A DNA stretch of 64,000 nucleotides from Brumimicrobium glaciale (lineage in GTDB: Bacteria > Bacteroidota > Bacteroidia > Flavobacteriales_D > Crocinitomicaceae): assembly GCF_004152935.1 (NCBI RefSeq), contig NZ_SETE01000003.1, positions 1 through 64,000 of the forward strand, read 5' to 3'. The notes under the pieces were generated by a model. That model worked only from the letters and a program-made list of their open reading frames with translations. It ran no database searches and was not told the origin of the DNA. A program made the position numbers and the translations under genes. Below, piece after piece: positions 1-64,000 of the stretch. Each line of letters opens with the position of its first letter. Within the stretch, counting starts at the first letter, position 1.

Positions 1-163
1 TCGGAGTGGTTTTTCGGGTGAAGACTTTTAGTCGCTGTTTCAATCTTTTCCATGCTTTCTTCCCTACCACCAATTGCTATTTGCCTTTATCTCCTTTCCT
101 GTAAGTTGATTCAAATCCGAATCCCAATAGTTCAAATTGAACTGGTTTTCTAACTCCACTTTT

Positions 164-217
164 ATACTCGTTCTTTTATTTTTTTTTCAAAGGTACTCAT
201 GAGCTCATTTCAATCGG
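164..217 (-). repeat. 54-bp insert B in the intron maturase gene
   Basis: Compared with the expected maturase sequence (NRE followed by KSGVRKPV), 54 extra bases sit between GAA (Glu) and AAA (Lys). On the reverse strand it begins CCGATTG and contains the palindrome ATGAGCTCAT and a run of nine A. It resembles the insert at 791-840, which also begins CCGA directly after a GAA codon and also contains GAGCTCATGA. Confidence 0.6.
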
Positions 218-790
218 TTCACGATTTATAGTGAGTTTAAGTTTTGTTTTCAAAAACTTTTCAATGGCTTTTAGCGTTGCAGTTGCATGGCTTTTATACT
301 GAGTATAAATACTAAAATCATCTGCGTAGCGTACAAATCGGAGTTTGCGTCTTGTCAGTTCTTTATCCAACTCGTTGAGCAGGATATTAGACAATAGCGG
401 ACTTATTGGAGAACCTTGCGGAACTCCCCTTCTTCGTTTGTGTAATTTACCATTGATTTGGATTGGAGCTCTTAACCATTTACGTATTAAACGCATGGTT
501 ATCGGGCATTTTACCTTTTGATAAAGTAGGTTTAGAAGTAAGCAATGGTCTACTTCATCAAAGAATGTTTTCAAGTCAATGTCTACGATAAACGTAAAAC
601 CCTCATGGATATGTTCCAACGCTTTACCAACTGCTTGGCGTGCGTTTTTGTTGGGTCTAAATCCGTAACTATTAACGCTGAATTCACTCTCATAATGTGG
701 CATCAGAACTTGTGATACCGTTTGTTGCAACATTCTATCTGTTACTGTTGGTATTCCTAGAAGTCGTGTTTTACCATTTCCTTTAGGAAT

Positions 791-840
791 CTATTCATTT
801 CTTGTCTATTTTTATTTGTATTCATGAGCTCGTTACTCGG
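791..840 (-). repeat. 50-bp insert A in the intron maturase gene
   Basis: Fifty extra bases separate GVE from IPKGNGKTR, where related maturases read straight through. The insert begins CCGAGTAAC after a GAA codon and contains GAGCTCATGA, as does insert B. Its length is not a multiple of three, so it shifts the reading frame. Confidence 0.6.
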
Positions 841-1748
841 TTCTACTCCAAGAATAGGTTGAGCAAGATATTCCATCTCCATTATGGAAGAATAAAGCTG
901 TGTTTTTCCTTTCCGAAAACTTTCGGTCAGTTCATTTACACTTAATCTGTCCACTCCTGCACTACCTTTATTAGCAATTACTTGCTTTAGGGCTCGTTGC
1001 ACATTGTGAGGATGTAATACTCGTTCTATCATTCTTTTACTTTTAATCTGTTCCGCTTTCTCAAGGCTATCCCGTTAAACGGCATTCCGTTGAGAATTTA
1101 GAACCAAAATACGTTCAGTCCTTCCTTTAGTTGTGAGACCTCCGCTTCATTCATCGGCTCGTATCTCCAAAGTACTATGACTTCTGCTGACTTCTTGGCG
1201 CATAGAAACCGAATCTATTCCAAGACCTCCCTCGGCGTTGCAGAGAGCCTGTCGAACTGTAAGGCAAATGTCCTTCCGTCTAATCCTGCGGAATCTACAT
1301 AGTTGCACTTTTGTATTCGTTGGACTTCGCAATGATGTGCTTACTCATCCATACAACTATGCCTCTTATCCCGTTCCTGTTTCCCGATTAAAATGCGGGA
1401 CAGGCTGTCAGTTCAGACTTTTGTAGCCTCGCTTACTTCACTGCATGGATCGCTCCAAACCAGCTTGCGACTTACTAATGTTTCCAGGCGTTACCCCAGC
1501 ACATGAGAGACTTGCACTCTCTGGACTTTCTCACAACTTGTTGTGAGAATTTATTTATATTTACCATTCAAGGCACACACACAGCCTTTGACGATCAGCC
1601 TGTAAAAACCTTCGATTTTTACATTAATGTATATCTAAATGTTTGTATCTTCGATAAAACATTTAGCAAACAGGCCGCCGCAAAGTCTCAATCATTGTAC
1701 ACGTTGGGCTTGTAAAGTGGCGCTTTTTCTTGTGGATATTTTTGGTAT

Positions 1749-2777
1749 CTATTTATTACTTTTTAATTCCTTCAATAAAAGTTTAGCTTCATTACTGCCT
1801 AATTTCTTAGCAAGTTTCAAATTATTTTCAGCCTCGTCCTTTTGATTCAAACAAAGGAGGAGTCTCCCTTTAATGAAATAGAAGAAACTTTCTTTTGGAA
1901 GTTCATCAATACATTGATCAATATACTGAACGGAATTTTCACAATTCCCTGTTTTTTCTTTGAGGAGACAATAATTAATTCGCGGTTTAAAATATGAATT
2001 ACTGCTAATTTCAATTGATTTTTGATAATAAACAAGAGCTGAGTCAGTTTTACCAAGCATTTCGTAATTCCAAGCTATGTCATTAAATACAAACCATTTG
2101 TCAACTCTGTATTTCAAACTCTTAAATTGTATTTCAAGTGACTTTTGCCAACTCTCCATATCACTTAATATGTCAGCATAGTTTTGATAAGCTAATGTAT
2201 CGTCAGGATTGAAAACCAATTTTTTTTCGCAATTCTCTATTCCTAAATTAGGTAATCCATAAAGTGAAAAAGAGCTACAACCATAATCTAATGCATACTT
2301 TTCGTATTCGTTATTAACATCAAGTTTTTCTCCCATTTTATAGAAAACACTTGGATCCATTTCAGATTGAATCGCGCGCACTTTCATTCCATAAAATTCA
2401 GTCCTTTTTTCTGGCTGTTTTATTACTTCTTGAACCAACCAAAATCCAAAATAAATACCTGGATTATTTGAGTCAATTAACCATGCTTGATTGAATCTTT
2501 TCATAGCGGTTTGCAATTGACCTCGGTAAAAAAAATCCATTCCCAACAATACTAATTCTTTAGAAGCTTTACTTTTGGGAACTCCAGCTTCTTCTATTTC
2601 CGTCATGAACTCTTCATCTGCATATTCATATTTATAAGCCTTTTCAACTAATGAATTGCCATACATTGGAATTAAATTTATTTTTCCATTTTGATGTAGC
2701 GCATCCAAATCTTCTTTGGTTTGTGTTTTTCCATTCAAAAAAGATAGTGATATCAGGATTGTCAATAAATATTTCAT
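1749..2777 (-). CDS. Secreted TPR-repeat protein
   Basis: A 342-residue protein with an N-terminal signal peptide (hydrophobic stretch in the first ~18 residues) followed by helical repeats. Tetratricopeptide-like units are visible around residues 75-130, 185-215 and 225-330 (for example ALVYYQKSIEIS and KDEAENNLKLAKKLG). TPR arrays bind other proteins, so a periplasmic or outer-membrane scaffold role is likely, but the partner is unknown. The gene stands alone between the group II intron and the broken OmpA gene. No enzymatic motif is visible. Confidence 0.75.
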   Translation of the reverse strand: MKYLLTILISLSFLNGKTQTKEDLDALHQNGKINLIPMYGNSLVEKAYKYEYADEEFMTEIEEAGVPKSKASKELVLLGMDFFYRGQLQTAMKRFNQAWLIDSNNPGIYFGFWLVQEVIKQPEKRTEFYGMKVRAIQSEMDPSVFYKMGEKLDVNNEYEKYALDYGCSSFSLYGLPNLGIENCEKKLVFNPDDTLAYQNYADILSDMESWQKSLEIQFKSLKYRVDKWFVFNDIAWNYEMLGKTDSALVYYQKSIEISSNSYFKPRINYCLLKEKTGNCENSVQYIDQCIDELPKESFFYFIKGRLLLCLNQKDEAENNLKLAKKLGSNEAKLLLKELKSNK

Positions 2778-3201
2778 GTATTCTTATTTTATAATAACTG
2801 CTAACCATTAGCTTAACAAAATAGAGTTTAGCTATCACATATCAACTCAAATATAATAATTTTATGGAGCTTTAAAAAGTTCATCATTTCGAATATTTTG
2901 GTTTAAATATGCTGCTGTGAAATGTGTTCAAATGTATATTATTATAATAATGAAATAGCGCTATTTTTTGGTACAGCTTTACCGAATTTATTTAATCAGA
3001 AATAATAGTTAACTCTGTTCTTCTGTTGCATCCGTACATTTCTTCTTGTCTTTGTTTATTGTCCTCATCTTTTATAAGATCCATTGGAACTATTGGTTTA
3101 GATTCACCATATCCTTTTGTTAAAATCCGAGTTGAATCAATTTGATAATCTTGAATTAGACAATCTTTTATTGCTTTAGCTCTCTTTTAAGATGAAATAA
3201 G

Positions 3202-3672
3202 AAACGCCAATCGGAAACTTTATCCCTGATTGCTTTTTAAATAAAATTAGCAATAAGAATAAGTATTTTTCTTTTTCGCATTGCTCCAAAAAGAAACAAA
3301 AAGATCTAGCGCTTAATATTTTTTATTCAATCTTTAATATTTTTTCATTTGTTTTCATGAGCTTGCTTCGCTGCGGTTCTTGTCTCCACTCCTAAAAGTC
3401 GATAATGTCGGTGATCTCCTCCGCAAGCTCTGGAGCTACCGCCATTATTAACGACTTTTAGCACGCTTCACCTTCAAAAAAACATAAAGCACGTCCAAAA
3501 CAAGTGAATTCCTCTAATAATTGATCATTTTGATTTCATAATAATAGCAAAGATCAGTATCACAGTATTTTAAGAACCTCTAATGAAATTTTTAGAATAA
3601 GCTTTTATTCTACAAGTAAGAAGAGAGAATAGTCGAATAAATAATTTAGGAGTAAAGAAAACGATAAGCATT
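3202..3672. mobile_element. ~471-bp insertion in the OmpA-like gene
   Basis: This segment interrupts an otherwise recognisable OmpA domain. AAATAAG occurs at 3195-3201 and again at 3673-3679, consistent with a 7-bp target-site duplication. I see no transposase, no open frame of useful length and no clear terminal inverted repeats. The interior contains a long hairpin at 3392-3461. It may be a non-autonomous element whose partner transposase lies elsewhere. Confidence 0.55.
3392..3461. repeat. Long imperfect hairpin inside the insertion
   Basis: CTAAAAGTCG (3392-3401) pairs with CGACTTTTAG (3452-3461), and pairing continues inward (ATAATGTCGGT with ACCGCCATTAT, one mismatch). This gives a stem of about 21 bp with a GC-richer head. 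It is much more GC-rich than its surroundings. Confidence 0.65.
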
Positions 3673-4014
3673 AAATAAGATTTCCTTTTTCACTTCCTCT
3701 TTGATCTGTATGTGAGCCAATTTCGAATATAAAATTTTCATTACTATTAATAAAATCAGCGATTATAATTAATGAAGAATCTGAGTTTTCTTTTTGAATT
3801 CCAGGCCCACCAGACAGATTGAAGGTTATTATAGGACACAAAATCTTGTAATTCTTTTCGAATACGGTGTCGCTAAAAGATTTATATCCTAAAGGAACAC
3901 ATTGAGAATAAACCATACTAAAGTTTATAATAAGAAGAAGTGAAATTATATTTTTCATGCTCATTCGTATAATGTTTTATAATTCATAAACCGATACTTT
4001 TAAGCTAAACCAAC

Positions 4015-4046
4015 TAAAAAAGCCTCAAGAAATAATCCTGAGGCTT
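4015..4046 (-). terminator. Rho-independent terminator
   Basis: AAGCCTCA (4020-4027) and TGAGGCTT (4039-4046) form a stem. On the reverse strand it is followed by a T run, placing it directly downstream of the lipoprotein gene ending at 4088. Confidence 0.75.
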
Positions 4047-4087
4047 TCCATTATATAAATTAGTTATTATTGATAGTTGATCTTTTT

Positions 4088-4756
4088 CTATTGTGAAAAG
4101 TTACCTATGTAAACACCATTTGTAATTGTTTTAACGTCACCTCCTCTATATACCTTGCAACTAAATTTGATATGAACTTTAACCTGAATTTCAAAACCTA
4201 CTTGAACTTGTTTTCTAGAAACTATTTCGAAAGTACTGCCTGCTTGGGGACCATCATTTGAACTGTAGTTAATTCCATTTGGAGAACCAATTTCAATTGA
4301 AACTCCTTCTTCTGATAAATCTGCATAAGTGTATGTTCCAGGCATAAAGTAATCATAGAATTCAGAATCACTAAGACTACCATTAGGATAAGTTAAAACC
4401 CCCTTAGACACATCAAATATCGCATATTGCTCAACATCATCATACAAATATGAGCTCCAAACTGCGTCTGTGGTACTCTGCCCTATATTCTTACTTGCAC
4501 CTGTAGCACTGAAAAAAGTCATATTTGCTTCTTGACTTACTGAAACGCCATCTATCGTATATTTAACTTTAGGATTACCATCAATCGCATTGCCTGCTGG
4601 TGGAGTTTGAGCATAAATGCAAGAACCATCGTCTTTGTCAGCTTCACTCGAATAATTTGTTGCAGCTGAATCTGTGCAACCTTCCTTTTTACAAGAAGAA
4701 ATTGTAAGACCAAGAAATAGCATAGATGCTAGTGTAATAAATTTTGTTGTATTCAT
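4088..4756 (-). CDS. Lipoprotein with TD-A-NY-DDGSC motif
   Basis: The ATG at 4756 (MNTTKF) is preferred over an upstream TTG at 4780 because it begins a canonical lipoprotein signal: charged start, hydrophobic core, then lipobox TISSC. The mature N-terminus carries CTDSAATNYSSEADKDDGSC, a short cysteine-bounded motif that recurs in Bacteroidota surface proteins. The remaining ~160 residues are beta-rich with no recognisable catalytic motif. It is probably exported to the outer membrane; its function is unknown. A terminator follows at 4015-4046. Confidence 0.75.
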   Translation of the reverse strand: MNTTKFITLASMLFLGLTISSCKKEGCTDSAATNYSSEADKDDGSCIYAQTPPAGNAIDGNPKVKYTIDGVSVSQEANMTFFSATGASKNIGQSTTDAVWSSYLYDDVEQYAIFDVSKGVLTYPNGSLSDSEFYDYFMPGTYTYADLSEEGVSIEIGSPNGINYSSNDGPQAGSTFEIVSRKQVQVGFEIQVKVHIKFSCKVYRGGDVKTITNGVYIGNFSQ

Positions 4757-4895
4757 AATTAGTGTTTTAATTTGTTGCAATATAATGAAATAGAAAACTT
4801 CACCAATTAAACTTAGCTTAAAGAGGTTTCGAATTGAAAGGATGTTTTAAAGTTTATTTATGTACTGATATAAGGATTTATCATTTTTCCAACCC

Positions 4896-5735
4896 CTAAT
4901 CTCCAGTAATTGTATGAAACTTATTCTTGTACCAAAAAATATATCCACCGCCACAAGATTCAAGATTATGCCCAAAGATTGCATTATATCCCAAAACTAA
5001 TTTCTTGTTAGCGGGATGATTAAAATCAACATTCAGGTTTGACATTTCTTCATCTTCTGGCCATAAATTAATATTACTGGAGACTGTTTCAAACTGTTCT
5101 GTCCAGCCAAAATATAATTCTGTATCCGCTAGATTGTTTTTGGTAATTATTACAGCTTCACTTTTGTTTTCTTGTTTGTAGTTAATAAATCCTAGCGTAA
5201 TCAATTTTGAGTCTTTGATTTTTATGACTAAATCATTAACGTTATCGCCAAAAAAGTCTCCGTTTAAAATGAATGGATTACTATTTCGGTCTATTTCATA
5301 AGTGTTGAATTCAGGATATGCTTTCATTAAATTTTCTAAATCTTGAATGAAAACATCTTCGTTCTCTAAAAATCCGTCAAAAACATATCCGTATTCTGCT
5401 TCTTCAGCGTAATTATAAGGATAGTTATGTGTTTTGATTTTCACCCAGTTCCCTTTTATTTCTTTACCGTTTTCATGAATTGATAATTTTTCATTTGTCT
5501 TTTCTGAAATATTTATTTTAGATCCAAAGGGAATTAATCCTATTCGTTTGCTTTCTAAACTTGGATTTTTTCTGATGATTATTCCATTTTTCGCGGTGAC
5601 AATGAATGTGTTTTTTTTATCATTTTCTAATTTGGTTTCATGCGTATTATGGAAATATGAATTGTTTGCTGGAATATTCGCAAAAGAATATAGAGACATT
5701 GAAATGAGAAATAATATTGAGAGGATGTGTTTCAT
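4896..5735 (-). CDS. Secreted protein with bacterial SH3-like domain
   Basis: This 279-residue protein starts with a signal peptide (about residues 1-19). Residues ~45-125 resemble a bacterial SH3 (SH3b) domain: AKNGIIIRKNPSLESKRIG followed by GNWVKI and YGYVFDGFLE. SH3b domains usually bind cell-wall or other polymers. The C-terminal half (FFGDNVNDLVIKIKDS and onward) is reminiscent of the integrin-like or VCBS-type aspartate-rich loops found in secreted proteins, but this is weak. It stands alone, divergent from the beta-barrel gene at 5901. The precise role is unknown. Confidence 0.65.
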   Translation of the reverse strand: MKHILSILFLISMSLYSFANIPANNSYFHNTHETKLENDKKNTFIVTAKNGIIIRKNPSLESKRIGLIPFGSKINISEKTNEKLSIHENGKEIKGNWVKIKTHNYPYNYAEEAEYGYVFDGFLENEDVFIQDLENLMKAYPEFNTYEIDRNSNPFILNGDFFGDNVNDLVIKIKDSKLITLGFINYKQENKSEAVIITKNNLADTELYFGWTEQFETVSSNINLWPEDEEMSNLNVDFNHPANKKLVLGYNAIFGHNLESCGGGYIFWYKNKFHTITGD

Positions 5736-5874
5736 TTTAAAGTTTGACGTTTTTTTATTTTAAACAGATTAGTTGCATAATGTAAATTTAGGCATTCTAA
5801 AGCTTATAATCTCTTACTTCAATCCATTACCCCATTTCTTGACCAAAGTCAATGAATAAAAAAATACAAGCTTA

Positions 5875-5882
5875 TACTTTTG
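5875..5882 (+). promoter_or_regulatory. Bacteroidota -7 element TACTTTTG
   Basis: It matches TAnnTTTG and lies 18 bases before the ATG at 5901. No clear -33 TTTG is seen at the usual spacing. Confidence 0.45.
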
Positions 5883-5900
5883 AGGAAATAAAAATAAACT

Positions 5901-6515
5901 ATGATACTCAGAAAAAAATTACTCGTTATTTTAATGTTTTCGGCATCATTTGTATTTGGACAAAAAGCCGATGCAATAGATTCTTCAAAAAGGGAAAGTC
6001 AAATTAAACACAGGAACAGTTTAGGTTCTTCATTTTTTATGTTGGGGAATTTACTAGAAGATGCTCCCGATTATGTTTTACTGACTTATGGATACCGACT
6101 CACGAAAAAAGACAGACTTTTTGTGGAATTTAATACTTGGAAATATGCTGAACCATTAGGCACTTATGGCAATTCAAAAGAAATGTACCCTGGATTTATA
6201 AGGGCATTTGGGATTGGAGTTGGTTATCAACGCTTCTTGTGGAGAGGATTATTTACAACTATTCAAGCAACTCCTTTTATGAAACAATACCATGATATTA
6301 ATGATGACAAAACTCAAAAAGGTTTTCAATTATATCTTCAATTGATTGCTGGTTATCGTTTTGAATTTTTCAAAAAACGTTGGTATTTAGAACCTGCTAT
6401 TGCTTTAAAATATTGGCCTGTTGACACCAATTATCCAGTTGATTTTAAACTAATTCAAAAGGGGACGCCAAAATATATATTTGAGCCTAGTTTGAATTTT
6501 GGCTTTAAGTTTTAA
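5901..6515 (+). CDS. Predicted outer-membrane beta-barrel protein
   Basis: A 204-residue protein with a signal peptide ending near FVFGQ. The mature part alternates aromatic and polar residues in strand-like stretches (YVLLTYGYRL, LYLQLIAGYRFEFF, YIFEPSLNFGFKF) and ends in phenylalanine, the usual C-terminal signal for outer-membrane insertion. No substrate can be inferred. Its last four bases overlap the convergent regulator gene at 6512, so the two transcripts collide tail to tail. A TACTTTTG promoter element precedes the start. Confidence 0.65.
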   Translation: MILRKKLLVILMFSASFVFGQKADAIDSSKRESQIKHRNSLGSSFFMLGNLLEDAPDYVLLTYGYRLTKKDRLFVEFNTWKYAEPLGTYGNSKEMYPGFIRAFGIGVGYQRFLWRGLFTTIQATPFMKQYHDINDDKTQKGFQLYLQLIAGYRFEFFKKRWYLEPAIALKYWPVDTNYPVDFKLIQKGTPKYIFEPSLNFGFKF

Positions 6516-7090
6516 TCATCCAATGAAACCCTTTTTCGAATTCGACTAAGGGTTTCTGGTTTAATTCCGAGATAACTTGCCAATTGATATTGTGGAACTC
6601 TTTGAATTAAATCAGGACGGTTTTTGAGTAAATTTAAATACCTTTCTTTGGGAGTTGAGTTTATAAATATGGACATTTCTTCTTGATTTGATCCCAGCAT
6701 TTTCTCCATCTCTACTCGGCATACTTCACCAAAACGTGGAAACTTTTTATACAAGTCATTCTCTTTTTCAGCATTCAAAATTCCGATAGTTGTTTCTTCT
6801 GCGCAAGTAAAATAGTATTTGGAAGGCTTATTATTTGCCATACTTTCAAAATTTACAGCCGATTGAAATTCCGTATAAAAGTTTTTGGTTTTTTCTTCTC
6901 CATCATCAATGGAATACTCTCTTATACAGCCCTTAATTACCAAATAAGCATCTTTAGCAATTTGATTTTCTTTAAGTAAAACAGTTCCTTTTGAGTATGT
7001 TTTTATGGGAAAAGCATCTAAAATCCCTTGTTTTTCTTCATCACTTAAGTCAATAAAACTTGACATCATTTCTACTAAAGTATTCTCCAT
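6512..7090 (-). CDS. Crp/Fnr-family transcriptional regulator
   Basis: A 192-residue regulator with an N-terminal cyclic-nucleotide-binding beta-roll (about residues 20-115: YSKGTVLLKENQIAKDAYLV, then KGCIREYSIDDGEE) and a C-terminal helix-turn-helix (QYQLASYLGIKPETLSRIRK). The sensor roll lacks the classical cAMP-binding RxS signature, as is common for Bacteroidota members whose ligand is unknown. It lies convergent with the beta-barrel gene at 5901. Whether it regulates that gene cannot be told from sequence. Confidence 0.85.
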   Translation of the reverse strand: MENTLVEMMSSFIDLSDEEKQGILDAFPIKTYSKGTVLLKENQIAKDAYLVIKGCIREYSIDDGEEKTKNFYTEFQSAVNFESMANNKPSKYYFTCAEETTIGILNAEKENDLYKKFPRFGEVCRVEMEKMLGSNQEEMSIFINSTPKERYLNLLKNRPDLIQRVPQYQLASYLGIKPETLSRIRKRVSLDD

Positions 7091-7602
7091 TGGTGTTGTG
7101 ATTCGTTGATGAATTTTTATATTTCAAAATTGGTAACGTTTGACCTTTTTATTCAATAAGTTGAATAAATAATTTATCGAAGATACAAAGTTTTAGATTT
7201 ACAATAGTGCAAAATCAAAAGGTTTCTTGAAAGCAGATTCCCATTAAACTTATGATCAACTATGCACCATGATTTTTCGTCTTTCATAAGGAATCAATTT
7301 CATGTTATAACTCATTACAGCGGTAGGACTTTATTTATACTATTTTGGAATTCTTGAAAACCAGGTTTAGAAACTCATTTCAAACAATGATTCATAATAA
7401 AAAATCACTCGTTTATTTCTTTAATCAAAACTGAATTATTTCCTTTCATTTTCTAGCTTAAAATGGTGCACTATTACTTTTAGCAAATAATTTCCTCTCC
7501 ATACTACTCACTAAATTACCTTTTGTATATTCAATTCTATTTAATGTCCCAAGCTTGTTTAATAACGTAAGTATTTTTATAACTAAAATATATAATTATT
7601 GG
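7091..7602. other. Intergenic region with no gene seen
   Basis: About 510 AT-rich bases between the Crp-family gene and the kinase. I find no convincing reading frame, remnant or hairpin; the only recognisable site is the promoter at its right end. Confidence 0.5.
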
Positions 7603-7610
7603 TATATTTG
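7603..7610 (+). promoter_or_regulatory. -7 element TATATTTG four bases before the kinase start
   Basis: It is a perfect TAnnTTTG match ending four bases before ATG 7615. The transcript would begin at or next to the start codon, implying a leaderless mRNA. Confidence 0.5.
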
Positions 7611-7614
7611 ATTC

Positions 7615-8748
7615 ATGTATAATTACTTAAAATCAATTGAAGCACTTTCTAACAGCGCAAACATACATAAAGGAGAAATAACTGATTTCGCCAAAGAAGT
7701 TTTAATTACTGCAACAAAAACATTGGATTGTAATCGCGGCAGTGTTTGGTTGTTTGAACAAGACCAAACCAAATTAGTTTCACTCATCTCTTATGCATGT
7801 TCTGATAATATGTTCAGTAATCAAATGACATTAGACATAGCTCAATTGCCTAACTATTTTAAATTTCTTAAAAAGAATGTAATAATTGTATCAAATGATA
7901 CGATGAATAATCCGATGACTTCTGAATTATTAGACAGTTATATAATCCCTAATAAAATCACTTCTATGGTTGATGTCCCTCTGCGCTCCGAGGGTAAAAT
8001 GATTGGTGTAATATGTTTTGAATATATAGAAATTCAGCATTCCTGGACAGACGACGAGCAATTATTTATTCAGTCTCTGGCTCAGCTATTGTCTTTGGCA
8101 TTAGAGACAAAGAAGAAAAAGGAATATCAAATTGCACTTGAAAAAATAATTATTCAAAAGGAGGTTTTGATCTCTGAAGTCAATCATAGGGTTAAAAACA
8201 ATATGGCTGTTATTATTAGTTTAATCAATTTACAGAAGCAAAAAACGAAAGATATTTATCATTCTTGGTTATTCGAAGAGATCAATAATAAAGTGTATTC
8301 GATGTCGATGATTCAAGAGCAATTAAATGCGAATGGAAATGTTGAAAGTATCAATTTAGGAACATTCTTAAAAAATTTGGTTAACAATCTAAACACCTCC
8401 TATGGCGAAGACAAAAACATTGAGATTAATTTAGAATTGGAAAAAGTGGAGGTTGATATTTCTAAAGCCATACCCTGTGGATTAATTGCAAATGAAATTC
8501 TCACCAACTCATTTAAGTATGCCTTTGATTTAAGAAATGAATTTCCGAAGTTGACAATTACTTTAAAACAAAAAGACGACAATGTAGAATTAATCTTTTA
8601 TGACAATGGCCCTGGATTTGACCTAAAAACTCCACAAGCTGGTATGGGATTAGAATTAATTAAAGATTTATCTGAGCAAATAGACGCAGAAATAACTGTT
8701 AATTTTGAAAAAGGTGTGGTTATAAAAATAGTATTGCCATCTTTTTAA
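7615..8748 (+). CDS. GAF-domain sensor histidine kinase (HisKA_2 type)
   Basis: This is a soluble 377-residue kinase. Residues ~1-165 form a GAF sensor (NRGSVWLFEQDQ, VPLRSEGKMIGVICFE). The phospho-acceptor box EVNHRVKNN (about 194-202) identifies the HisKA_2/HWE-related class. The ATPase domain has the N box ANEILTNSFKYAF, DNGPGF and GMGLELI. There are no membrane segments, so the signal is probably cytoplasmic. No response regulator is adjacent, so it is an orphan kinase. The close -7 element supports this ATG and a leaderless transcript. Confidence 0.88.
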   Translation: MYNYLKSIEALSNSANIHKGEITDFAKEVLITATKTLDCNRGSVWLFEQDQTKLVSLISYACSDNMFSNQMTLDIAQLPNYFKFLKKNVIIVSNDTMNNPMTSELLDSYIIPNKITSMVDVPLRSEGKMIGVICFEYIEIQHSWTDDEQLFIQSLAQLLSLALETKKKKEYQIALEKIIIQKEVLISEVNHRVKNNMAVIISLINLQKQKTKDIYHSWLFEEINNKVYSMSMIQEQLNANGNVESINLGTFLKNLVNNLNTSYGEDKNIEINLELEKVEVDISKAIPCGLIANEILTNSFKYAFDLRNEFPKLTITLKQKDDNVELIFYDNGPGFDLKTPQAGMGLELIKDLSEQIDAEITVNFEKGVVIKIVLPSF

Positions 8749-8873
8749 ATTGTTAATTAATGATTTATATAAAGTAGGAATTTGGTGATTAACTGTTTAA
8801 TTCCTAGTTAAAATCACCACCAGTAAACCCAATCACCAAACCCCTCTTTACGCATTTATTTTGTTAAAAACGC

Positions 8874-9539
8874 TTACTCTTCTTCATTAAAAAATTCTAT
8901 TTCCGCAGTATAATCTATCTGTCCGAAATCTTCTTTTTCAATCCATTTCTTTGAAGTAATAATTTCCATTGACTTTTCACCCGTCTTTTTAAAATTCCAA
9001 ATCACTTTTTCAGCGTCAGTAAAGGCAATTTCTCCTTTTACTTGATCTTCGAAGAGTCTGTGAATTAAATTTCCATCATTTAACCCTCCACACAAAGCTT
9101 TTATTAAAATCTCCTTGGTCATTTTTGAATCTAAATCTATTCCATCAAAACTTGCTGTAATAATTGTCGCTTCAGTATCTGGAAACTTTCCATTATAAGC
9201 CTTACGCAAAAATTGATTTATGTTGTAAAGATCAAAATGCAAGGCTGGTTCGGCATATTGTTCCGCTACCTTTTCTATCAACATTTCATGCGATAAGTTT
9301 TGAATTTGACCTTCATTCAATTTGTCACTCATTTTGTAGGTCAACACAATTTCTGCAGCCTCTGCTGGTTCAAAATCTGAAATTGCCATGAATAAAAACT
9401 CCAAAACTTCAGCATCTTTCAATTTCTCCGCATCAGGATAATCGAACGCTTTCAATAGATTTTTGTAATCCTCAATTTCCCAATAAATATCTAATTCATG
9501 CACAGTTTTTACATCTTCTACCTTTACTCCTATTTTCAT
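8874..9539 (-). CDS. Uncharacterised acidic cytoplasmic protein
   Basis: A 221-residue protein without signal peptide or membrane segment, rich in Glu, Asp and Lys. It starts MKIGVKVEDVKTVHELDIY and ends in an acidic tail (AEIEFFNEEE). I recognise no family motif. Codon use resembles the neighbouring genes, which argues that it is real. It stands alone, transcribed toward the kinase gene, with no operon partner. Confidence 0.6.
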   Translation of the reverse strand: MKIGVKVEDVKTVHELDIYWEIEDYKNLLKAFDYPDAEKLKDAEVLEFLFMAISDFEPAEAAEIVLTYKMSDKLNEGQIQNLSHEMLIEKVAEQYAEPALHFDLYNINQFLRKAYNGKFPDTEATIITASFDGIDLDSKMTKEILIKALCGGLNDGNLIHRLFEDQVKGEIAFTDAEKVIWNFKKTGEKSMEIITSKKWIEKEDFGQIDYTAEIEFFNEEE

Positions 9540-9711
9540 TGATCTTTTGATTTTAGTTTATGAAAGTCAAGTAGAGAAAATATTAATCGTATTTAATCTT
9601 TTTGACTTTTACCCCAATTTAGCAATAGAAGTGATATGATATTAATTTGAGGTGCTAAAAGATGTTATAATTGAGAGAGAATACCAATAAGACCTTCCGA
9701 ATCTTCAAAAT

Positions 9712-12099
9712 TTAAAAAATAATGCTCAAGGTAATCTTGTAGGTTAAATTATCTTCAACGTAAGGAGTAGCGTAGTTTCCATATCTATAAAAAACTCCAA
9801 TTCCAAAACCTGATATACCGCTAACTAATAAATTATTTACAAGTAAACCAGACTCTGTATATCCTTTCGAATAATCTATAAATTCAATATTTGTGTGACT
9901 GGTTCTGCCATTCATTTCTCCCCAACCTAAAGCTGTGTGAATTCCGAATTGAGGTTTAGTCCAATCTAAATTCGTTTTAATTGGAAGGAAATTGAATCGA
10001 ACAAATAAATCAGAGTGCATTCCGCTATAAAATTCTCCTGGCAACATTGTTTCAAAAGAATTATTAATAGATAAGTTCCAATTTCCACCAGTTCCTTTAG
10101 ACGCTTGTTGATATGATAAAGGCGTATTTTGAGTTGTTGTACCTGATGACGAAAGGATACTTAAAAACCCAACTCCGCGTATCGAAACATCTTGATACAC
10201 TTCTAAATTAAATCGATAATAATCATAATCACTCTCAAACAAACCTTTAATTCCTTTTGCAGCCTTTAACTTTATACGTGGAAATTTAGTTCCCCTCGAG
10301 ATTCTTAAATCGCCCAACTGCATAACTCTTTCTCTGATATTCCATATAAGCTCTACTGCAGTTTCAGCTTGATCAAAAACAGTAGAAGTTGAGTAAACAG
10401 AAGGGTCAGACGATGAAAATGCATAACCATCCGTAAACCATCTTCTTTGATAATTGGCAATCAATTTCACTTGAATATTTGATTTTATTCTTCCTGATAA
10501 AACAACTTCTCCTAAGCGCTCTCTATCCATTTGATTCACATAAAACCCTGAATAAATCTCTGATTGGGTGAGGTCAAAATTGTCATCATGAAAAGTTGTA
10601 CCACCTCTTTCTGTAACATCTTCTTGGTATCTAAATTTAAGATTTATTCCCAGAGGTTTAAAAATTCTTATGGTTGAATAACCTCCCCATTTCCATTCTT
10701 TATCTCTAAATCCATAAGCAAAATATCCACCAACGTTAAATACTTTACTTATTTTTTTACTCGTTTCTAAACCTAAACCAAGTCTATACCCTTCATACAT
10801 GTTAAAATCTATGATTCGTTTTAATGGAATATTTACGACGCCCAAAGGAATATTCCCATTCAGTAATTCCGCTGCCAATTCTAGCCTGTATTCTAACTTA
10901 TTGACATCAGAAATTGAATCTACTTTTATATAAGTAAGCGAATCTTTTTGATCAAATTCAACCGCTCTAGCTGATATTAATTCATTTTGATTTTCTAATG
11001 CATCCTCTTCCACAGAAACCTCTACGTTATTAAATTTCTTTTTGACATCAATATCAAACTTTACGTTTTTAGTGTACATGTTGTTCTTAAACAAAAGATG
11101 TGTCCCCGTATCATCAAACGTCAATCCGTCTGCTGTAATAGTTGCGCTTAATTTTGAAGGAAACCATTTTTGATTATTTAAGAATGTATATTCTTGCACA
11201 ATTCGTGGAGTTAAACTGGATTCTTCAGAAGGTTCTGCAATCACTTTTTCAATTGCCCAATTATTGGTATTTATATGTAAAAACCCTTCTAAACCAGAGA
11301 AATTTTTGTTTATCCTTGGTTGAAATCGAATAATAAATGTAGAGTCAGCACCTGTGATTATAGTATCTTGTAAAATGAACAAGTAACGCCTCAGACTCCC
11401 TTGAGCAATTGGATTAATATACTCAACTCCTAAAATTTCAACTTGACTATCGTAGAAAGAAAAACTTTGCATTTGATTTCCGAAAGTAGCAAATAATGGA
11501 TTTTCAAATCCTGAAGTTCTGTAAGATGATATGATATCTTCAGTGTATGTTGGTGGACTGAAAATTTTCTTTCCAACCGTTTCAGAAAGGAAAATATGTT
11601 GTTTCTCCAGCGTTTCTTTAATTTCCTTCCCTGATTCGGAGAGTGCTGAAGTGTCAATTGCCAAAATTTCATCGTTGGTGACGATAAGTTTATTGTAATA
11701 TTCACTCGAAAAAGATAAATCTCTCGTTGGATGATTTTCTTTTCGCTTATCAATAGCGTTTTTTATAATTCGATGCGCTGGATTTTCGCCTGGAAGAATG
11801 ACTACTTCTTCAAAGGATTGCACATCTGGAGAAAGCGTAATTTCGTCTGTTTCCTTTAGAAAATCTGAGGTATAACTTGTGTCTTTATATCCATAAAACC
11901 TAAGTTCAATTGAATTTATTCTAGTTAAATCAAGCGTTATTATACCATCAATATCTGATAACAAGACTTCGCCAGTATTGTCTATAACTTTTACAAACGG
12001 AAGAACGGTTTTGGTATCAAAATCAACGATTTTAATTTGTTTTTGCGCAAATAAAACTTGTGCAGTAAAAACAATAATCAGTAGTGCAATTAATTTCAT
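9712..12099 (-). CDS. DUF5686 family outer-membrane protein with carboxypeptidase-regulatory-like domain
   Basis: The ATG at 12099 (MKLIALLIIVFTAQVLFA) gives a clean signal peptide; an in-frame start 10 codons upstream does not. Residues ~20-95 form a carboxypeptidase-regulatory-like beta-sandwich (IKIVDFDTKTVLPFVKVID). The following long region (NPAHRIIKNAIDKRKENHP onward) and the C-terminal strand-rich part match the general layout of DUF5686 proteins, thought to be outer-membrane proteins. It ends YKITLSIIF, with the terminal aromatic residue expected for a barrel. The role is unknown. It is a single gene, not in a Sus-type pair. Confidence 0.75.
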   Translation of the reverse strand: MKLIALLIIVFTAQVLFAQKQIKIVDFDTKTVLPFVKVIDNTGEVLLSDIDGIITLDLTRINSIELRFYGYKDTSYTSDFLKETDEITLSPDVQSFEEVVILPGENPAHRIIKNAIDKRKENHPTRDLSFSSEYYNKLIVTNDEILAIDTSALSESGKEIKETLEKQHIFLSETVGKKIFSPPTYTEDIISSYRTSGFENPLFATFGNQMQSFSFYDSQVEILGVEYINPIAQGSLRRYLFILQDTIITGADSTFIIRFQPRINKNFSGLEGFLHINTNNWAIEKVIAEPSEESSLTPRIVQEYTFLNNQKWFPSKLSATITADGLTFDDTGTHLLFKNNMYTKNVKFDIDVKKKFNNVEVSVEEDALENQNELISARAVEFDQKDSLTYIKVDSISDVNKLEYRLELAAELLNGNIPLGVVNIPLKRIIDFNMYEGYRLGLGLETSKKISKVFNVGGYFAYGFRDKEWKWGGYSTIRIFKPLGINLKFRYQEDVTERGGTTFHDDNFDLTQSEIYSGFYVNQMDRERLGEVVLSGRIKSNIQVKLIANYQRRWFTDGYAFSSSDPSVYSTSTVFDQAETAVELIWNIRERVMQLGDLRISRGTKFPRIKLKAAKGIKGLFESDYDYYRFNLEVYQDVSIRGVGFLSILSSSGTTTQNTPLSYQQASKGTGGNWNLSINNSFETMLPGEFYSGMHSDLFVRFNFLPIKTNLDWTKPQFGIHTALGWGEMNGRTSHTNIEFIDYSKGYTESGLLVNNLLVSGISGFGIGVFYRYGNYATPYVEDNLTYKITLSIIF

Positions 12100-12110
12100 A
12101 ATAGGATAAA

Positions 12111-12150
12111 GGTAATTGATAATTGACAATTCACAATTGATAATTGATAG
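12111..12150. repeat. AATTGATAATTGACAATT-type AT-rich repeat
   Basis: Tandem and inverted copies of AATTGATAATT/AATTGACAATT lie just upstream of the DUF5686 gene. A related copy follows at 25799-25842, and similar ATTACGAATT tracts flank 17976-18008. Confidence 0.55.
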
Positions 12151-12309
12151 TTATGTAGATTGTTTTTAAAATGGTTGCTCTAACGAGCGGCTGGAGTATT
12201 GAGAAGTTGTTGGTTTTAATTTCTTTGCTTTAAAAACTTCATTGAAACTAGACAATGTAATCGGTTTAAGGTTATTTGAGGTGATAAAGATGTGATATCA
12301 TGATCCAAT

Positions 12310-12903
12310 TTAATCAATCTTTAGAATTCTTTGTGTAGTGATTATTTCATTTTCGTTTGATAAAACAGTAATTATATATTGTCCTGCTATTATTCCTGAA
12401 AGTGAAACCACTTGTTGATCTGTCATAAAGGATTTTAGTATTTTTCCATTGAGATTTGTTACTACGATTTTCTTACTTCCAAGAACAGGAACTGTGATAA
12501 GATTTTTTGTTGGATTAGGAAAAATAAGAAATTGATCTGCTATATCATTGTCTAAAACACTTGTTGTTGCGCCAACTTTTATAACAGACTTTGTTATGCG
12601 TTTTGACGAACCAATATCCAACCTAACAAAATAAACTCCGGCAACTAAACCGTCACCAAATAGATTTATATTATAGGAACCACTTGGTAAAACTGTTGAT
12701 TGAAAAAAAGTTTTCACTGATAATCCAGAGGAATTAAAAACCTCCAAAGTTATTGTATCAGATTCAACAATGTCAAAATGAATTGTTGCAACATGCTCAA
12801 AAGGGTTCGGATATACGCTTAAACTGTCTGTGGTTTGAGAATAAATTATTCCAAAACAGAAGGTCATAAGTGATATTAAAAACGTTCGGTTTATGTTTTT
12901 CAT
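12310..12903 (-). CDS. Small secreted protein of two tandem T9SS sorting domains
   Basis: The ATG at 12903 follows a rarer TTG at 12912. After a signal peptide (to about FGIIYSQ) the protein contains almost nothing except two type A C-terminal sorting-domain-like units. One runs from SLSVYPNPFEHVATIHF to GVYFVRLDIGSSKRITKSVI, the second from QFLIFPNPTKNLITV to GQYIITVLSNENEIITTQRI. T9SS uses the last such domain to export and anchor cargo on the cell surface. Here the upstream unit takes the place of cargo. It may be a truncated cargo gene or a small surface protein. Confidence 0.7.
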   Translation of the reverse strand: MKNINRTFLISLMTFCFGIIYSQTTDSLSVYPNPFEHVATIHFDIVESDTITLEVFNSSGLSVKTFFQSTVLPSGSYNINLFGDGLVAGVYFVRLDIGSSKRITKSVIKVGATTSVLDNDIADQFLIFPNPTKNLITVPVLGSKKIVVTNLNGKILKSFMTDQQVVSLSGIIAGQYIITVLSNENEIITTQRILKID

Positions 12904-13021
12904 ATTAGTCAAATTTAAGAAAGGTTTTGGTTAATTGAAAATACGTGAATATCTGGTGTTTAAGGTCTGATGAATTATTAGGTTTCTTAGAAAGAAAATT
13001 AATACTATAATCCTATTTTAC

Positions 13022-13861
13022 TCATTCTAGATTATCATCCTTTGATTTCTGACTGATTCCTTTTGCATTTGATGATGATATCACACTTTTCCCTGTTTTT
13101 TCTTCAATTTCTTTTCTCGTATTTCCAGCAATTGTGCCTCCTTGTTTGGCAATTTTTTTACTTTCTGAAAACAACTTTGGTTTTTTCTCTTTTGAAATTT
13201 CGGTTGTCGTAGCTTCTGCCAACATATTCAAAACCAATTCTAGATTCGTCATGTTGTCTCTTAGGTTTTCTTTCTTCAAGTCCTTAAGACCTTTGTACTC
13301 TTTAGATGTCAAACCTGCCCAAGCTTTTGTGATTTCATCTGTTAATATTGCATATTCCATTCCTTTTTTAACACCACGTAAATCCCATTCATCCGTTAAA
13401 TCTTTGCGAACTTCAATACTTTTCAATCGTTGATTAATCCAACTTGCTGAATAACCCTTTTTCATATAGGTATCCATTGCTCGATCGAATGCTTTTTCCG
13501 GATCCTCTGTTTCCTCTATTCGTTCATAACCTACTTTGGCTAACCAAGTTTTAAAAGGTTCTGCTTTTGGAGATGGAATTGATTGGATTAATCGCAAAAT
13601 CTGCTCTGTATCAGCCACATCTGTTCTGTAATACTTACCGTCTGATGAAAGCATTTTCAGTTGACTACAATTTGTAGCCAACTCACTACCCTCCTTTTTT
13701 AATCTTGTTTTTAAAACACTCCAGTATTTTCTTGGATTTGTGCTCTCCGTTAATACACCTATAATATCTACAACGGAAAAAAACCATTTCTCTTGGTCGT
13801 CATCCCATTCAACGCGAACTCTGTGGTCTTGAAATAATTTTATTGCGGTCTCTTTTTTCAT
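13022..13861 (-). CDS. Bro-N domain protein (DinD/antirepressor-like)
   Basis: A 279-residue protein whose N-terminal ~110 residues form a Bro-N DNA-binding domain: KWFFSVVDIIGVLT, NPRKYWSVLKTRL, then ADTEQILRLIQSIPSPKAEP. The C-terminal half (TNLELVLNMLAEATTTEIS, lysine-rich, then GGTIAGNTRKEIEEKTGKSV) resembles the tail of DinD-like and phage antirepressor proteins. Such proteins occur on mobile elements and as free-standing chromosomal genes. A decayed relative lies at 27973-28098, so the family has been duplicated and lost here. The molecular target is unknown. Confidence 0.75.
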   Translation of the reverse strand: MKKETAIKLFQDHRVRVEWDDDQEKWFFSVVDIIGVLTESTNPRKYWSVLKTRLKKEGSELATNCSQLKMLSSDGKYYRTDVADTEQILRLIQSIPSPKAEPFKTWLAKVGYERIEETEDPEKAFDRAMDTYMKKGYSASWINQRLKSIEVRKDLTDEWDLRGVKKGMEYAILTDEITKAWAGLTSKEYKGLKDLKKENLRDNMTNLELVLNMLAEATTTEISKEKKPKLFSESKKIAKQGGTIAGNTRKEIEEKTGKSVISSSNAKGISQKSKDDNLE

Positions 13862-14143
13862 GATTTCAGGTATTAATTTTATAGGCTTTAAGGCTTCAAA
13901 AGATTTAGATTTTTATTAATTCTAGTATTCAAATAAAAGGATATACTACATTTCAAATTATTCGTTAACATTTAATGAAGATACAAAATTTTAAATATAA
14001 ATTTCCCAAATAAATAAACTCTATTCCAAATCACCTAAAATTTAAATCCAAAAACCTCTCCACCAAACCATTAATAATTCCCAATTTCCACCTCTAATCT
14101 CAAAGATTAATCCTACTTTTATTCTCTTATTCTAAACTGAAAA

Positions 14144-15682
14144 ATGAAAGTAGAAGATATCGATAACATCACGCTAAAATTTTTAGACATTGATGATTAT
14201 CAAGAGTTAAAAGAAGTGATGCAGTCAGCTTATCCAACGATGGGTACTTACTGGAGGGAAAATCACATTGAAAAATTATTGTCTATTTTCCCTGAAGGAC
14301 AAGTGGTTGTAAAAATCAATGGTGAATTGGCTGGATGTGCGCTATCACTCATTGTGGACTACGACAAATACGATGATGCACATACTTATTCCGATATCAC
14401 AGCCAATGAAACATTCACTTCTCATAACCCAGATGGTGATGTTTTGTATGGAATTGATGTTTTTATTAAGCCTGGATTTCGCGGACTGAGATTAGGTCGT
14501 CGTTTATATGATTACCGTAAGGAATTGTGTGAAAAACTAAATTTGAAAGGAATTGCATTTGGTGGAAGAATTCCGAATTACCATAAATATCAAGATCAAT
14601 TATCTCCTAAAGAATATATAGCGAAGGTAAGGAACAAAGAAATCAATGATTCTGTATTGAATTTTCAGATTTCAAATGATTTTTTCCCAACTAAAGTTTT
14701 AAAAAACTATTTAAAAGGAGATGTTCATTCTAACGATTACGCTGTTTTATTAGAATGGCGAAATATATATTATGAAAAACCATCGAAAAAAGCAGGTTCA
14801 AACAAGCGTGTTGTAAGGCTAGGTTTGGTTCAATGGCAAATGCGTCCATACAAAGACACAGAAACTTTCTTTGAACAATGTGAGTTTTTCATTAGTTCGT
14901 TGTCAGGATATCGCTCTGACTTTGCGCTTTTCCCGGAGTTATTTAATGCTCCATTAATGGGGAATGACAATCACATGTCGGAAGCAAATGCTATTCGTGC
15001 TTTGGCTGAATTTACGGAAGAAATAGTTGATAAGTTCTCTGGATTCGCTATTTCATACAACATCAATATTATTACTGGAAGTATGCCAGAAATGATTGAT
15101 GGAGATTTGTATAACGTTGGGTATTTATGCCGACGTGACGGAACGGTTGATCGTTATGAAAAAATCCACATTACTCCAAACGAGGTGAAGTATTGGGGTA
15201 TGAAAGGTGGAGATAAGATCAAGGTTTTTGACACGGATTGTGGTAAAATTGGAATCTTGATTTGTTACGATTCAGAATTCCCAGAATTAAGTAGAATCTT
15301 GGCAGACCAAGGAATGGAAATTCTATTTGTGCCTTTCTTAACAGATACACAAAATGGATATTCACGTGTTAGACATTGCTCTCAAGCCAGAGCAATCGAA
15401 AATGAATGTTATGTTGCCATTGCTGGAAGTGTAGGTAACTTGCCGAACGTGCACAACATGGATATTCAATATGCACAATCTATGGTTTTTACGCCTTGTG
15501 ACTTCGCTTTTCCAACAAATGGTGTAAAAGCAGAAGCAACGCCAAACTCAGAAATGATTTTAATTGCAGACGTAGATTTAGATTTACTTCGTGAATTGAA
15601 TGAATTTGGAAGTGTTCGAAATTTAAAGGACAGAAGAACAGATTTATTTGAATTAAATTTGAAACCAAAGAAGAAGCTTTAA
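14144..15682 (+). CDS. GNAT acetyltransferase-nitrilase fusion protein
   Basis: This is a 512-residue two-domain enzyme. Residues ~8-210 form a GNAT acetyltransferase-like domain (IDVFIKPGFRGLRLGRRLYD, the acetyl-CoA loop region). Residues ~225-495 form a carbon-nitrogen hydrolase with the full catalytic triad: Glu in FPELFNAP, Lys in YEKIHITP and Cys in ILICYDSEFPE. Nitrilase-superfamily enzymes hydrolyse amides or nitriles; the coupling suggests acetylation and amide hydrolysis on related amines. Fusions of this kind occur in many bacteria, but the substrate is not known. It appears monocistronic, with a hairpin after its stop. Confidence 0.9.
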   Translation: MKVEDIDNITLKFLDIDDYQELKEVMQSAYPTMGTYWRENHIEKLLSIFPEGQVVVKINGELAGCALSLIVDYDKYDDAHTYSDITANETFTSHNPDGDVLYGIDVFIKPGFRGLRLGRRLYDYRKELCEKLNLKGIAFGGRIPNYHKYQDQLSPKEYIAKVRNKEINDSVLNFQISNDFFPTKVLKNYLKGDVHSNDYAVLLEWRNIYYEKPSKKAGSNKRVVRLGLVQWQMRPYKDTETFFEQCEFFISSLSGYRSDFALFPELFNAPLMGNDNHMSEANAIRALAEFTEEIVDKFSGFAISYNINIITGSMPEMIDGDLYNVGYLCRRDGTVDRYEKIHITPNEVKYWGMKGGDKIKVFDTDCGKIGILICYDSEFPELSRILADQGMEILFVPFLTDTQNGYSRVRHCSQARAIENECYVAIAGSVGNLPNVHNMDIQYAQSMVFTPCDFAFPTNGVKAEATPNSEMILIADVDLDLLRELNEFGSVRNLKDRRTDLFELNLKPKKKL

Positions 15683-15702
15683 TATTGTGAAAATATAATT
15701 AA

Positions 15703-15739
15703 CCTTTTAAATGTTGGAGATAATTCAGCATTTGAAAGG
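15703..15739 (+). terminator. Possible terminator hairpin
   Basis: CCTTTTAAATGTTG pairs with CAGCATTTGAAAGG allowing G-U pairs, 21 bases after the nitrilase stop. There is no long T run, so termination is only likely. Confidence 0.4.
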
Positions 15740-15786
15740 TTGTATTGAATAGCTTTAGAATAGTAAAAGATTAAAAACTAACAACT

Positions 15787-16881
15787 ATGTTGACATTTTT
15801 AAAAGATTACCAATATGAGATAATTTATATTATTGTCACCATTTTCTCAGTATTTGCATTGCGTTTTTTAACCACTTTTATTCAAAAGAAAGCCTTAAAA
15901 AAAGGTGCAGAAAGATTGGGCTATGAAAGCGATGGAACTACCAGAACAGTTAGAAAGATTTTAAATACCTTGTGGTTAATTTTAGGTGCAACAGCAATTG
16001 TTTTGCTTTTTGTATCTGGTGAGGTTCATGAAAAATTATTAGCCAACTCAAAATTTATCGTTTACACTACTATTGTTGCTATTGGAACAATAGTTTTTGC
16101 CTCAACAACCAACAGATGGTTCAAATGGAAGGTTACAAAAAAGAACACCGAACATGACGATCCAACGAGTTTAAAATTCTTAAGATATATAGCAATTGGT
16201 GCTATTTATACACTCGGAGTTTTGTTAATTCTATTGGTTCTACCCGGATTTAAAGGAGTAGCACAAACTGTACTAGGAGGAGCTGGTGTGATCGCTGTAA
16301 TCGCGGGTATTGCTTCTCAAGAAGCTTTAGGGAATATTGTAAGTGGGCTTTTTATCGTATCCTTTAAACCTTTTAAAATTGGTGATGTGATAAAAATCGA
16401 AGGCGAAATGACTGGAAAAGTTATTGATATTACTCTAAGACATACGGTACTTCAAAATTTCGAAAACCGTATGATTGTCGTGCCAAATTCTGTTATTAAC
16501 AAAGAGAAATTAATCAATTATGATTCCATCGACCAAAGGGTTTGCGAAAGATTGGGATTTAATATTTCTTATGACAGTGATATTGATTTAGCAAAAAGCA
16601 TCATTCGAGATGAGTGTGAAAACCATCCATTACTCCTAGATAAAAGAACTGCCAAAGAAATTAGTGATGGGATTCCAAAAGTGAATGTAAAAGTAATTGA
16701 ATTAGCTGCTTATGCAGTAGTTATTCGCGCTTGGGCATGGACAGCAAATTCCGATAACAGCTATACTTTACGCTTCGATTTATTAGAAAGTATCAAGAAA
16801 AGATTCGATAAAGAAGGCATTGTTATTCCATTTCCTAATCAAACGATTAGTTTTAAAAATCCGTTAAAAACAGAAGAATGA
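15787..16881 (+). CDS. Small-conductance mechanosensitive channel, MscS family
   Basis: A 364-residue integral membrane protein. Four or so hydrophobic segments precede the pore helix (about residues 150-185, with GGAGVIAVIAGIASQEALGN, the glycine/alanine-rich gate typical of MscS). The MscS beta domain follows (FIVSFKPFKIGDVIKIEG, DITLRHTVLQNFENRMIVVPNS). It releases solutes during hypo-osmotic shock. The next gene overlaps it by four bases (ATGA), so they are translationally coupled. Confidence 0.92.
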   Translation: MLTFLKDYQYEIIYIIVTIFSVFALRFLTTFIQKKALKKGAERLGYESDGTTRTVRKILNTLWLILGATAIVLLFVSGEVHEKLLANSKFIVYTTIVAIGTIVFASTTNRWFKWKVTKKNTEHDDPTSLKFLRYIAIGAIYTLGVLLILLVLPGFKGVAQTVLGGAGVIAVIAGIASQEALGNIVSGLFIVSFKPFKIGDVIKIEGEMTGKVIDITLRHTVLQNFENRMIVVPNSVINKEKLINYDSIDQRVCERLGFNISYDSDIDLAKSIIRDECENHPLLLDKRTAKEISDGIPKVNVKVIELAAYAVVIRAWAWTANSDNSYTLRFDLLESIKKRFDKEGIVIPFPNQTISFKNPLKTEE

Positions 16882-17975
16882 GATTGTTTCGAATTGCTTT
16901 AATGTCATTACTATTATTGAGTTTATCTTCTTGTAAAGTAGGCCGTTTTTTCGTTTACAATTTCGCGGGAATAAAAGATTACAAAATATTTCCAAGCCGC
17001 ACAATTGAGAAAGGAGATTCTACCTTCTACTTTACTCAAGGAGTTGAGAAAAAACCAAAAACGATAAGCTATAAAGACAAAGAGTTATCATTTGAGGAAT
17101 TCCTAATTGAACAGAAAACAGTTGCATTTTTAGTGATTAAAAACGACTCCATTCTCTATGAAAATTACTTTAACAAATATGAAGAAGAAGCTATTGTTGC
17201 TTCGTTTTCTATGGCAAAATCTGTCACGTCTATTCTTATTGGAATCGCAATTGATGAAGGATTAATTCTATCAGTAAACGAACCAGTCACCAAATATATT
17301 CCAGAATTAAAAGCAAATGGATTCGACAAAGTGACCCTCAAGCATTTATTACAAATGACTTCAGGATTAGACTACAATGAAGGATATGCAAATCCTTTCG
17401 GAGATGTGGCAACGTTTTATTATGGAACAAAACTACGAAAAGAAATTCCAAAAATGAAGTTGAAATACGAACCCGAGGAAAAATTTGATTATGCCAGCGG
17501 AAGCACACAAATTTTAGGTTTAGTATTAGAAAGAGCATTAAAAGACCAATCTATTTCGAGCTATTTACAGGAAAAATTATGGATCCCCTTAGAAATGGAA
17601 TTCGATGCGAGCTGGAGCATTGACAGAAAAAAGAACGGATTAGAAAAGACTTTCTGCTGTTTAAATGCAAGAGCAAGAGACTTTGCAAAAATTGGAAGAC
17701 TATACCTGAACAAAGGAAATTGGAACGGAAAACAAATCGTTTCGGAAGAATGGGTAGCGGAATCTACTAAATATGACGTCTCCGAAGGAAGCGCAAATCA
17801 CTACCAATATCAATGGTGGATTCCCTCAGAAAATGGCGACTTCATGGCCCGAGGAATTTTAGGACAATACATTTATGTTCATCCAGAAAAAGACCTCATA
17901 ATCGTAAGATTAGGAAAAAAAGAAGGAAAAGTAGATTGGTTTAGTGTTTTGCCAAAGATTGGGAAGGCTTATTGA
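16878..17975 (+). CDS. Lipoprotein serine hydrolase, class C beta-lactamase fold
   Basis: A 365-residue protein with a lipoprotein signal (LLLSLSSC at about residue 19). The S-x-x-K nucleophile motif is SMAK in ASFSMAKSVTSILIG (about residue 115), and the Y-x-S-like motif is YAS in FDYASGSTQILG. It belongs to the beta-lactamase/penicillin-binding-protein-related hydrolases, which include esterases and D-peptidases; actual beta-lactam resistance is not implied. It overlaps the MscS gene by four bases, an operon that suggests a shared envelope-stress setting. The substrate is unknown. Confidence 0.88.
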   Translation: MRLFRIALMSLLLLSLSSCKVGRFFVYNFAGIKDYKIFPSRTIEKGDSTFYFTQGVEKKPKTISYKDKELSFEEFLIEQKTVAFLVIKNDSILYENYFNKYEEEAIVASFSMAKSVTSILIGIAIDEGLILSVNEPVTKYIPELKANGFDKVTLKHLLQMTSGLDYNEGYANPFGDVATFYYGTKLRKEIPKMKLKYEPEEKFDYASGSTQILGLVLERALKDQSISSYLQEKLWIPLEMEFDASWSIDRKKNGLEKTFCCLNARARDFAKIGRLYLNKGNWNGKQIVSEEWVAESTKYDVSEGSANHYQYQWWIPSENGDFMARGILGQYIYVHPEKDLIIVRLGKKEGKVDWFSVLPKIGKAY

Positions 17976-18081
17976 ATTACGAATATTGTAATTACGAATT
18001 ACGAATTGTTGTGGACTTAATTGCCTTCACCAAGTTCTGAACAATGCGATGCAATTGCGGTTAAACTTCCTAATATTAAAC

Positions 18082-18089
18082 TAACTTTG
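18082..18089 (+). promoter_or_regulatory. -7 element TAACTTTG
   Basis: It is a perfect TAnnTTTG match 20 bases before the PhnA-like start at 18110. Confidence 0.5.
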
Positions 18090-18109
18090 TATTTTAAAAC
18101 ACCAAAAAA

Positions 18110-18685
18110 ATGATTCAAGAGAAACTTCAAGAAAGAAGCAACAATCAATGCGAATTGTGTACTTCGACAAGCGATTTGACGGTTTACACTGTTCCACCAA
18201 GAGATACTGAAAGCGAAGAAAATTCGATCTTAATATGTGAGAATTGCAATACTCAAATTAATGATGAGAGTAAAGTAGATCCAAATCACTGGAGATGTTT
18301 AAATGACAGTATGTGGAGCGAAGTTTCAGCGGTGAAAGTTGTGGCTTGGAGAATGTTAAACCAATTGCGTGCTGAAGGTTGGCCATCTGATTTATTGGAA
18401 ATGATGTATCTTGAAGAAGAAACTTTAGCATGGGCAAAAGAAGGTGCTGCAGCTGAAGTGACAGAAGAAGCAATTATTCATAAAGACAGCTATGGAGTAG
18501 TTTTAGAAGCTGGAGATACTGTTGTTTTAATTAAAGATCTTCCAGTAAAAGGTTCTAGTTTGGTGGCCAAAAGAGGAACGGCGGTTAGGCGGATTTCACT
18601 TGATCATGAGAATGCAAATCATATTGAAGGGAAAGTTGAGGGGCAGCAAATCGTAATTTTGACCCAATTCGTAAAGAAATCCTAA
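18110..18685 (+). CDS. yjdM: PhnA/YjdM-like zinc-ribbon protein
   Basis: A 191-residue protein. An N-terminal zinc ribbon uses CELC (about residues 14-17) and CENC (about 45-48). The C-terminal ~70 residues form the PhnA/YjdM domain (DSYGVVLEAGDTVVLIKDLP, VKGSSLVAKRGTAVRRISL, then IEGKVEGQQIVILTQFVKKS). Despite the old name, a role in phosphonate degradation is not supported, and no phosphonate genes are near. The cellular function is unresolved. It has its own promoter. Confidence 0.9.
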   Translation: MIQEKLQERSNNQCELCTSTSDLTVYTVPPRDTESEENSILICENCNTQINDESKVDPNHWRCLNDSMWSEVSAVKVVAWRMLNQLRAEGWPSDLLEMMYLEEETLAWAKEGAAAEVTEEAIIHKDSYGVVLEAGDTVVLIKDLPVKGSSLVAKRGTAVRRISLDHENANHIEGKVEGQQIVILTQFVKKS

Positions 18686-18712
18686 ATTTCTAATTTAGAA
18701 ATTTGTTTTTGT

Positions 18713-18861
18713 GCTTTAATGGCACTTTCGGTTCTCCCCTTTTTATAATGGTTGAATGTAATTGAAACTGGATTAAAATTATTTATCCATACATAAGTTA
18801 AACGAACAAAAGAATAATCCAAGAACTCTGGATGATACTTTTTGTTGCGCTTTAATGGCAC
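18713..18861. repeat. Direct repeat GCTTTAATGGCAC 136 bp apart
   Basis: The same 13 bases occur at 18713-18725 and 18849-18861, each preceded by a TTTTTGT-like run. The bases between contain a short reverse-strand frame that I do not accept as a gene. It may be a duplication footprint. Confidence 0.45.
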
Positions 18862-18878
18862 GCGGGCCCACTGCAAGA

Positions 18879-19000
18879 ACTGTTACCACGAGATAAAATC
18901 ACTGTTACCACGAGATAAAATCACTGTTACCACGAGATAAAATCACTGTTACCACGAGATAAAAACTGTTACCACGAGATAAAATCTCGCGGTAACAGTT
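18879..19000. repeat. Five tandem 22-bp units ending in a palindrome
   Basis: The unit ACTGTTACCACGAGATAAAATC starts at 18879, 18901, 18923, 18945 (20 bp) and 18965. The last copy is completed by its inverted half at 18987-19000, forming a 37-bp hairpin AACTGTTACC...GGTAACAGTT (18964-19000). The whole units are head-to-tail copies of the left half of that palindrome. Related copies lie at 19103-19129 and 55578-55614. Confidence 0.85.
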
Positions 19001-19020
19001 TAGAAAAAGGATTAATAATC

Positions 19021-19080
19021 AAAAAAGAGGGATGAAAAATAATGGCGTTAAAACGCCAATATTTTTCATCCCTCTTTTTT
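19021..19080. terminator. Bidirectional terminator with a ~28-bp stem
   Basis: AAAAAAGAGGGATG (19021-19034) pairs with CATCCCTCTTTTTT (19067-19080), and the stem continues inward through GGCGTT/AACGCC with only a small loop. T runs flank both strands. It sits between the convergent genes ending at 18685 and 19170, so it can end both transcripts. Confidence 0.85.
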
Positions 19081-19102
19081 GAACGCACACCACCAAAAAT
19101 CA

Positions 19103-19129
19103 GTTACCGCGAGATTTTATCACGGTAAC
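19103..19129. repeat. Single copy of the GTTACC...GGTAAC palindrome
   Basis: GTTACCGCGA and TCACGGTAAC flank a short spacer. It is the same family as the array at 18879, on the other side of the bidirectional terminator. Confidence 0.7.
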
Positions 19130-19169
19130 ATTTCCTATTCACAAAGACCCATTAAAATAAGAGTAGAAT

Positions 19170-19553
19170 CTATTTTTTCTTAAGTAAAGAAATAGACCAA
19201 ACTGGTAAGAAACACAAAGCTGCTGTTGTCCCCAAAGCACCGCCAAAGCCCTCAAAATACGGAGAGGTAAAAAGATAAATAAAAGTAAACAGAAATCCGG
19301 CTATTCCGATTAATAAATAGGAGGAAAGAATTTTATTGGAAGCCATTCCAATAAATGCCGCACCATAGAAAATAACGGGTGCTTCTGTGGCTAACGTTAT
19401 AGGTAAATAAGGTGCGAAAACCATAACTAATAATGCAAAAACCAATGATGGCAGTGCAGAACCAACTACAATTCCCATTTTGAAATTATTATTGAGAATA
19501 AATGCAATTAATGCACCTGCTAATCCGACGATATAAAGTGAGCCTACTATCAT
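19170..19553 (-). CDS. Small membrane protein, paralogue of its upstream neighbour
   Basis: A 127-residue hydrophobic protein with about four membrane helices. Its motif FYGAAFIGMASNKILSSY matches YCGTFVGMASTSLFDEI in the upstream gene, and both share a following Y-F/T-R-G-x-G-G-x-G pattern. It overlaps that gene by four bases (ATGA), so the pair is an operon of tandem paralogues. Together they probably form one membrane complex. Neither substrate nor family is recognised. It ends just before the GTTACC repeat at 19103. Confidence 0.7.
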   Translation of the reverse strand: MIVGSLYIVGLAGALIAFILNNNFKMGIVVGSALPSLVFALLVMVFAPYLPITLATEAPVIFYGAAFIGMASNKILSSYLLIGIAGFLFTFIYLFTSPYFEGFGGALGTTAALCFLPVWSISLLKKK

Positions 19554-20095
19554 CTTAACATAAAGAGTAAAACAGTTGCTAAAACACCTGAAAAAGCGAC
19601 GCTGCCCAGTTTTCCACCATAACCAATCAGTAATCCTCTGGTGTAGATGTAGAACAATCCAGAAATTGCGCTGGCGATAAAAATGTAATGGATTTCATCA
19701 AATAATGAAGTACTTGCCATTCCGACAAATGTTCCACAATAAATAGCAATTGCAGCAGATTTTAGAGATTCAGAAGATGGTTTTATGTAAGGCAATAATC
19801 CTCCAGCAAGTCCAACGGTAGCGGATGCTAAAACAGCTCCCCATTCTAAATAATTATTGAGATAAAAAGTGAGTAAGCTTCCTATTACAAGCGCTAGAAA
19901 TTCAAAAATAGTAGCTTTTGAATTGAATTTATCACGAAGTAAGTGGATATAACTGTAGATTAATAATCCTAAAATAATCAAGAAAAGTAATGATGAAATA
20001 TTGAAATCTGATGTATCAAGAAGACATTTTCCTATGAAGAAAAGATGCAAAAACAGAAATAATATATAACCAATTATGGATGAATGTTTAGTCAT
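19550..20095 (-). CDS. Membrane protein, first of a paralogous pair
   Basis: The start is set at ATG 20095 (MTKHSS). A longer frame would begin inside the GGTGACTTCGGCTTCGC hairpin and upstream of the TATCTTTG promoter at 20103-20110. About 181 residues with five or six membrane helices. A conserved segment (AAIAIYCGTFVGMAS) is repeated in the downstream paralogue at 19170, whose gene it overlaps by four bases. No catalytic or transport motif is recognised. Confidence 0.7.
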   Translation of the reverse strand: MTKHSSIIGYILFLFLHLFFIGKCLLDTSDFNISSLLFLIILGLLIYSYIHLLRDKFNSKATIFEFLALVIGSLLTFYLNNYLEWGAVLASATVGLAGGLLPYIKPSSESLKSAAIAIYCGTFVGMASTSLFDEIHYIFIASAISGLFYIYTRGLLIGYGGKLGSVAFSGVLATVLLFMLR

Positions 20096-20102
20096 GGAGT
20101 GA

Positions 20103-20110
20103 CAAAGATA
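20103..20110 (-). promoter_or_regulatory. -7 element TATCTTTG close to the start codon
   Basis: It is a perfect match to TAnnTTTG on the reverse strand, seven bases before ATG 20095. The leader would be only a few bases long. Confidence 0.55.
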
Positions 20111-20115
20111 AATAC

Positions 20116-20147
20116 AAAGGTGACTTCGGCTTCGCTCAGCCACCTTT
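20116..20147. repeat. GGTGACTTCGGCTTCGCTC-type hairpin
   Basis: AAAGGTGACT pairs with AGCCACCTTT around TCGGCTTCGCTC, with one mismatch. The same core appears at 47331-47356 and a related one at 47254-47281. These are dispersed intergenic hairpins, not coding. Confidence 0.65.
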
Positions 20148-20181
20148 ATATTATATCTTATTTGATTTATTTTTTTTAAAA

Positions 20182-20253
20182 CTACTTTTTCAAGAAACTA
20201 TACTCTTTTGCATATTCCAACATTTGTTCTTTAAATCCTGAAACGTAATCAAC
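20182..20253 (-). pseudogene. C-terminal stump of a second M49 peptidase gene
   Basis: The reverse strand encodes VDYVSGFKEQMLEYAKEYSF then LKK and a stop. Apart from one residue (D for T) this equals the last 23 residues of the intact peptidase at 21009. The DNA differs at many third codon positions (for example GCAAAAGAG versus GCTAAGGAA). Nothing upstream of residue VDYV survives. It is the remnant of a diverged paralogue, not a fresh duplication. Confidence 0.8.
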
Positions 20254-20418
20254 CTAATTACAAATAGTTAACATGCTAAAAACGAACATCAATTGATAAA
20301 AGATATTCTAATTATTTTTTTTGTAAACTTGATTAAACATATAAAAGGGTTCTATATGATTTTGTGTGGGTAGTTTTAAAATCTATGGTTTTAATTGAAG
20401 CTAAACGATTGTTAATTT

Positions 20419-20818
20419 GGTTCTACTTTTATTTAAATGGAAACTTTCTATTAAAAATTTAATTCACTTAATTTGATAAGCTCCTGTAATTTACAGTATT
20501 TATAATTTTAAGTCCCAGAGGGACGGCATATTAATAGGGATGGACGTAAGTCCATCCGACAAACGATACAAACCGAAACATAACCCCACAAAATCGACCT
20601 AATTGCATGCAATTAGGTCGATTTTGTGGGGTTATGTATTATATCTATTTGTTTTAAACCAAGGACTTACGTCCTTGGTTATTAATATGCCGTCCCGCCG
20701 GGACTAATCAATTGAAATACAGACCACCATGTGCTTACTTGTAAAAATGAAATGATAATTTTGAAAAATACTTTAAAATACAACTCGTTTAGGTTACAGT
20801 TAAATTCGCAGTAGAACC
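20419..20818. repeat. Nested multi-hairpin element, copy 1
   Basis: The ends are GGTTCTAC (20419-20426) and GTAGAACC (20811-20818). Inside, in order: hairpin GTCCC-AGA-GGGAC (20512-20524); CATATTAATA (20527-20536); hairpin GGATGGAC-GTAA-GTCCATCC (20538-20557); a perfect 60-bp palindrome centred on GCATGC (20578-20637); hairpin CCAAGGAC-TTAC-GTCCTTGG (20659-20678); TATTAATATG (20680-20689); hairpin GTCCC-GCC-GGGAC (20692-20704). Weaker inverted similarity continues out to about 20346 and 20873 (GTGTGGGTA / TACCCACA). No protein is encoded. Copy 2 is at 42792. Confidence 0.85.
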
Positions 20819-21008
20819 ATTAATTTTTCGAAAGATTAAAATTGATTACCCACAGTATTTCATATAGAGCCGTTTAAAAATTATGAAATTCCAATTCTCT
20901 GGAAAAAATAAATTTTACAAGCTAAATTTTGTAAAACCAAAAAACCTACAAAACACTTCACTTTCGTTTGGCATTCCGTAGGTTTTTAGAATATTTATCA
21001 ACTTAATA

Positions 21009-23060
21009 TTACTTTTTCAAGAAACTATATTCCTTAGCGTATTCTAACATTTGCTCTTTAAATCCAGAAACGTAAGTAACTTTTACATCTGTAATGTTTC
21101 CCTCTTTGTCCATTTCCGGAACTAAAACTGGATTCACGAATCCGCTGTATGGTGGAATGTTCAAAGGTTTAACACGCTCCAACACTTCAGCGTGAATTGC
21201 CTGATCAACATTTACTGCGTAAGTTTCAATTAAAGCTTTACCCGCTTCATAATCACCTTCCGATTTTATGCGTTGGATTTCTTTTAGTAATTCTCCAAAC
21301 AATCCTTGTAATGCAACATAATCGCGCACTTTGAAATATGTTTTTCCATCACGTTGAATTTTCTCAATAACCGTATCTGCTTTGCCTTTTTCATAAACCC
21401 AAGCAGCAACCAATTGACGGTTTCTCATGTGAGATTGTTCAATTTTATCACCTACTTTAAGTCTTTGTAATTGCGTCATCAAACCATTTCTGATGTAACC
21501 ATCGTACTCCGCTTTTCCAACTTCCAAAGATTCCATTAGATTATAATCAATCAGTTTTTCGTTCATTAAATAGTACAATGCAACCAAATCGGCACGTGCT
21601 TCTTCCAAAGCACTAGCATAACTTTTTAAGGTTTCTTTTGGCGTCCCAACACCTGGATTCAATTGTCCACTTGCGTGACCAACCACTTCGTGAAGTGCTG
21701 TATGCAATTTAGAACCAATATCTCCATATTTTCTAGCACGTTCAGCTTCTTCTTCATCATAAGTAAATTCGTCCAGCATTGAACCTCCAGATGCTTTTCC
21801 ATAAGCTTCAACAATGTTTCCAAGGCTCACAGATTTCGAACCATGTTCAGCACGAATCCAATCTGCATTTGGTAAATTAACTCCAATTGGCGTTGATGGA
21901 GAAGCGTCACCAGCCTCACCCAATACATTCACAACTTTATAAGTTACTCCTTTTACATTCTTTTTCTTGTGCTCTGCTTGAATTGAAGAATTATCCTCAA
22001 ACCATTGTACATTTTCTTCAAGCACTTTCATTCTTTTTGAAGCATCAAAGTCTTTCATCTGAACAACCGTTTCATAAGTCGCTCTGTATCCTTTGGCATC
22101 GCCGTAAACTTCAATAAATCCATTGATGTAATCAATATCTCCTTCAGTTGCCTTAACCCAAGCAATGCTGTATGCATCCCAATCTTTTAAGTCTCCAGAT
22201 TTGTAATATTTCACCAATAATTCTAAAGCATGTTTTTGGGCATCATTTTCTGCAACAGTTGCCGCTTTTTCTAACCAATACGCTACTTTTTCTAGTGCCG
22301 ATCCATACATTCCACCAATTTTCCATGGAATCTCTTCAATTTGTCCTTTATCATTCAAAACCATTTTAGAATTCAAACCATAAGAAACGGGAAATGAATC
22401 TCCAGGAACTTTAATTTTCTTGTAATAAGCATCCACCATTTGCTCCGTTACGCCTTCTCCATAGAAGTTGTTTGCACTTCCTTTAATAAGTCCTTTTGAA
22501 GCATCCAGATTCTTCGCTTTTGCATCCACTTTAGGATCAAAAATAGCCGTCAATGCTACATCACTGATTTCAGTTTTTGTTTCTGTCAATAATTTATTGA
22601 AATAAGCTTTATCAAATTCAGGCGTAAATTTATCTTTTGAATAATGATGGTGAATTCCGTTAGCAAACCAAACTTGCTTGGTGTATTGCATGAATTTATT
22701 CCAATCCTCACTTTCATCACCTTCATGATTCGCTACAATATTGTCTAGCGCATTACGAATTTCAATATTGTGTTTATAATTTTGATCGTAAATTATATCT
22801 CTTCCGCTTAGTCCAGCTTGGGTAAGATAATACGCCAACTTTTTCTGATCCAAGGTTAACTGGTCGAAGCCATTAATCTTGTAACGAAGTACACGAATAT
22901 CTGCAAATCGATCTGCTTCATATTCGAAATCTTCATTCTCATCTTGTTCTGTTTGAACGACTGGTTCTTTCTCAGTCGTTGTCTCGTTTTGTCCACATGA
23001 AAAAAGTACTCCTGCGGCAAGTGCTCCCAAAACCAATCGGGAATTTATAATTTTCTTCAT
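21009..23060 (-). CDS. M49-family zinc peptidase (dipeptidyl peptidase III-like), lipoprotein
   Basis: A 683-residue protein with a lipoprotein signal (AGVLFSC at about residue 22). The metal site is HEVVGH with the downstream EEARADLVALYYL; M49 enzymes normally use HExxGH plus a glutamate in EExRAE/D. In Bacteroidota such proteins are often mislabelled dihydrofolate reductase. The predicted role is zinc-dependent cleavage of dipeptides from peptide N-termini on the cell envelope. The acidic linker after the lipobox (EDENEDFEYE) is typical of surface lipoproteins. It stands alone; the stump of a paralogue lies downstream at 20182. Confidence 0.88.
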   Translation of the reverse strand: MKKIINSRLVLGALAAGVLFSCGQNETTTEKEPVVQTEQDENEDFEYEADRFADIRVLRYKINGFDQLTLDQKKLAYYLTQAGLSGRDIIYDQNYKHNIEIRNALDNIVANHEGDESEDWNKFMQYTKQVWFANGIHHHYSKDKFTPEFDKAYFNKLLTETKTEISDVALTAIFDPKVDAKAKNLDASKGLIKGSANNFYGEGVTEQMVDAYYKKIKVPGDSFPVSYGLNSKMVLNDKGQIEEIPWKIGGMYGSALEKVAYWLEKAATVAENDAQKHALELLVKYYKSGDLKDWDAYSIAWVKATEGDIDYINGFIEVYGDAKGYRATYETVVQMKDFDASKRMKVLEENVQWFEDNSSIQAEHKKKNVKGVTYKVVNVLGEAGDASPSTPIGVNLPNADWIRAEHGSKSVSLGNIVEAYGKASGGSMLDEFTYDEEEAERARKYGDIGSKLHTALHEVVGHASGQLNPGVGTPKETLKSYASALEEARADLVALYYLMNEKLIDYNLMESLEVGKAEYDGYIRNGLMTQLQRLKVGDKIEQSHMRNRQLVAAWVYEKGKADTVIEKIQRDGKTYFKVRDYVALQGLFGELLKEIQRIKSEGDYEAGKALIETYAVNVDQAIHAEVLERVKPLNIPPYSGFVNPVLVPEMDKEGNITDVKVTYVSGFKEQMLEYAKEYSFLKK

Positions 23061-23141
23061 TCTCTCTTTTTTTTGAAAGTCTAAGGTAGTGATAAAAATC
23101 GTTTTTGGGAGTTTTTCAGTATTGAGTAGGGAGTTTTGAGT

Positions 23142-23193
23142 AAGGAGAGGGAGAGGGGAGAGGGAGAAGGAGAATGAGGAAAGAAAGAAAGAG
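23142..23193 (+). repeat. Homopurine tract
   Basis: AAGGAGAGGGAGAGGGGAGA and similar G/A blocks run for about 50 bases with one interrupting T (23175), upstream of the peptidase gene. It could form triplex DNA. Confidence 0.7.
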
Positions 23194-23240
23194 TTATAGA
23201 GGAAGAACGAATGTCAAGGGAAATAATTCATAATTCAAAA

Positions 23241-24659
23241 TTACTTCCCCCGCGGTCTATCGCTTTTTTGAAGGACGATTTCGGAATGTAGAAACTCCGC
23301 TGCATCTGCTGAATCTTTCACTTTTGTTGAGCTTCTTTCTAACATTTCTGATTCAAATTGAGTTAAAACACTTTTTCTAATTCCATTTGCTCTCCAATTA
23401 GACATTGGTCTGCATCCTTTTGAAATTCCTCTGGCCAGTGCTAGCGCATCTAATAATGCTTGATTCGCACCTTGACCTTTAAATGGACTCATGGGGTGTG
23501 CTGCATCTCCAATTAAAGTAATATTTTGTGATTTTGCCAAGGTTTCTGAATCTAGAATTGCCCTATCATAAACAGGATAACCTGAAATTAGTTCTTCATC
23601 TGCAGCTTCTAATATTTGTGGAATAGGCATGTGCCATTGAGTTCTTCGAATTGCTTCCGTTTTTAAAGCCTGCTTTCCTTGAACGCTTAATTCTTTAGCT
23701 TCTTGTTCTGACATTGGAAAACTCAGTTGCCACATCACAGCATCAGAAGAATAAGGCATTACATAAATTCGTTCATTTCCATTTGCGGTTTGAAAAACTG
23801 TAGCTGAATCAAGCAAATCACTGTCTATATCTTTTAAATCTTCCAACGGACAAATTCCCAATATTACAATACAACCCAAATAACGCAATGGAGTTTCCTC
23901 CTCACCAATCAATAAATTCCGAACTGAACTTCTAATTCCATCAGCACCAACCAAAAGATCTGCTTTTGTAGTTTTAATTTCACCGTTTACTTTAAAATTC
24001 AAATCAACAGTTTCGTCTTTGTTTTCCTTAAAATCGACTAGTTGATGTCCCCATTCAATGGAGTCATGTCCACCCAGTTGTTGCAGCAAAGCCAATCGCA
24101 AGGACTGTCGAGCGATATGCATATTAGTTCGTTTTGGAGAAGTTTTCTCATTTTCCTCCATCCATTTTCTCATCCCCCATTCACCAATGATTTTCCCATC
24201 AGTAGTGTGAACAACATGTCTGGTTGAAATCACAGCTTCATCCAATGAGAAAATACCAAAACCCTCAATTGCTCTGCTGGCTTGTTGTAAAGTGAGTCCA
24301 TAACCTTGTGATCTTTCTTCAAAACCTGTATCACGTTCATAAATAGTGAAAGGAATTCCACGGTGCAAACAAGCTACCGCCAAAGCTATTCCGCCTATTC
24401 CTCCACCAACAATTGCAACATGAGGAAGATTTTCTTTGTCAGGAATAACGGATTTTTTAGATGGAACTAATCCTGATCCTAAACAATTTAAACAAGAAAT
24501 TAAATGATTTTTTGGACGAACTGGAACTGCACCTTTTCCATCCGATTTTTCAAAAAGATCTAATTCTCTTTGATATTGAAGACGTACTTTTTTGCGAAGT
24601 CTCTGACTTTTTTTCCCGAGTCCTTGACATTCCTCACAAACAGAGTAGTTATTATCCAT
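23241..24659 (-). CDS. FAD-dependent monooxygenase with N-terminal zinc-finger-like region
   Basis: A 472-residue protein. Residues ~1-75 contain two cysteine pairs in DnaJ-like CxxCxGxG arrangement (CEECQGLG and CLNCLGSG), separated by a basic linker. The rest is a class A flavin monooxygenase: GGGIGGIALA (FAD/Rossmann loop, about residue 84), the motif around LLVGADGIRSSVR, and GDAAHPMSPFKGQGANQAL. Family members hydroxylate aromatic or other organic substrates with NAD(P)H. The substrate is unknown. It has no operon partner; the gene ends just upstream of the GA-rich tract. Confidence 0.85.
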   Translation of the reverse strand: MDNNYSVCEECQGLGKKSQRLRKKVRLQYQRELDLFEKSDGKGAVPVRPKNHLISCLNCLGSGLVPSKKSVIPDKENLPHVAIVGGGIGGIALAVACLHRGIPFTIYERDTGFEERSQGYGLTLQQASRAIEGFGIFSLDEAVISTRHVVHTTDGKIIGEWGMRKWMEENEKTSPKRTNMHIARQSLRLALLQQLGGHDSIEWGHQLVDFKENKDETVDLNFKVNGEIKTTKADLLVGADGIRSSVRNLLIGEEETPLRYLGCIVILGICPLEDLKDIDSDLLDSATVFQTANGNERIYVMPYSSDAVMWQLSFPMSEQEAKELSVQGKQALKTEAIRRTQWHMPIPQILEAADEELISGYPVYDRAILDSETLAKSQNITLIGDAAHPMSPFKGQGANQALLDALALARGISKGCRPMSNWRANGIRKSVLTQFESEMLERSSTKVKDSADAAEFLHSEIVLQKSDRPRGK

Positions 24660-24882
24660 ATTTAGTATCGCCTTTTAAGAATCATTTTTTCAAAGCAAAA
24701 TAATGTAAACCAAAATTTACAGAGTGAGAAAGAGAGTGAAAACGAGGATGCATTTACAATTTAAAATGACGCCTTAGTTTAACAAAAAAATTAGCTATTC
24801 TGGAATCGCTTTTTTTAGAGTAAAAACTACATAGTTAATCGACGTCACCTCAGTTCTCCTTACTCACACTCAATACTATAAA

Positions 24883-25761
24883 TTATTTTTGTTTTATTTC
24901 TATTGCCTTTAAAGTATTCATCATCAAAGAAACAATCGTCATTGGACCAACTCCACCAGGCACCGGCGTGATATACGAAGCTTTTTCAGAAACACTTTCG
25001 AAATCTACATCTCCTACAATTCTATAACCATTTTTCCTTGATGCATCTTCTAAACGCGTAATTCCAACGTCCATAACCACCACTCCTTCTTTTACCATAT
25101 CTGCGGTAAGGAAATTCGGTTTTCCAATTGCCGTGATAATAATGTCTGCTTGAAGCGTTAATTCTTTTAAGTTTGTTGTTCTAGAATGTGTTAACGTAAC
25201 AGTTGAATTCCCAGGATATGCGCTTCTCCCCATCAAAATACTCATTGGAGAACCAACGATATGAGAACGACCGATAACAACACAATGTTTTCCTGAAGTT
25301 TCTATTTCATATCTTTTGAAAAGCTCTAACATTCCCGCAGGAGTTGCTGGTAAAAATCCAGGCAGATTTAAAACCATATTTCCTAAATTCGTTGGATGAA
25401 AACCATCTACGTCTTTTTTAGGATCTATTGCTAAAGTGATTTTCTTTTCGTCGATGTGTTTTGGAAGTGGCAACTGAACGATAAAACCATCAATTTCATC
25501 GTTGTTGTTCAATTCGTAAACCTTTGCCAAAAGTGCTTCTTCTGTAATGGTATCTTCAAGGTGAAACAGCGAACTTTCAAAGCCAATTTCTTTACAAGCC
25601 CTTACTTTCGCGCCTACATAAGTTAGCGATCCGCCATCATTTCCAACTAATACGGCTGCTAAATGTGGTGTCTTTTGACCTTTCGCTTTTCTTGCCTCAA
25701 CTGCTTCTGCTAATTCCTGACGAATTGCTTTTGAAGTCTCTTTACCATCTAAAATCTGCAT
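24883..25761 (-). CDS. folD: Methylenetetrahydrofolate dehydrogenase/cyclohydrolase
   Basis: FolD interconverts methylene-, methenyl- and formyl-tetrahydrofolate using NADP in cytoplasmic one-carbon metabolism. The 292 residues match the usual length. Visible hallmarks: the catalytic-lysine region [14 protein letters not shown] (about residue 50), the folate-site loop DVDGFHPTN, the Rossmann segment [14 protein letters not shown], and the C-terminal [10 protein letters not shown]. It is monocistronic, with AATTGATAATT repeats upstream. Confidence 0.97.
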
Positions 25762-25798
25762 GTCAAATATGTTTTTGCAAAAATAAGATTTTAATTTT

Positions 25799-25842
25799 CA
25801 ATTGACAATTGATAAGTGATAATTGATAATTGATAATTTTTG
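25799..25842. repeat. AATTGACAATTGATAATT repeats
   Basis: Tandem and inverted AATTGATAATT/AATTGACAATT units upstream of folD, similar to 12111-12150. Related AATTCGTAATT units lie at 25918-25950. Confidence 0.6.
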
Positions 25843-25949
25843 AACGTGAACTTTATTCCAAAAAGCAAAAAGCGCCTACCCAAAGAGAAAACGCTTTTAA
25901 TAAAATGTAAATCACTTTTAATTCGTAATTCTAAATTGATAATTCGTAA

Positions 25950-27725
25950 TTACTTCTTCACAATCTTGAAATTTTTCTGGCCTTCATTATTATGCACTCT
26001 TAAAGTGTAGATTCCTTTTTCAAGTTGATCAATCACTAAAGTAGCTTCTTTTGCATTATTCAATGCTTTATTTTCTACTAAAACTATTCGACCATTCATA
26101 TCTGAAATTTCAATTTTTAACGCTGAACTATTTGATGGATTTACTACGGTTATAATACTAGAAGCAGGATTTGGAAATACTGAAACATCCATCAAAAACT
26201 CACTCTCTAGTGACACATCTTCTCCCGTAAGTACAAAACCTAAAGGATAAGACCAATCGCTTGTTCCTCCTGCTTGACAATCTGCTTGAACATAAAATTG
26301 ATATTGTGTTTCCGGCGTTAAACCACTAATTGAATACGGGTTTGAATTCGCTCCATTAATAACAGTTCCTGTTCCTGGCGTAAAACCATTTAGTCCATAT
26401 TCAATATTCCAAAGTGTTGCAGCTCCATTTTCAGTCCAGCTTAAATCTAAAGTCGTTCCTGTAATGTTAGCAGCTATTACATCAGTTGGAATTGCACAAA
26501 CGAAACCTGGATCGAGATCAATAGTTAAATTAAAATCAATTGCAGAGCCAAACAAAACACTTCCACATGGTGAAGGATTTGCAGTTGCACCATTTTCACT
26601 GCGAATTCTCATTCTATATTCGCCAAGCGCCGTTCCAATAGGAATTGTGACACTCAAAGTTTTTGAAGGATTAGCATCCGCTAGCGTTGCAACAACTTCA
26701 GAAGCTTCAAATACATTATTCAAATTCCAATCCACCCAAATATTAACACCGTTTCCGCCGCCCATATATTCAGTGGTAATATCAAAAGTTTGTCCTTCAT
26801 AAGAAGTGAAAAGCTGAGCCGTTTCATCAACATAACCTCCTGCTGGATAAGTAGTCGTAGAATAGCTTAAATCTACAAGCGCACCCATTGAATTTACGTC
26901 CGTTAGGTGATCTCCTTGGTAAGTTGTAGAAACATCACAATATCTAAATTCATAAGGACCAGCCCAATTACTTGAACTTCCAGCAGAACAAATAGAACGA
27001 ACATAGAAATCATATTCTACTCCAGCAGTAATATTCATTGTGTATGAATTGGAAGTCGTTACTGATACACTTGTACCCGAGCCTTGAGGATAACCGTAAG
27101 CTCCATACTCTACCTCCCAAGCGTTAGCTGAATTCATTTCAGTCCATCCAAAATCAATCGTTGTTGGCGTTCCATTACTCACCACCAAAGCCGTTGGAGG
27201 AAGACAATTTGGTGAAGCTGTAACATCAAAGGTGTAATCTTCTGCTTCAGAATAGGTGGAACCACAAGGGCCTGGTGAAGGATCAATCCAATCTCCAATT
27301 ACTCTCATTCTGTATTGACCAACTGCCTGTCCTGAAGGCACAGAAAATGAATTCGAGAAAGGAGAAACACCTTGTGCGGTTGTACCGTAAACTTTTTCGG
27401 CAGTACCAAATGTAAAATCATTATTCCAATCAATATAAATCGAATAACCATATTGGCCATTGGAAGAATTCATTGCAATTGTAAAGTTTATTGTTTGACC
27501 TTCAAACCCACCAACTGACATAGCTGTAAAATCAGAGTATCCAATAGATGTTGCGCCTATTCCTGTATTGAGATTCAGAATATTTGGTATTCCACCTGTA
27601 GTTTCAAAGGAGTTAATATATTCCTGATTGCTAGTTGATGAATAGTTACAGTATTGTGAATTGACATTCAGACTCCAAAAGGCAGCTGCAAAGATCAGCA
27701 CACCATTAAGTAATGATTTTTTCAT
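25950..27725 (-). CDS. T9SS cargo with GEVED and fibronectin III domains
   Basis: A 591-residue secreted protein. The signal peptide is followed by a GEVED domain (IYIDWNNDFTFGTAEKVYG), a fibronectin III domain (about residues 175-260), a second GEVED-like domain (GVNIWVDWNLNNVFEASEVV) and a second FnIII (about 415-490). It ends with a type A sorting domain (SVFPNPASSIITVVNPSNSS to GIYTLRVHNNEGQ). The sorting domain closely resembles those of the genes at 62417 and 63893. It is likely a surface or secreted adhesin or enzyme accessory. A promoter with both -33 and -7 elements precedes it. Confidence 0.88.
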   Translation of the reverse strand: MKKSLLNGVLIFAAAFWSLNVNSQYCNYSSTSNQEYINSFETTGGIPNILNLNTGIGATSIGYSDFTAMSVGGFEGQTINFTIAMNSSNGQYGYSIYIDWNNDFTFGTAEKVYGTTAQGVSPFSNSFSVPSGQAVGQYRMRVIGDWIDPSPGPCGSTYSEAEDYTFDVTASPNCLPPTALVVSNGTPTTIDFGWTEMNSANAWEVEYGAYGYPQGSGTSVSVTTSNSYTMNITAGVEYDFYVRSICSAGSSSNWAGPYEFRYCDVSTTYQGDHLTDVNSMGALVDLSYSTTTYPAGGYVDETAQLFTSYEGQTFDITTEYMGGGNGVNIWVDWNLNNVFEASEVVATLADANPSKTLSVTIPIGTALGEYRMRIRSENGATANPSPCGSVLFGSAIDFNLTIDLDPGFVCAIPTDVIAANITGTTLDLSWTENGAATLWNIEYGLNGFTPGTGTVINGANSNPYSISGLTPETQYQFYVQADCQAGGTSDWSYPLGFVLTGEDVSLESEFLMDVSVFPNPASSIITVVNPSNSSALKIEISDMNGRIVLVENKALNNAKEATLVIDQLEKGIYTLRVHNNEGQKNFKIVKK

Positions 27726-27751
27726 AAGCTTGTTTTAAAAAATAGTGAACT

Positions 27752-27782
27752 CAAATATAAAAATTAATAAATACAAAACAAA
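27752..27782 (-). promoter_or_regulatory. Bacteroidota promoter: TTTG, 19 bp, TATATTTG
   Basis: On the reverse strand the -33 TTTG (27779-27782) and the -7 TATATTTG (27752-27759) are separated by 19 bp, the expected spacing. It drives the T9SS cargo starting at 27725. Confidence 0.7.
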
Positions 27783-27972
27783 TGTTAAAAGTAGCGATGG
27801 AGAGTCCTATAGCTATTTAAACACTTTATCTAATCCGTATTCTAAACGTTTATATCCTTTCTCACTTTTTGGAATTAGGCCTAATTAACTATATTTCAAA
27901 TACTATGAACTTAGAATTCATTTTATTCCTTTCTACTATTCTTTCTTATTTGGGATGTTTCTTGTCTTTCTC

Positions 27973-28098
27973 TCAGGTAAATAATTTTTCAGTATCAGCT
28001 ATTTCCGATCCCCTTTACTTTCCATCAGCAGCCCTCATTTTAAACAGTGGACAATTTGTCGACAGTTCAATTCCGTTTGATTTTCTATTTTCTTTATG
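27973..28098 (-). pseudogene. Remnant of a Bro-N domain gene
   Basis: The reverse strand encodes HKENRKSNGIELSTNCPLFK, then MRAADGK, a stop (28015-28017), then RGSEIADTEKLF. This aligns without gaps to the intact Bro-N gene at 13022 (KTRLKKEGSELATNC, then KMLSSDGKYYRTDVADTEQI). Only this middle part survives. The rest of 27783-28349 shows no gene on either strand. An 84-codon frame on the forward strand here is only its shadow. Confidence 0.75.
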
Positions 28099-28349
28099 CG
28101 ACACCAATAATCCCGAAGCTTAACGCTTTAGGTTAAAACCTCTTGAAAATTTGTATTATTCAAAACTTAGCTGATGTAGACTAATTTTTAAAATCTGAAT
28201 TTTTCTATAAATCATGATTAGACTTCAATTACCAACAAGATCCTCTAATCAGCATAAATTTTTATTGATCAAAGGATGAAATTGTAATGGGGATTAGACG
28301 TGAAAAAGTCAGAGTAAAACAATCAATCTATAACCAGTAGATAAAATCC

Positions 28350-28679
28350 CTATTCCTTTTTCAAATAAATAACACTTTTATCAGGATTTACTACTATTCT
28401 GGATTGATAACCTTTTTTAGAATAAGAAACTTCCAAATCTGGACAACCACCAACAGCTCCGGTCATTTCTGATCCTAAAAAATAATTCCCTGTACTGTCT
28501 GATAAAACTTCACCATACAAAACTGTTAAAGCTTTCACTAGAACACTATCGATAGGAAGCAGTGTTTCTTCATCAAGTACTTTCCCATTTGCAGATCTAC
28601 TGCATTCGCATGAAATAAACAAAAATAATACTGCAGCAGAAAAGCATATTTTTAAGATTAACTTTTTCCTAAGATTCAT
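28350..28679 (-). CDS. Small lipoprotein with carboxypeptidase-regulatory-like fold
   Basis: A 109-residue lipoprotein: signal with lipobox FISC (about residue 24) and a second Cys close by (CECSRS). The body resembles a short carboxypeptidase-regulatory beta-sandwich: GKVLDEETLLPIDSVLVKA, then DSTGNYFLGSE, then YSKKGYQSRIVV. Such domains often stabilise envelope proteins. It is likely outer-membrane or periplasmic. The typA terminator at 28746 lies upstream, so this gene has its own promoter. Confidence 0.7.
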   Translation of the reverse strand: MNLRKKLILKICFSAAVLFLFISCECSRSANGKVLDEETLLPIDSVLVKALTVLYGEVLSDSTGNYFLGSEMTGAVGGCPDLEVSYSKKGYQSRIVVNPDKSVIYLKKE

Positions 28680-28745
28680 TATTACTGGTTTTTACAATTA
28701 TTACCGTAAACGAAATCAAAACTCAAAGCGTTGTCTATCAGCATA

Positions 28746-28781
28746 AAAAAAAGGCGATTACCTTTCGATAATCGCCTTTTT
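28746..28781. terminator. Bidirectional terminator after typA
   Basis: AAAAGGCGATTA and TAATCGCCTTTT flank an eight-base loop, with A and T runs outside. It lies directly downstream of typA (reverse strand). Confidence 0.8.
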
Positions 28782-28806
28782 GAAAATATAATCTTAAGCT
28801 ATTTGC

Positions 28807-30606
28807 TTATTTTCCTCCACGTTTACGCTGACCTTCAGTTAAGAATATCTTACGAATTCTTAAATTCGTTGGTGTCACCTCAACATATTCATCAGCTTGA
28901 ATGTATTCTAAACATTCCTCCAAACTGAATACTCTTGGTGGAGCGATTTTCACCTTAGCATCAGTTCCTGATTTACGCATGTTCGTTAATTGTTTCGTTT
29001 TAGTAACGTTAACAACAAGATCACTCGCACGGTTATTTTCTCCAATTACTTGACCTTCATAGATCTTTTCACCTGGAGCAATAAAGAAAACACCTCTGTC
29101 CTGCAAGTTATTCAATGAGAAAGGAATTGAAGTTCCTAATTCCATTGAAATCAAAGATCCATTTAAACGACCAGGAATATCTCCTTTGTAAGGTTGGAAT
29201 TCAATAAATCTGTGATTCATGATCGCTTCTCCTGCTGTTTGTGTCAACAAGTAGTTACGTAAACCGATAATTCCTCTAGAAGGAACGATAAAGTCAACAA
29301 TCATACGGTCACCTTTGGCTACCATATTGGTCATTTCACCTCTTCGTTTTGTTACTGCTTCAACCGCTGTTCCAGAATGTTGTTCTGGTAAATCGATAGT
29401 CAACTCTTCAATTGGCTCACATTTCTTACCATCAATTTCCTTGATAATAACCTGTGGTTGACCAACTTGAACTTCGTAACCTTCACGACGCATTGTTTCA
29501 ATTAATACAGCCAAGTGCATAACTCCCCTTCCGAAGACCATCCATTTATCAGCTTTCTCAGTTGGTTCAATACGCAACGCTAGATTTTTCTCTAACTCTT
29601 TATTCAAACGTTCCTCAATGTGACGAGAAGTAACAAGCTTCCCTTCTTGACCGAAGAATGGTGAATCATTAATTGAGAACATCATGCTCATTGTTGGCTC
29701 ATCAATTGTGATAGTATCCAATGGTTCAGGATTCTCTGGATCACAAATTGAATCTCCAATTTCAAATCCTTCAATACCCGTTACTGCACAAATATCACCT
29801 GGTTGAACGCTATCTACTTTTATACGCTCTGTTCCAACATAAACAAACACGTCTTTTACACGGTGTTTCTCATGCGTTCCATCACGTTTTGCAAGAATAA
29901 TAGGCATTCCTGGCTTCATAGTTCCTCTTTGTAAACGACCGATTGCGATACGTCCAACGAAAGAAGAATAATCTAAAGAAGTAATCAACATCTGAGTATT
30001 TCCTTCTTCAATTTTCACTGGAGGGAAATATTCTAAGATTGTTGCTAAAAGTGGCTCGATAGAATCAGTTTGATCTTTCCAGTCTTTCGACATCCAGCTG
30101 TTCTTTGCAGAACCATAAACTGCTTCAAAATCTAATTGATCTTCTGTCGCTTCAAGCTCGAACATCAAGTCGAAAACTTTTTCATGTACGATATCAGGTG
30201 TACAGTTTTCTTTGTCGACTTTATTAATAACTACTAAAGGCTTCAATCCTAATTGAAGTGCTTTTTGCAAAACGAAACGTGTTTGTGGCATTGGACCCTC
30301 GAAAGCATCCACTAACAAACAAACACCGTCAGCCATGTTCAATACACGTTCAACTTCACCACCGAAATCGGCGTGACCAGGAGTATCAATAATGTTGATT
30401 TTCGTTCCCTTATACATTACAGAAACGTTCTTTGATACGATAGTAATACCTCTTTCTCGTTCCTGGTCGTTACTATCCATCATTAATTCACCAGAATGTT
30501 CACGAATTCTTTCGTCAAAGGATTCTCCTGCTTCAATTATACGGTCAACCAATGTAGTTTTTCCGTGGTCAACGTGTGCTATAATCGCTATATTTCTAAT
30601 TTCCAT
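28807..30606 (-). CDS. typA: Ribosome-associated GTPase TypA/BipA
   Basis: TypA/BipA is a translational GTPase that binds ribosomes and aids assembly and stress adaptation, especially at low temperature. The 599-residue length is typical. Domain I shows AHVDHGKTT (G1, about residue 10), [11 protein letters not shown] (G3) and NKVDKE (G4). Domain II follows, and the C-terminal part includes [20 protein letters not shown]. It is preceded by the helicase gene, 32 bp upstream on the same strand, so the two RNA/ribosome genes are probably co-transcribed. Confidence 0.97.
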
Positions 30607-30638
30607 TTTTCGTTTATCTGGGTTTTAGTCTAATTTTA

Positions 30639-32456
30639 TTATCTTCTGCGGCTGCTTGAACCACCACCGCTTCTGCTTGAACTGCTTGAGCCACCACTTC
30701 TGCTACCTCCTCCAGATCTACCTCCGCTTCTTCTGTCTCCACCAGAACGACTTCCACCACGGCTTCCTCCACCACGACTTCTACCACCTCCACCTGAAGA
30801 TTTTTCTTGCGTTTTTTCAATGTTCATGCTTTTTCCTTCGAAATCTGCACCTTGAACTTGAGCAAGAATTTTATCAGCATCAGATTTATCAGCATCAAAG
30901 AATGAGAATGCTGGCATAATATCAATTCTACCAATCGTATCTGATTTCAATCCAGTAGCATCACATATAATACGTAATAATCCACCAGGATTCAAACCAT
31001 CCTTATCTCCTAATGAAACAAAGAAACGTTGTTTGTTCTCATCTGTTTCACTTCTTCTTCCTCTTGATGAACCTCTGTCATCTCTGTCTCTACCTCTACC
31101 AGAATCTCTATCGTCTCCACCTCTATCAGAAGCTTTAGCGTTAAGATCTCCAGCTTTCTTGTAGTAATCTAAGAATCTGTTGAATTCAGCTGAAACGAAT
31201 TTTTTAATTACTTCTTCTTTCGATAAATCTTCCAAATCCGCAAGGATATGTGGAATAAAAGGAGCAATCTCTTCTTCGTTTACTTTTGTTGCTTTTACTT
31301 TGTTAATCATCGATTCTAATTGAATCGCACAAATTGCTTCAGGTCCTGGGATCTCAGCATAAGCAAACTTTTGATTAATAATCTTTTCGATTTGATTAAT
31401 CTTGTATTTTTCACGTGTGTTGATTAAAACAAGAGATTCTCCTGTATTTCCAGCACGTGCTGTACGACCACTACGGTGCGTATAGTTCTCTACCTCATCT
31501 GGTAGATTATAGTTAATTACGTGAGTAATATCATTTACATCAATTCCACGAGCAGCAACATCAGTAGCCACAAGTAATTGAATACTTCTGCTTCTGAATA
31601 AGTTCATTACTCGGTCACGTTGTGCTTGAGATAAATCTCCGTGAATTGCTTCTGCACTGTACCCTTCTTTAGCTAGTTTTTCAGCAACTTGCTGAGTCTC
31701 TCTACGTGTACGGCAAAAAACAAGTCCAAATATTTTCGGATTAAAATCGATCAAACGCTTTAATGCAGCGTAACGATCTCTTTCTTTTACTGAAAAGTAA
31801 ATGTGGTCAATGTTGGCGTTACCTTCATTTTTGTTACCTATGCTCACCTCTAAAGGGTCAGTCATATATGTTTTCCCAATACGAGCAACTTCTGCTGGCA
31901 TTGTAGCTGAAAACAACCACGTACTTTTTTCGTTTGGCGTAGCGCTCAATATGTAATCCAAATCTTCTTTGAATCCCATATTTAACATTTCATCTGCCTC
32001 ATCAAGTACTACTACTTCAACTTCGTTAAGCTGTATCGCTTTACGTTTAATCAAATCCACCAAACGACCTGGTGTAGCTACAATAATAGCAACCCCATTT
32101 CTGATGTTTTTGATTTGTCGTTGAATGTCTGATCCACCGTAAACGGCTTCAACAGTTGCATTTCTTTCGTACTTAGAATAGTTTTCTATGTCTTTTGCAA
32201 TCTGCAAACATAACTCCCGTGTTGGACAAATAATTAAGCCTTTCGGATATCTTTGGCTTTCCGTAATTCTGTTCACTAATGGTAATCCAAAAGCTGCAGT
32301 TTTCCCTGTCCCAGTTTGTGCTAATCCTACAAAATCACTCTTAGACTTGAGCAAGTGTGGGATAGCTTCTAACTGAATTGGCGTTGGCTGTTCAAACCCC
32401 ATGTCTGTAACAGCTTTGACCACTTGGCTTCTCAGCCCTAAATCGTTAAAGGTCAT
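30639..32456 (-). CDS. DEAD-box RNA helicase with DbpA-type and RG-rich tail
   Basis: ATG 32456 (MTFNDLGLRS) is chosen because a promoter lies at 32479-32507. About 605 residues. The helicase core has AQTGTGKTAAFG (Walker A), VVLDEADEML, SAT and HRSGRTARAG. Residues ~455-540 form a DbpA-like RNA-binding domain (RFFVSLGDKDGLNPGGLL). The C-terminus is a low-complexity Arg/Gly/Ser tail, usual for RNA binding and condensate formation. It probably acts in ribosome assembly or cold adaptation, consistent with typA 32 bp downstream. Confidence 0.93.
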   Translation of the reverse strand: MTFNDLGLRSQVVKAVTDMGFEQPTPIQLEAIPHLLKSKSDFVGLAQTGTGKTAAFGLPLVNRITESQRYPKGLIICPTRELCLQIAKDIENYSKYERNATVEAVYGGSDIQRQIKNIRNGVAIIVATPGRLVDLIKRKAIQLNEVEVVVLDEADEMLNMGFKEDLDYILSATPNEKSTWLFSATMPAEVARIGKTYMTDPLEVSIGNKNEGNANIDHIYFSVKERDRYAALKRLIDFNPKIFGLVFCRTRRETQQVAEKLAKEGYSAEAIHGDLSQAQRDRVMNLFRSRSIQLLVATDVAARGIDVNDITHVINYNLPDEVENYTHRSGRTARAGNTGESLVLINTREKYKINQIEKIINQKFAYAEIPGPEAICAIQLESMINKVKATKVNEEEIAPFIPHILADLEDLSKEEVIKKFVSAEFNRFLDYYKKAGDLNAKASDRGGDDRDSGRGRDRDDRGSSRGRRSETDENKQRFFVSLGDKDGLNPGGLLRIICDATGLKSDTIGRIDIMPAFSFFDADKSDADKILAQVQGADFEGKSMNIEKTQEKSSGGGGRSRGGGSRGGSRSGGDRRSGGRSGGGSRSGGSSSSSRSGGGSSSRRR

Positions 32457-32478
32457 ACTTTTATTTAAAATTTGAGTG

Positions 32479-32507
32479 CAAAGGTACGACATTCTGAAGA
32501 GAATCAA
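32479..32507 (-). promoter_or_regulatory. Promoter for the helicase-typA pair
   Basis: The reverse strand reads TTG (32505-32507), 18 bp, then TACCTTTG (32479-32486). Transcription would begin near 32474, upstream of ATG 32456, which excludes the longer start at 32507. Confidence 0.65.
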
Positions 32508-32791
32508 TATTTTAAGGTTTTTTTTCTTCGTTTTTTTTCATATAAACGATGGAGGTTCTTTTAATGCTAGGTTTTTAAGGTGTTGATTTTGTGACCAATA
32601 GAAGGATGTGATTGAGTTTATTGAAAATAGTTGAGGAAATGCTAAAAAAACAGAAAACAATAATGAATTGGAGCTTTGCTTGTGTTTAGAAGTTAATATA
32701 TGATAGCTTTTAAAAGGAACAATACTTTACAGGGACCCAATAAATAAACGTTATTTTAAAGGCAAAAGTCCACTCACTCGAAACAAAAACT

Positions 32792-32799
32792 TACTTTTG
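32792..32799 (+). promoter_or_regulatory. -7 element TACTTTTG
   Basis: Transcription would begin near 32804, so the ATG at 32815 rather than earlier in-frame starts is used. Confidence 0.5.
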
Positions 32800-32814
32800 A
32801 TGTCTTTTGTAAAT

Positions 32815-34005
32815 ATGGAAAAACTCGACGACAACGGATTAAATAAAACTTCACGTACCTTATTACTCGTAGGAATCTTATTTGTAGCCATAAATTTAAG
32901 ACCTGCACTTTCGAGTATCGGACCTTTGATTGATTTTATCCGACAAGATATTGGGCTTTCTGAAACTTTGCTTGGACTATTGACCACTCTTCCATTGATT
33001 GCTTTTGGGGTTGTTTCTACAATGACATCTTTATTTACTAAACGTTTTGGAATTGGCAATACATTAACTGGAGCTCTAATTTTATTGACTTCTGGAATTA
33101 TAATTCGTTCGCTAGGTGGAATATTTCCATTGTATTTAGGAACAATTTTATTGGGAATTGCCATCGCTTTTGGGAATGTGCTTATTCCTGCCTTAATCAA
33201 AAGAAACTTTCCTCATAAAGCTGGAATTGTAACGAGTTTATATTCTGGAATAATGTCCTTAGGTGCAGCTTTTGCCGCTGGATTAAGTGTTCCTTTAGCT
33301 GTAGAAATGAATTTAGGCTGGAGAGGTTCTTTAGGAGTTTGGGCTGTTTTGGCTTTTATTGCTTTAATCATTTGGATACCGAATATAAAACGCATTAACA
33401 GAACTCCGCCACGTAGAAGTTTCAAGGAAGCCATGAAGAAATTAAGTGGTTCCTTATTGGTTTGGAAACTGGCCTTATACATGGGACTTCAATCTTTAGC
33501 ATTTTACGTGATTCTCGCTTGGTTGCCTGCAATTCTTATCGACCGTGGATTTGATGCTTCTTATGCTGGCTGGATGCTTTCATTGTCTCAAGCAACGGGG
33601 ATTATTGGAGCTATTCTAATTCCAATTTGGGCGGGTTCAAGAAAAGATCAACGCTTAGTTATTGTTTCCTTAATCATTGTTGAAGTCATTGCTTTAATCG
33701 GATTAATGATTCCAGGATTAGGAATGGTTGAACTTTGGGTTGGATTAATCGGAATGGTTTTGGGCGGAACATTCGGGTTGGCTTTGCTACTTATCGTTTT
33801 GCGATCCGATGATGCTGAAACAGCTGCGGAACTTTCTGGAATTGTGCAATCCATTGGATATTTTATTGCTGCCTCTGGACCATTTATCGTTGGTGTTATT
33901 TATGACTTGACGCATGTATGGAATTATGCTTTGGCTTTATTAATTGTCGTTGCAATTCTCAAACTTTTGATGGGAGTTGGCGTCGGGAAAGATCAAAAGG
34001 TTTAG
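32815..34005 (+). CDS. MFS transporter, CynX/NimT-like
   Basis: A ~396-residue permease with 12 predicted membrane helices. The first helix contains FVAINLRPALSSIGPLID, characteristic of the CynX/NimT (cyanate/2-nitroimidazole) branch of the major facilitator superfamily. The central loop (NIKRINRTPPRRSFKEAMKK) separates the two six-helix halves. It probably exports or imports small organic solutes by proton coupling; the substrate is not known. It is monocistronic, with its own promoter at 32792. Confidence 0.88.
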   Translation: MEKLDDNGLNKTSRTLLLVGILFVAINLRPALSSIGPLIDFIRQDIGLSETLLGLLTTLPLIAFGVVSTMTSLFTKRFGIGNTLTGALILLTSGIIIRSLGGIFPLYLGTILLGIAIAFGNVLIPALIKRNFPHKAGIVTSLYSGIMSLGAAFAAGLSVPLAVEMNLGWRGSLGVWAVLAFIALIIWIPNIKRINRTPPRRSFKEAMKKLSGSLLVWKLALYMGLQSLAFYVILAWLPAILIDRGFDASYAGWMLSLSQATGIIGAILIPIWAGSRKDQRLVIVSLIIVEVIALIGLMIPGLGMVELWVGLIGMVLGGTFGLALLLIVLRSDDAETAAELSGIVQSIGYFIAASGPFIVGVIYDLTHVWNYALALLIVVAILKLLMGVGVGKDQKV

Positions 34006-34090
34006 TTTTTTTTTTCTGTAAGAAAACTTCAAATACTGCATTGTACTTACTTCGACAGGCTAAAGACAAAATTCTCATCAGTTTTAGAAG

Positions 34091-34190
34091 CTCTCTGCGA
34101 ACCTCTGCTTCTCTGCGAGTCTCTGCGTAATTCTTCTCTTTTTCCTCTCTGCGAACCTCTGCCCCTTTGCGAATCTCTGCGTCATTCTCC
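34091..34190. repeat. Two copies of a CTCTGCGAACCTCTGC repeat
   Basis: A ~48-bp unit (34091) recurs at 34145 with several substitutions. Within each unit CTCTGCG-like words repeat. It lies between the transporter and the beta-barrel gene. Confidence 0.6.
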
Positions 34191-34212
34191 CCTTTTTTCT
34201 TATCTTGCCTCT

Positions 34213-34851
34213 ATGTTTAAGAAAGCTTTATCTCTTCTCATTTTAAGTCTTCTACTATATACAACAAACTGTTTCAGTCAAAATTTTAGATTGGGCATAA
34301 TTGGCGGCCTAACTTCTAGTCAAATTAGTGGTGATGGAATTTATGGATTTTCCCAATTTGGAGCAATTGCTGGTGCGGATGTAAATTATAAATTCAATGA
34401 AAGCTGGTCTGCATCTTTTGGTTTACAATTCAATCAAAAAGGTGCTCGGAATTTTCAATCGCAAACAGTTTATAGTGCCTATAGATTAAGAGTGAATTAC
34501 ATCGAAGCTCCAGTTATGGTGAATTATCATCTTAATAAATTACAATTCAGTGCAGGATTATATCTCGGCGTAAAAGTCAATCAGAAAGAAAGGAATAGTT
34601 TTGGAGCTGTTGATCCTGTGAGAAATTTTAAGTCATTTGATTTTGGTGGACAATTGGGAGTTAATTATGAAATCAAAGAAAATTGGCAATTAGAATTGCG
34701 TTTTCAGAATTCATTAATTCCAGTTCGAGATCATTTGGCAAATCAAGTTTATCCGCCGAATCTTTTTGTCTTGGGTAATTGGCACCAGAAGATTTTGGAT
34801 CAAGGACAGTATTATACGAGTTTGAGCTTGGTGGTGCGGTGGAGTATTTGA
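34213..34851 (+). CDS. Outer-membrane beta-barrel protein (PorT-like)
   Basis: A 212-residue protein with signal peptide (to about NCFSQ). The mature region, starting NFRLGIIGGLTSSQISGDG, is of the beta-barrel type: alternating strands such as NESWSASFGLQFNQKGARN and LQFSAGLYLGVKVN, ending SLSLVVRWSI. The general layout matches the PorT/outer-membrane-barrel family seen in T9SS organisms, but assignment to PorT itself is not justified. The last ~25 codons are duplicated downstream (34771-35046). Confidence 0.7.
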   Translation: MFKKALSLLILSLLLYTTNCFSQNFRLGIIGGLTSSQISGDGIYGFSQFGAIAGADVNYKFNESWSASFGLQFNQKGARNFQSQTVYSAYRLRVNYIEAPVMVNYHLNKLQFSAGLYLGVKVNQKERNSFGAVDPVRNFKSFDFGGQLGVNYEIKENWQLELRFQNSLIPVRDHLANQVYPPNLFVLGNWHQKILDQGQYYTSLSLVVRWSI

Positions 34852-35046
34852 AAATAATTTCACCTGTGGTGAGAATTTTTTCCCGCAGATTTTCGCAGAT
34901 CTTTTTGGTTGGGTGATTGGCACCAGAAGATTTTGGATCAAGGACAGTATTATACTAGTTTGAGTTTGGTGGTGCGGTGGAGTATTTGAAAATAATTTCA
35001 CCTGTGGTGAGAATTTTTTCCCGCAGATTTTCGCAGATCTCGCAGA
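34771..35046 (+). repeat. 138-bp tandem duplication of the gene's 3' end
   Basis: The sequence beginning TTGGGTAATTGGCACC (34771) recurs at 34909 as TTGGGTGATTGGCACC with few changes. The second copy carries the last ~25 codons and stop of the barrel gene plus ~55 bases of trailer, but no start. TTTTCGCAGATCTCGCAGA-type words follow. Confidence 0.85.
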
Positions 35047-35199
35047 TTTTTTTTGGTTGGTTGGTTTGGTTGTTCGGAGGGTTTAATCCCATAGGTTTTG
35101 TCAGAATTCATCATTCATCACTCATAATTCATAATTACCTCAAACCCTTTTCACGAATGAACGCGTTAACAATTAAACATTAATAATTAACCATTATTT

Positions 35200-36198
35200 T
35201 CACCTTCCTTTAATTCTTTCCCAAAGCTCTCCCATCAATTTTTTTCCATCAGAAACATCTTTTTTGGTTTCTTCAAAATTGATTGTTCCATCTTTATTTT
35301 CAATGATTTTATATTGGAATACAAAATTTGTTGCGTCTTCTTCTGTGCTGAGTAATCCGAATCGTAAATCGTTGTAGAATAAATCTCCGTTTTGTTCCAG
35401 AATGGTGAACCAACCTTTCGAAATATGAATCATTCTTTGCATTTTCTCATTGTCCATTAAATGGCCTATTAACTGGTGGTTTTTCGGGTAGCTGGAGAAT
35501 TGAATTGCGCTTTTATCGAAGAAAGAATAATTTCCAATTAAGAAATCTTCTTCTCTTTTAATATTGGCTGTCCAAAGAATAGTATTTAAAGGAGCTGGTT
35601 TAGTATCAATTTCTTGATAAGTTATATTTTGGTTTTCCAGTGCATCTGTAAATTGAAAAAACGATAATCCTTTGAGGAGAAAAGTTAAAGCTAAATAGCT
35701 TGAACTAATTATTAATCCCGTTCGATTATATCTTTGGCGTTTCGGCGAATCCTTTTTCTGGAACATTGCCAAGATGAGAAAAAACAAAAATGGTAAAGTG
35801 TACAATGGATCAATTACAAAAATGGTTTTGAAAGCCAATCGAATATCAAACGGCCAAAAAAGTTGCGTTCCCCAAGTAGTGTGTGCATCAAGAATTGGAT
35901 GTGTAAAAAGCGCCCAAAAGAATAACATTGACCAACCTTTTACGGATTTATAAGAATCTATTTTGGAGACCAGAAATCCAAATATCGGGGCAAAAACTAT
36001 GGAGAAAAGTATGGAGTGCGTGAAGCCACGGTGAATTTCCAATGCTCTTACAGTATCTACAAAAAAAGACGAGATGATATCTAAATCTGGAATTGTTCCT
36101 GCTATTGCACCATAAAACATAGCTCTATTGCCAACTTTTTTTCCTAAAACAGCTTCTCCAACTGCGGCGCCCAATACAATCTGTGTCAACGAATCCAT
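35200..36198 (-). CDS. YdjM-like membrane metal-dependent hydrolase
   Basis: A 332-residue membrane protein of the YdjM/DUF457 family. The conserved N-terminal region has MDSLTQIVLGAAVGEAVLG, then IAGTIPDLD and IHRGFTHS. A second polar cluster THPILDAHTTWG lies in a following loop; the His and Asp residues probably bind metal. Several hydrophobic segments lie in residues ~70-190; the rest is soluble. The substrate is unknown. It is separated by ~80 bp from the TonB receptor and is not obviously in its operon. Confidence 0.85.
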   Translation of the reverse strand: MDSLTQIVLGAAVGEAVLGKKVGNRAMFYGAIAGTIPDLDIISSFFVDTVRALEIHRGFTHSILFSIVFAPIFGFLVSKIDSYKSVKGWSMLFFWALFTHPILDAHTTWGTQLFWPFDIRLAFKTIFVIDPLYTLPFLFFLILAMFQKKDSPKRQRYNRTGLIISSSYLALTFLLKGLSFFQFTDALENQNITYQEIDTKPAPLNTILWTANIKREEDFLIGNYSFFDKSAIQFSSYPKNHQLIGHLMDNEKMQRMIHISKGWFTILEQNGDLFYNDLRFGLLSTEEDATNFVFQYKIIENKDGTINFEETKKDVSDGKKLMGELWERIKGR

Positions 36199-36281
36199 AA
36201 AACCTTATGCTGATATTAAAGTGAAATAATTTTGCAAAACTAATAATTAAAACAAGCGTTTAGATGAATGGTTCGATTGCT

Positions 36282-38690
36282 TTACAATTTCAAAGTGTAC
36301 TGCAACATCAAAGTACGCGGCGATTCAATTTTCAATGGACGTAATGAATAACTATTGTTCAATAAATTACTGCAAATCAAAGCCAACTTGTGCTTTTTAT
36401 TGAAGGCATAACTTACACGTGCATCGATAATCCAAGTTCCATTGTTATTGGCTTTAAAGTAATCCATGTAGCGAATATTTTGGATCGTTTCCACCATTTG
36501 AGTAATCTCTTCAAATTCGGCAATCACACCATCCATATTCTCCATTTTACTGAAATACTTTAATGAGCCACCAATGGAGATTTTCTCATTATAATCCCAG
36601 AAAACATCCGCTTTTACATTGTGAAGAAATCTGTATTTTAGAATTTGTCGACTCGAATCTAATGAAGTATTGTTGTATGTATATTCTTTCGGCTGAACTG
36701 GGTGTTCATCAACAGCATAAACAGCATCAGGATTCAATGTGGTTGGAAGCACATAGTTATACCCGAACATAAAAGTGATCTCATTTTTTTTATTCAACTT
36801 CGCTTTTCCGGAGAATGAAGCATCAATTCCGATTACTCTTGATTTTCCTGTATTTAAAAACTTAAATCCTGCACCAAATGGACTAGATAGATCCCAAAAC
36901 CCAAATAAGTATTCTATTGTATTATCATATTCTTGCCAAAAACCTGCGATATCAATATAACCGTAAATTTTTCCAATTTTAACGCCCTGTTTTATTCCAA
37001 CCTCACTGTTTGTTGATGTTTCAGGTTTTAAATTTGGATTAGCGAAAACCCCAAAATTACCTACTCCAGTTTGGATAAAGCGTTCTGTAATTGTTGGAAA
37101 TCTATAGCCTTGTCCATAAGACATTCGCAAATAGGTTTCTTGATGCAGCTTTATATTTCCTCCCGCTCTAAAAACAGGTTTGATTGCTGTTTCATTTCTA
37201 TTTAATTCGAAATATTCTAATCTTCCTCCAACCGAAATATTTACTATTTCCCACATTTTCTTCTCCAATTGTGCATATCCAGAAACATTTAGCAATGTGT
37301 TTTCAGGCGATCCTGACCCAGCATACATTTCTGCATAGGAATCTGTGTAAGTCGAAGAAAGTCCACCAATAAATTCAATTCCAGCTAACTTTGCATAAGA
37401 ACGTTGAAATTGATAATCGAAATAATATAATTCTGATTGATTACTTTGTCCAGCGGTAATGTCATTATCTGTATATAAAAACCTTGCTCTTAATCGGTGC
37501 TTTGAGCCTGAATCTAAATTCAAATCTAAATAAGGATCTATATTGAAAATGGTTTGTTTCTGTAAAAATGTTGCACCGGGATAACCTTGGTACAATCCTG
37601 AAGTATCATTAAGCCAAGAATAAATCATTGGAGATTCACTCAACATTCCATTTCCATTTAAACCATAAGATAATCCTTTTAATTTTTTCGAACGGCGACG
37701 AATATTAAAATTGATTCTCGCACGTTTAGAAATCATTTGTTCGTTGGTGAAATTTGAAACCGTATCGGGAAATGATTGTGCAATGTATGGATCCAATCTC
37801 GGAGCTCCGATATAACCTTCGTCATAATTCAAATTCCCACCAAAAGTAATATCCCAATTCCCCATTTTTCTGGAATGTAGAAAATTAGCTCCCGAAATTA
37901 AAGAGGGTCGATTGTCTTGCCAAATTTGACTTGAATCACTCGGATAACTGTAAAATCCAGTGTAAATATTAACTTTTGTCAAAGGATCATTGGAAGGATA
38001 TTTCGTTCGAATATGAATTGCGCCAGAAAGCGCAGAACTTCCAGAAAGAACAGATCCAGCACCTTTTACAACTTCAATTTGTTTGATATTTTCAACAGGA
38101 ATAAATCCCCATTCTGGACGTCCAGCATCACCTGAAAGCAAAGGCATATCATCAACGATAACAGCAACTTTACTTCCCACTCCAAAAGTAAATCCACTTC
38201 CTCCTCTTATTTGTGGCTCACCATCCATGATGTTCAATCCCGGCGTTTGATCCAAAATTGTTTCAACACTTCTTGTGTTTTTACTTTCTATAATTTCTGG
38301 CCCTATGATTTCTAAAGAAACAGTAATGTCTTCGGGACGTTTATCAAATTTCCCCACACGAATTTCTACTTCATCAAGTTCTGTAAAACTTCCGTAATTT
38401 TTTAAAGTGATATTGTGTTCGACAAATTGATTGGCCACTACATCCAAAGTAAATGTATCGGTTATCTTATCTGTAAAGCGACAGATTATTTTATTTCTAC
38501 CTTCAGGAAGTTTTAACTTGTAGTTCCCTTCTAAATCGGTTGAAGCACCAAGTGTAATATCACCTCGATAAATAACTGAAGCACCAATCAAAGGTTTGCC
38601 TTTTTCATCCACAACCTGACCAATAACGGTTCCTTCTTGGCTATAGCTTAGAAAAGTAAGACAACAAAATATGAATAGTAAAAACCTCAT
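36282..38690 (-). CDS. TonB-dependent outer-membrane receptor
   Basis: An 802-residue importer. After a signal peptide, residues ~20-95 form a carboxypeptidase-regulatory domain (VIGQVVDEKGKPLIGASVIY). The plug follows (LDQTPGLNIMDGEPQIRGGS, VAVIVDDMPLLSGDAGRPEW, VVKGAGSVLSGSSALSGAIH), then a 22-strand-type barrel ending RTLMLQYTLKL. The preceding gene, 25 bp upstream on the same strand, is a T9SS cargo, and the two form an operon. The imported substrate could be a metal complex, vitamin or glycan fragment; the sequence does not say. Confidence 0.93.
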   Translation of the reverse strand: MRFLLFIFCCLTFLSYSQEGTVIGQVVDEKGKPLIGASVIYRGDITLGASTDLEGNYKLKLPEGRNKIICRFTDKITDTFTLDVVANQFVEHNITLKNYGSFTELDEVEIRVGKFDKRPEDITVSLEIIGPEIIESKNTRSVETILDQTPGLNIMDGEPQIRGGSGFTFGVGSKVAVIVDDMPLLSGDAGRPEWGFIPVENIKQIEVVKGAGSVLSGSSALSGAIHIRTKYPSNDPLTKVNIYTGFYSYPSDSSQIWQDNRPSLISGANFLHSRKMGNWDITFGGNLNYDEGYIGAPRLDPYIAQSFPDTVSNFTNEQMISKRARINFNIRRRSKKLKGLSYGLNGNGMLSESPMIYSWLNDTSGLYQGYPGATFLQKQTIFNIDPYLDLNLDSGSKHRLRARFLYTDNDITAGQSNQSELYYFDYQFQRSYAKLAGIEFIGGLSSTYTDSYAEMYAGSGSPENTLLNVSGYAQLEKKMWEIVNISVGGRLEYFELNRNETAIKPVFRAGGNIKLHQETYLRMSYGQGYRFPTITERFIQTGVGNFGVFANPNLKPETSTNSEVGIKQGVKIGKIYGYIDIAGFWQEYDNTIEYLFGFWDLSSPFGAGFKFLNTGKSRVIGIDASFSGKAKLNKKNEITFMFGYNYVLPTTLNPDAVYAVDEHPVQPKEYTYNNTSLDSSRQILKYRFLHNVKADVFWDYNEKISIGGSLKYFSKMENMDGVIAEFEEITQMVETIQNIRYMDYFKANNNGTWIIDARVSYAFNKKHKLALICSNLLNNSYSLRPLKIESPRTLMLQYTLKL

Positions 38691-38715
38691 AGAAAACTGA
38701 TCTATTGATAATCAA

Positions 38716-39630
38716 TTATTGTTGAATGTAAAGTTTTTTGGTGAAGATCTCATTCTCAGTTTGGATAAGAATAAAATAAATTCCTGAATCATGATAGAAA
38801 GGAGTTTTCGCATGCGCATTTCCAGATTGAATCACTTTTCCAGTTACATCTGCAACTTGATAGGTTACTTTACTCTGGTTTTCTACATCAAAATATAAAA
38901 ATCCTTTTGATCCATTTACAGCAATATCTTGTTTTGAATAAGCATCAATTCCTAGTGGATTATAAATCAACTCCAAATCGTCGATTGCTAATTTTGTTCC
39001 GGCTTTAGAAATTGTGCTATCTCCAGCGGCAATTGTAGTCAAGATATATTGAGAAATATTAGTACTTAAGTACTTGAATGGTTGTGAGAAACGCGTCCAT
39101 TGGGTTTGCGGGGTTGTAAAATTATAGCGCACACTTCCTACTTCATTAGCTATTGTAGTTGCGTTTCTTGGAAGTCTTGCACTTGTACCGCTGTGTAAAA
39201 TGATTTCTATCTTTCCGGAATCTCCAGCTACTGGCGCATACTTATACCAACCCACTAAACTATCTGGTCGGCTAGAAAATGCGGTGTTCCATTTTTGATT
39301 TCCTGCGTCTGTGAATACATAACCATTACTTGGAGTAAAATCTGCATGCACTCTTCCGTTGGTGATAATTCCATTGGCCTGAATTCCTGCTTGGCTTTTA
39401 ACCTCCAATTCTATGGCATAATCCCCAGTTCTTCCAGAGATTTCGGTTAACACATTAGGCGCGAAAGAGGCCAATGCATCAGCTGTTTTTAATGAACTCC
39501 AATTGCTTGGTTCTGCTGTAGCAGTTCCTACATCGTCCCAGTTTTCGAATCCAGGATTTTGTAATTGTTGTTGCGATATAGAGATATTTGCAAGTAAAAC
39601 TGCAGAAATAATGAGTAGTGAATTTTTCAT
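38716..39630 (-). CDS. T9SS cargo, possibly PCMD-type, upstream of TonB receptor
   Basis: A 304-residue secreted protein with a signal peptide (to about ISISQQ). It begins LQNPGFENWDDVG, a start shared by many Bacteroidota carbohydrate-associated (PCMD-like) domains, and has jelly-roll-like strands over residues ~35-215. Residues ~225-304 form a short type A sorting domain (YQVADVTGKVIQSGN, GIYFILIQTENEIFTKKLY). The operon with the TonB receptor, 25 bp downstream, suggests it captures the receptor's substrate at the surface. Confidence 0.75.
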   Translation of the reverse strand: MKNSLLIISAVLLANISISQQQLQNPGFENWDDVGTATAEPSNWSSLKTADALASFAPNVLTEISGRTGDYAIELEVKSQAGIQANGIITNGRVHADFTPSNGYVFTDAGNQKWNTAFSSRPDSLVGWYKYAPVAGDSGKIEIILHSGTSARLPRNATTIANEVGSVRYNFTTPQTQWTRFSQPFKYLSTNISQYILTTIAAGDSTISKAGTKLAIDDLELIYNPLGIDAYSKQDIAVNGSKGFLYFDVENQSKVTYQVADVTGKVIQSGNAHAKTPFYHDSGIYFILIQTENEIFTKKLYIQQ

Positions 39631-40087
39631 TTTCTTACCTATTGATTTGTCTACAAAAATACATTTTATTTAGTCCAGAAGGAGCCAAAAGAAAAAAGAC
39701 TCAAAAAAAACTGGATCTTTCGTGATAAACACGGGATCTAAGTCCTTTCTGAGTCAACTCTGCAAGAGAAAGTTTGCCTGTTAAAATTGAACCCCTTCAA
39801 TAAAAACCCAAACAAACTATCCTATTGACGAAGCCCAAGATCAAGAGGTTGTTTCATTTTGAAAAATAATTAAATAAAGTTTGAAAGATTCAAGGATTCA
39901 AGAATTCAAAGATTGAAGAGCAATCCGATGACTATAGTGTCGAAGGCAACAATTAAAGGGTTTCACAACTTCACAAATTAACGATTTTACGATTTCACAA
40001 ATTAACAAATTAACAGACCTTAGCATCTCTCACTTTACATTCTGTTTAATAAGCAATAGTTTTGGAACTTAATCAAATTAATACAAT
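39631..40087. other. Intergenic region, no gene seen
   Basis: AT-rich stretch between divergent genes. It contains a TATTTTTG element on the reverse strand at 39654-39661, likely for the gene starting at 39630, and loose repeats such as TTCACAAATTAAC (39980-40015). I see no coding frame or stable hairpin. Confidence 0.5.
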
Positions 40088-40558
40088 ATGAAAATCACAA
40101 CAATTCTATTAGCTACCGCATTAACAATTGGCGCAACAACTGCAATTGGACAAGAGCAAATGTTGCCGGCACCAGTTCAGGAAATAGCACCAAGTGTATC
40201 TGATAAAGAACTAGAAAAATTTGCAAACATATACCTTGAGGTGCAAGCTGAAAGTCAAAAAATGCAAGAAGAGGCAGTCGAGATCATCCAAACTGAAGGA
40301 ATGGAATTGGAGCGATTCAATGAAATTTCTAAAGCTGAAAATGATCCAAATAAAGACATTCAAACAAGTGGAAAAGAAGAAGAGCAGATTGCTAGTATCA
40401 GCGTAAAAATTCAAGAAATACAAACTGAATTCCAAGCGTTAATCACAGAGAAGATACAAAACGAAGGTTTAACTATTCAACGTTATCAAGAAGTTTATGC
40501 CGCTGTTCAACAAGACCAAGAACTACAACAAAAGATAGGTCAAATGATTAATAGCTAA
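40088..40558 (+). CDS. Secreted DUF4168 protein
   Basis: A 156-residue protein with signal peptide (MKITTILLATALTIGATTA). The mature part begins with a Pro-rich linker (PAPVQEIAPSVSDKELE) and continues with two helical blocks rich in Glu, Gln and Lys (ELEKFANIYLEVQAESQKM, IQRYQEVYAAVQQDQELQQ). This is the arrangement of DUF4168 proteins; their function is unknown. The helices probably form a small coiled coil. A terminator follows at 40584. Confidence 0.8.
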   Translation: MKITTILLATALTIGATTAIGQEQMLPAPVQEIAPSVSDKELEKFANIYLEVQAESQKMQEEAVEIIQTEGMELERFNEISKAENDPNKDIQTSGKEEEQIASISVKIQEIQTEFQALITEKIQNEGLTIQRYQEVYAAVQQDQELQQKIGQMINS

Positions 40559-40583
40559 AATATTTTTTTATATTAAGGCACTT

Positions 40584-40622
40584 AAAAACAGAGGTAAATG
40601 TATATTTACTTCTGTTTTTTTT
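40584..40622 (+). terminator. Rho-independent terminator
   Basis: AAAAACAGAGGTAAA pairs with TTTACTTCTGTTTTT, followed by more T; it directly follows the DUF4168 gene. Confidence 0.85.
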
Positions 40623-40679
40623 ATTTAATCCGTAGATGTTCCCGTATGGAATAACTATATTTAATCAAAATTATAAATT

Positions 40680-41204
40680 ATGAAAGCGCCGTTTAACTTA
40701 TTCAAGTGGATTGAAGACAATAGAGGATTACTAAAACCGCCAGTCGGGAATAAAAATCTTTATGTTGAAGCGGGAGATTTTATCGTTATGATTGTTGGTG
40801 GACCCAACTCAAGAAAAGATTATCATTATAATGAATCAGAAGAATTATTCCTTCAAATTGAAGGGGATATAACCGTAAGAATTCAAGAAAAAGGGAAAGC
40901 TAAAGGTGTTCAAATTCGTGAAGGCGAATTATTTTTACTTCCTGCACGCACACCACATTCACCGATTCGTGGTGAAAACACGGTGGGATTAGTAATTGAA
41001 AGAGTTCGAAAAGGAACAAATCTTGTTGATGGTTTAATGTGGTTCTGTGAATCTTGCAATCACCCATTAAAAACGTATAAGTTCAAATTAGAAAACATTG
41101 AAAAAGATTTTCTGCCACGATTTAAAGAATTCTATAGTTCAGTAGAAAATAGAACTTGCGATAATTGTGGAAAAATAATGGAAACTGACGAACGTTTTAT
41201 TTAA
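40680..41204 (+). CDS. nbaC: 3-hydroxyanthranilate 3,4-dioxygenase
   Basis: This cupin enzyme opens the ring of 3-hydroxyanthranilate with O2 and Fe(II), giving the precursor of quinolinate in the kynurenine route to NAD. The 174 residues match bacterial forms. Iron ligands lie in DYHYNESEELFLQ (His and Glu) and RTPHSPI (His). The C-terminal second metal site is formed by CESC (about 121-124) and CDNC (about 160-163), as in bacterial members. No other kynurenine genes are visible nearby. The membrane-protein gene follows after 23 bp and may be co-transcribed. Confidence 0.95.
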   Translation: MKAPFNLFKWIEDNRGLLKPPVGNKNLYVEAGDFIVMIVGGPNSRKDYHYNESEELFLQIEGDITVRIQEKGKAKGVQIREGELFLLPARTPHSPIRGENTVGLVIERVRKGTNLVDGLMWFCESCNHPLKTYKFKLENIEKDFLPRFKEFYSSVENRTCDNCGKIMETDERFI

Positions 41205-41227
41205 GTAATCGTTAATAGATTCTGGCA

Positions 41228-42583
41228 TTGGAAATTGAGTTGATTAGTTTTTTCGATATTATGGTTGGCTCTTGTTGGCTAATACTTCTGATGATTTTCT
41301 TCTGGGTACTGCGCTTGTTAAATCAAGATCAACCACATTATAAAATTTTCTATCCAGCTATGCTTTTCAAATTAGGCTTCGCAGCTATATTTGCAATTAC
41401 CTATACGCTAGTTTTGGAAGGAGGTGACACCACTGCATATTGGGCAGGTGCTGTTAAATTAAATCATTTATTCTGGGACAATCCACAGTCCTATTTCATG
41501 GAAATGATTCAGGTTCCTTCTCATGACACTGTTCGTAATTATTTCAATGAACGAACTGGATACCCTCCCTCCTGGATATATAAAGAACCCGAAAGCTTCT
41601 TTGTGAGTAAGATTATTTCATTATTCACTTTTGTGACTTTCAATAGTTATTTGGCAATGACATTAATCAGTGCTGCAATAGTTGGAATAACCTCTTGGAA
41701 GCTTTATGAATTGGTGAAAGATTTTACTTTTTGCAAACATTGGTTATTGGCTGGCGCAACCTTATTTATTCCAACAGTAGCTTTCTGGTGTTCAGGCATA
41801 TCAAAGGACACCTTCGTTTTAGCAGCATTCCAAACAATAGTTTACATCGCATTTTCTTTATTACAAAAAAAGAAAAAGTTTAATTTTAAATACTTTTTAC
41901 TCCTCTTCATTTCTATATTTTTCCTCTTCAAAATGCGTGATTTCATGTTAGTTGCAATCGGTGTTCCGCTAGCCGCTGTATTATTGGTGCGTATGTTAAA
42001 AAACATGCAAAACAATCCTTTAGTAATATGGACTTTTCGTATTGTTTTTACTGCGCTATCAATAGGGTTAACGCTAGTTTATTTGCAGTCTATGTCCGAT
42101 CAAATTGCAGAAAGTGCCTATCTTGAAGAACTAGCTGTTGTGCAACAAGATTTTGCCCAAAATGCGCTTTACACTGGTCCAAAATATGATTTAGGAATTA
42201 CCGATTATACACCTATTGGGATTCTAAGCGCTGTTCCGATTTCAGTATTGACCGCTTTTTATCGCCCATTCCTTTGGGAAGCCAGTAGTGCCTTTTTACT
42301 TCTCAGTGCTTTTGAAGGAATATTTTTAATGGCTTTAACTTACGGTTTCATATTTAGATCGGGTGGAATTAAGAAACACTTCAAGTTTATTCGAACACAA
42401 GAATTCTTGATCTTCGCAATTCTATTCTCTTTAATACTTGGGTTTTTCGCTGGATTTACTTCTGGATTATTTAATGTTCTCATCAGATTCAAAGCTCCAT
42501 TTATGTCTTTTATTATTCTCTTTTTTGCGGCTCGCCGGCCTAGAGAAATAGAAGATATCAAACAGCAAGGACAAGTACCATAG
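41228..42583 (+). CDS. Polytopic membrane protein of unknown function
   Basis: A 451-residue protein with roughly ten hydrophobic segments (WLILLMIFFWVLRLL, FKLGFAAIFAITYTLVL and others) and no signal peptide. The first start is TTG 41228; ATG 41261 is an alternative. The alternating long membrane segments with a conserved soluble loop (EGGDTTAYWAGAVKLNH) recall polysaccharide-polymerase or glycosyltransferase-type membrane proteins, but I do not recognise the family. It lies 23 bp after the dioxygenase gene. A hairpin at 42627 probably ends the transcript. Confidence 0.6.
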   Translation: MEIELISFFDIMVGSCWLILLMIFFWVLRLLNQDQPHYKIFYPAMLFKLGFAAIFAITYTLVLEGGDTTAYWAGAVKLNHLFWDNPQSYFMEMIQVPSHDTVRNYFNERTGYPPSWIYKEPESFFVSKIISLFTFVTFNSYLAMTLISAAIVGITSWKLYELVKDFTFCKHWLLAGATLFIPTVAFWCSGISKDTFVLAAFQTIVYIAFSLLQKKKKFNFKYFLLLFISIFFLFKMRDFMLVAIGVPLAAVLLVRMLKNMQNNPLVIWTFRIVFTALSIGLTLVYLQSMSDQIAESAYLEELAVVQQDFAQNALYTGPKYDLGITDYTPIGILSAVPISVLTAFYRPFLWEASSAFLLLSAFEGIFLMALTYGFIFRSGGIKKHFKFIRTQEFLIFAILFSLILGFFAGFTSGLFNVLIRFKAPFMSFIILFFAARRPREIEDIKQQGQVP

Positions 42584-42626
42584 GATTAGATGAGAATAAA
42601 ATTCTATAGTAATAAAAATAGTGGAC

Positions 42627-42680
42627 GTTAGATGTTAGACACAAGACTTTTTAATCTTTGTCTTGAGTCTAACATCTAAC
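42627..42680. terminator. Long hairpin, likely terminator
   Basis: GTTAGATGTTAGAC (42627-42640) pairs with GTCTAACATCTAAC (42667-42680), continuing inward through CAAGAC/GTCTTG. It lies 44 bases after the membrane-protein stop. Confidence 0.6.
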
Positions 42681-42791
42681 TTCTATTGTCTGATAAACGT
42701 TTTTAGAAGACATAACGAGATGCACTAATCCAGATGGCTTTTCAGGAGCGTATTTTCAACTATTTATAAACCACTTAACAATAAATTTTCT

Positions 42792-43132
42792 GGTTCTACC
42801 CTGATTTTAATGGTTAAACCATTAACCTTTCCATTTTTGAGTTCAAATAACTGCAATACATGGGTTTAATATTTTCAGTTCCAGAGGAACGACATATTAA
42901 TAGATATGAATGAAATCCATCTCTATACAAACCCACCGAAATCGGTATAATTGCATGCAATTATACCGATTTCGGTGGGTTTGTTTTTTGTTTATTGATA
43001 ACCAAGTACACTAGTGTACTTGGCTATTAATATGTCGCTCCTCTGGAGCTAGTTATTTAAGGAATGAATAATTATTGATAAATATTTTAGAATCCATATT
43101 GTATGAGTTCCCATTAAAATAGTGGTAGAACC
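42792..43132. repeat. Nested multi-hairpin element, copy 2
   Basis: It has the same layout as 20419-20818 with different stem sequences. GGTTCTAC (42792-42799) and GTAGAACC (43125-43132) are the ends. Between them: hairpin GTTCC-AGA-GGAAC (42878-42890); CATATTAATA (42893-42902); a degenerate region in place of the second hairpin; a perfect 58-bp palindrome centred on GCATGC (42927-42984); palindrome CCAAGTACACTAGTGTACTT (43002-43023); TATTAATATG (43025-43034); hairpin GCTCC-TCT-GGAGC (43037-43049). The right end lies 8 bases from the porG stop codon. Confidence 0.85.
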
Positions 43133-43139
43133 AATCTTC

Positions 43140-43976
43140 TTAACGATAAAAACAGATATCTGGATTTCCTAAAGAGAAAGTAAACATTATTCCAAACATA
43201 GAATACCAGTCTTTCGTCTCCGCATTTCCACGACTTCCTGTCATTTGAATTTCAGATGACGATCTATCAGATAAATTAGCGGCAATATTCCCATTTTGTT
43301 GGGCTAGCTCTGCTGCATTTAAATAATCTCCTTTTCCAACATCATCCAAATAATCTGTAAATGTTTTTCGGATTCCATATTCTAAAGAAACAGCAGCTCT
43401 TTTACCTAAATTAACTTTAAATCCTATTCCAAATGGAATAACTAATTGCGTTAAAGGATATGCATTTTCACCTGTAAGTTCACTGTTTTGACCTTCTGTT
43501 CCGATGTTTTGCAAACTCACCATTTCCCCTTTATAATCTGTCTGTGGATCCATTTTAAAAACCCCAATATCAATAAACATATAAGGTGTGAAGAAATATT
43601 CTTTATTCCCTAATTTATAATTTACATAATTGAATTCTAATCCTCCAGCGACTTCAAAAATTGAAGATTCAAATGAAAGATTTCTCGCTATCTGATCTGC
43701 TTTTCCTGATTCTGAGTCATAGCCCTCAATGGTTCCATAGCGAAGTGTTCCACGCAATGCTAATCTAGAATTAACATGAAATCTATAAATAAGTCCAAAC
43801 GATAAATTTGTATTATTGAAATGTTCGTACTTGTTCAAATCTCCAATATAATAACTTCCACCAACCATAAAGCCCAGTTCAGAGCGTGATCGAAAATTTT
43901 CGATTTGCGCATTAACAATGCTAGAGGTTAAAATAACCAATAAACTAATCAGTACTATTTTGAAAATGAATTTCAT
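43140..43976 (-). CDS. porG: T9SS outer-membrane component PorG (DUF6089)
   Basis: ATG 43976 is preferred to an upstream TTG. About 278 residues: signal peptide (to about SIVNAQ) and a strand-rich barrel beginning RSRSELGFMVGGSYYIGDLN, with RYGTIEGYDSESGK and a conserved C-terminal TKDWYSMFGIMFTFSLGN. This is the DUF6089 family, to which the T9SS protein PorG belongs. PorG contacts the PorK/PorN ring at the outer membrane. Its position next to nadK and a CBS gene matches many Bacteroidota. The hairpin element lies immediately downstream. Confidence 0.8.
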   Translation of the reverse strand: MKFIFKIVLISLLVILTSSIVNAQIENFRSRSELGFMVGGSYYIGDLNKYEHFNNTNLSFGLIYRFHVNSRLALRGTLRYGTIEGYDSESGKADQIARNLSFESSIFEVAGGLEFNYVNYKLGNKEYFFTPYMFIDIGVFKMDPQTDYKGEMVSLQNIGTEGQNSELTGENAYPLTQLVIPFGIGFKVNLGKRAAVSLEYGIRKTFTDYLDDVGKGDYLNAAELAQQNGNIAANLSDRSSSEIQMTGSRGNAETKDWYSMFGIMFTFSLGNPDICFYR

Positions 43977-44149
43977 TCGGAACAACTTAACGACAAAATT
44001 AGATAATTATTGTTGAAAATCTATTAATAGTTGAAACGGCGCGTAATTTTATACTTAATTGTAAATACAGACTTAATTATAAAATGAAAATAAGGACAGT
44101 AACATTAATTACCTTATTCGATTTTTTGGATCCAATTTAGACATTTACT

Positions 44150-45031
44150 TTACTCATTCCGCTGATCAATTCCCCACATCATTTTCTCACGAATTGTCTT
44201 AAAGAAACCGTTTTCACTAAACTTCACAACGTTAATTGTAAAATCTGCTTTCACCAATCTAATTTCAGTACCATTTTTCACAGGTTTCGAATGTGAATCT
44301 AATGTCAGTAAGAAATTTCTATCTCTTCCTATCGCTTTCAAAGTAATTGGAATATGATCTGGAACAATCACAGGACGCACATTCAAATTATGTGCTGCAA
44401 TTGGGGTTAAGAAATGAACTCCACAACTTGGGTAAATAATTGGACCACCACAACTTAAACTGTATGCAGTAGAACCCGTCGGCGTACCTACCAACAAACC
44501 GTCAGCCCAATAAGAGTTCAAATATTCTTCTCCTAAATAAGCCTCTACGGTAATCATAGAAGCAGTATCCTTTTTATGAACCGCTAATTCGTTTAATGCT
44601 AAATTGCGATCGCCAAAAATATTTTCATCTGTTTCTACTTGAATTAAAGAACGCTTTTGAAAAGAATAATCTTTCTTCTGAATCCTTTCGATTGATCTTT
44701 CAAAATCAGCAGTATTGGTGTCAGCTAAAAAACCTAATCGTCCAGTGTTTATTCCCAAAATAGGAACGCCACTTGAACGCACATAGCTTACACATTTCAA
44801 GAAAGTACCGTCTCCTCCAATACTAATTGCCATGTCAATTCCTGTAATGAAATCGGTATGACTACTGAAAGTTTGGTAACCATCCTTCAATCCAATCTGC
44901 TGTTTTAATTGCTTATAAAACTCTTCTTCGATGATAGGATTCCAATTCAAATCTTCCATCTGCTTGAAGATCCTATTGAAAAATAGAACCTCGTGTTTCA
45001 TTATTTTACGAGAATATACTGCTACATTCAT
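44150..45031 (-). CDS. nadK: NAD kinase
   Basis: It phosphorylates NAD to NADP in the cytoplasm. The 293-residue length fits. Hallmarks: the ATP/NAD site ISIGGDGTFLK (about residue 70), the NE motif LALNELAV, and GTPTGSTAYSLSCGGPI in the C-terminal domain. It starts three bases downstream of the CBS gene's stop, so these two are co-transcribed, with porG 170 bp further on. Confidence 0.97.
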   Translation of the reverse strand: MNVAVYSRKIMKHEVLFFNRIFKQMEDLNWNPIIEEEFYKQLKQQIGLKDGYQTFSSHTDFITGIDMAISIGGDGTFLKCVSYVRSSGVPILGINTGRLGFLADTNTADFERSIERIQKKDYSFQKRSLIQVETDENIFGDRNLALNELAVHKKDTASMITVEAYLGEEYLNSYWADGLLVGTPTGSTAYSLSCGGPIIYPSCGVHFLTPIAAHNLNVRPVIVPDHIPITLKAIGRDRNFLLTLDSHSKPVKNGTEIRLVKADFTINVVKFSENGFFKTIREKMMWGIDQRNE

Positions 45032-45034
45032 TGT

Positions 45035-45697
45035 TTAAAGATTCAAATAATTCATTAATTCGTCATAACGGTCTTTCAAATCGTCGTGGTAGCTATTGCG
45101 TTGAAAACTTGCTTTCACATGATAATCATAACGCTCCAATGCTTTGATCACTCGACCCAATTCCAGTTGATTAATTTTAAGTGTCAATTCTAAATTCTTC
45201 GACATCGCATTTGATGTAATAAAAGAACTTAAAATTTTAGCATTTTCACTTTCCACAATTTGAGAAATCTGAGCAAGGGAATAATCCGAATCGCTCATTT
45301 CTAAAACTATTATTCCACCAGCTTCTTTTATACTTCCGGTAGAAGCGATATTTTGCATTAATTTAGAAATACTGATATTTCCCAAATAATGTTCTTCGTC
45401 ATCTAACACAGGAACGACTGTTAAATGATCTATCGAAGCAATGTTCAATACTTCATAAACGTGAGAAGTTCCTTTCACATAAGGGCGCGGCAAATGGCTA
45501 AACAATTCTGTGAGTGTTAATGAAAGATCGGCTTTATCCAATAAATCATCTTCGGAAACTAATCCTACAAAGCTCTCATCTTTAAGCACAGAAAGATGAT
45601 TCACCTTGAATTCATCCATCCATTGTAAAGCTTTTTCCCCAGTATCCGTATGTCTTAACGGCGGGATTTCATCTGTAATTAATTCAATTCCTATCAT
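45035..45697 (-). CDS. Tandem CBS-domain protein
   Basis: ATG 45697 (MIGIELITDE) is chosen over TTG 45709. About 220 residues: two CBS repeats over residues ~5-120 (HLSVLKDESFVGLVSEDDLL, LTVVPVLDDEEHYLGNIS) that form an adenylate-binding pair, then an ACT-like C-terminal region (IVLEMSDSDYSLAQISQIVE). CBS pairs sense adenine nucleotides or metals. The direct linkage to nadK is conserved in this phylum and suggests coordination with NAD(P) state, but no regulated target is shown. Confidence 0.85.
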   Translation of the reverse strand: MIGIELITDEIPPLRHTDTGEKALQWMDEFKVNHLSVLKDESFVGLVSEDDLLDKADLSLTLTELFSHLPRPYVKGTSHVYEVLNIASIDHLTVVPVLDDEEHYLGNISISKLMQNIASTGSIKEAGGIIVLEMSDSDYSLAQISQIVESENAKILSSFITSNAMSKNLELTLKINQLELGRVIKALERYDYHVKASFQRNSYHDDLKDRYDELMNYLNL

Positions 45698-45734
45698 TGT
45701 ATTGACCAAAGTAGTAATTCTGCGTTAATGTATA

Positions 45735-45742
45735 TAACTTTG
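45735..45742 (+). promoter_or_regulatory. -7 element TAACTTTG of pdxJ
   Basis: It lies 20 bases before ATG 45763 and overlaps a possible GTG start at 45742, showing that 45763 is the true pdxJ start. Confidence 0.6.
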
Positions 45743-45762
45743 TGCTAAAAATTAATTGTAAC

Positions 45763-46476
45763 ATGGCAAAATTAAGCGTTAATGTTAATAAAATAGCAAC
45801 AATTCGTAATGCCCGTGGTGGCGATGTTCCTAATGTAGTTCAAGTTGCTAAAGATTGCGAACGTTTTGGTGCAGAAGGAATTACCATTCATCCACGACCA
45901 GACGAAAGACACATCACTACAAAAGATGTTTACGACTTAAAAAAAGTAGTAACAACAGAATATAATATTGAAGGATATCCTGATGAACGTTTCATGAAAT
46001 TAATCGAAGAAACGCGTCCTGCGCAAGCAACCTTAGTTCCAGATGGACCAGATGTTTTGACTTCTAATGCAGGTTGGGATACTATAAAACACAAAGAATG
46101 GCTAACTAAAATTTGCAAACAATTATCTGAATGGGGAGTTAGGTCATCCATATTCGTGGATACAGATCACAAAAATATCGAAGGCGCTAAAGCAGTTGGT
46201 GTAGACAGAATTGAATTGTACACTGGACCTTATGCAGATGATTACGAAAAAGACAGAGATGCAGCGATAAAAGAGTATGTTTATGCAGCTGAATTAGCAA
46301 ATGAATTAGGCTTAGGAATCAATGCTGGACATGATTTAAGCTTAGACAATTTAGCATTTTTCAAACAATCTATTCCGAATCTAAAGGAAGTGAGTATTGG
46401 TCATGCTTTAATTGCAGATGCACTCTATTTAGGATTAGAAACTACAATTAAGAAATACTTAGAATTGCTTAAATAA
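45763..46476 (+). CDS. pdxJ: Pyridoxine 5'-phosphate synthase
   Basis: PdxJ condenses deoxyxylulose 5-phosphate with the PdxA product to make pyridoxine phosphate (vitamin B6) in the DXP-dependent pathway. The 237 residues match. Hallmarks: [30 protein letters not shown] and the C-terminal [12 protein letters not shown]. The start is set by the promoter at 45735. It is divergent from the CBS gene. The next gene, 17 bp downstream, is an alpha/beta hydrolase. Confidence 0.96.
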
Positions 46477-46493
46477 TTAGAAAACATTAAGAA

Positions 46494-47255
46494 ATGGAAT
46501 TACATTTTAAACAATTTGGAGAAGGAAAAGCATTTGTCATTCTACATGGACTTTTTGGTTCATCAGACAATTGGCAAACACATGGAAAAAAGCTAGCTGA
46601 TTATTTTGATGTTTATCTAGTAGACCAAAGAAATCATGGGGAATCGGGCTGGAGTGAAGAATTCAGTTATGATATCATGGCAGATGATTTACATGAATTT
46701 ATCCTAGCAAACGACCTCAAAGAAATTATTCTGATGGGACATTCTATGGGTGGAAAAACAGCCATGCGTTATGCTCAAAAGCATCCTGAAATGATTGAAA
46801 AATTAATCATTGTAGATATGGGAGTAAAGGAATATCCGATTTCTCATGATGGAATTATCGATGGATTAAAATCAATTGATTTATCAGTTGTTGATTCTAG
46901 AAGTGGCGCCTCAGAACAATTGGCAAAATACATTAACAATAAATCTATTCGTCAGTTTTTGTTGAAGAATTTATATTGGAAAGAAAAAGGCCAATTGGCT
47001 TGGAGTATAAATCTTCCAGTTTTAGAAAACAAGCTCTCTGAGATCGTGAAGGCTCTACCAAATGAAGAAACAATGGTAGAGACATTGTTTATCGCAGGAG
47101 GACAATCAGATTACATTATACCTGAAGATCATGATAGCATCAGAATTCTCTTTCCATTGGCAGATTTCTACACAATAGAACGCGCAGGACATTGGATTCA
47201 TGCAGAAGCTCCTGAGGAGTTTATCGAAGAGGTTTTGGGGTTTGCACTGAGATAG
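46494..47255 (+). CDS. Alpha/beta-hydrolase esterase (YbfF-like)
   Basis: A 253-residue soluble esterase. It has the HG motif (HGLFGSSDNW), the nucleophile elbow GHSMGGK (Ser at about residue 83), and the C-terminal catalytic His in AGHWIHAEAPEEF. The overall order matches YbfF-type acyl esterases; the physiological ester is unknown. It follows pdxJ by 17 bp and is probably co-transcribed with it. The stop codon overlaps a hairpin at 47254. Confidence 0.9.
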   Translation: MELHFKQFGEGKAFVILHGLFGSSDNWQTHGKKLADYFDVYLVDQRNHGESGWSEEFSYDIMADDLHEFILANDLKEIILMGHSMGGKTAMRYAQKHPEMIEKLIIVDMGVKEYPISHDGIIDGLKSIDLSVVDSRSGASEQLAKYINNKSIRQFLLKNLYWKEKGQLAWSINLPVLENKLSEIVKALPNEETMVETLFIAGGQSDYIIPEDHDSIRILFPLADFYTIERAGHWIHAEAPEEFIEEVLGFALR

Positions 47256-47359
47256 TTGGTTTCGACTACGCTAAGCCAACTAAACAACAACAACAACAAC
47301 AACAGTTTTAACAATAGCAAAAATGTATTTGGTGGCTTCGGCTTCGCTCAGCCACCAAA
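47254..47359. repeat. Two dispersed hairpins and a CAA microsatellite
   Basis: AGTTGGTTT/AAGCCAACT (47254-47281) and TTTGGTGGCT/AGCCACCAAA (47328-47359) are hairpins of the CTTCGGCTTCGCTC family. A CAA repeat occupies 47285-47304 between them. Confidence 0.7.
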
Positions 47360-47360
47360 T

Positions 47361-47396
47361 AAAAAGCCCGCACTCAAGTTGAGTGCGGGCTTTTTT
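47361..47396. terminator. Bidirectional terminator
   Basis: AAGCCCGCACTCAA pairs with TTGAGTGCGGGCTT, with A and T runs at the two ends. It serves the convergent esterase (forward) and PorE-like (reverse) genes. Confidence 0.9.
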
Positions 47397-47432
47397 CTAT
47401 ATTAAAATAGAATATTTTATTCAGTCAAAGAT

Positions 47433-49577
47433 TTATTCTCCTTCTGGATCTTCAATATTTTCTTCAACTTCTTTTTCAGTAGAATAATCCATTCTCATTA
47501 CTTCACCTTCCGTACGACGGTTAAACTGGTGCAGTTGTTCAAATAATTCTTTGTTAGAAGATTTAAACTGGTTAATGTAAGTCTCTGTTAATTCCACTGC
47601 TGCAAATTCACCACTTGGTTTGTTTGCGTAGTATTTACCATCTTGTGAGTAAACAATACGAGGCGTACTTTCACCTTTTCCAACAGGTACTAATCTCGCT
47701 GGATCAACACCTTTTTCTTTCACTAAGTAATTAACACAAGCTTGCGCTCTTCTTTTTGCTAAGGCAGCATTTGAAGCTGCACCACCACGAGCATCAGAGT
47801 GTGAAACCAATCTAAGCACCATTCCTGGATACTCTTTTAGCATTTCAAACACATAGTTTAATGAGTCTTTAGAGTTAATTTCTCCTTCTATCATTTGAAG
47901 TTTGTCTGATCCTAAAGCATAACGTACTTCTGGAAGTACAATTGGCGTTTTAGGAAGAATACTCATTTCTAGAATAAAGTTTTGATCGTATGCTAGACCA
48001 ACAGTAGAAAATTCTTCAACATTATCACTTGCGTGGTATCCTTCTAAAGGAAGAACTTTAATTGAATAGTCTTTTTCTTCGTTGATAAATCGATTACCAT
48101 CTGGTTGCTTGTCCCAAAAGATTTCTCCTGAAGCATTTGTTGTTCCTTTAAACACAACTGGCTCTGGTTTATCTTGACCTTCTTCCACTTCTTCAGGGAT
48201 CTCAGTTACTTCAACGATAGCTCCATTCACTCTTGAAGATCCACCTATTTCAGCAACAATTACTTTCAAGTCAAAGATATTTGGTGGCAATTCATACGAC
48301 CAAACATCTGGCAATGAACGCGTACCTTTAGATCCTTTTCTGTTTGAAGTAAAGTAACCGAATTTTTTCGACACCTCAGTCATGTGGTAATCGTTAGCAT
48401 CAGAGTTAATTGGTGTTCCCATATTTTCAGGTTTACCAAACTTCATCCCTTCTTCTTTTGCTGCAACGTAGATGTCTAATCCACCTAAACCTTTATGTCC
48501 GTCAGATGCAAATAATAAATCTCCGTTTAATGCGAAAGTTGGGAATAATTCATCTCCACTAGTGTTGATTTCTGGACCCAAGTTAATTGGCGTTGTCCAA
48601 GAATTTTCTCTTCTTTTATATTCAGAATACCAAAGATCTCTTCCACCTTCACCACCTGGCATATCAGATGCAAAAATCAAAACAGAACCATCTTCATTTG
48701 GCAAAGGGTGACCAACACTTATTGAATCATTAACACCTAAAACAACTTTTGATGGAACTCCAAATCCTCTACCTTTCTTTTCAGCTGACCAGATTTGGCA
48801 ACCAAAATTCTTTTTAAATTCTGAAGGACATCTTGTAAAATAGATAGTTCTAAATCTACCATCCATAGCAATTGTTCCTTCATTAAATTCAGTATTTAAG
48901 CTGTCTGCTTCGAAAAGTTTTGGCTCACTCCAGTTTCCTGATCTATCAAGCTCAGCTTCCCAAATATTGAAATAGCCTTCACCCGTTATAGGATCTTTAC
49001 CTGAAGCAACAGAAGACTGACGTGTAGACGCAAAAGCGATTGCTGTTCCACGACGATTTGAAATGATTGGTGCCATTTCTAATCCTTCTGTATTAATTTT
49101 TAATTCTGATTTCACAGTATAGCGCGTACGGTTATCTTTCATCACCTCTGCATCTTCCAATGAAGCTAAAGCATTTAGGGTTTGTTTATCACCTGGAACT
49201 AACTTTAAAAAGTTTTCATAGCTGGTTCTCGCTTTGTCATACTCTCCTTTAAGCTTGTATGCGCTTCCTAATCTGAAGTAGACATAAGGATTTTGTTCGA
49301 AGTGCTTTAAATCAATAGCACGCTGATACCAATCGATTGACTTATCTAAAAGATAAGCTTTTTCAAAAGAATAAGCAGCTTTGTAAGCCAACTCTGACTT
49401 CATAGCTAATGCTTTAGCATTTTTAGGGGATATTCGTTCGTAAGCTTTAACGGCTAGATCAGCGGCTTCGAAGTACTTTCCACTTTCAAAAGCGGCATCC
49501 GCTCTGTGCACTGCAGCTGGCTGTGCAAACGCCAAAGCTGAGATGAATATTGAAATTAGCAATAAATAGTTTTTCAT
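47433..49577 (-). CDS. TPR/beta-propeller/OmpA protein (PorE-like)
   Basis: ATG 49577 (MKNYLLL) gives a signal peptide. The ~714-residue protein has TPR repeats (about residues 20-140), PD40-like propeller blades (about 170-430, for example AIAFASTRQSS, LIFASDMPGGEGGRDLWY), a carboxypeptidase-regulatory domain (about 440-530) and an OmpA_C domain (LRLVSHSDARGGAASNAALA then KRRAQACVNYL). This order is that of PorE, a peptidoglycan-bound T9SS component, but other Bacteroidota proteins share it, so function is inferred. An acidic Glu-rich tail follows. Confidence 0.85.
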   Translation of the reverse strand: MKNYLLLISIFISALAFAQPAAVHRADAAFESGKYFEAADLAVKAYERISPKNAKALAMKSELAYKAAYSFEKAYLLDKSIDWYQRAIDLKHFEQNPYVYFRLGSAYKLKGEYDKARTSYENFLKLVPGDKQTLNALASLEDAEVMKDNRTRYTVKSELKINTEGLEMAPIISNRRGTAIAFASTRQSSVASGKDPITGEGYFNIWEAELDRSGNWSEPKLFEADSLNTEFNEGTIAMDGRFRTIYFTRCPSEFKKNFGCQIWSAEKKGRGFGVPSKVVLGVNDSISVGHPLPNEDGSVLIFASDMPGGEGGRDLWYSEYKRRENSWTTPINLGPEINTSGDELFPTFALNGDLLFASDGHKGLGGLDIYVAAKEEGMKFGKPENMGTPINSDANDYHMTEVSKKFGYFTSNRKGSKGTRSLPDVWSYELPPNIFDLKVIVAEIGGSSRVNGAIVEVTEIPEEVEEGQDKPEPVVFKGTTNASGEIFWDKQPDGNRFINEEKDYSIKVLPLEGYHASDNVEEFSTVGLAYDQNFILEMSILPKTPIVLPEVRYALGSDKLQMIEGEINSKDSLNYVFEMLKEYPGMVLRLVSHSDARGGAASNAALAKRRAQACVNYLVKEKGVDPARLVPVGKGESTPRIVYSQDGKYYANKPSGEFAAVELTETYINQFKSSNKELFEQLHQFNRRTEGEVMRMDYSTEKEVEENIEDPEGE

Positions 49578-49799
49578 AAAAGCAATATTTAACAAGTTAT
49601 TTTTTCGAAAGAAACTAATTTAAAAAATTAAACACAAGTAATACGTCTAAATATATAGTCTTACTTCGAATAATCTTATAAAATTAATACTTTTTAGTTA
49701 TTTAACAGACATTATACATAGTTTTAACGCAAAATAGAAACAAAACATTCATTAGCAGTACTTTGTAAAAGTAAAACAATGACTAATCTAACCTTACTT

Positions 49800-50852
49800 C
49801 TAATTTTTATCACGGGCCGAAAGATAGGTCTCCCATCGTTCTAAAACTGTTGTGAAATCGCTTGGTAACTCTGAATCAAAGCGCATAAATTCTTTTGTTT
49901 TTGGATGAACAAACCCTAAAGTTTTAGCATGTAAAGCTTGTCCTGTCAATAACGCAAAATTATTTTGCACGAATGATTTATATTTAGAGAATGTTGTTCC
50001 TTTTAAAACTTTATCTCCACCATATTCTAAATCATTAAATAAAGTATGTCCAATGTGTTTCATGTGCGCACGAATCTGATGTGTTCTTCCAGTTTCTAAT
50101 TTACATTCAACCAAAGTCACATATCCAAAACGACGCAACACCTTATAATTAGTCACAGCGTGCTTTCCAAAATCTCCTTCAGGAAATACGGCCATCAATT
50201 TTCTATCTTTATTAGATCGTCCTAAATTTCCAGTAATCGTTCCTTCATCTTCTTCAACATCACCCCAAACCAATGCATGATAACGGCGCTCTGTTGTTCG
50301 GTCGTAAAATTGTTTAGACAAATTAGTCAAGGCATCTTCCGTTTTCGCAACAACCATTAAACCCGTTGTGTGCTTATCTAATCGGTGAACCAAACCTGGT
50401 CGTCCATAAAAATCATCTGACTTTGAAGGCAGTTGATCAAAATGATGGATTAAACCATTTACTAGAGTTCCGGAATAGTTTCCATAACCTGGATGAACAA
50501 CCATATTTGGCTGCTTGTTTATCACAATTACGGTATCATCTTCATAATGAATATCCAATGGAATATCCTCAGGAATCAATTCTAGTTCGCGAACAGGATA
50601 AGGCATAACAATAGAAACCTCATCTTCTGGTTTAATCTTATAGTTCTGTTTTACTGCAACACCGTTCACTAAAATAGTACCGTTTTTAGCAGCGGTTTGA
50701 ATTTTATTTCGTGACGTATTTGCTAAACGATCCAGCAAAAACTTATCAATTCGCAATACTTCTTGACCTTTATCTGCAATAAATTTATGGTGTTCGTATA
50801 ACTCTTCGTTTTCTGTTTCTTCGATGTTATCGTTTTTATCTTCTTCTATCAT
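49800..50852 (-). CDS. RluD-family 23S rRNA pseudouridine synthase
   Basis: It converts uridine to pseudouridine in 23S rRNA. The 350 residues contain an N-terminal S4 RNA-binding domain (DKFLLDRLANTSRNKIQTAA) and the RluA/D catalytic core with the active-site Asp in HRLDKHTTG (about residue 160). GRTHQIRAHM follows. The extended acidic N-terminus is common in this phylum. It begins two bases after the T9SS cargo gene's stop, forming an operon with the PASTA and cargo genes. Confidence 0.92.
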   Translation of the reverse strand: MIEEDKNDNIEETENEELYEHHKFIADKGQEVLRIDKFLLDRLANTSRNKIQTAAKNGTILVNGVAVKQNYKIKPEDEVSIVMPYPVRELELIPEDIPLDIHYEDDTVIVINKQPNMVVHPGYGNYSGTLVNGLIHHFDQLPSKSDDFYGRPGLVHRLDKHTTGLMVVAKTEDALTNLSKQFYDRTTERRYHALVWGDVEEDEGTITGNLGRSNKDRKLMAVFPEGDFGKHAVTNYKVLRRFGYVTLVECKLETGRTHQIRAHMKHIGHTLFNDLEYGGDKVLKGTTFSKYKSFVQNNFALLTGQALHAKTLGFVHPKTKEFMRFDSELPSDFTTVLERWETYLSARDKN

Positions 50853-50854
50853 CC

Positions 50855-53107
50855 TTAATGAACTACTAATTTCTTTGTTTGTATAACCTGACCTTTTTCA
50901 ATTCGGCTCACAAGATAAATTCCATTGTGAACCATTGATATATCTACTTGTTCTTCGTTGGTAAAACGCGTAACAATTCTTCCATTCAAATCTCTTATTT
51001 CAAAAGCTGTTGAATTACTGAAGTTTTCTCCTTTGATATTTAAAATATTTCTTGTTGGATTTGGGTAAATAGTGAAATCCAAATTTTGCGCTGTAAGTAT
51101 TCGCTCTTTTATTCCCAATTGATAATCCATTTTACTCGTAACCAAAGGTCGCATCATTACCGAACCTTCGAAATTCGAGTTATTCCAATTGCCTCCTCCA
51201 TCAATACTCCAGAAAATTTTATCTGCATTATCGTGATTCATATCAAATCCAATATTTAATCTATCTTCATCAATTTGACGCATTCCAATGTAATAGGTTT
51301 CTCCTACTCCAACTCTCATTGTATCCTTAAAGAAATATGATTTGAAATTATTACGTCCATACGTATAAATAGGCTGGCGGGGATAGAAAAATTCATCTTC
51401 ATATAAAATAGCTCCTGGCTGTCCGTTTTGATCGTCCCAAACTGTCAAAAGAAACAAATTATTTGAAACATCTACAACCGAAGGAACGAAATGAATTTGA
51501 ATTGCCACCAATGAATCTGGCTCATAAGCATTAAATTGATAGGCTAACAATCCTTGTTCTGCTGTTACACCATAAGCTTTCTCAGCTGTTCCGTCGTCAT
51601 AAGCATAATAATTCTTAAACACTTGTTGACCGAATGTCGTATCGTTTATTGGATTATTTGGAAATTGAGCACTTGCTATTCCTTCATAATCAAAAATCCC
51701 CATAGTATCATTACTTAAAGTGTGGTCATAAGCATATCCTGATGAAAAATCATGAACGCTTGAATAAGTTGTACGGGGCGAATAATTTATATTTCCTCCT
51801 GAAAGTGCTGCTGCGTTTAAAGCGTAATTTCCTTCTAAATTCCCATTATAATAAACATTAACTCTACCGTTCTGATTATTTTCTGTTAATTCACTTCCAT
51901 TTCTAACAGTAACTTCCACTTCATCACTCATCTTTCCTACAGGATTATTTCTGTAATGTTTCCATGGAACGCTGATGTAATCTTTTAATAGCGTTGAAAT
52001 AGGATAAACCAAAGCAAAATCTTTAAATAAAGTGTCTTGATATCCTGACAAAGTTCTGAAATCAACATAATCGATATGAAAATGATCTAAAGCACCTGCC
52101 AGAGAACCAAAATTTGAAAATCGAAATTGAAATCCTTTTTGGAAATAAATTGGATCAGTTACGGCAATATGCGCCACTTTAAAATCTGTTGTTGAACCTC
52201 CTCCAGACCTCCAAACACGTTTCCACAATTGAGTCGCTGGAGAATAAAACTCAAGGTAGATAGAGTCAGAATTGGGTCCTTCTACTCCTGGCATATCTCC
52301 GAACCCTTGTGTTTGATATAAAAAACTTAAATAAATAGAATCGCCTGGAGCGTTAGTAGATAAATCTAATGGTTTCCCAATTAGAAGATCTGCTATTCCA
52401 TTGGCACTCGTTCCAAAATTATATGGATAACCAAACTCATCTAATCCATCGAAAGTAACAACACCAAGCGACCAAGGATTTACAGCGAATCTGTAATTAT
52501 GATAAGCTTGATCATTTACCCATAATTTATTAGGATCATTGATTGTTGCAATAAATATTCTTGCAGAATCTTGCACAAAATCAGGATTATTGACCCAGAT
52601 TGTATCCATAGGATTTGCTGTTCCATCCAACGTATCATAAATTATATATCCTGGAAAGGCATACGTTTGAATGTGATTAGGTTCGTAAGTAGACAAATCA
52701 TCATAAAGGAATCGAGTAGAGTCAAAATAATCGTAAGTCGTTATATCTGATGTTGCGTTGTATTCTAAACGATAAGTTCTTGTGTTGGTTAAAATAGTTC
52801 CAGCTGCCAAAGGAACATTAGTAAATTCATCCAAGATTTTATGAAAAAGTTGTTCTGTTACATTAGCATCAGTGAAATCAGCATCATACTTCTGGAATTT
52901 ATTTCTTGAGAAATCATCAAAGAAAGGCAAGCTAAGCGTATCTGTTTTATAGTAAAATGTACTATCAAAGCTATTTTTTAAAGCTTTTGTCTGCATTACT
53001 TTTTGTTTTCCAAACAAATCTGGATTAGCAGTTAATGGACTCACACCATCCTGACCGTAAACGATAGTTGCAAAAAAAGTGAGTAATAAAATTTGAACGT
53101 ATTTCAT
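50855..53107 (-). CDS. Large T9SS cargo, unknown function
   Basis: A 750-residue secreted protein (signal peptide to about VYGQ). It has no recognised catalytic motif; residues ~50-660 are beta-rich with repeated Tyr/Asp patterns. The C-terminus is a type A sorting domain (TIYPNPTRNILNIKGENF, DLNGRIVTRFTNEEQVDI, GIYLVSRIEKGQ). It lies between a PASTA-domain gene (13 bp upstream) and the pseudouridine synthase (2 bp downstream), so it is expressed with housekeeping genes. It may be a surface adhesin or structural protein. Confidence 0.8.
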   Translation of the reverse strand: MKYVQILLLTFFATIVYGQDGVSPLTANPDLFGKQKVMQTKALKNSFDSTFYYKTDTLSLPFFDDFSRNKFQKYDADFTDANVTEQLFHKILDEFTNVPLAAGTILTNTRTYRLEYNATSDITTYDYFDSTRFLYDDLSTYEPNHIQTYAFPGYIIYDTLDGTANPMDTIWVNNPDFVQDSARIFIATINDPNKLWVNDQAYHNYRFAVNPWSLGVVTFDGLDEFGYPYNFGTSANGIADLLIGKPLDLSTNAPGDSIYLSFLYQTQGFGDMPGVEGPNSDSIYLEFYSPATQLWKRVWRSGGGSTTDFKVAHIAVTDPIYFQKGFQFRFSNFGSLAGALDHFHIDYVDFRTLSGYQDTLFKDFALVYPISTLLKDYISVPWKHYRNNPVGKMSDEVEVTVRNGSELTENNQNGRVNVYYNGNLEGNYALNAAALSGGNINYSPRTTYSSVHDFSSGYAYDHTLSNDTMGIFDYEGIASAQFPNNPINDTTFGQQVFKNYYAYDDGTAEKAYGVTAEQGLLAYQFNAYEPDSLVAIQIHFVPSVVDVSNNLFLLTVWDDQNGQPGAILYEDEFFYPRQPIYTYGRNNFKSYFFKDTMRVGVGETYYIGMRQIDEDRLNIGFDMNHDNADKIFWSIDGGGNWNNSNFEGSVMMRPLVTSKMDYQLGIKERILTAQNLDFTIYPNPTRNILNIKGENFSNSTAFEIRDLNGRIVTRFTNEEQVDISMVHNGIYLVSRIEKGQVIQTKKLVVH

Positions 53108-53120
53108 GAGTATAATTTTC

Positions 53121-53927
53121 CTAATTGATTAACCCGCCTTCATTTGGGGATAAAAATATAGTAATCGTAGATCCTTCAGGAATTTTGCTGCTATCTGAAG
53201 CAACAGGTGTTTGACGAATCACTCTTGCATTAAGACTATCTTTTGAGGTTTCACAACCTGAATAAACAGGATAAAGTCTTAAGCTAGAACTACCTAAAAA
53301 ACGCTCTTGTGCTTCATTTATTGTAAGTCCGTTTAAATTTGGGATTCCAACCATTTCTCCTTGTGTTCTTTTCCCTACTGTTAATTCAATTACAGAATTT
53401 ATAGGCACTTGCTGACCAGTCGTAATATCTTTCCCTTTAAACTTTTGAGAAATCACACTTCCTTGGTCTTCATTACTCGGAACAAAGTTTACTCTCGTGC
53501 GCAAACCTTTGGTCATTAAAACAGCTTCTGCAAATCGATGGCTTTTACTTACGACAACAGGAACCATTACCAATCGAGAACGTTTAGAAACACGCACACG
53601 AATAACACGATCTGATTTTACAGATAATCCAGAAGAGTCTGTTGGCATAGGATTTTGATAAATTATTGTTCCTTCCACTAAATCTGGATTATAAATAGAA
53701 TCTAAAATTTCATATTTAATGTCTCTATCCCCAATAAGTGTAGAAATATCATTTACGTTATTGTTCAATAAATTTGGCACCTCAATACTTTCTCCATGAC
53801 GAGTATAGCTACCAAAATAGGTAGTTCCACCCCAAATAATTAGGAACCACACCAATCCAAATAATAGGAAATTGATAATGAATTTACGACTGATAATAAA
53901 ATTTCCTAGCTTCTTAAAGAACCCCAT
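53121..53927 (-). CDS. Membrane-anchored PASTA-domain protein
   Basis: A 268-residue protein with a short cytoplasmic N-terminus, one membrane helix (about residues 18-38: FLLFGLVWFLIIWGG), then three PASTA domains (about 48-118, 118-192, 192-262; for example GTIIYQNPMPTDSSG, VIRQTPVASDSSK). PASTA domains bind peptidoglycan or muropeptides. It has no kinase domain. It heads a likely operon with the cargo gene and rluD; a possible -7 element TAGATTTG lies at 53954-53961. Confidence 0.9.
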   Translation of the reverse strand: MGFFKKLGNFIISRKFIINFLLFGLVWFLIIWGGTTYFGSYTRHGESIEVPNLLNNNVNDISTLIGDRDIKYEILDSIYNPDLVEGTIIYQNPMPTDSSGLSVKSDRVIRVRVSKRSRLVMVPVVVSKSHRFAEAVLMTKGLRTRVNFVPSNEDQGSVISQKFKGKDITTGQQVPINSVIELTVGKRTQGEMVGIPNLNGLTINEAQERFLGSSSLRLYPVYSGCETSKDSLNARVIRQTPVASDSSKIPEGSTITIFLSPNEGGLIN

Positions 53928-54122
53928 ACTTCAAATTGGAATAAATAATTAAGCAAATCTAACTAAAATGTTTAAACTCTTTTTAGTTATTTGGATTCGA
54001 ATTCCAAAAAAAGTAGAATAAACCCTAATTATGAACTAAAAAAAGAAAATAACCGTGATTTCCAGAAACGCTTCGTTTTAGCCTAAAATTTAGAATATCG
54101 GTATTCCTTAAACCATTTTACA

Positions 54123-54174
54123 TAAAAAAAAGAGGAGAAAACAATGGCTCAAATTCCCATTATATTCTCCTCTT
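54123..54174 (-). terminator. Rho-independent terminator
   Basis: AAGAGGAGAA pairs with TTCTCCTCTT, with an inner AATGG/CCATT pair. On the reverse strand it is followed by seven T. It ends the SGNH-like cargo transcript. Confidence 0.8.
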
Positions 54175-54231
54175 CTAACAATACATTTTATTAATTCTCA
54201 ATTATATAATTGAGTAAATGATACTCATTCA

Positions 54232-55452
54232 CTATAGTACTGTAATTTTTCTAGTTTCATTTTTATAACGAACAATATAAACTCCTTTTGATAAAGTTAT
54301 TTGTTGTGTGTTTCCTTCATAAATTTCTTTTCCTAATAAAGTGAAAACAGAATAATTTCCTTTTCCTTTTAAATCTATAGTTACGATTCCATCAGACGAA
54401 GGATTAGGATACACATTAAATGACAACATTTCTTCATTTGAAATTCCCAAAACATTAATATCGACATCTTGTTTTAAAGAATCGGATTGACAATTAGCAG
54501 AAGTATGCATTGTTACCTCATAAATCCCGTTACTCGTGTAAGTATGGATTGCATTTTCTTGTGTTGAAGTTTGTCCATCTCCAAAGTCCCATGATTCAAA
54601 ATCACCATCTGTTATTGTTGGAGTAAATGTTACTTGCGAAGAATTTACAGCTGTTGCAAATGTGTTATTTGTTAAATCAGGTCGAAAATCTATTTGAACA
54701 GAATCCACAGCATATACAACATGATCTGCAACTCCTTGTAGATATGCCGTTTCATTTGAAGTCATTCCAGCAGGCAAAAAAGTATTTCCCGTAGACACTC
54801 CATTGAAAATAATATTGTTGAAAATACAAGCTGCTAAATACGATCCTTTTATAGTTGGGTGACTTTCATCACTGGTGTATAAATCATTGAAATTTACAAC
54901 TGCTCCAACTCCAGCTTGTTTAACATGAGCAAATCCAATTCCAACAGGTGACAACATTCCTTCTGCATCGTTTGCCATATATGTGTATGCATCAAATAAT
55001 CGGCCATTCATTTTCTCAAATGTATTAATCCCTACCCATTGTGAGTCTCCATTTTGTCTACCCCAAGTTCCATAAAACAAAGGAACTGAACATTCATTGT
55101 TAGAATAAACACTATCAGCAAGTATTTCTGCATAAGGATAAACATCTGCTTGGACCTGTGCGTCTGGAAAAGATGGTTTTTGACTTTGGTCCTGAAGTAT
55201 AACGTAGTCCCAGTCTTTAGATGAAATTAAATTTAAAACCGTTGAGTTTACAGCATGTTGACTTAATTGAGAACCGCCCGGTATATGTGCCTGTGCTATA
55301 ATAGAATTTCCTGCAGCTTGCGCCAAAGAATTAACTAAATCAGGTAGATTATTAGCACTGGTGTAACTATTTCCAATAAATAGCACCTTTTTCTCGGTTT
55401 GACTAAAGCCTGTTGTAGCGATTAATAAAAAAGCGAGGGATAAAATTCTTTT
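54232..55452 (-). CDS. SGNH-like hydrolase with PKD domain, T9SS cargo
   Basis: ATG 55452 (MKRILSLAFLL) is used because it starts a signal peptide. About 406 residues: an N-terminal SGNH-like (DUF4886-type) region with VLFIGNSYT (serine nucleophile block), VILQDQSQ and DESHPT (Asp and His of the triad). Residues ~265-335 form a PKD domain (SWDFGDGQTSTQENAIHTYT). The end is a type A sorting domain (NVYPNPSSDGIVTIDL). SGNH enzymes cut ester bonds, often on glycans; the substrate is unknown. It is monocistronic, with a terminator at 54123. Confidence 0.85.
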   Translation of the reverse strand, partial: KRILSLAFLLIATTGFSQTEKKVLFIGNSYTSANNLPDLVNSLAQAAGNSIIAQAHIPGGSQLSQHAVNSTVLNLISSKDWDYVILQDQSQKPSFPDAQVQADVYPYAEILADSVYSNNECSVPLFYGTWGRQNGDSQWVGINTFEKMNGRLFDAYTYMANDAEGMLSPVGIGFAHVKQAGVGAVVNFNDLYTSDESHPTIKGSYLAACIFNNIIFNGVSTGNTFLPAGMTSNETAYLQGVADHVVYAVDSVQIDFRPDLTNNTFATAVNSSQVTFTPTITDGDFESWDFGDGQTSTQENAIHTYTSNGIYEVTMHTSANCQSDSLKQDVDINVLGISNEEMLSFNVYPNPSSDGIVTIDLKGKGNYSVFTLLGKEIYEGNTQQITLSKGVYIVRYKNETRKITVL

Positions 55453-55577
55453 CATATTCGTAATATTTAATGCAAAAGACGAACATTGTAAAGAATTAGT
55501 TGTCATCAAAAGCCGAATAAATCATTGCTTAAAAGAAGTCACTCTTGGATTGCTAAAATTAGATGAATATAGTATTT

Positions 55578-55614
55578 AACTGTTACCACGAGATAAATCC
55601 TCGCAGTAACAGTT
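55578..55614. repeat. Dispersed copy of the AACTGTTACC palindrome
   Basis: AACTGTTACCACGAG and CTCGCAGTAACAGTT flank ATAAATC, giving a 37-bp imperfect palindrome of the same length as the one ending the array at 18964-19000. Confidence 0.8.
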
Positions 55615-55662
55615 AAGGAATAGGGTTAAAAGTCAAAAACCAATGGTAGAAACTGATTCAAA

Positions 55663-58626
55663 TTAATCAATTTTACTAATTCTTTTTCTAATTACTTCGC
55701 CTTTACTTGTTGTCAATTCAATTGTATAAACTCCATTTTCTCCTTTTAAGAAGAAAGAAAATTGAGGAACATCTATAACTTCGAATTCTTGAACTAGCTT
55801 TCCAGTCATATCATAAACTCGAATATCTGCTTGTTCTATTGTTTTAGAAAAGCTCATCTCTACCTTTCCTTTTGAAGGATTTGGGTAAACAGTCACTTGT
55901 TCAATAGCGTTATTTTCTAGTCCAACATTACCTATACGCAAACAATTAGATGTTACTGTACAGTTTCCTGAGGTAATTATAACTGCGTAATTTCCATTAA
56001 CAGCTGGAGTATATGTAGCATTTGTAGCTCCTGAAATAGGTGCGTCTCCATTATCACAGTCTATCCATTGGTAACTTGTGTAACCAGAATAGGATGCTAA
56101 AGTGCCGCCATTTCCGCTATAACTAATTTGAGAATTAATATTTTCAATTGTTAATTCTAATGTTAGAATGGAATCACAATTGGTAGAGTTATTAATAGCA
56201 TGAACGTAATTTCCTGTTTCAGAATAAGTTTGTCCGTTTTCTGCCCAAGTGTAAGAATTACAAGCCTCAACTGTAATTGTGTTTGCAGCTATGGATAAAT
56301 TTGGTGGCAAATCAAAAGCTTCCATTTGATCAAATCTATTATCGCTTGAACCTTGATTTGCAGAATAACCTAATCCTCTTTTAGCAAACACATTCCAAAT
56401 TAAACATTGATTGTCGCCATTGTTAAATATTTGATCTGCTTGCAAAATTGCATCTCTTCCATCTATAAAACCAGGATAACAACTTTGTAGTTTCAGTCCG
56501 TCAATCACCAATTGCATAGCAATATTGTTTCCTCCTGTTCCATTATAAATATCAGCATCAATTCCATATTGATTGATTAAGGCCCAATTCAAATCCCATA
56601 ACATTGTTGCCCAAACAAATCCAATTCCATGCGGTTGAGAAATCGCTGAATTGTTTGTTGCGTCATAAGTAATGTTATTTATATTGAAATCAGTACTGTA
56701 ACGTAAAGGACGAATTCCGCCACCTGTTGCGAGTTCACCACTTGCAAAAGTTCCAATACCTCTTCCGTCTGTTCCTAAATCTCCTGGTTCAATTGTTAGC
56801 ATCATTCCAAACCAATCTGACCAACCTTCGCCCATTTGTTCTTCATTCGCTAAACAATTTGCTTCACTAGCACCACCCGTTAAACGAATAGAAACTCCAT
56901 GACCATATTCGTGTGCAATAATTCCATTGTCAAAATCTCCATCTAAAAAATTACTCCCGTTTGGAGATGACAAAGTTCCGTTGACTTCTGTTCCATTTTG
57001 AATTTGAGTTATAATTGCTAATCCATCGGCTTGAGAAATCATAATAGAAGGAACACCTATTCCAGGATCAGTTCCACCCATCGCGATAATATTTCCAGCT
57101 ACATTATTAACTACAATTACCGCAATTGCTCCAGCATTTTCAGCGTTTTCAACTTTAGTAACAAAGTTACATCCACCTCTTTTAACCAATACAATTTTAC
57201 CATCCAACTCTGTTGGATTTATTGCCGTTTGACAACCATCCAAGAAATCTCCAGAGTTATCATCGTAAAGCGCAATATCTGAAGTGATAGGAGCTACAGG
57301 AACAATTGGTCCAAAACCAGCTTGTTTGGTTCCATAAACTCCACTAATTGAAGATGGAGAATTTATGGTTAACAAATCAGGATCGGCAGATGACCAAAGA
57401 TACATTTGCATTCTTGGATTAAATCCATCTGGTCCAGTAGACATATTGGCATTGTTCATTCCACCACCATCTTGTGCTTGTGCGTCGACATGATCATCGT
57501 CAGCACCGCCATTTCCATAATTGTTTTGTTGGAAATTACCACTCGCTTCATCGAATCCATATTGATACCATACATCATGCATTATATTATTCATATAAAA
57601 CAGATTCGTAATTGCAGCATCTTCATAGTCACTTGGAATCAAATTCATGTTTAAAGGAAAATCGAAGTTTAATGTTGTTCCTCCATTTGGTGTATATCCT
57701 AAAACATCAGCATCTGATCTGTCTTCACTTGCGTAAACATTATTTCCTTGTGTAGTAGTAAATTCAGCTCCAGCAACTCCATCTGTATCGTGCCATCCAT
57801 AAGGGGAAGCAATTGGATCATCTGGATCTATTACCAATTGTCGACTTCCATGAATTGGACTTTCTACTGGGATGGGGAAAACATTATATCCTGCTCCAAC
57901 TCCTGGCGGTGGAGGTGGCAGCATACCTGATTGTGTAAATTGTGATTTCTGATGATTGTGATTTGCATGAGAATCTCCGTGGTTTTCTTTTCCACCAAAA
58001 TCGCAATTCAACACCCAATCCGTTTTTTCTAAAACAGCTCCTGTTTGCGCATCAACTCTAATACTCCACCAATGCTTCTGATCTAATTGATAGATATGTA
58101 AATCCCAAACTACACGAACTGTTGATTCATCTATTTTAAACAACTTGAGCTCAACAGTAATTTCTTCAACTGATAAACCTTTTGCCTCAAAAACATGCTT
58201 ATTGATACCTTTCGAAGGTAATTCGATAATATCTCCACTGTTTTTAGCTGCTATATTATTTACTGCAGCGAGAATGGCATCTTTAGCAGAAATAGTTGGA
58301 GTCAAGGTTTTAACTTTGCTTTCTAAATCTGAAATAAAACCGTTTGAAGTTAAGTATCCTTGGTTGTCTTTTATTGCAATAACACTTATTGCATTGTGAA
58401 CCAAAACTCCATTGTGTGATTGATGAACATAATAAAATCCAACATTCCCTCTTCTTGCATCATGGTGATTTACCAACTCCCAATTAGAAGCATCTGACTT
58501 AGTTAATTCGTATTTTTTTGCATTCGCATCCAACGTTTCTTGAAGAATCACATTCGAATTTTGTGCTAAAGAATAGAAGGGAAGAATAAAAAGGAGAAGG
58601 GTAATTTTGAGTATAAATGTTTTCAT
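55663..58626 (-). CDS. M36 fungalysin metallopeptidase, T9SS cargo
   Basis: A 987-residue secreted protease. After the signal peptide an FTP inhibitory propeptide occupies about residues 25-200. The catalytic domain has HEYGH (GIIAHEYGHGVSIRLTGG) with the third zinc ligand in NEEQMGEGWSDWFG. A protease-associated (PA) domain (KQAGFGPIVPVAPITSDIAL through NGTEVNG) is inserted before it. An Ig-like region and a type A sorting domain (TVYPNPSKGKVEMSF) end the protein. Like other M36 enzymes it probably degrades external proteins after export by T9SS. Confidence 0.95.
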   Translation of the reverse strand: MKTFILKITLLLFILPFYSLAQNSNVILQETLDANAKKYELTKSDASNWELVNHHDARRGNVGFYYVHQSHNGVLVHNAISVIAIKDNQGYLTSNGFISDLESKVKTLTPTISAKDAILAAVNNIAAKNSGDIIELPSKGINKHVFEAKGLSVEEITVELKLFKIDESTVRVVWDLHIYQLDQKHWWSIRVDAQTGAVLEKTDWVLNCDFGGKENHGDSHANHNHQKSQFTQSGMLPPPPPGVGAGYNVFPIPVESPIHGSRQLVIDPDDPIASPYGWHDTDGVAGAEFTTTQGNNVYASEDRSDADVLGYTPNGGTTLNFDFPLNMNLIPSDYEDAAITNLFYMNNIMHDVWYQYGFDEASGNFQQNNYGNGGADDDHVDAQAQDGGGMNNANMSTGPDGFNPRMQMYLWSSADPDLLTINSPSSISGVYGTKQAGFGPIVPVAPITSDIALYDDNSGDFLDGCQTAINPTELDGKIVLVKRGGCNFVTKVENAENAGAIAVIVVNNVAGNIIAMGGTDPGIGVPSIMISQADGLAIITQIQNGTEVNGTLSSPNGSNFLDGDFDNGIIAHEYGHGVSIRLTGGASEANCLANEEQMGEGWSDWFGMMLTIEPGDLGTDGRGIGTFASGELATGGGIRPLRYSTDFNINNITYDATNNSAISQPHGIGFVWATMLWDLNWALINQYGIDADIYNGTGGNNIAMQLVIDGLKLQSCYPGFIDGRDAILQADQIFNNGDNQCLIWNVFAKRGLGYSANQGSSDNRFDQMEAFDLPPNLSIAANTITVEACNSYTWAENGQTYSETGNYVHAINNSTNCDSILTLELTIENINSQISYSGNGGTLASYSGYTSYQWIDCDNGDAPISGATNATYTPAVNGNYAVIITSGNCTVTSNCLRIGNVGLENNAIEQVTVYPNPSKGKVEMSFSKTIEQADIRVYDMTGKLVQEFEVIDVPQFSFFLKGENGVYTIELTTSKGEVIRKRISKID

Positions 58627-58905
58627 TTTTATAAGATTTTAAAAGCTTGTGTTTCCCAAAAATAACTTAAAAAGTCTTTTATAAGCTAATTAGGATTCAC
58701 CAATATATAGATTATGAAGTTATGCGACAAATAATTAACAAGGTATTGGATGTAATTTATTTAAACGGAAGTGGTTGGTTGTTAAACGGAGGAATTGAAG
58801 GTGAAAAAGGGAAAGTACTGAATTGTTTATAACAGAAAATCTACGACTGTTATGTTTACCTACAATATGTTAATAAATATGCATTGTATTTTGAATGCGT
58901 TAAAT

Positions 58906-58937
58906 TTTGAACGAAAGCGTTTGTTTTCTTACCTTTG
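58906..58937 (+). promoter_or_regulatory. Promoter of the copper cassette regulator
   Basis: TTTG (58906-58909), 20 bp, then TACCTTTG (58930-58937): both Bacteroidota elements at normal spacing. It overlaps a TTG start at 58907, which supports ATG 58949, with a leader of only a few bases. The rest of 58627-58905 shows no gene. Confidence 0.75.
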
Positions 58938-58948
58938 AATTTAAGCCA

Positions 58949-59515
58949 ATGACAAAAACACTTCACATAAAAAACATGGTTTGTCCACGGTGTATTACCG
59001 CGGTGGAAAACGTTTTTCAGGAAATGAAAATCTCTACAGATAAAGTTGAGTTGGGTCAGGTTTATCTTGGAGAAGAACTCAGTGAAAAACTGCGCAATGA
59101 ATTAGACCAAAAACTGAATACTTTGGGATTTGAATTGCTCTCTTCCAGTAAATCTCAATTGATTTCAGAAATTAAAACAGCGATAATTCAGCAGATTCAC
59201 CACAATCCTGAACCTTTAACGGTGAACTTCTCCGATTTTTTGAGTGAAAAACTCAATTACGATTATCCATATTTAAGTCGGTTATTTTCTGCGGTTGAAG
59301 GAATAACTATTAATCGATTTATAGTCATTCAGAAAATTGAAAAAGTGAAAGAATTACTCTTTTACGGTGAAATTTCCACCACGGAGATTGCACATCAATT
59401 GAATTATAACAGTGTTGCCTATTTATCTGGAGTTTTCAAAAAAGAAACAGGTATGACCTTGACACAGTTTAAGGAATTACGTGATCCGAATCGAAAAGGT
59501 ATTGATGATTTATAG
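58949..59515 (+). CDS. HMA-AraC fusion regulator, likely copper-responsive
   Basis: A ~188-residue regulator with the start fixed by its promoter. The N-terminal ~70 residues are a ferredoxin-like HMA domain (KTLHIKNMVCPRCITAVENV; CxxC binds Cu(I) or a similar metal). The C-terminal half is an AraC-type double helix-turn-helix (FSDFLSEKLNYDYPYLSRLF, then EIAHQLNYNSVAYLSGVFKK). It precedes the CopA gene by 165 bp. Metal binding by the HMA part may directly control the regulator, as inferred from the fusion. Confidence 0.88.
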   Translation: MTKTLHIKNMVCPRCITAVENVFQEMKISTDKVELGQVYLGEELSEKLRNELDQKLNTLGFELLSSSKSQLISEIKTAIIQQIHHNPEPLTVNFSDFLSEKLNYDYPYLSRLFSAVEGITINRFIVIQKIEKVKELLFYGEISTTEIAHQLNYNSVAYLSGVFKKETGMTLTQFKELRDPNRKGIDDL

Positions 59516-59599
59516 GGGTGTTTTTGTAGGGGCGATTTGGTAGGGGCGGTTTGCAGCGGTGTTTTTGTAGGGGCGATTTGCAAATCGCCCCTACAAAAA
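59516..59599. repeat. GTAGGGGCGATTTG palindromic repeat
   Basis: A perfect 38-bp palindrome (59562-59599; GTAGGGGCGATTTG followed by its inverse) plus two degenerate half copies upstream at 59516-59550. It lies between the regulator and copA. Confidence 0.8.
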
Positions 59600-59679
59600 A
59601 TCATAACCTTCTCTCAAAATAACATAACACACTTGGTGTTTTAATTGTCGATATTTGTATTTCAACAAAAAATCAAATT

Positions 59680-61905
59680 ATGAGCACACAAACAATAGAA
59701 AAATCTACATTTCCAGTTACAGGAATGACTTGTGCAGGTTGTGCTTCGAGCGTTGAAAACATCCTTAAGAAAATGGATGGGGTAACTGAAGCAGGTGTGA
59801 ATTTTGCTTCGAATAGCGTTTTGGTTTCTTACGATACAGGAACTGTCAGTAAAGAGGAATTAAAATCGAATTTACAAAGTGCGGGATATGATATTATCAT
59901 TAGCACAGAAAATGCAACGGAGGAACAAGAAGAATTACAAGATAAAAATTATAAAGAAGTTAAGAAAAGAACACTTTGGGCAGCCCTATTGACTTTGCCA
60001 GTTTTTGTATTGGGAATGTTCTTTATGGAATGGGAACCCGGACATTATATTTCACTGGCTTTTGCAACTCCAGTACTTTTTATTTTCGGTCGTAGCTTTT
60101 ATATTAATGCATGGAAACAAGCCAAGCATGGAAAAGTAAACATGGATACACTTGTAGCTTTGAGTACAGGAATCGCTTATGCGTTTAGTATATTCAGCAC
60201 ATTTTTCTCTGATTTCTTTATTTCTCGCGGAATGCCTGCACATGTTTATTATGAAGCGGCTACCGTAATTATCACTTTTATTCTTTTAGGAAAAGTGATG
60301 GAAGAAAAAGCGAAATCCAATACTTCCACCGCTTTAAAGAAGTTAATGGGATTGCAACCGAAATCTTTACGCGTAATCATCAATGGAGAGGAACAAGAAA
60401 TTCCTATTGAATCGGTTGAAAAAGGAGATACGATTATCATTCGACCTGGAGAAAGAGTTCCTGTAGATGGAATAGTAATCAAAGGAAGTTCATTTGTAAA
60501 TGAAAGCATGATAACTGGAGAACCAACAGCTGTCGAAAAATCTGAAGGGGAAAAAGTTTTTGCGGGAACAGTTAATCAGAAAGGAAGTTTTCATTTTAAA
60601 GCAGAAAAAGTAGGGAAAGATACTTTCTTGTCTCAAATTATTACGCGAGTTCAGGAGGCTCAAGGAAGTAAAGCTCCTGTTCAGAAATTGGTAGATAAAA
60701 TCGCAAGTATATTTGTTCCAACCGTAATGGGAATCGCTATTTTGACTTTCATTATTTGGATGGTTGTTGGAGGTGATTTAGCATTTTCACATGGATTAAC
60801 TACAGCCATTGCCGTATTAATTGTCGCTTGTCCTTGTGCACTTGGTTTGGCTACTCCAACTGCAATTATGGTGGGAATTGGAAAAGGAGCTGAAAATAAT
60901 ATTCTGATAAAAGATGCGGAAAGTTTAGAATTGGGACATAAAGTCGATGCTATAATTCTAGACAAAACAGGAACAATTACCAAAGGAAAACCGAATGTAA
61001 CAGATGAAAAATGGCTTGTGAACGAAAATAAAGAAGTCTTGCGTTCTAAGTTATTGGCTTTAGAAGCAGATTCAGAACATCCTTTGGCAGACGCAGTAAT
61101 TAGAAGATTAAAAGAAGATGGAGTTGCTCCTTCTAAAATGAAAGATTTTAACAGCATCACTGGTCAAGGAGTTCAAGCGAAAGACGAAGAGGGAAAATCT
61201 TATTTCATTGGAAATAGAGCTTTGGTTGAAGGACAAGGAATTACCATTGACAAAGCATTAAATGATACCATTCAATCTTGGCAAGCCGAAGCTAAAACAG
61301 TTGTTTTCTTTACAGATGACCAACAATTATTAGCGATTTTAGGAATTGCAGATGAAATTAAAACGAATTCTATTCAGGCAATTAAAGACTTGAAAGCTTT
61401 AGGCGTTGCAGTTTACATGTTGACAGGAGACAATCAGAAAACTGCAGCAGCGGTTGCCAAGCAAGTTGGCATTGAAGAATTCAAGGGAGATGTTATGCCT
61501 TCAGACAAATCAGATTTCGTAAAAAAATTACAGAAAGAAGGTCGAGTTGTCGCGATGGTTGGCGATGGAATTAACGATTCTGAAGCATTGGCACAAGCAG
61601 ATGTAAGTATTGCAATGGCACATGGTTCTGATATTGCGATGGACGTTGCAAAAATCACTTTAACTACTTCTGATTTAGCAACTATTCCGAAAGCTTTAAA
61701 GCTGTCTTCAAAAACTGTAAAAGGAATTCGTCAGAACTTATTTTGGGCATTCTTTTATAATGTAATCAGCATTCCAATTGCTGCGGGAGCACTTTACGCA
61801 GTGAATGGATTTTTATTAGATCCAATGATTGCTGGTGCTGCAATGGCATTTAGCTCTGTCTCTGTCGTGCTCAACAGTTTAAGATTAAAAAATATTAAAC
61901 TTTAG
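59680..61905 (+). CDS. copA: Copper-exporting P-type ATPase
   Basis: A 741-residue P1B-type ATPase with a single N-terminal HMA domain (GMTCAGCASSVE). Membrane metal site CPC lies in ACPCALGLATPTA, the phosphorylated Asp in DKTGTITKGKP, the HP motif in SEHPLADAVIRRL, and MLTGDN and GDGINDSEALAQADV follow. The CPC motif marks Cu(I) (or Ag(I)) export, P1B-1. It moves copper out of the cytoplasm. The upstream HMA-AraC regulator and downstream HMA chaperone support copper detoxification. Confidence 0.97.
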   Translation: MSTQTIEKSTFPVTGMTCAGCASSVENILKKMDGVTEAGVNFASNSVLVSYDTGTVSKEELKSNLQSAGYDIIISTENATEEQEELQDKNYKEVKKRTLWAALLTLPVFVLGMFFMEWEPGHYISLAFATPVLFIFGRSFYINAWKQAKHGKVNMDTLVALSTGIAYAFSIFSTFFSDFFISRGMPAHVYYEAATVIITFILLGKVMEEKAKSNTSTALKKLMGLQPKSLRVIINGEEQEIPIESVEKGDTIIIRPGERVPVDGIVIKGSSFVNESMITGEPTAVEKSEGEKVFAGTVNQKGSFHFKAEKVGKDTFLSQIITRVQEAQGSKAPVQKLVDKIASIFVPTVMGIAILTFIIWMVVGGDLAFSHGLTTAIAVLIVACPCALGLATPTAIMVGIGKGAENNILIKDAESLELGHKVDAIILDKTGTITKGKPNVTDEKWLVNENKEVLRSKLLALEADSEHPLADAVIRRLKEDGVAPSKMKDFNSITGQGVQAKDEEGKSYFIGNRALVEGQGITIDKALNDTIQSWQAEAKTVVFFTDDQQLLAILGIADEIKTNSIQAIKDLKALGVAVYMLTGDNQKTAAAVAKQVGIEEFKGDVMPSDKSDFVKKLQKEGRVVAMVGDGINDSEALAQADVSIAMAHGSDIAMDVAKITLTTSDLATIPKALKLSSKTVKGIRQNLFWAFFYNVISIPIAAGALYAVNGFLLDPMIAGAAMAFSSVSVVLNSLRLKNIKL

Positions 61906-61958
61906 CGATTGTAATATCGAAAATATTAATTAAAATTGGGCTTCGGTATTTCGTAGCC

Positions 61959-62019
61959 TTCGACAAGATCAGTCACCATATGTTCTCTCGTTGACTGCGG
62001 TGATTGAGCCTGTCGAAAG
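61959..62019. repeat. CTTCGACA...TGTCGAAAG inverted repeat
   Basis: CTTCGACAAGATCAGTCACC and GGTGATTGAGCCTGTCGAA form an imperfect stem downstream of copA. Related words (TTCGACAGGCT) occur at 34048 and, inverted, at 1247. Confidence 0.6.
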
Positions 62020-62157
62020 CGTCGAAAGCAACAATTGAAACAAATAATTAGGTTTTATTTTAGAATCGTCAATTTCCGCTATCGTTTCTAATTAGGATTT
62101 AGTTGATGAGTATATACAAATTGAAAACACAAATTAAAACTATTAAAACATATAGAC

Positions 62158-62370
62158 ATGGAAGAACTTAGATTTAAAACAACTTTGAAATGTGGAGGAT
62201 GTGAGGAAAAAATCACTCCAGGAATGAATGCAATTAATGAAGTTGAAGAATGGGATGTTGACCTAGACAGTGCAGATAAGATTTTAACTGTTGTAGTAAC
62301 AAAAAACGTAGAAGATCAGATTATTGAAGTCGTAGAAAAAGTTGGTTTTGAAATCACAAAAATAGATTAA
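62158..62370 (+). CDS. HMA-domain metal chaperone
   Basis: A 70-residue protein consisting of one HMA domain. The metal-binding CGGC (KCGGCEEKI, about residues 12-15) replaces the usual GMTCxxC, and the ferredoxin-like pattern follows. It probably delivers Cu(I) to CopA, as CopZ does, though direct partnership is inferred from position (252 bp downstream). A bidirectional terminator at 62375 ends the transcript. Confidence 0.88.
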   Translation: MEELRFKTTLKCGGCEEKITPGMNAINEVEEWDVDLDSADKILTVVVTKNVEDQIIEVVEKVGFEITKID

Positions 62371-62374
62371 TTGA

Positions 62375-62415
62375 TTTTTTGTGGATATGTTGAATTGCAA
62401 CATATCCACAAAAAA
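62375..62415. terminator. Bidirectional terminator
   Basis: TTTTTTGTGGATATGTTG pairs with CAACATATCCACAAAAAA around AATTG. It ends both the chaperone gene and the reverse-strand cargo whose stop codon begins at 62417. Confidence 0.9.
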
Positions 62416-62416
62416 A

Positions 62417-63784
62417 TCATTGCTTTACAATTTTATATACATTCTGTTCCTCGTTATTAAAAACCCGCAAAGTGTAAATTCCTTTTTCGAGGTGATCGAT
62501 CATTAACGTTACTTCTTCGGCAGTACTCAATGCTTTATTTTCTGACAATACGATTCGTCCATTCATGTCTAGCATTTCTATTTTTAAAGCTGAAGTATTT
62601 GAAGAATTTATAATTTTCAAATGATTTGACGCTGGATTTGGTACAACGGAGATATTAACAAAATCATTTTTATCAATACTCACATCGGGCCACCAGCCAC
62701 ACTCCATCACTGAAACTCCTACTGCAGTAGAGTCGTTAGGACAAAGAGAGTTGCTAACCACGTATGTATATCCATAATAGCCTGGAATTGATGGTGCGGC
62801 TGTCATTGAGCCATTTAATGGATCTCCAGCATAGTCAAACCAAGTCCCATTTAAATCAACATTACCCAACAGTAAGTCAAATAGTGGAAATACTTCTCCT
62901 TCACAAACAGCATAATCATTAACAGCTGTTCCTGAAGAATTATAATCAAGTACATTAAGTATTGCTACAGTTGTATCGTAACAAACCAATCGTTCAACAT
63001 AATAGGCTTCATAAGTTCCCGGAATAAGTATGGAGACATTTAAAATCGAATCTTGCGTCAAAAATCCTGAATGATATGGAAAGGCCCAATAGCCTCCGCC
63101 GTTTGGTTTTACAATAATATTACCGTTAAGATTAATTGATCCAACATCAAAACAAACATCTATTGACCCATCTTGACCCGTTGAACTTATACAATCGTCA
63201 ATTCTTACTTCATCTAATAAGATATCATTGTAAATTGGTTGATTAGTTGTTAGCGTTTGATTTACCATGAAACGAACTTGAATTGTTTGATTCATAAATG
63301 CATTCAAATCATAATTTACAAAAATCCAATCTGACGAGTCTCCTTTTAAAGTATCAAGATTGGTCCAAGTTGTGCCATCAAAAACATCAATTATTAATGG
63401 AGTATTGTCTCCTGGGAAATCGGTGTTATTACTGAACCATTCGAATGATAAATAAGGTGTTGTTAGTTGAGAAAGATCAATTTCTGGAGAAATCAAAATC
63501 ATACTGTCGGGATTCGGATTTGAACCATCTGATTTGGCAAATTCACCAGCGACTTTTCCATTGTTGGCAGCTCCGTAATCTCCTTGGTCATTGAAAATCC
63601 AGAAATTATCTGGACTTGTACTTGGGTCTGAAGAAAGATTCTCCCAACATAGTGGTTCTGTGCCATTATTAAATGATTCATAAAATGGAGCTGGAATTAC
63701 TGGACACAATGTTTGAGCATTGAGATTTAGTCCCAAAATTAGAATAATCAACAAAAGTAGGCTATTGCATGTACTAGTTTTCAT
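62417..63784 (-). CDS. T9SS cargo with MAM/cleaved-adhesin-like domain
   Basis: A 455-residue secreted protein. After the signal peptide, residues ~30-195 resemble a MAM-like jelly roll used by cleaved-adhesin proteins (CWENLSSDPSTSPDNFWIFN, FYESFNNGTEP, PYLSFEWFSN). The next ~180 residues are beta-rich and include NDYAVCEGEVFPLFDLLLGN. It ends with a type A sorting domain (SVVPNPASNHLKIINSS to GIYTLRVFNNEEQN). The domain set suggests surface adhesion or glycan binding. The next gene upstream has an almost identical tail. Confidence 0.82.
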   Translation of the reverse strand: MKTSTCNSLLLLIILILGLNLNAQTLCPVIPAPFYESFNNGTEPLCWENLSSDPSTSPDNFWIFNDQGDYGAANNGKVAGEFAKSDGSNPNPDSMILISPEIDLSQLTTPYLSFEWFSNNTDFPGDNTPLIIDVFDGTTWTNLDTLKGDSSDWIFVNYDLNAFMNQTIQVRFMVNQTLTTNQPIYNDILLDEVRIDDCISSTGQDGSIDVCFDVGSINLNGNIIVKPNGGGYWAFPYHSGFLTQDSILNVSILIPGTYEAYYVERLVCYDTTVAILNVLDYNSSGTAVNDYAVCEGEVFPLFDLLLGNVDLNGTWFDYAGDPLNGSMTAAPSIPGYYGYTYVVSNSLCPNDSTAVGVSVMECGWWPDVSIDKNDFVNISVVPNPASNHLKIINSSNTSALKIEMLDMNGRIVLSENKALSTAEEVTLMIDHLEKGIYTLRVFNNEEQNVYKIVKQ

Positions 63785-63892
63785 AGTGTTAGTTGTTTAT
63801 CATAAGAAATAAAAATTACGGAGAAAATATGAAAACACAATAAATTGAAGCGACGCAATTAATTTCGGTAATAAATTGCATTTAAACATTTT

Positions 63893-64000
63893 CTATTGCT
63901 TCACAATTTTATATACATTCTGTCCTTCGTTATTAAAAATCCGTAAGGTGTAAATCCCTTTTTCGAGGTGATCAATCATTAGCGTTACTTCTTCGGCAGT
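63893..64000 (-). CDS. C-terminus of another T9SS cargo, 5' part outside window
   Basis: Thirty-five codons to a stop: TAEEVTLMIDHLEKGIYTLR, then IFNNEGQNVYKIVKQ. This equals the end of the 62417 gene except for two residues (I/V and G/E), so it is a tandem paralogue or has a recently homogenised sorting domain. It lies about 110 bp upstream of that gene in the same orientation. Nothing can be said about the body of the protein. Confidence 0.8.
   Translation of the reverse strand, partial: TAEEVTLMIDHLEKGIYTLRIFNNEGQNVYKIVKQ

Follow-up and report, generated by a model that had tools for sequence, protein, structure and literature searches.

The feature at positions 42792-43132 of the window, the 64,000-nucleotide stretch of the Brumimicrobium glaciale genome analysed here, is a small, recently jumping transposon without a gene (a MITE), and our preferred reading, to which we assign a probability of about 0.77, is that it harbors a second, nested mobile system and that the arms of its long palindrome are kept matched by template switching. 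The outer layer would be the product of a DDE transposase, which leaves terminal inverted repeats of the kind seen here, starting with GGTTCTA, and 8-bp target duplications; the inner layer would be a pair of inverted REP-like hairpins, each followed inward by GACATATTAATAG, that correspond to the end structures of an HUH/Y1 transposase of TnpA subclass 1.2, with a palindrome standing in the place of the transposase gene; and replication through this long palindrome would switch template and copy one arm onto the other. The reading is supported by the terminal repeats and duplications, the absence of the element from this site in congeners, the existence of an autonomous IS4 relative, the association of TnpA genes with such hairpins and the co-change of the palindrome arms.

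The element is 341 bp long, and both of its edges are exact terminal repeats (GGTTCTACC... on the left, ...GGTAGAACC on the right), at the position given for it in the original prediction. Alignment of the copies places the 22-bp terminal inverted repeats at 42792-42813 (plus strand, GGTTCTACCCTGATTTTAATGG) and 43111-43132 (minus strand), and these are bordered by an 8-bp target-site duplication, AATTTTCT at 42784-42791 and AATCTTCT at 43133-43140 (neither assigned a strand), that agrees at seven of eight positions; its right copy ends on the final nucleotide of the porG stop codon. No open reading frame of at least 80 amino acids is present within 42792-43132. A BLAST search of the same genome recovered four other near-identical complete copies, together with one truncated by a contig end (96-100% identity), and alignment shows that the window-type copies have their ends in common and lie in unrelated flanks. 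The four other complete copies are 375 bp in length, with the 34 bp missing from the window copy corresponding to a place where the longer copies repeat TTTCCATTT. Two of the five complete window-type copies have a perfect target duplication; in the other three the two sides agree at 7/8 positions (the window copy), 6/8 (L071) and 2/8 (L072).

Two inverted REP-like hairpins, each with its GACATATTAATAG linker, enclose the palindrome. On the left are the hairpin GTTCC-AGA-GGAAC (42878-42890, plus strand), a unit repeated around a TnpA gene on contig C4 (see below), its inward-pointing linker (42891-42903, plus strand), and a degraded second hairpin (about 42904-42922, plus strand) that is intact as GGATGGACGTAAGTCCATCC in copy 1, a related element elsewhere in the window. 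A 58-bp perfect palindrome follows at 42927-42984 (no strand), without a mismatch and with the core AATTGCATGCAATT. On the right, all on the minus strand, are the intact second hairpin CCAAGTACACTAGTGTACTTGG (43002-43023), the linker (43024-43036) and the REP-like hairpin (43037-43049), which reads GCTCC-AGA-GGAGC on its own strand and GCTCC-TCT-GGAGC on the plus strand. The original prediction had noted both the AATTGCATGCAATT core and that pairing is broken in the second hairpin alone, and this is what we see, with the left one degraded and the right one perfect. Folded as single-stranded DNA the element reaches -79.9 kcal/mol, against a mean of -25.65 for shuffled sequences (z -14.9), and none of 100 shuffles equalled it.

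Copy 1 is a 524-bp element at 20348-20871 (plus strand) and a member of a sister family with terminal repeats GGTTCTATATGA...; its ends lie further out, at GGTTCTATATGATTTTGTGTGGGTA and TACCCACAGTATTTCATATAGAGCC, and its own target duplication is unrecognisable (4/8). It contains a left REP-like and second hairpin (20511-20557, minus strand) that matches the Rfam family RF01687, Acido-Lenti-1, at 31.5 bits, below the gathering score of 37, then a 60-bp perfect palindrome (20578-20637, no strand), and a right REP-like and second hairpin (20659-20705, plus strand) that is an RF01687 match at 41.3 bits. Its palindrome differs from that of the window copy in the manner described in the original prediction, and so do its hairpin stems, which are of GTCCC type in place of GTTCC and GCTCC; this stem change is nonetheless a difference between subfamilies. 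Not one two-sided change is present in the REP stems of 25 copies of the copy-1 family.

A pattern search of the genome for copy-1-type ends identified 60 at up to two mismatches and none in a reversed control, and both ends could be located for 28 of 32 candidate members of the sister family, including copy 1. These 28 and the five complete window-type copies constitute a set of 33 elements. Left out of it are the four candidates for which one or both ends were missing, namely L166 (the same place as L281), L171, L182 and L184, and also the window-type copy truncated by the contig end. Target duplications match at 7/8 or better in 26 of the 33 and perfectly in 18, compared with a mean of 1.1 and a maximum of 6 for shuffled pairs. 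A 2010-bp element at C5:130974-132983 has the same terminal repeats as the sister family and a perfect 8-bp duplication, and encodes an intact 433-residue DDE transposase (Pfam PF01609; NCBIfam IS4, 159.8 bits), the sole genomic copy found at E values up to 1e-5. The left part of this element runs from the terminal repeat through a REP hairpin, a second hairpin and the first bases of a palindrome arm into its cargo. This single intact IS4-family element is the likely mover of the sister family, and the shared ends, the target duplications and this autonomous member together identify the outer layer as a MITE family. Because the terminal repeats of the window subfamily agree with those of the autonomous element only over their first seven bases, GGTTCTA, the comparison does not fix the mover of that subfamily, which may, judging from this short motif, also be of IS4 type. 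The autonomous element additionally has a 62-residue MazE-antitoxin-like open reading frame upstream of the transposase on the opposite strand (L280:437-625). Two other candidates were discarded: IS1595 as the outer transposase had no match in the genome, where IS4 was found instead, and a supposed autonomous copy within the window at 16236-19170 had its left site inside a gene, a chance match.

The window element thus resembles MITEs of IS4-family insertion sequences in having terminal inverted repeats, 8-bp target duplications and no gene, and differs from them in its payload of inverted REP hairpins and a long palindrome, although other payloads, as judged by eye from alignments and prints of the elements, also occur between either of the same two types of ends. 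With window-type ends, L286 has no strong palindrome, L288 has a different, imperfect one, and L287 and L289 carry a second kind of palindrome; with copy-1-type ends, L281 has both payloads and L282 consists of the left REP half and the second palindrome. This second kind of palindrome (in L282, L287, L289 and in L281, where 42 of 45 positions are self-complementary) varies between copies and matches almost fully within each. Two further elements have copy-1-type ends: L283 (C2:351064-351827), whose hairpins resemble the ones surrounding L077, the C3 TnpA gene, and occupy a different position, and L284 (C3:128474-128820), which has a perfect 8-bp duplication and lacks the whole REP-palindrome core, representing either a deletion or an unfilled state. 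This variety fits with the entry of REP pairs and other palindromes into such MITEs on more than one occasion. Short elements in the congener G003 (L338 and L339) have a single palindrome arm directly after the terminal repeat, with GATTTTGTG common to this arm and the element's left end; L338 and L339 may be deletion products, or the palindrome may have arisen when two ends became joined in head-to-head orientation.

The REP hairpins and the same linker also surround a Y1 transposase gene, in an array at about 283.7-286.0 kb of contig C4. The array contains 15 perfect strict-stem hairpins of GTTCC or GCTCC type, the two types seen in the window element, all in one direction (direct, not inverted), and the gene at C4:284330-284779 is probably the cognate gene of the window hairpins. 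A protein search of PDB sequences gave eight matches, to IS200/IS605-type transposases such as ISHp608 (PDB entry 2xm3 is ISDra2), a point of difference from the RAYT (TnpA_REP) systems. The C4 protein has the motifs DHVH, WQ and YIKNQEIHH and thereby carries the signature DH[IV]H, WQ, Y---Q--HH described for TnpA subclass 1.2, which is likewise found in Bacteroidetes (Quentin et al. 2018, PMC6006769).

A contig scan with our four own-genome proteins yielded 461 confirmed loci, the best 80 of which, a non-random sample of close relatives of the C4 protein, were analysed; 73 of them carry Y[IV]..Q..HH and all 80 an HUH motif. GC-rich hairpins of at least 5 bp have a density of 10.1 per kb within 250 bp of TnpA, as against 0.85-1.02 per kb beyond 750 bp. 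A hairpin of the form NNYCC-loop-GGRNN, a pattern picked only once the data had been inspected, occurs no more than 400 bp away on at least one side at 72 of 73 TnpA loci (seven of the 80 lack full 400-bp flanks and were dropped) compared with 10 of 129 displaced control windows, and on both sides at 52 of 73 compared with none of 129. Where hairpin direction is defined, the two sides are inverted relative to each other (53 of 57 hairpins upstream share one orientation, 55 of 62 downstream the opposite one), and the linker GA(C/A)ATATTnnTA lies inward of the hairpins on both sides of the TnpA genes. This inverted layout is shared by the window element, in which the palindrome stands in place of the gene; its hairpins may be sites that TnpA cuts and the hairpin pair a unit that TnpA mobilizes. 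Of the four genes for TnpA subclass 1.2 in this genome, two lack a strict-pattern hairpin within 400 bp, although GCCAC-AGA-GTGGC hairpins can be seen flanking one of these two, L077.

These associations differ from the published account of subclass 1.2, for which the table gives REPs as absent and the text describes members as generally without typical terminal IS200 structures (PMC6006769). The hairpins resemble GTAG-type REPs and REPINs with their RAYT (TnpA_REP) genes in being short and inverted, in having many genomic copies and in flanking a Y1 HUH gene; they differ in that no GTAG or GTGG is present at the hairpin foot, the window hairpins instead having GACATATTAATAG beside the stem, such that on the strand where the tag precedes the hairpin on its 5' side the sequence is approximately AATATKTC, the reverse complement of the linker. 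The CGTC-tagged REPs of Di Nocera et al. (2013, PMC3733652) are described as having an unpaired CGTC, an 8-9 bp stem, a loop of 4-5 bases and mostly a CCA tail, as occurring mostly head-to-head, in Bacteroidetes among others, and sometimes within longer palindromes, and as having yielded no IS200-type gene flanked by CGTC units in that report's account. The hairpins described here are likewise found in Bacteroidetes in head-to-head pairs, sometimes together with longer palindromes, and TGTC, one of the tag variants in that description, is present beside the window stem; their core stem is nevertheless 5 bp with loops mostly of 3-4 bases (three in the window copy, which has no CCA tail), and we therefore do not use the name CGTC REP for them. 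Among the passages and titles consulted in the open-licence literature, we found no link of either subclass 1.2 or Acido-Lenti-1 to REPs.

The Acido-Lenti-1 family (Weinberg et al. 2010, PMC2864571) is catalogued among small RNA genes, and a Tannerella study suggests that it may regulate nearby protease genes (PMC13298647), whereas here it is one half of a transposon-borne pair: the right half of copy 1 exceeds the gathering score, and elsewhere RF01687 matches adjoin a transposase gene. In the window copy the matches score 26.3 bits at 43002-43050, spanning exactly the second hairpin, linker and REP hairpin of the right half, and 12.7 bits at 42878-42899, both short of gathering, in a permissive covariance-model search in which microRNA models also match the palindrome weakly. 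The genome as a whole has at least 55 RF01687 matches at E values up to 0.1, with 150 of 335 candidates scored. Among 28 genomes reached by way of their TnpA loci, 11 have matches at E values up to 0.001, five of them over the cut-off, and three of nine regions chosen there for their RF01687 matches have a TnpA gene between inverted matches (L293, L296 and L297; in the latter two, one of the two matches is below gathering, at 36.0 and 34.4 bits). In a sample of the phylum, 35 of 395 genomes have matches at E values up to 1e-6, and at six of 29 new loci from this sample the match and a TnpA subclass 1.2 gene are separated by 32 to 330 bp (L318 coincides with L293, and L333 with L308). Four inverted RF01687 pairs chosen for their gene-size spacing (L331, L332, L333 and L337) all hold a TnpA gene; three other clusters of matches have none.

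Altogether, RF01687 matches lie beside TnpA subclass 1.2 genes at 11 distinct loci in 10 genomes. An inverted pair surrounds the gene at seven of the 11, with both matches over gathering at five, and the REP hairpin is outermost, as in the window, at five of the seven, while L333 and L337 are turned the other way; L315, L321, L328 and L330 have gathering-level matches on one side only. The idea of RF01687 as a general mark of TnpA loci is, for all that, unsupported, as no gathering-level match was present at any of 18 tested directly (17 fetched from the 80, and the array in this genome). Because these 18 lack such matches and the window copy is itself sub-threshold, we conclude that RF01687 describes the version of the end that has a second hairpin and not all such ends. 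At L293:5065-5537 the TnpA subclass 1.2 gene is split into two frames and flanked by three RF01687 matches.

The matching of the palindrome arms can be followed across copies. Across 24 copies of the copy-1 family, the arms contain 32 cells that differ from the majority state, 21 of them two-sided and 11 one-sided, and of the variant alleles seven are always two-sided and ten always one-sided; these counts leave out the diverged copies L182, L184 and L195, L179 with its arm deletion, and three positions of L162. Four two-sided variants are private to a single copy, three recovered by filter (L173, L187 and L163) and one by hand (L166, which the filter missed owing to the damaged arm of L162), compared with nine private one-sided variants. 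When the arms are shuffled among copies the same filter returns a mean of 0.16 private two-sided changes and a maximum of two in 2000 shuffles, against the three observed, so that the arms change together within copies more often than chance predicts. The five complete window-type copies have two variable arm sites, each present in symmetric and one-sided states. At one site the window copy and L072 have T-A, L073 and L074 have T-G, and L071 has C-G; at the other, L074 has C-A, L073 has T-A and the remaining three copies have C-G. These look like successive steps. The short hairpins behave differently. In 25 copies (L182, L184 and L195 left out) neither REP stem has a two-sided change, and of the 125 cells in each stem 7 and 14 are broken; one second hairpin has a single two-sided site, in two copies. 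Long palindromes, and not short hairpins, appear to undergo correction.

The original prediction had offered two explanations for the preserved pairing, selection for a structure and correction of one arm by the other. Because the arms change together through one-sided intermediates while the short hairpins break uncompensated, arm-to-arm correction is favored over selection on an RNA; the co-change exceeds that of shuffled arms, and structure selection is not needed to account for it. Most likely, then, the arms are matched because the cell copies one onto the other, and not because a nearby gene needs them to match. Template switching would be a suitable process: single events that create or restore matched hairpin arms have been described in RNA genes (Monttinen and Loytynoja 2022, PMC8794818), and the same kind of event is proposed here for the palindrome of a transposon. 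Selection for a DNA cruciform or hairpin needed in transposition, acting through compensatory mutation, could likewise favor matched arms, and it would explain why arms and stems vary less than unpaired columns, the fraction of minority cells being 0.036 for the palindrome and between 0.013 and 0.060 for the four hairpins, against 0.083 in unpaired columns. The difference between 0.036 and 0.083 leaves room for some constraint on the arms; still, the copies with two-sided changes differ by only 0-4%, such that two independent matching mutations are unlikely, and the short hairpins, the expected targets of a protein, have almost no two-sided changes, and as the explanation for the matching we consider this selection unlikely. 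Inheritance offers another route to symmetry, in which whole elements are copied from different, symmetric masters and one-sided variants result from recombination between copies. The commonest two-sided variant, present in 12 of 24 copies, was probably inherited; we nevertheless rate this route as quite improbable overall, given that four two-sided variants are each private to one copy and that a source for the first symmetric double change would still be needed.

Far less probable, in our estimation, is that the element is a structured RNA or the 3' end of the porG transcript, with its paired changes reflecting selection on the RNA fold. The neighboring porG gene (43140-43985, minus strand; NCBIfam T9SS_PorG, 171.5 bits) has its stop codon at 43140-43142, outside the element and adjoining its end, which had led to the proposal that the element serves as a 3' structure for it, and the stability of the fold relative to shuffles would suit such a role. 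A terminator scan also flags the palindrome on both strands, with 7 sites compared with 0.5 in shuffles, but the strong T-run (TTTGTTTTTT) is on the plus strand and suits the upstream gene, with a weak tail (TTTGTATAGA) on the porG strand. Copies of the element are moreover located at unrelated loci, and the REP stems of the sister family break without compensation. Comparison of the locus with relatives speaks against it. All nine congeners compared gave matches to the 1.3 kb surrounding the element, and in G001, G003, G008 and G009 BLAST aligned both neighboring genes, the two matches being 26 to 92 bp apart; in none of the nine is there such a hairpin pair or palindrome in the 82 to 135 bp beyond the porG match, and neither the palindrome core nor the REP hairpin pattern occurs anywhere in their porG loci of 2.6-3.5 kb. 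Because nine congeners have porG without the element beside it, it is not a conserved porG 3' structure; it is an insertion with a 7/8 target duplication. A search of 120 genomes of the family, with at most six candidates scored in each, gave matches in this genome, G003, G009, G002 and G057 and no recognizable orthologous copies in sister species, and three places examined in G003 have only short or half elements.

The C4 array and its relatives provide a candidate cognate hairpin and linker for a Y1 transposase subclass described without REPs, and offer a transposon reading of the Rfam 'sRNA' family RF01687. Judging from the many MITE copies, palindrome arms can apparently covary strictly in the absence of any selection on an RNA fold, which advises caution in calling structured RNAs from covariation in repeats. 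More tentatively, and with somewhat less than even confidence, we suggest a general picture in which subclass 1.2 serves a REP class hitherto lacking an assigned transposase, Acido-Lenti-1 is primarily the single-stranded DNA end of these elements and not an RNA, REP pairs in this lineage insert into IS4-type MITEs and are afterwards carried by the second transposase, that of the MITE, as a nested element with two engines, and replication of single-stranded DNA hairpins continually makes and perfects the palindrome between the pair.

Other repeats are present in the window. A second repeat family, at about 42573-42783, directly precedes the element on the side of the upstream gene and is present in many copies both in this genome and in G009. 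Another repeat, at 18876-19170, is composed of tandem ACTGTTACC hairpins and a 64-bp near-perfect palindrome (19019-19082); its right end resembles a GGTTCTAC terminal repeat, its left end was not found, and a related hairpin is located at 55578-55639. On the minus strand at 1264-1459 there is a match to a Group II intron domain (RF02001, 86.5 bits).
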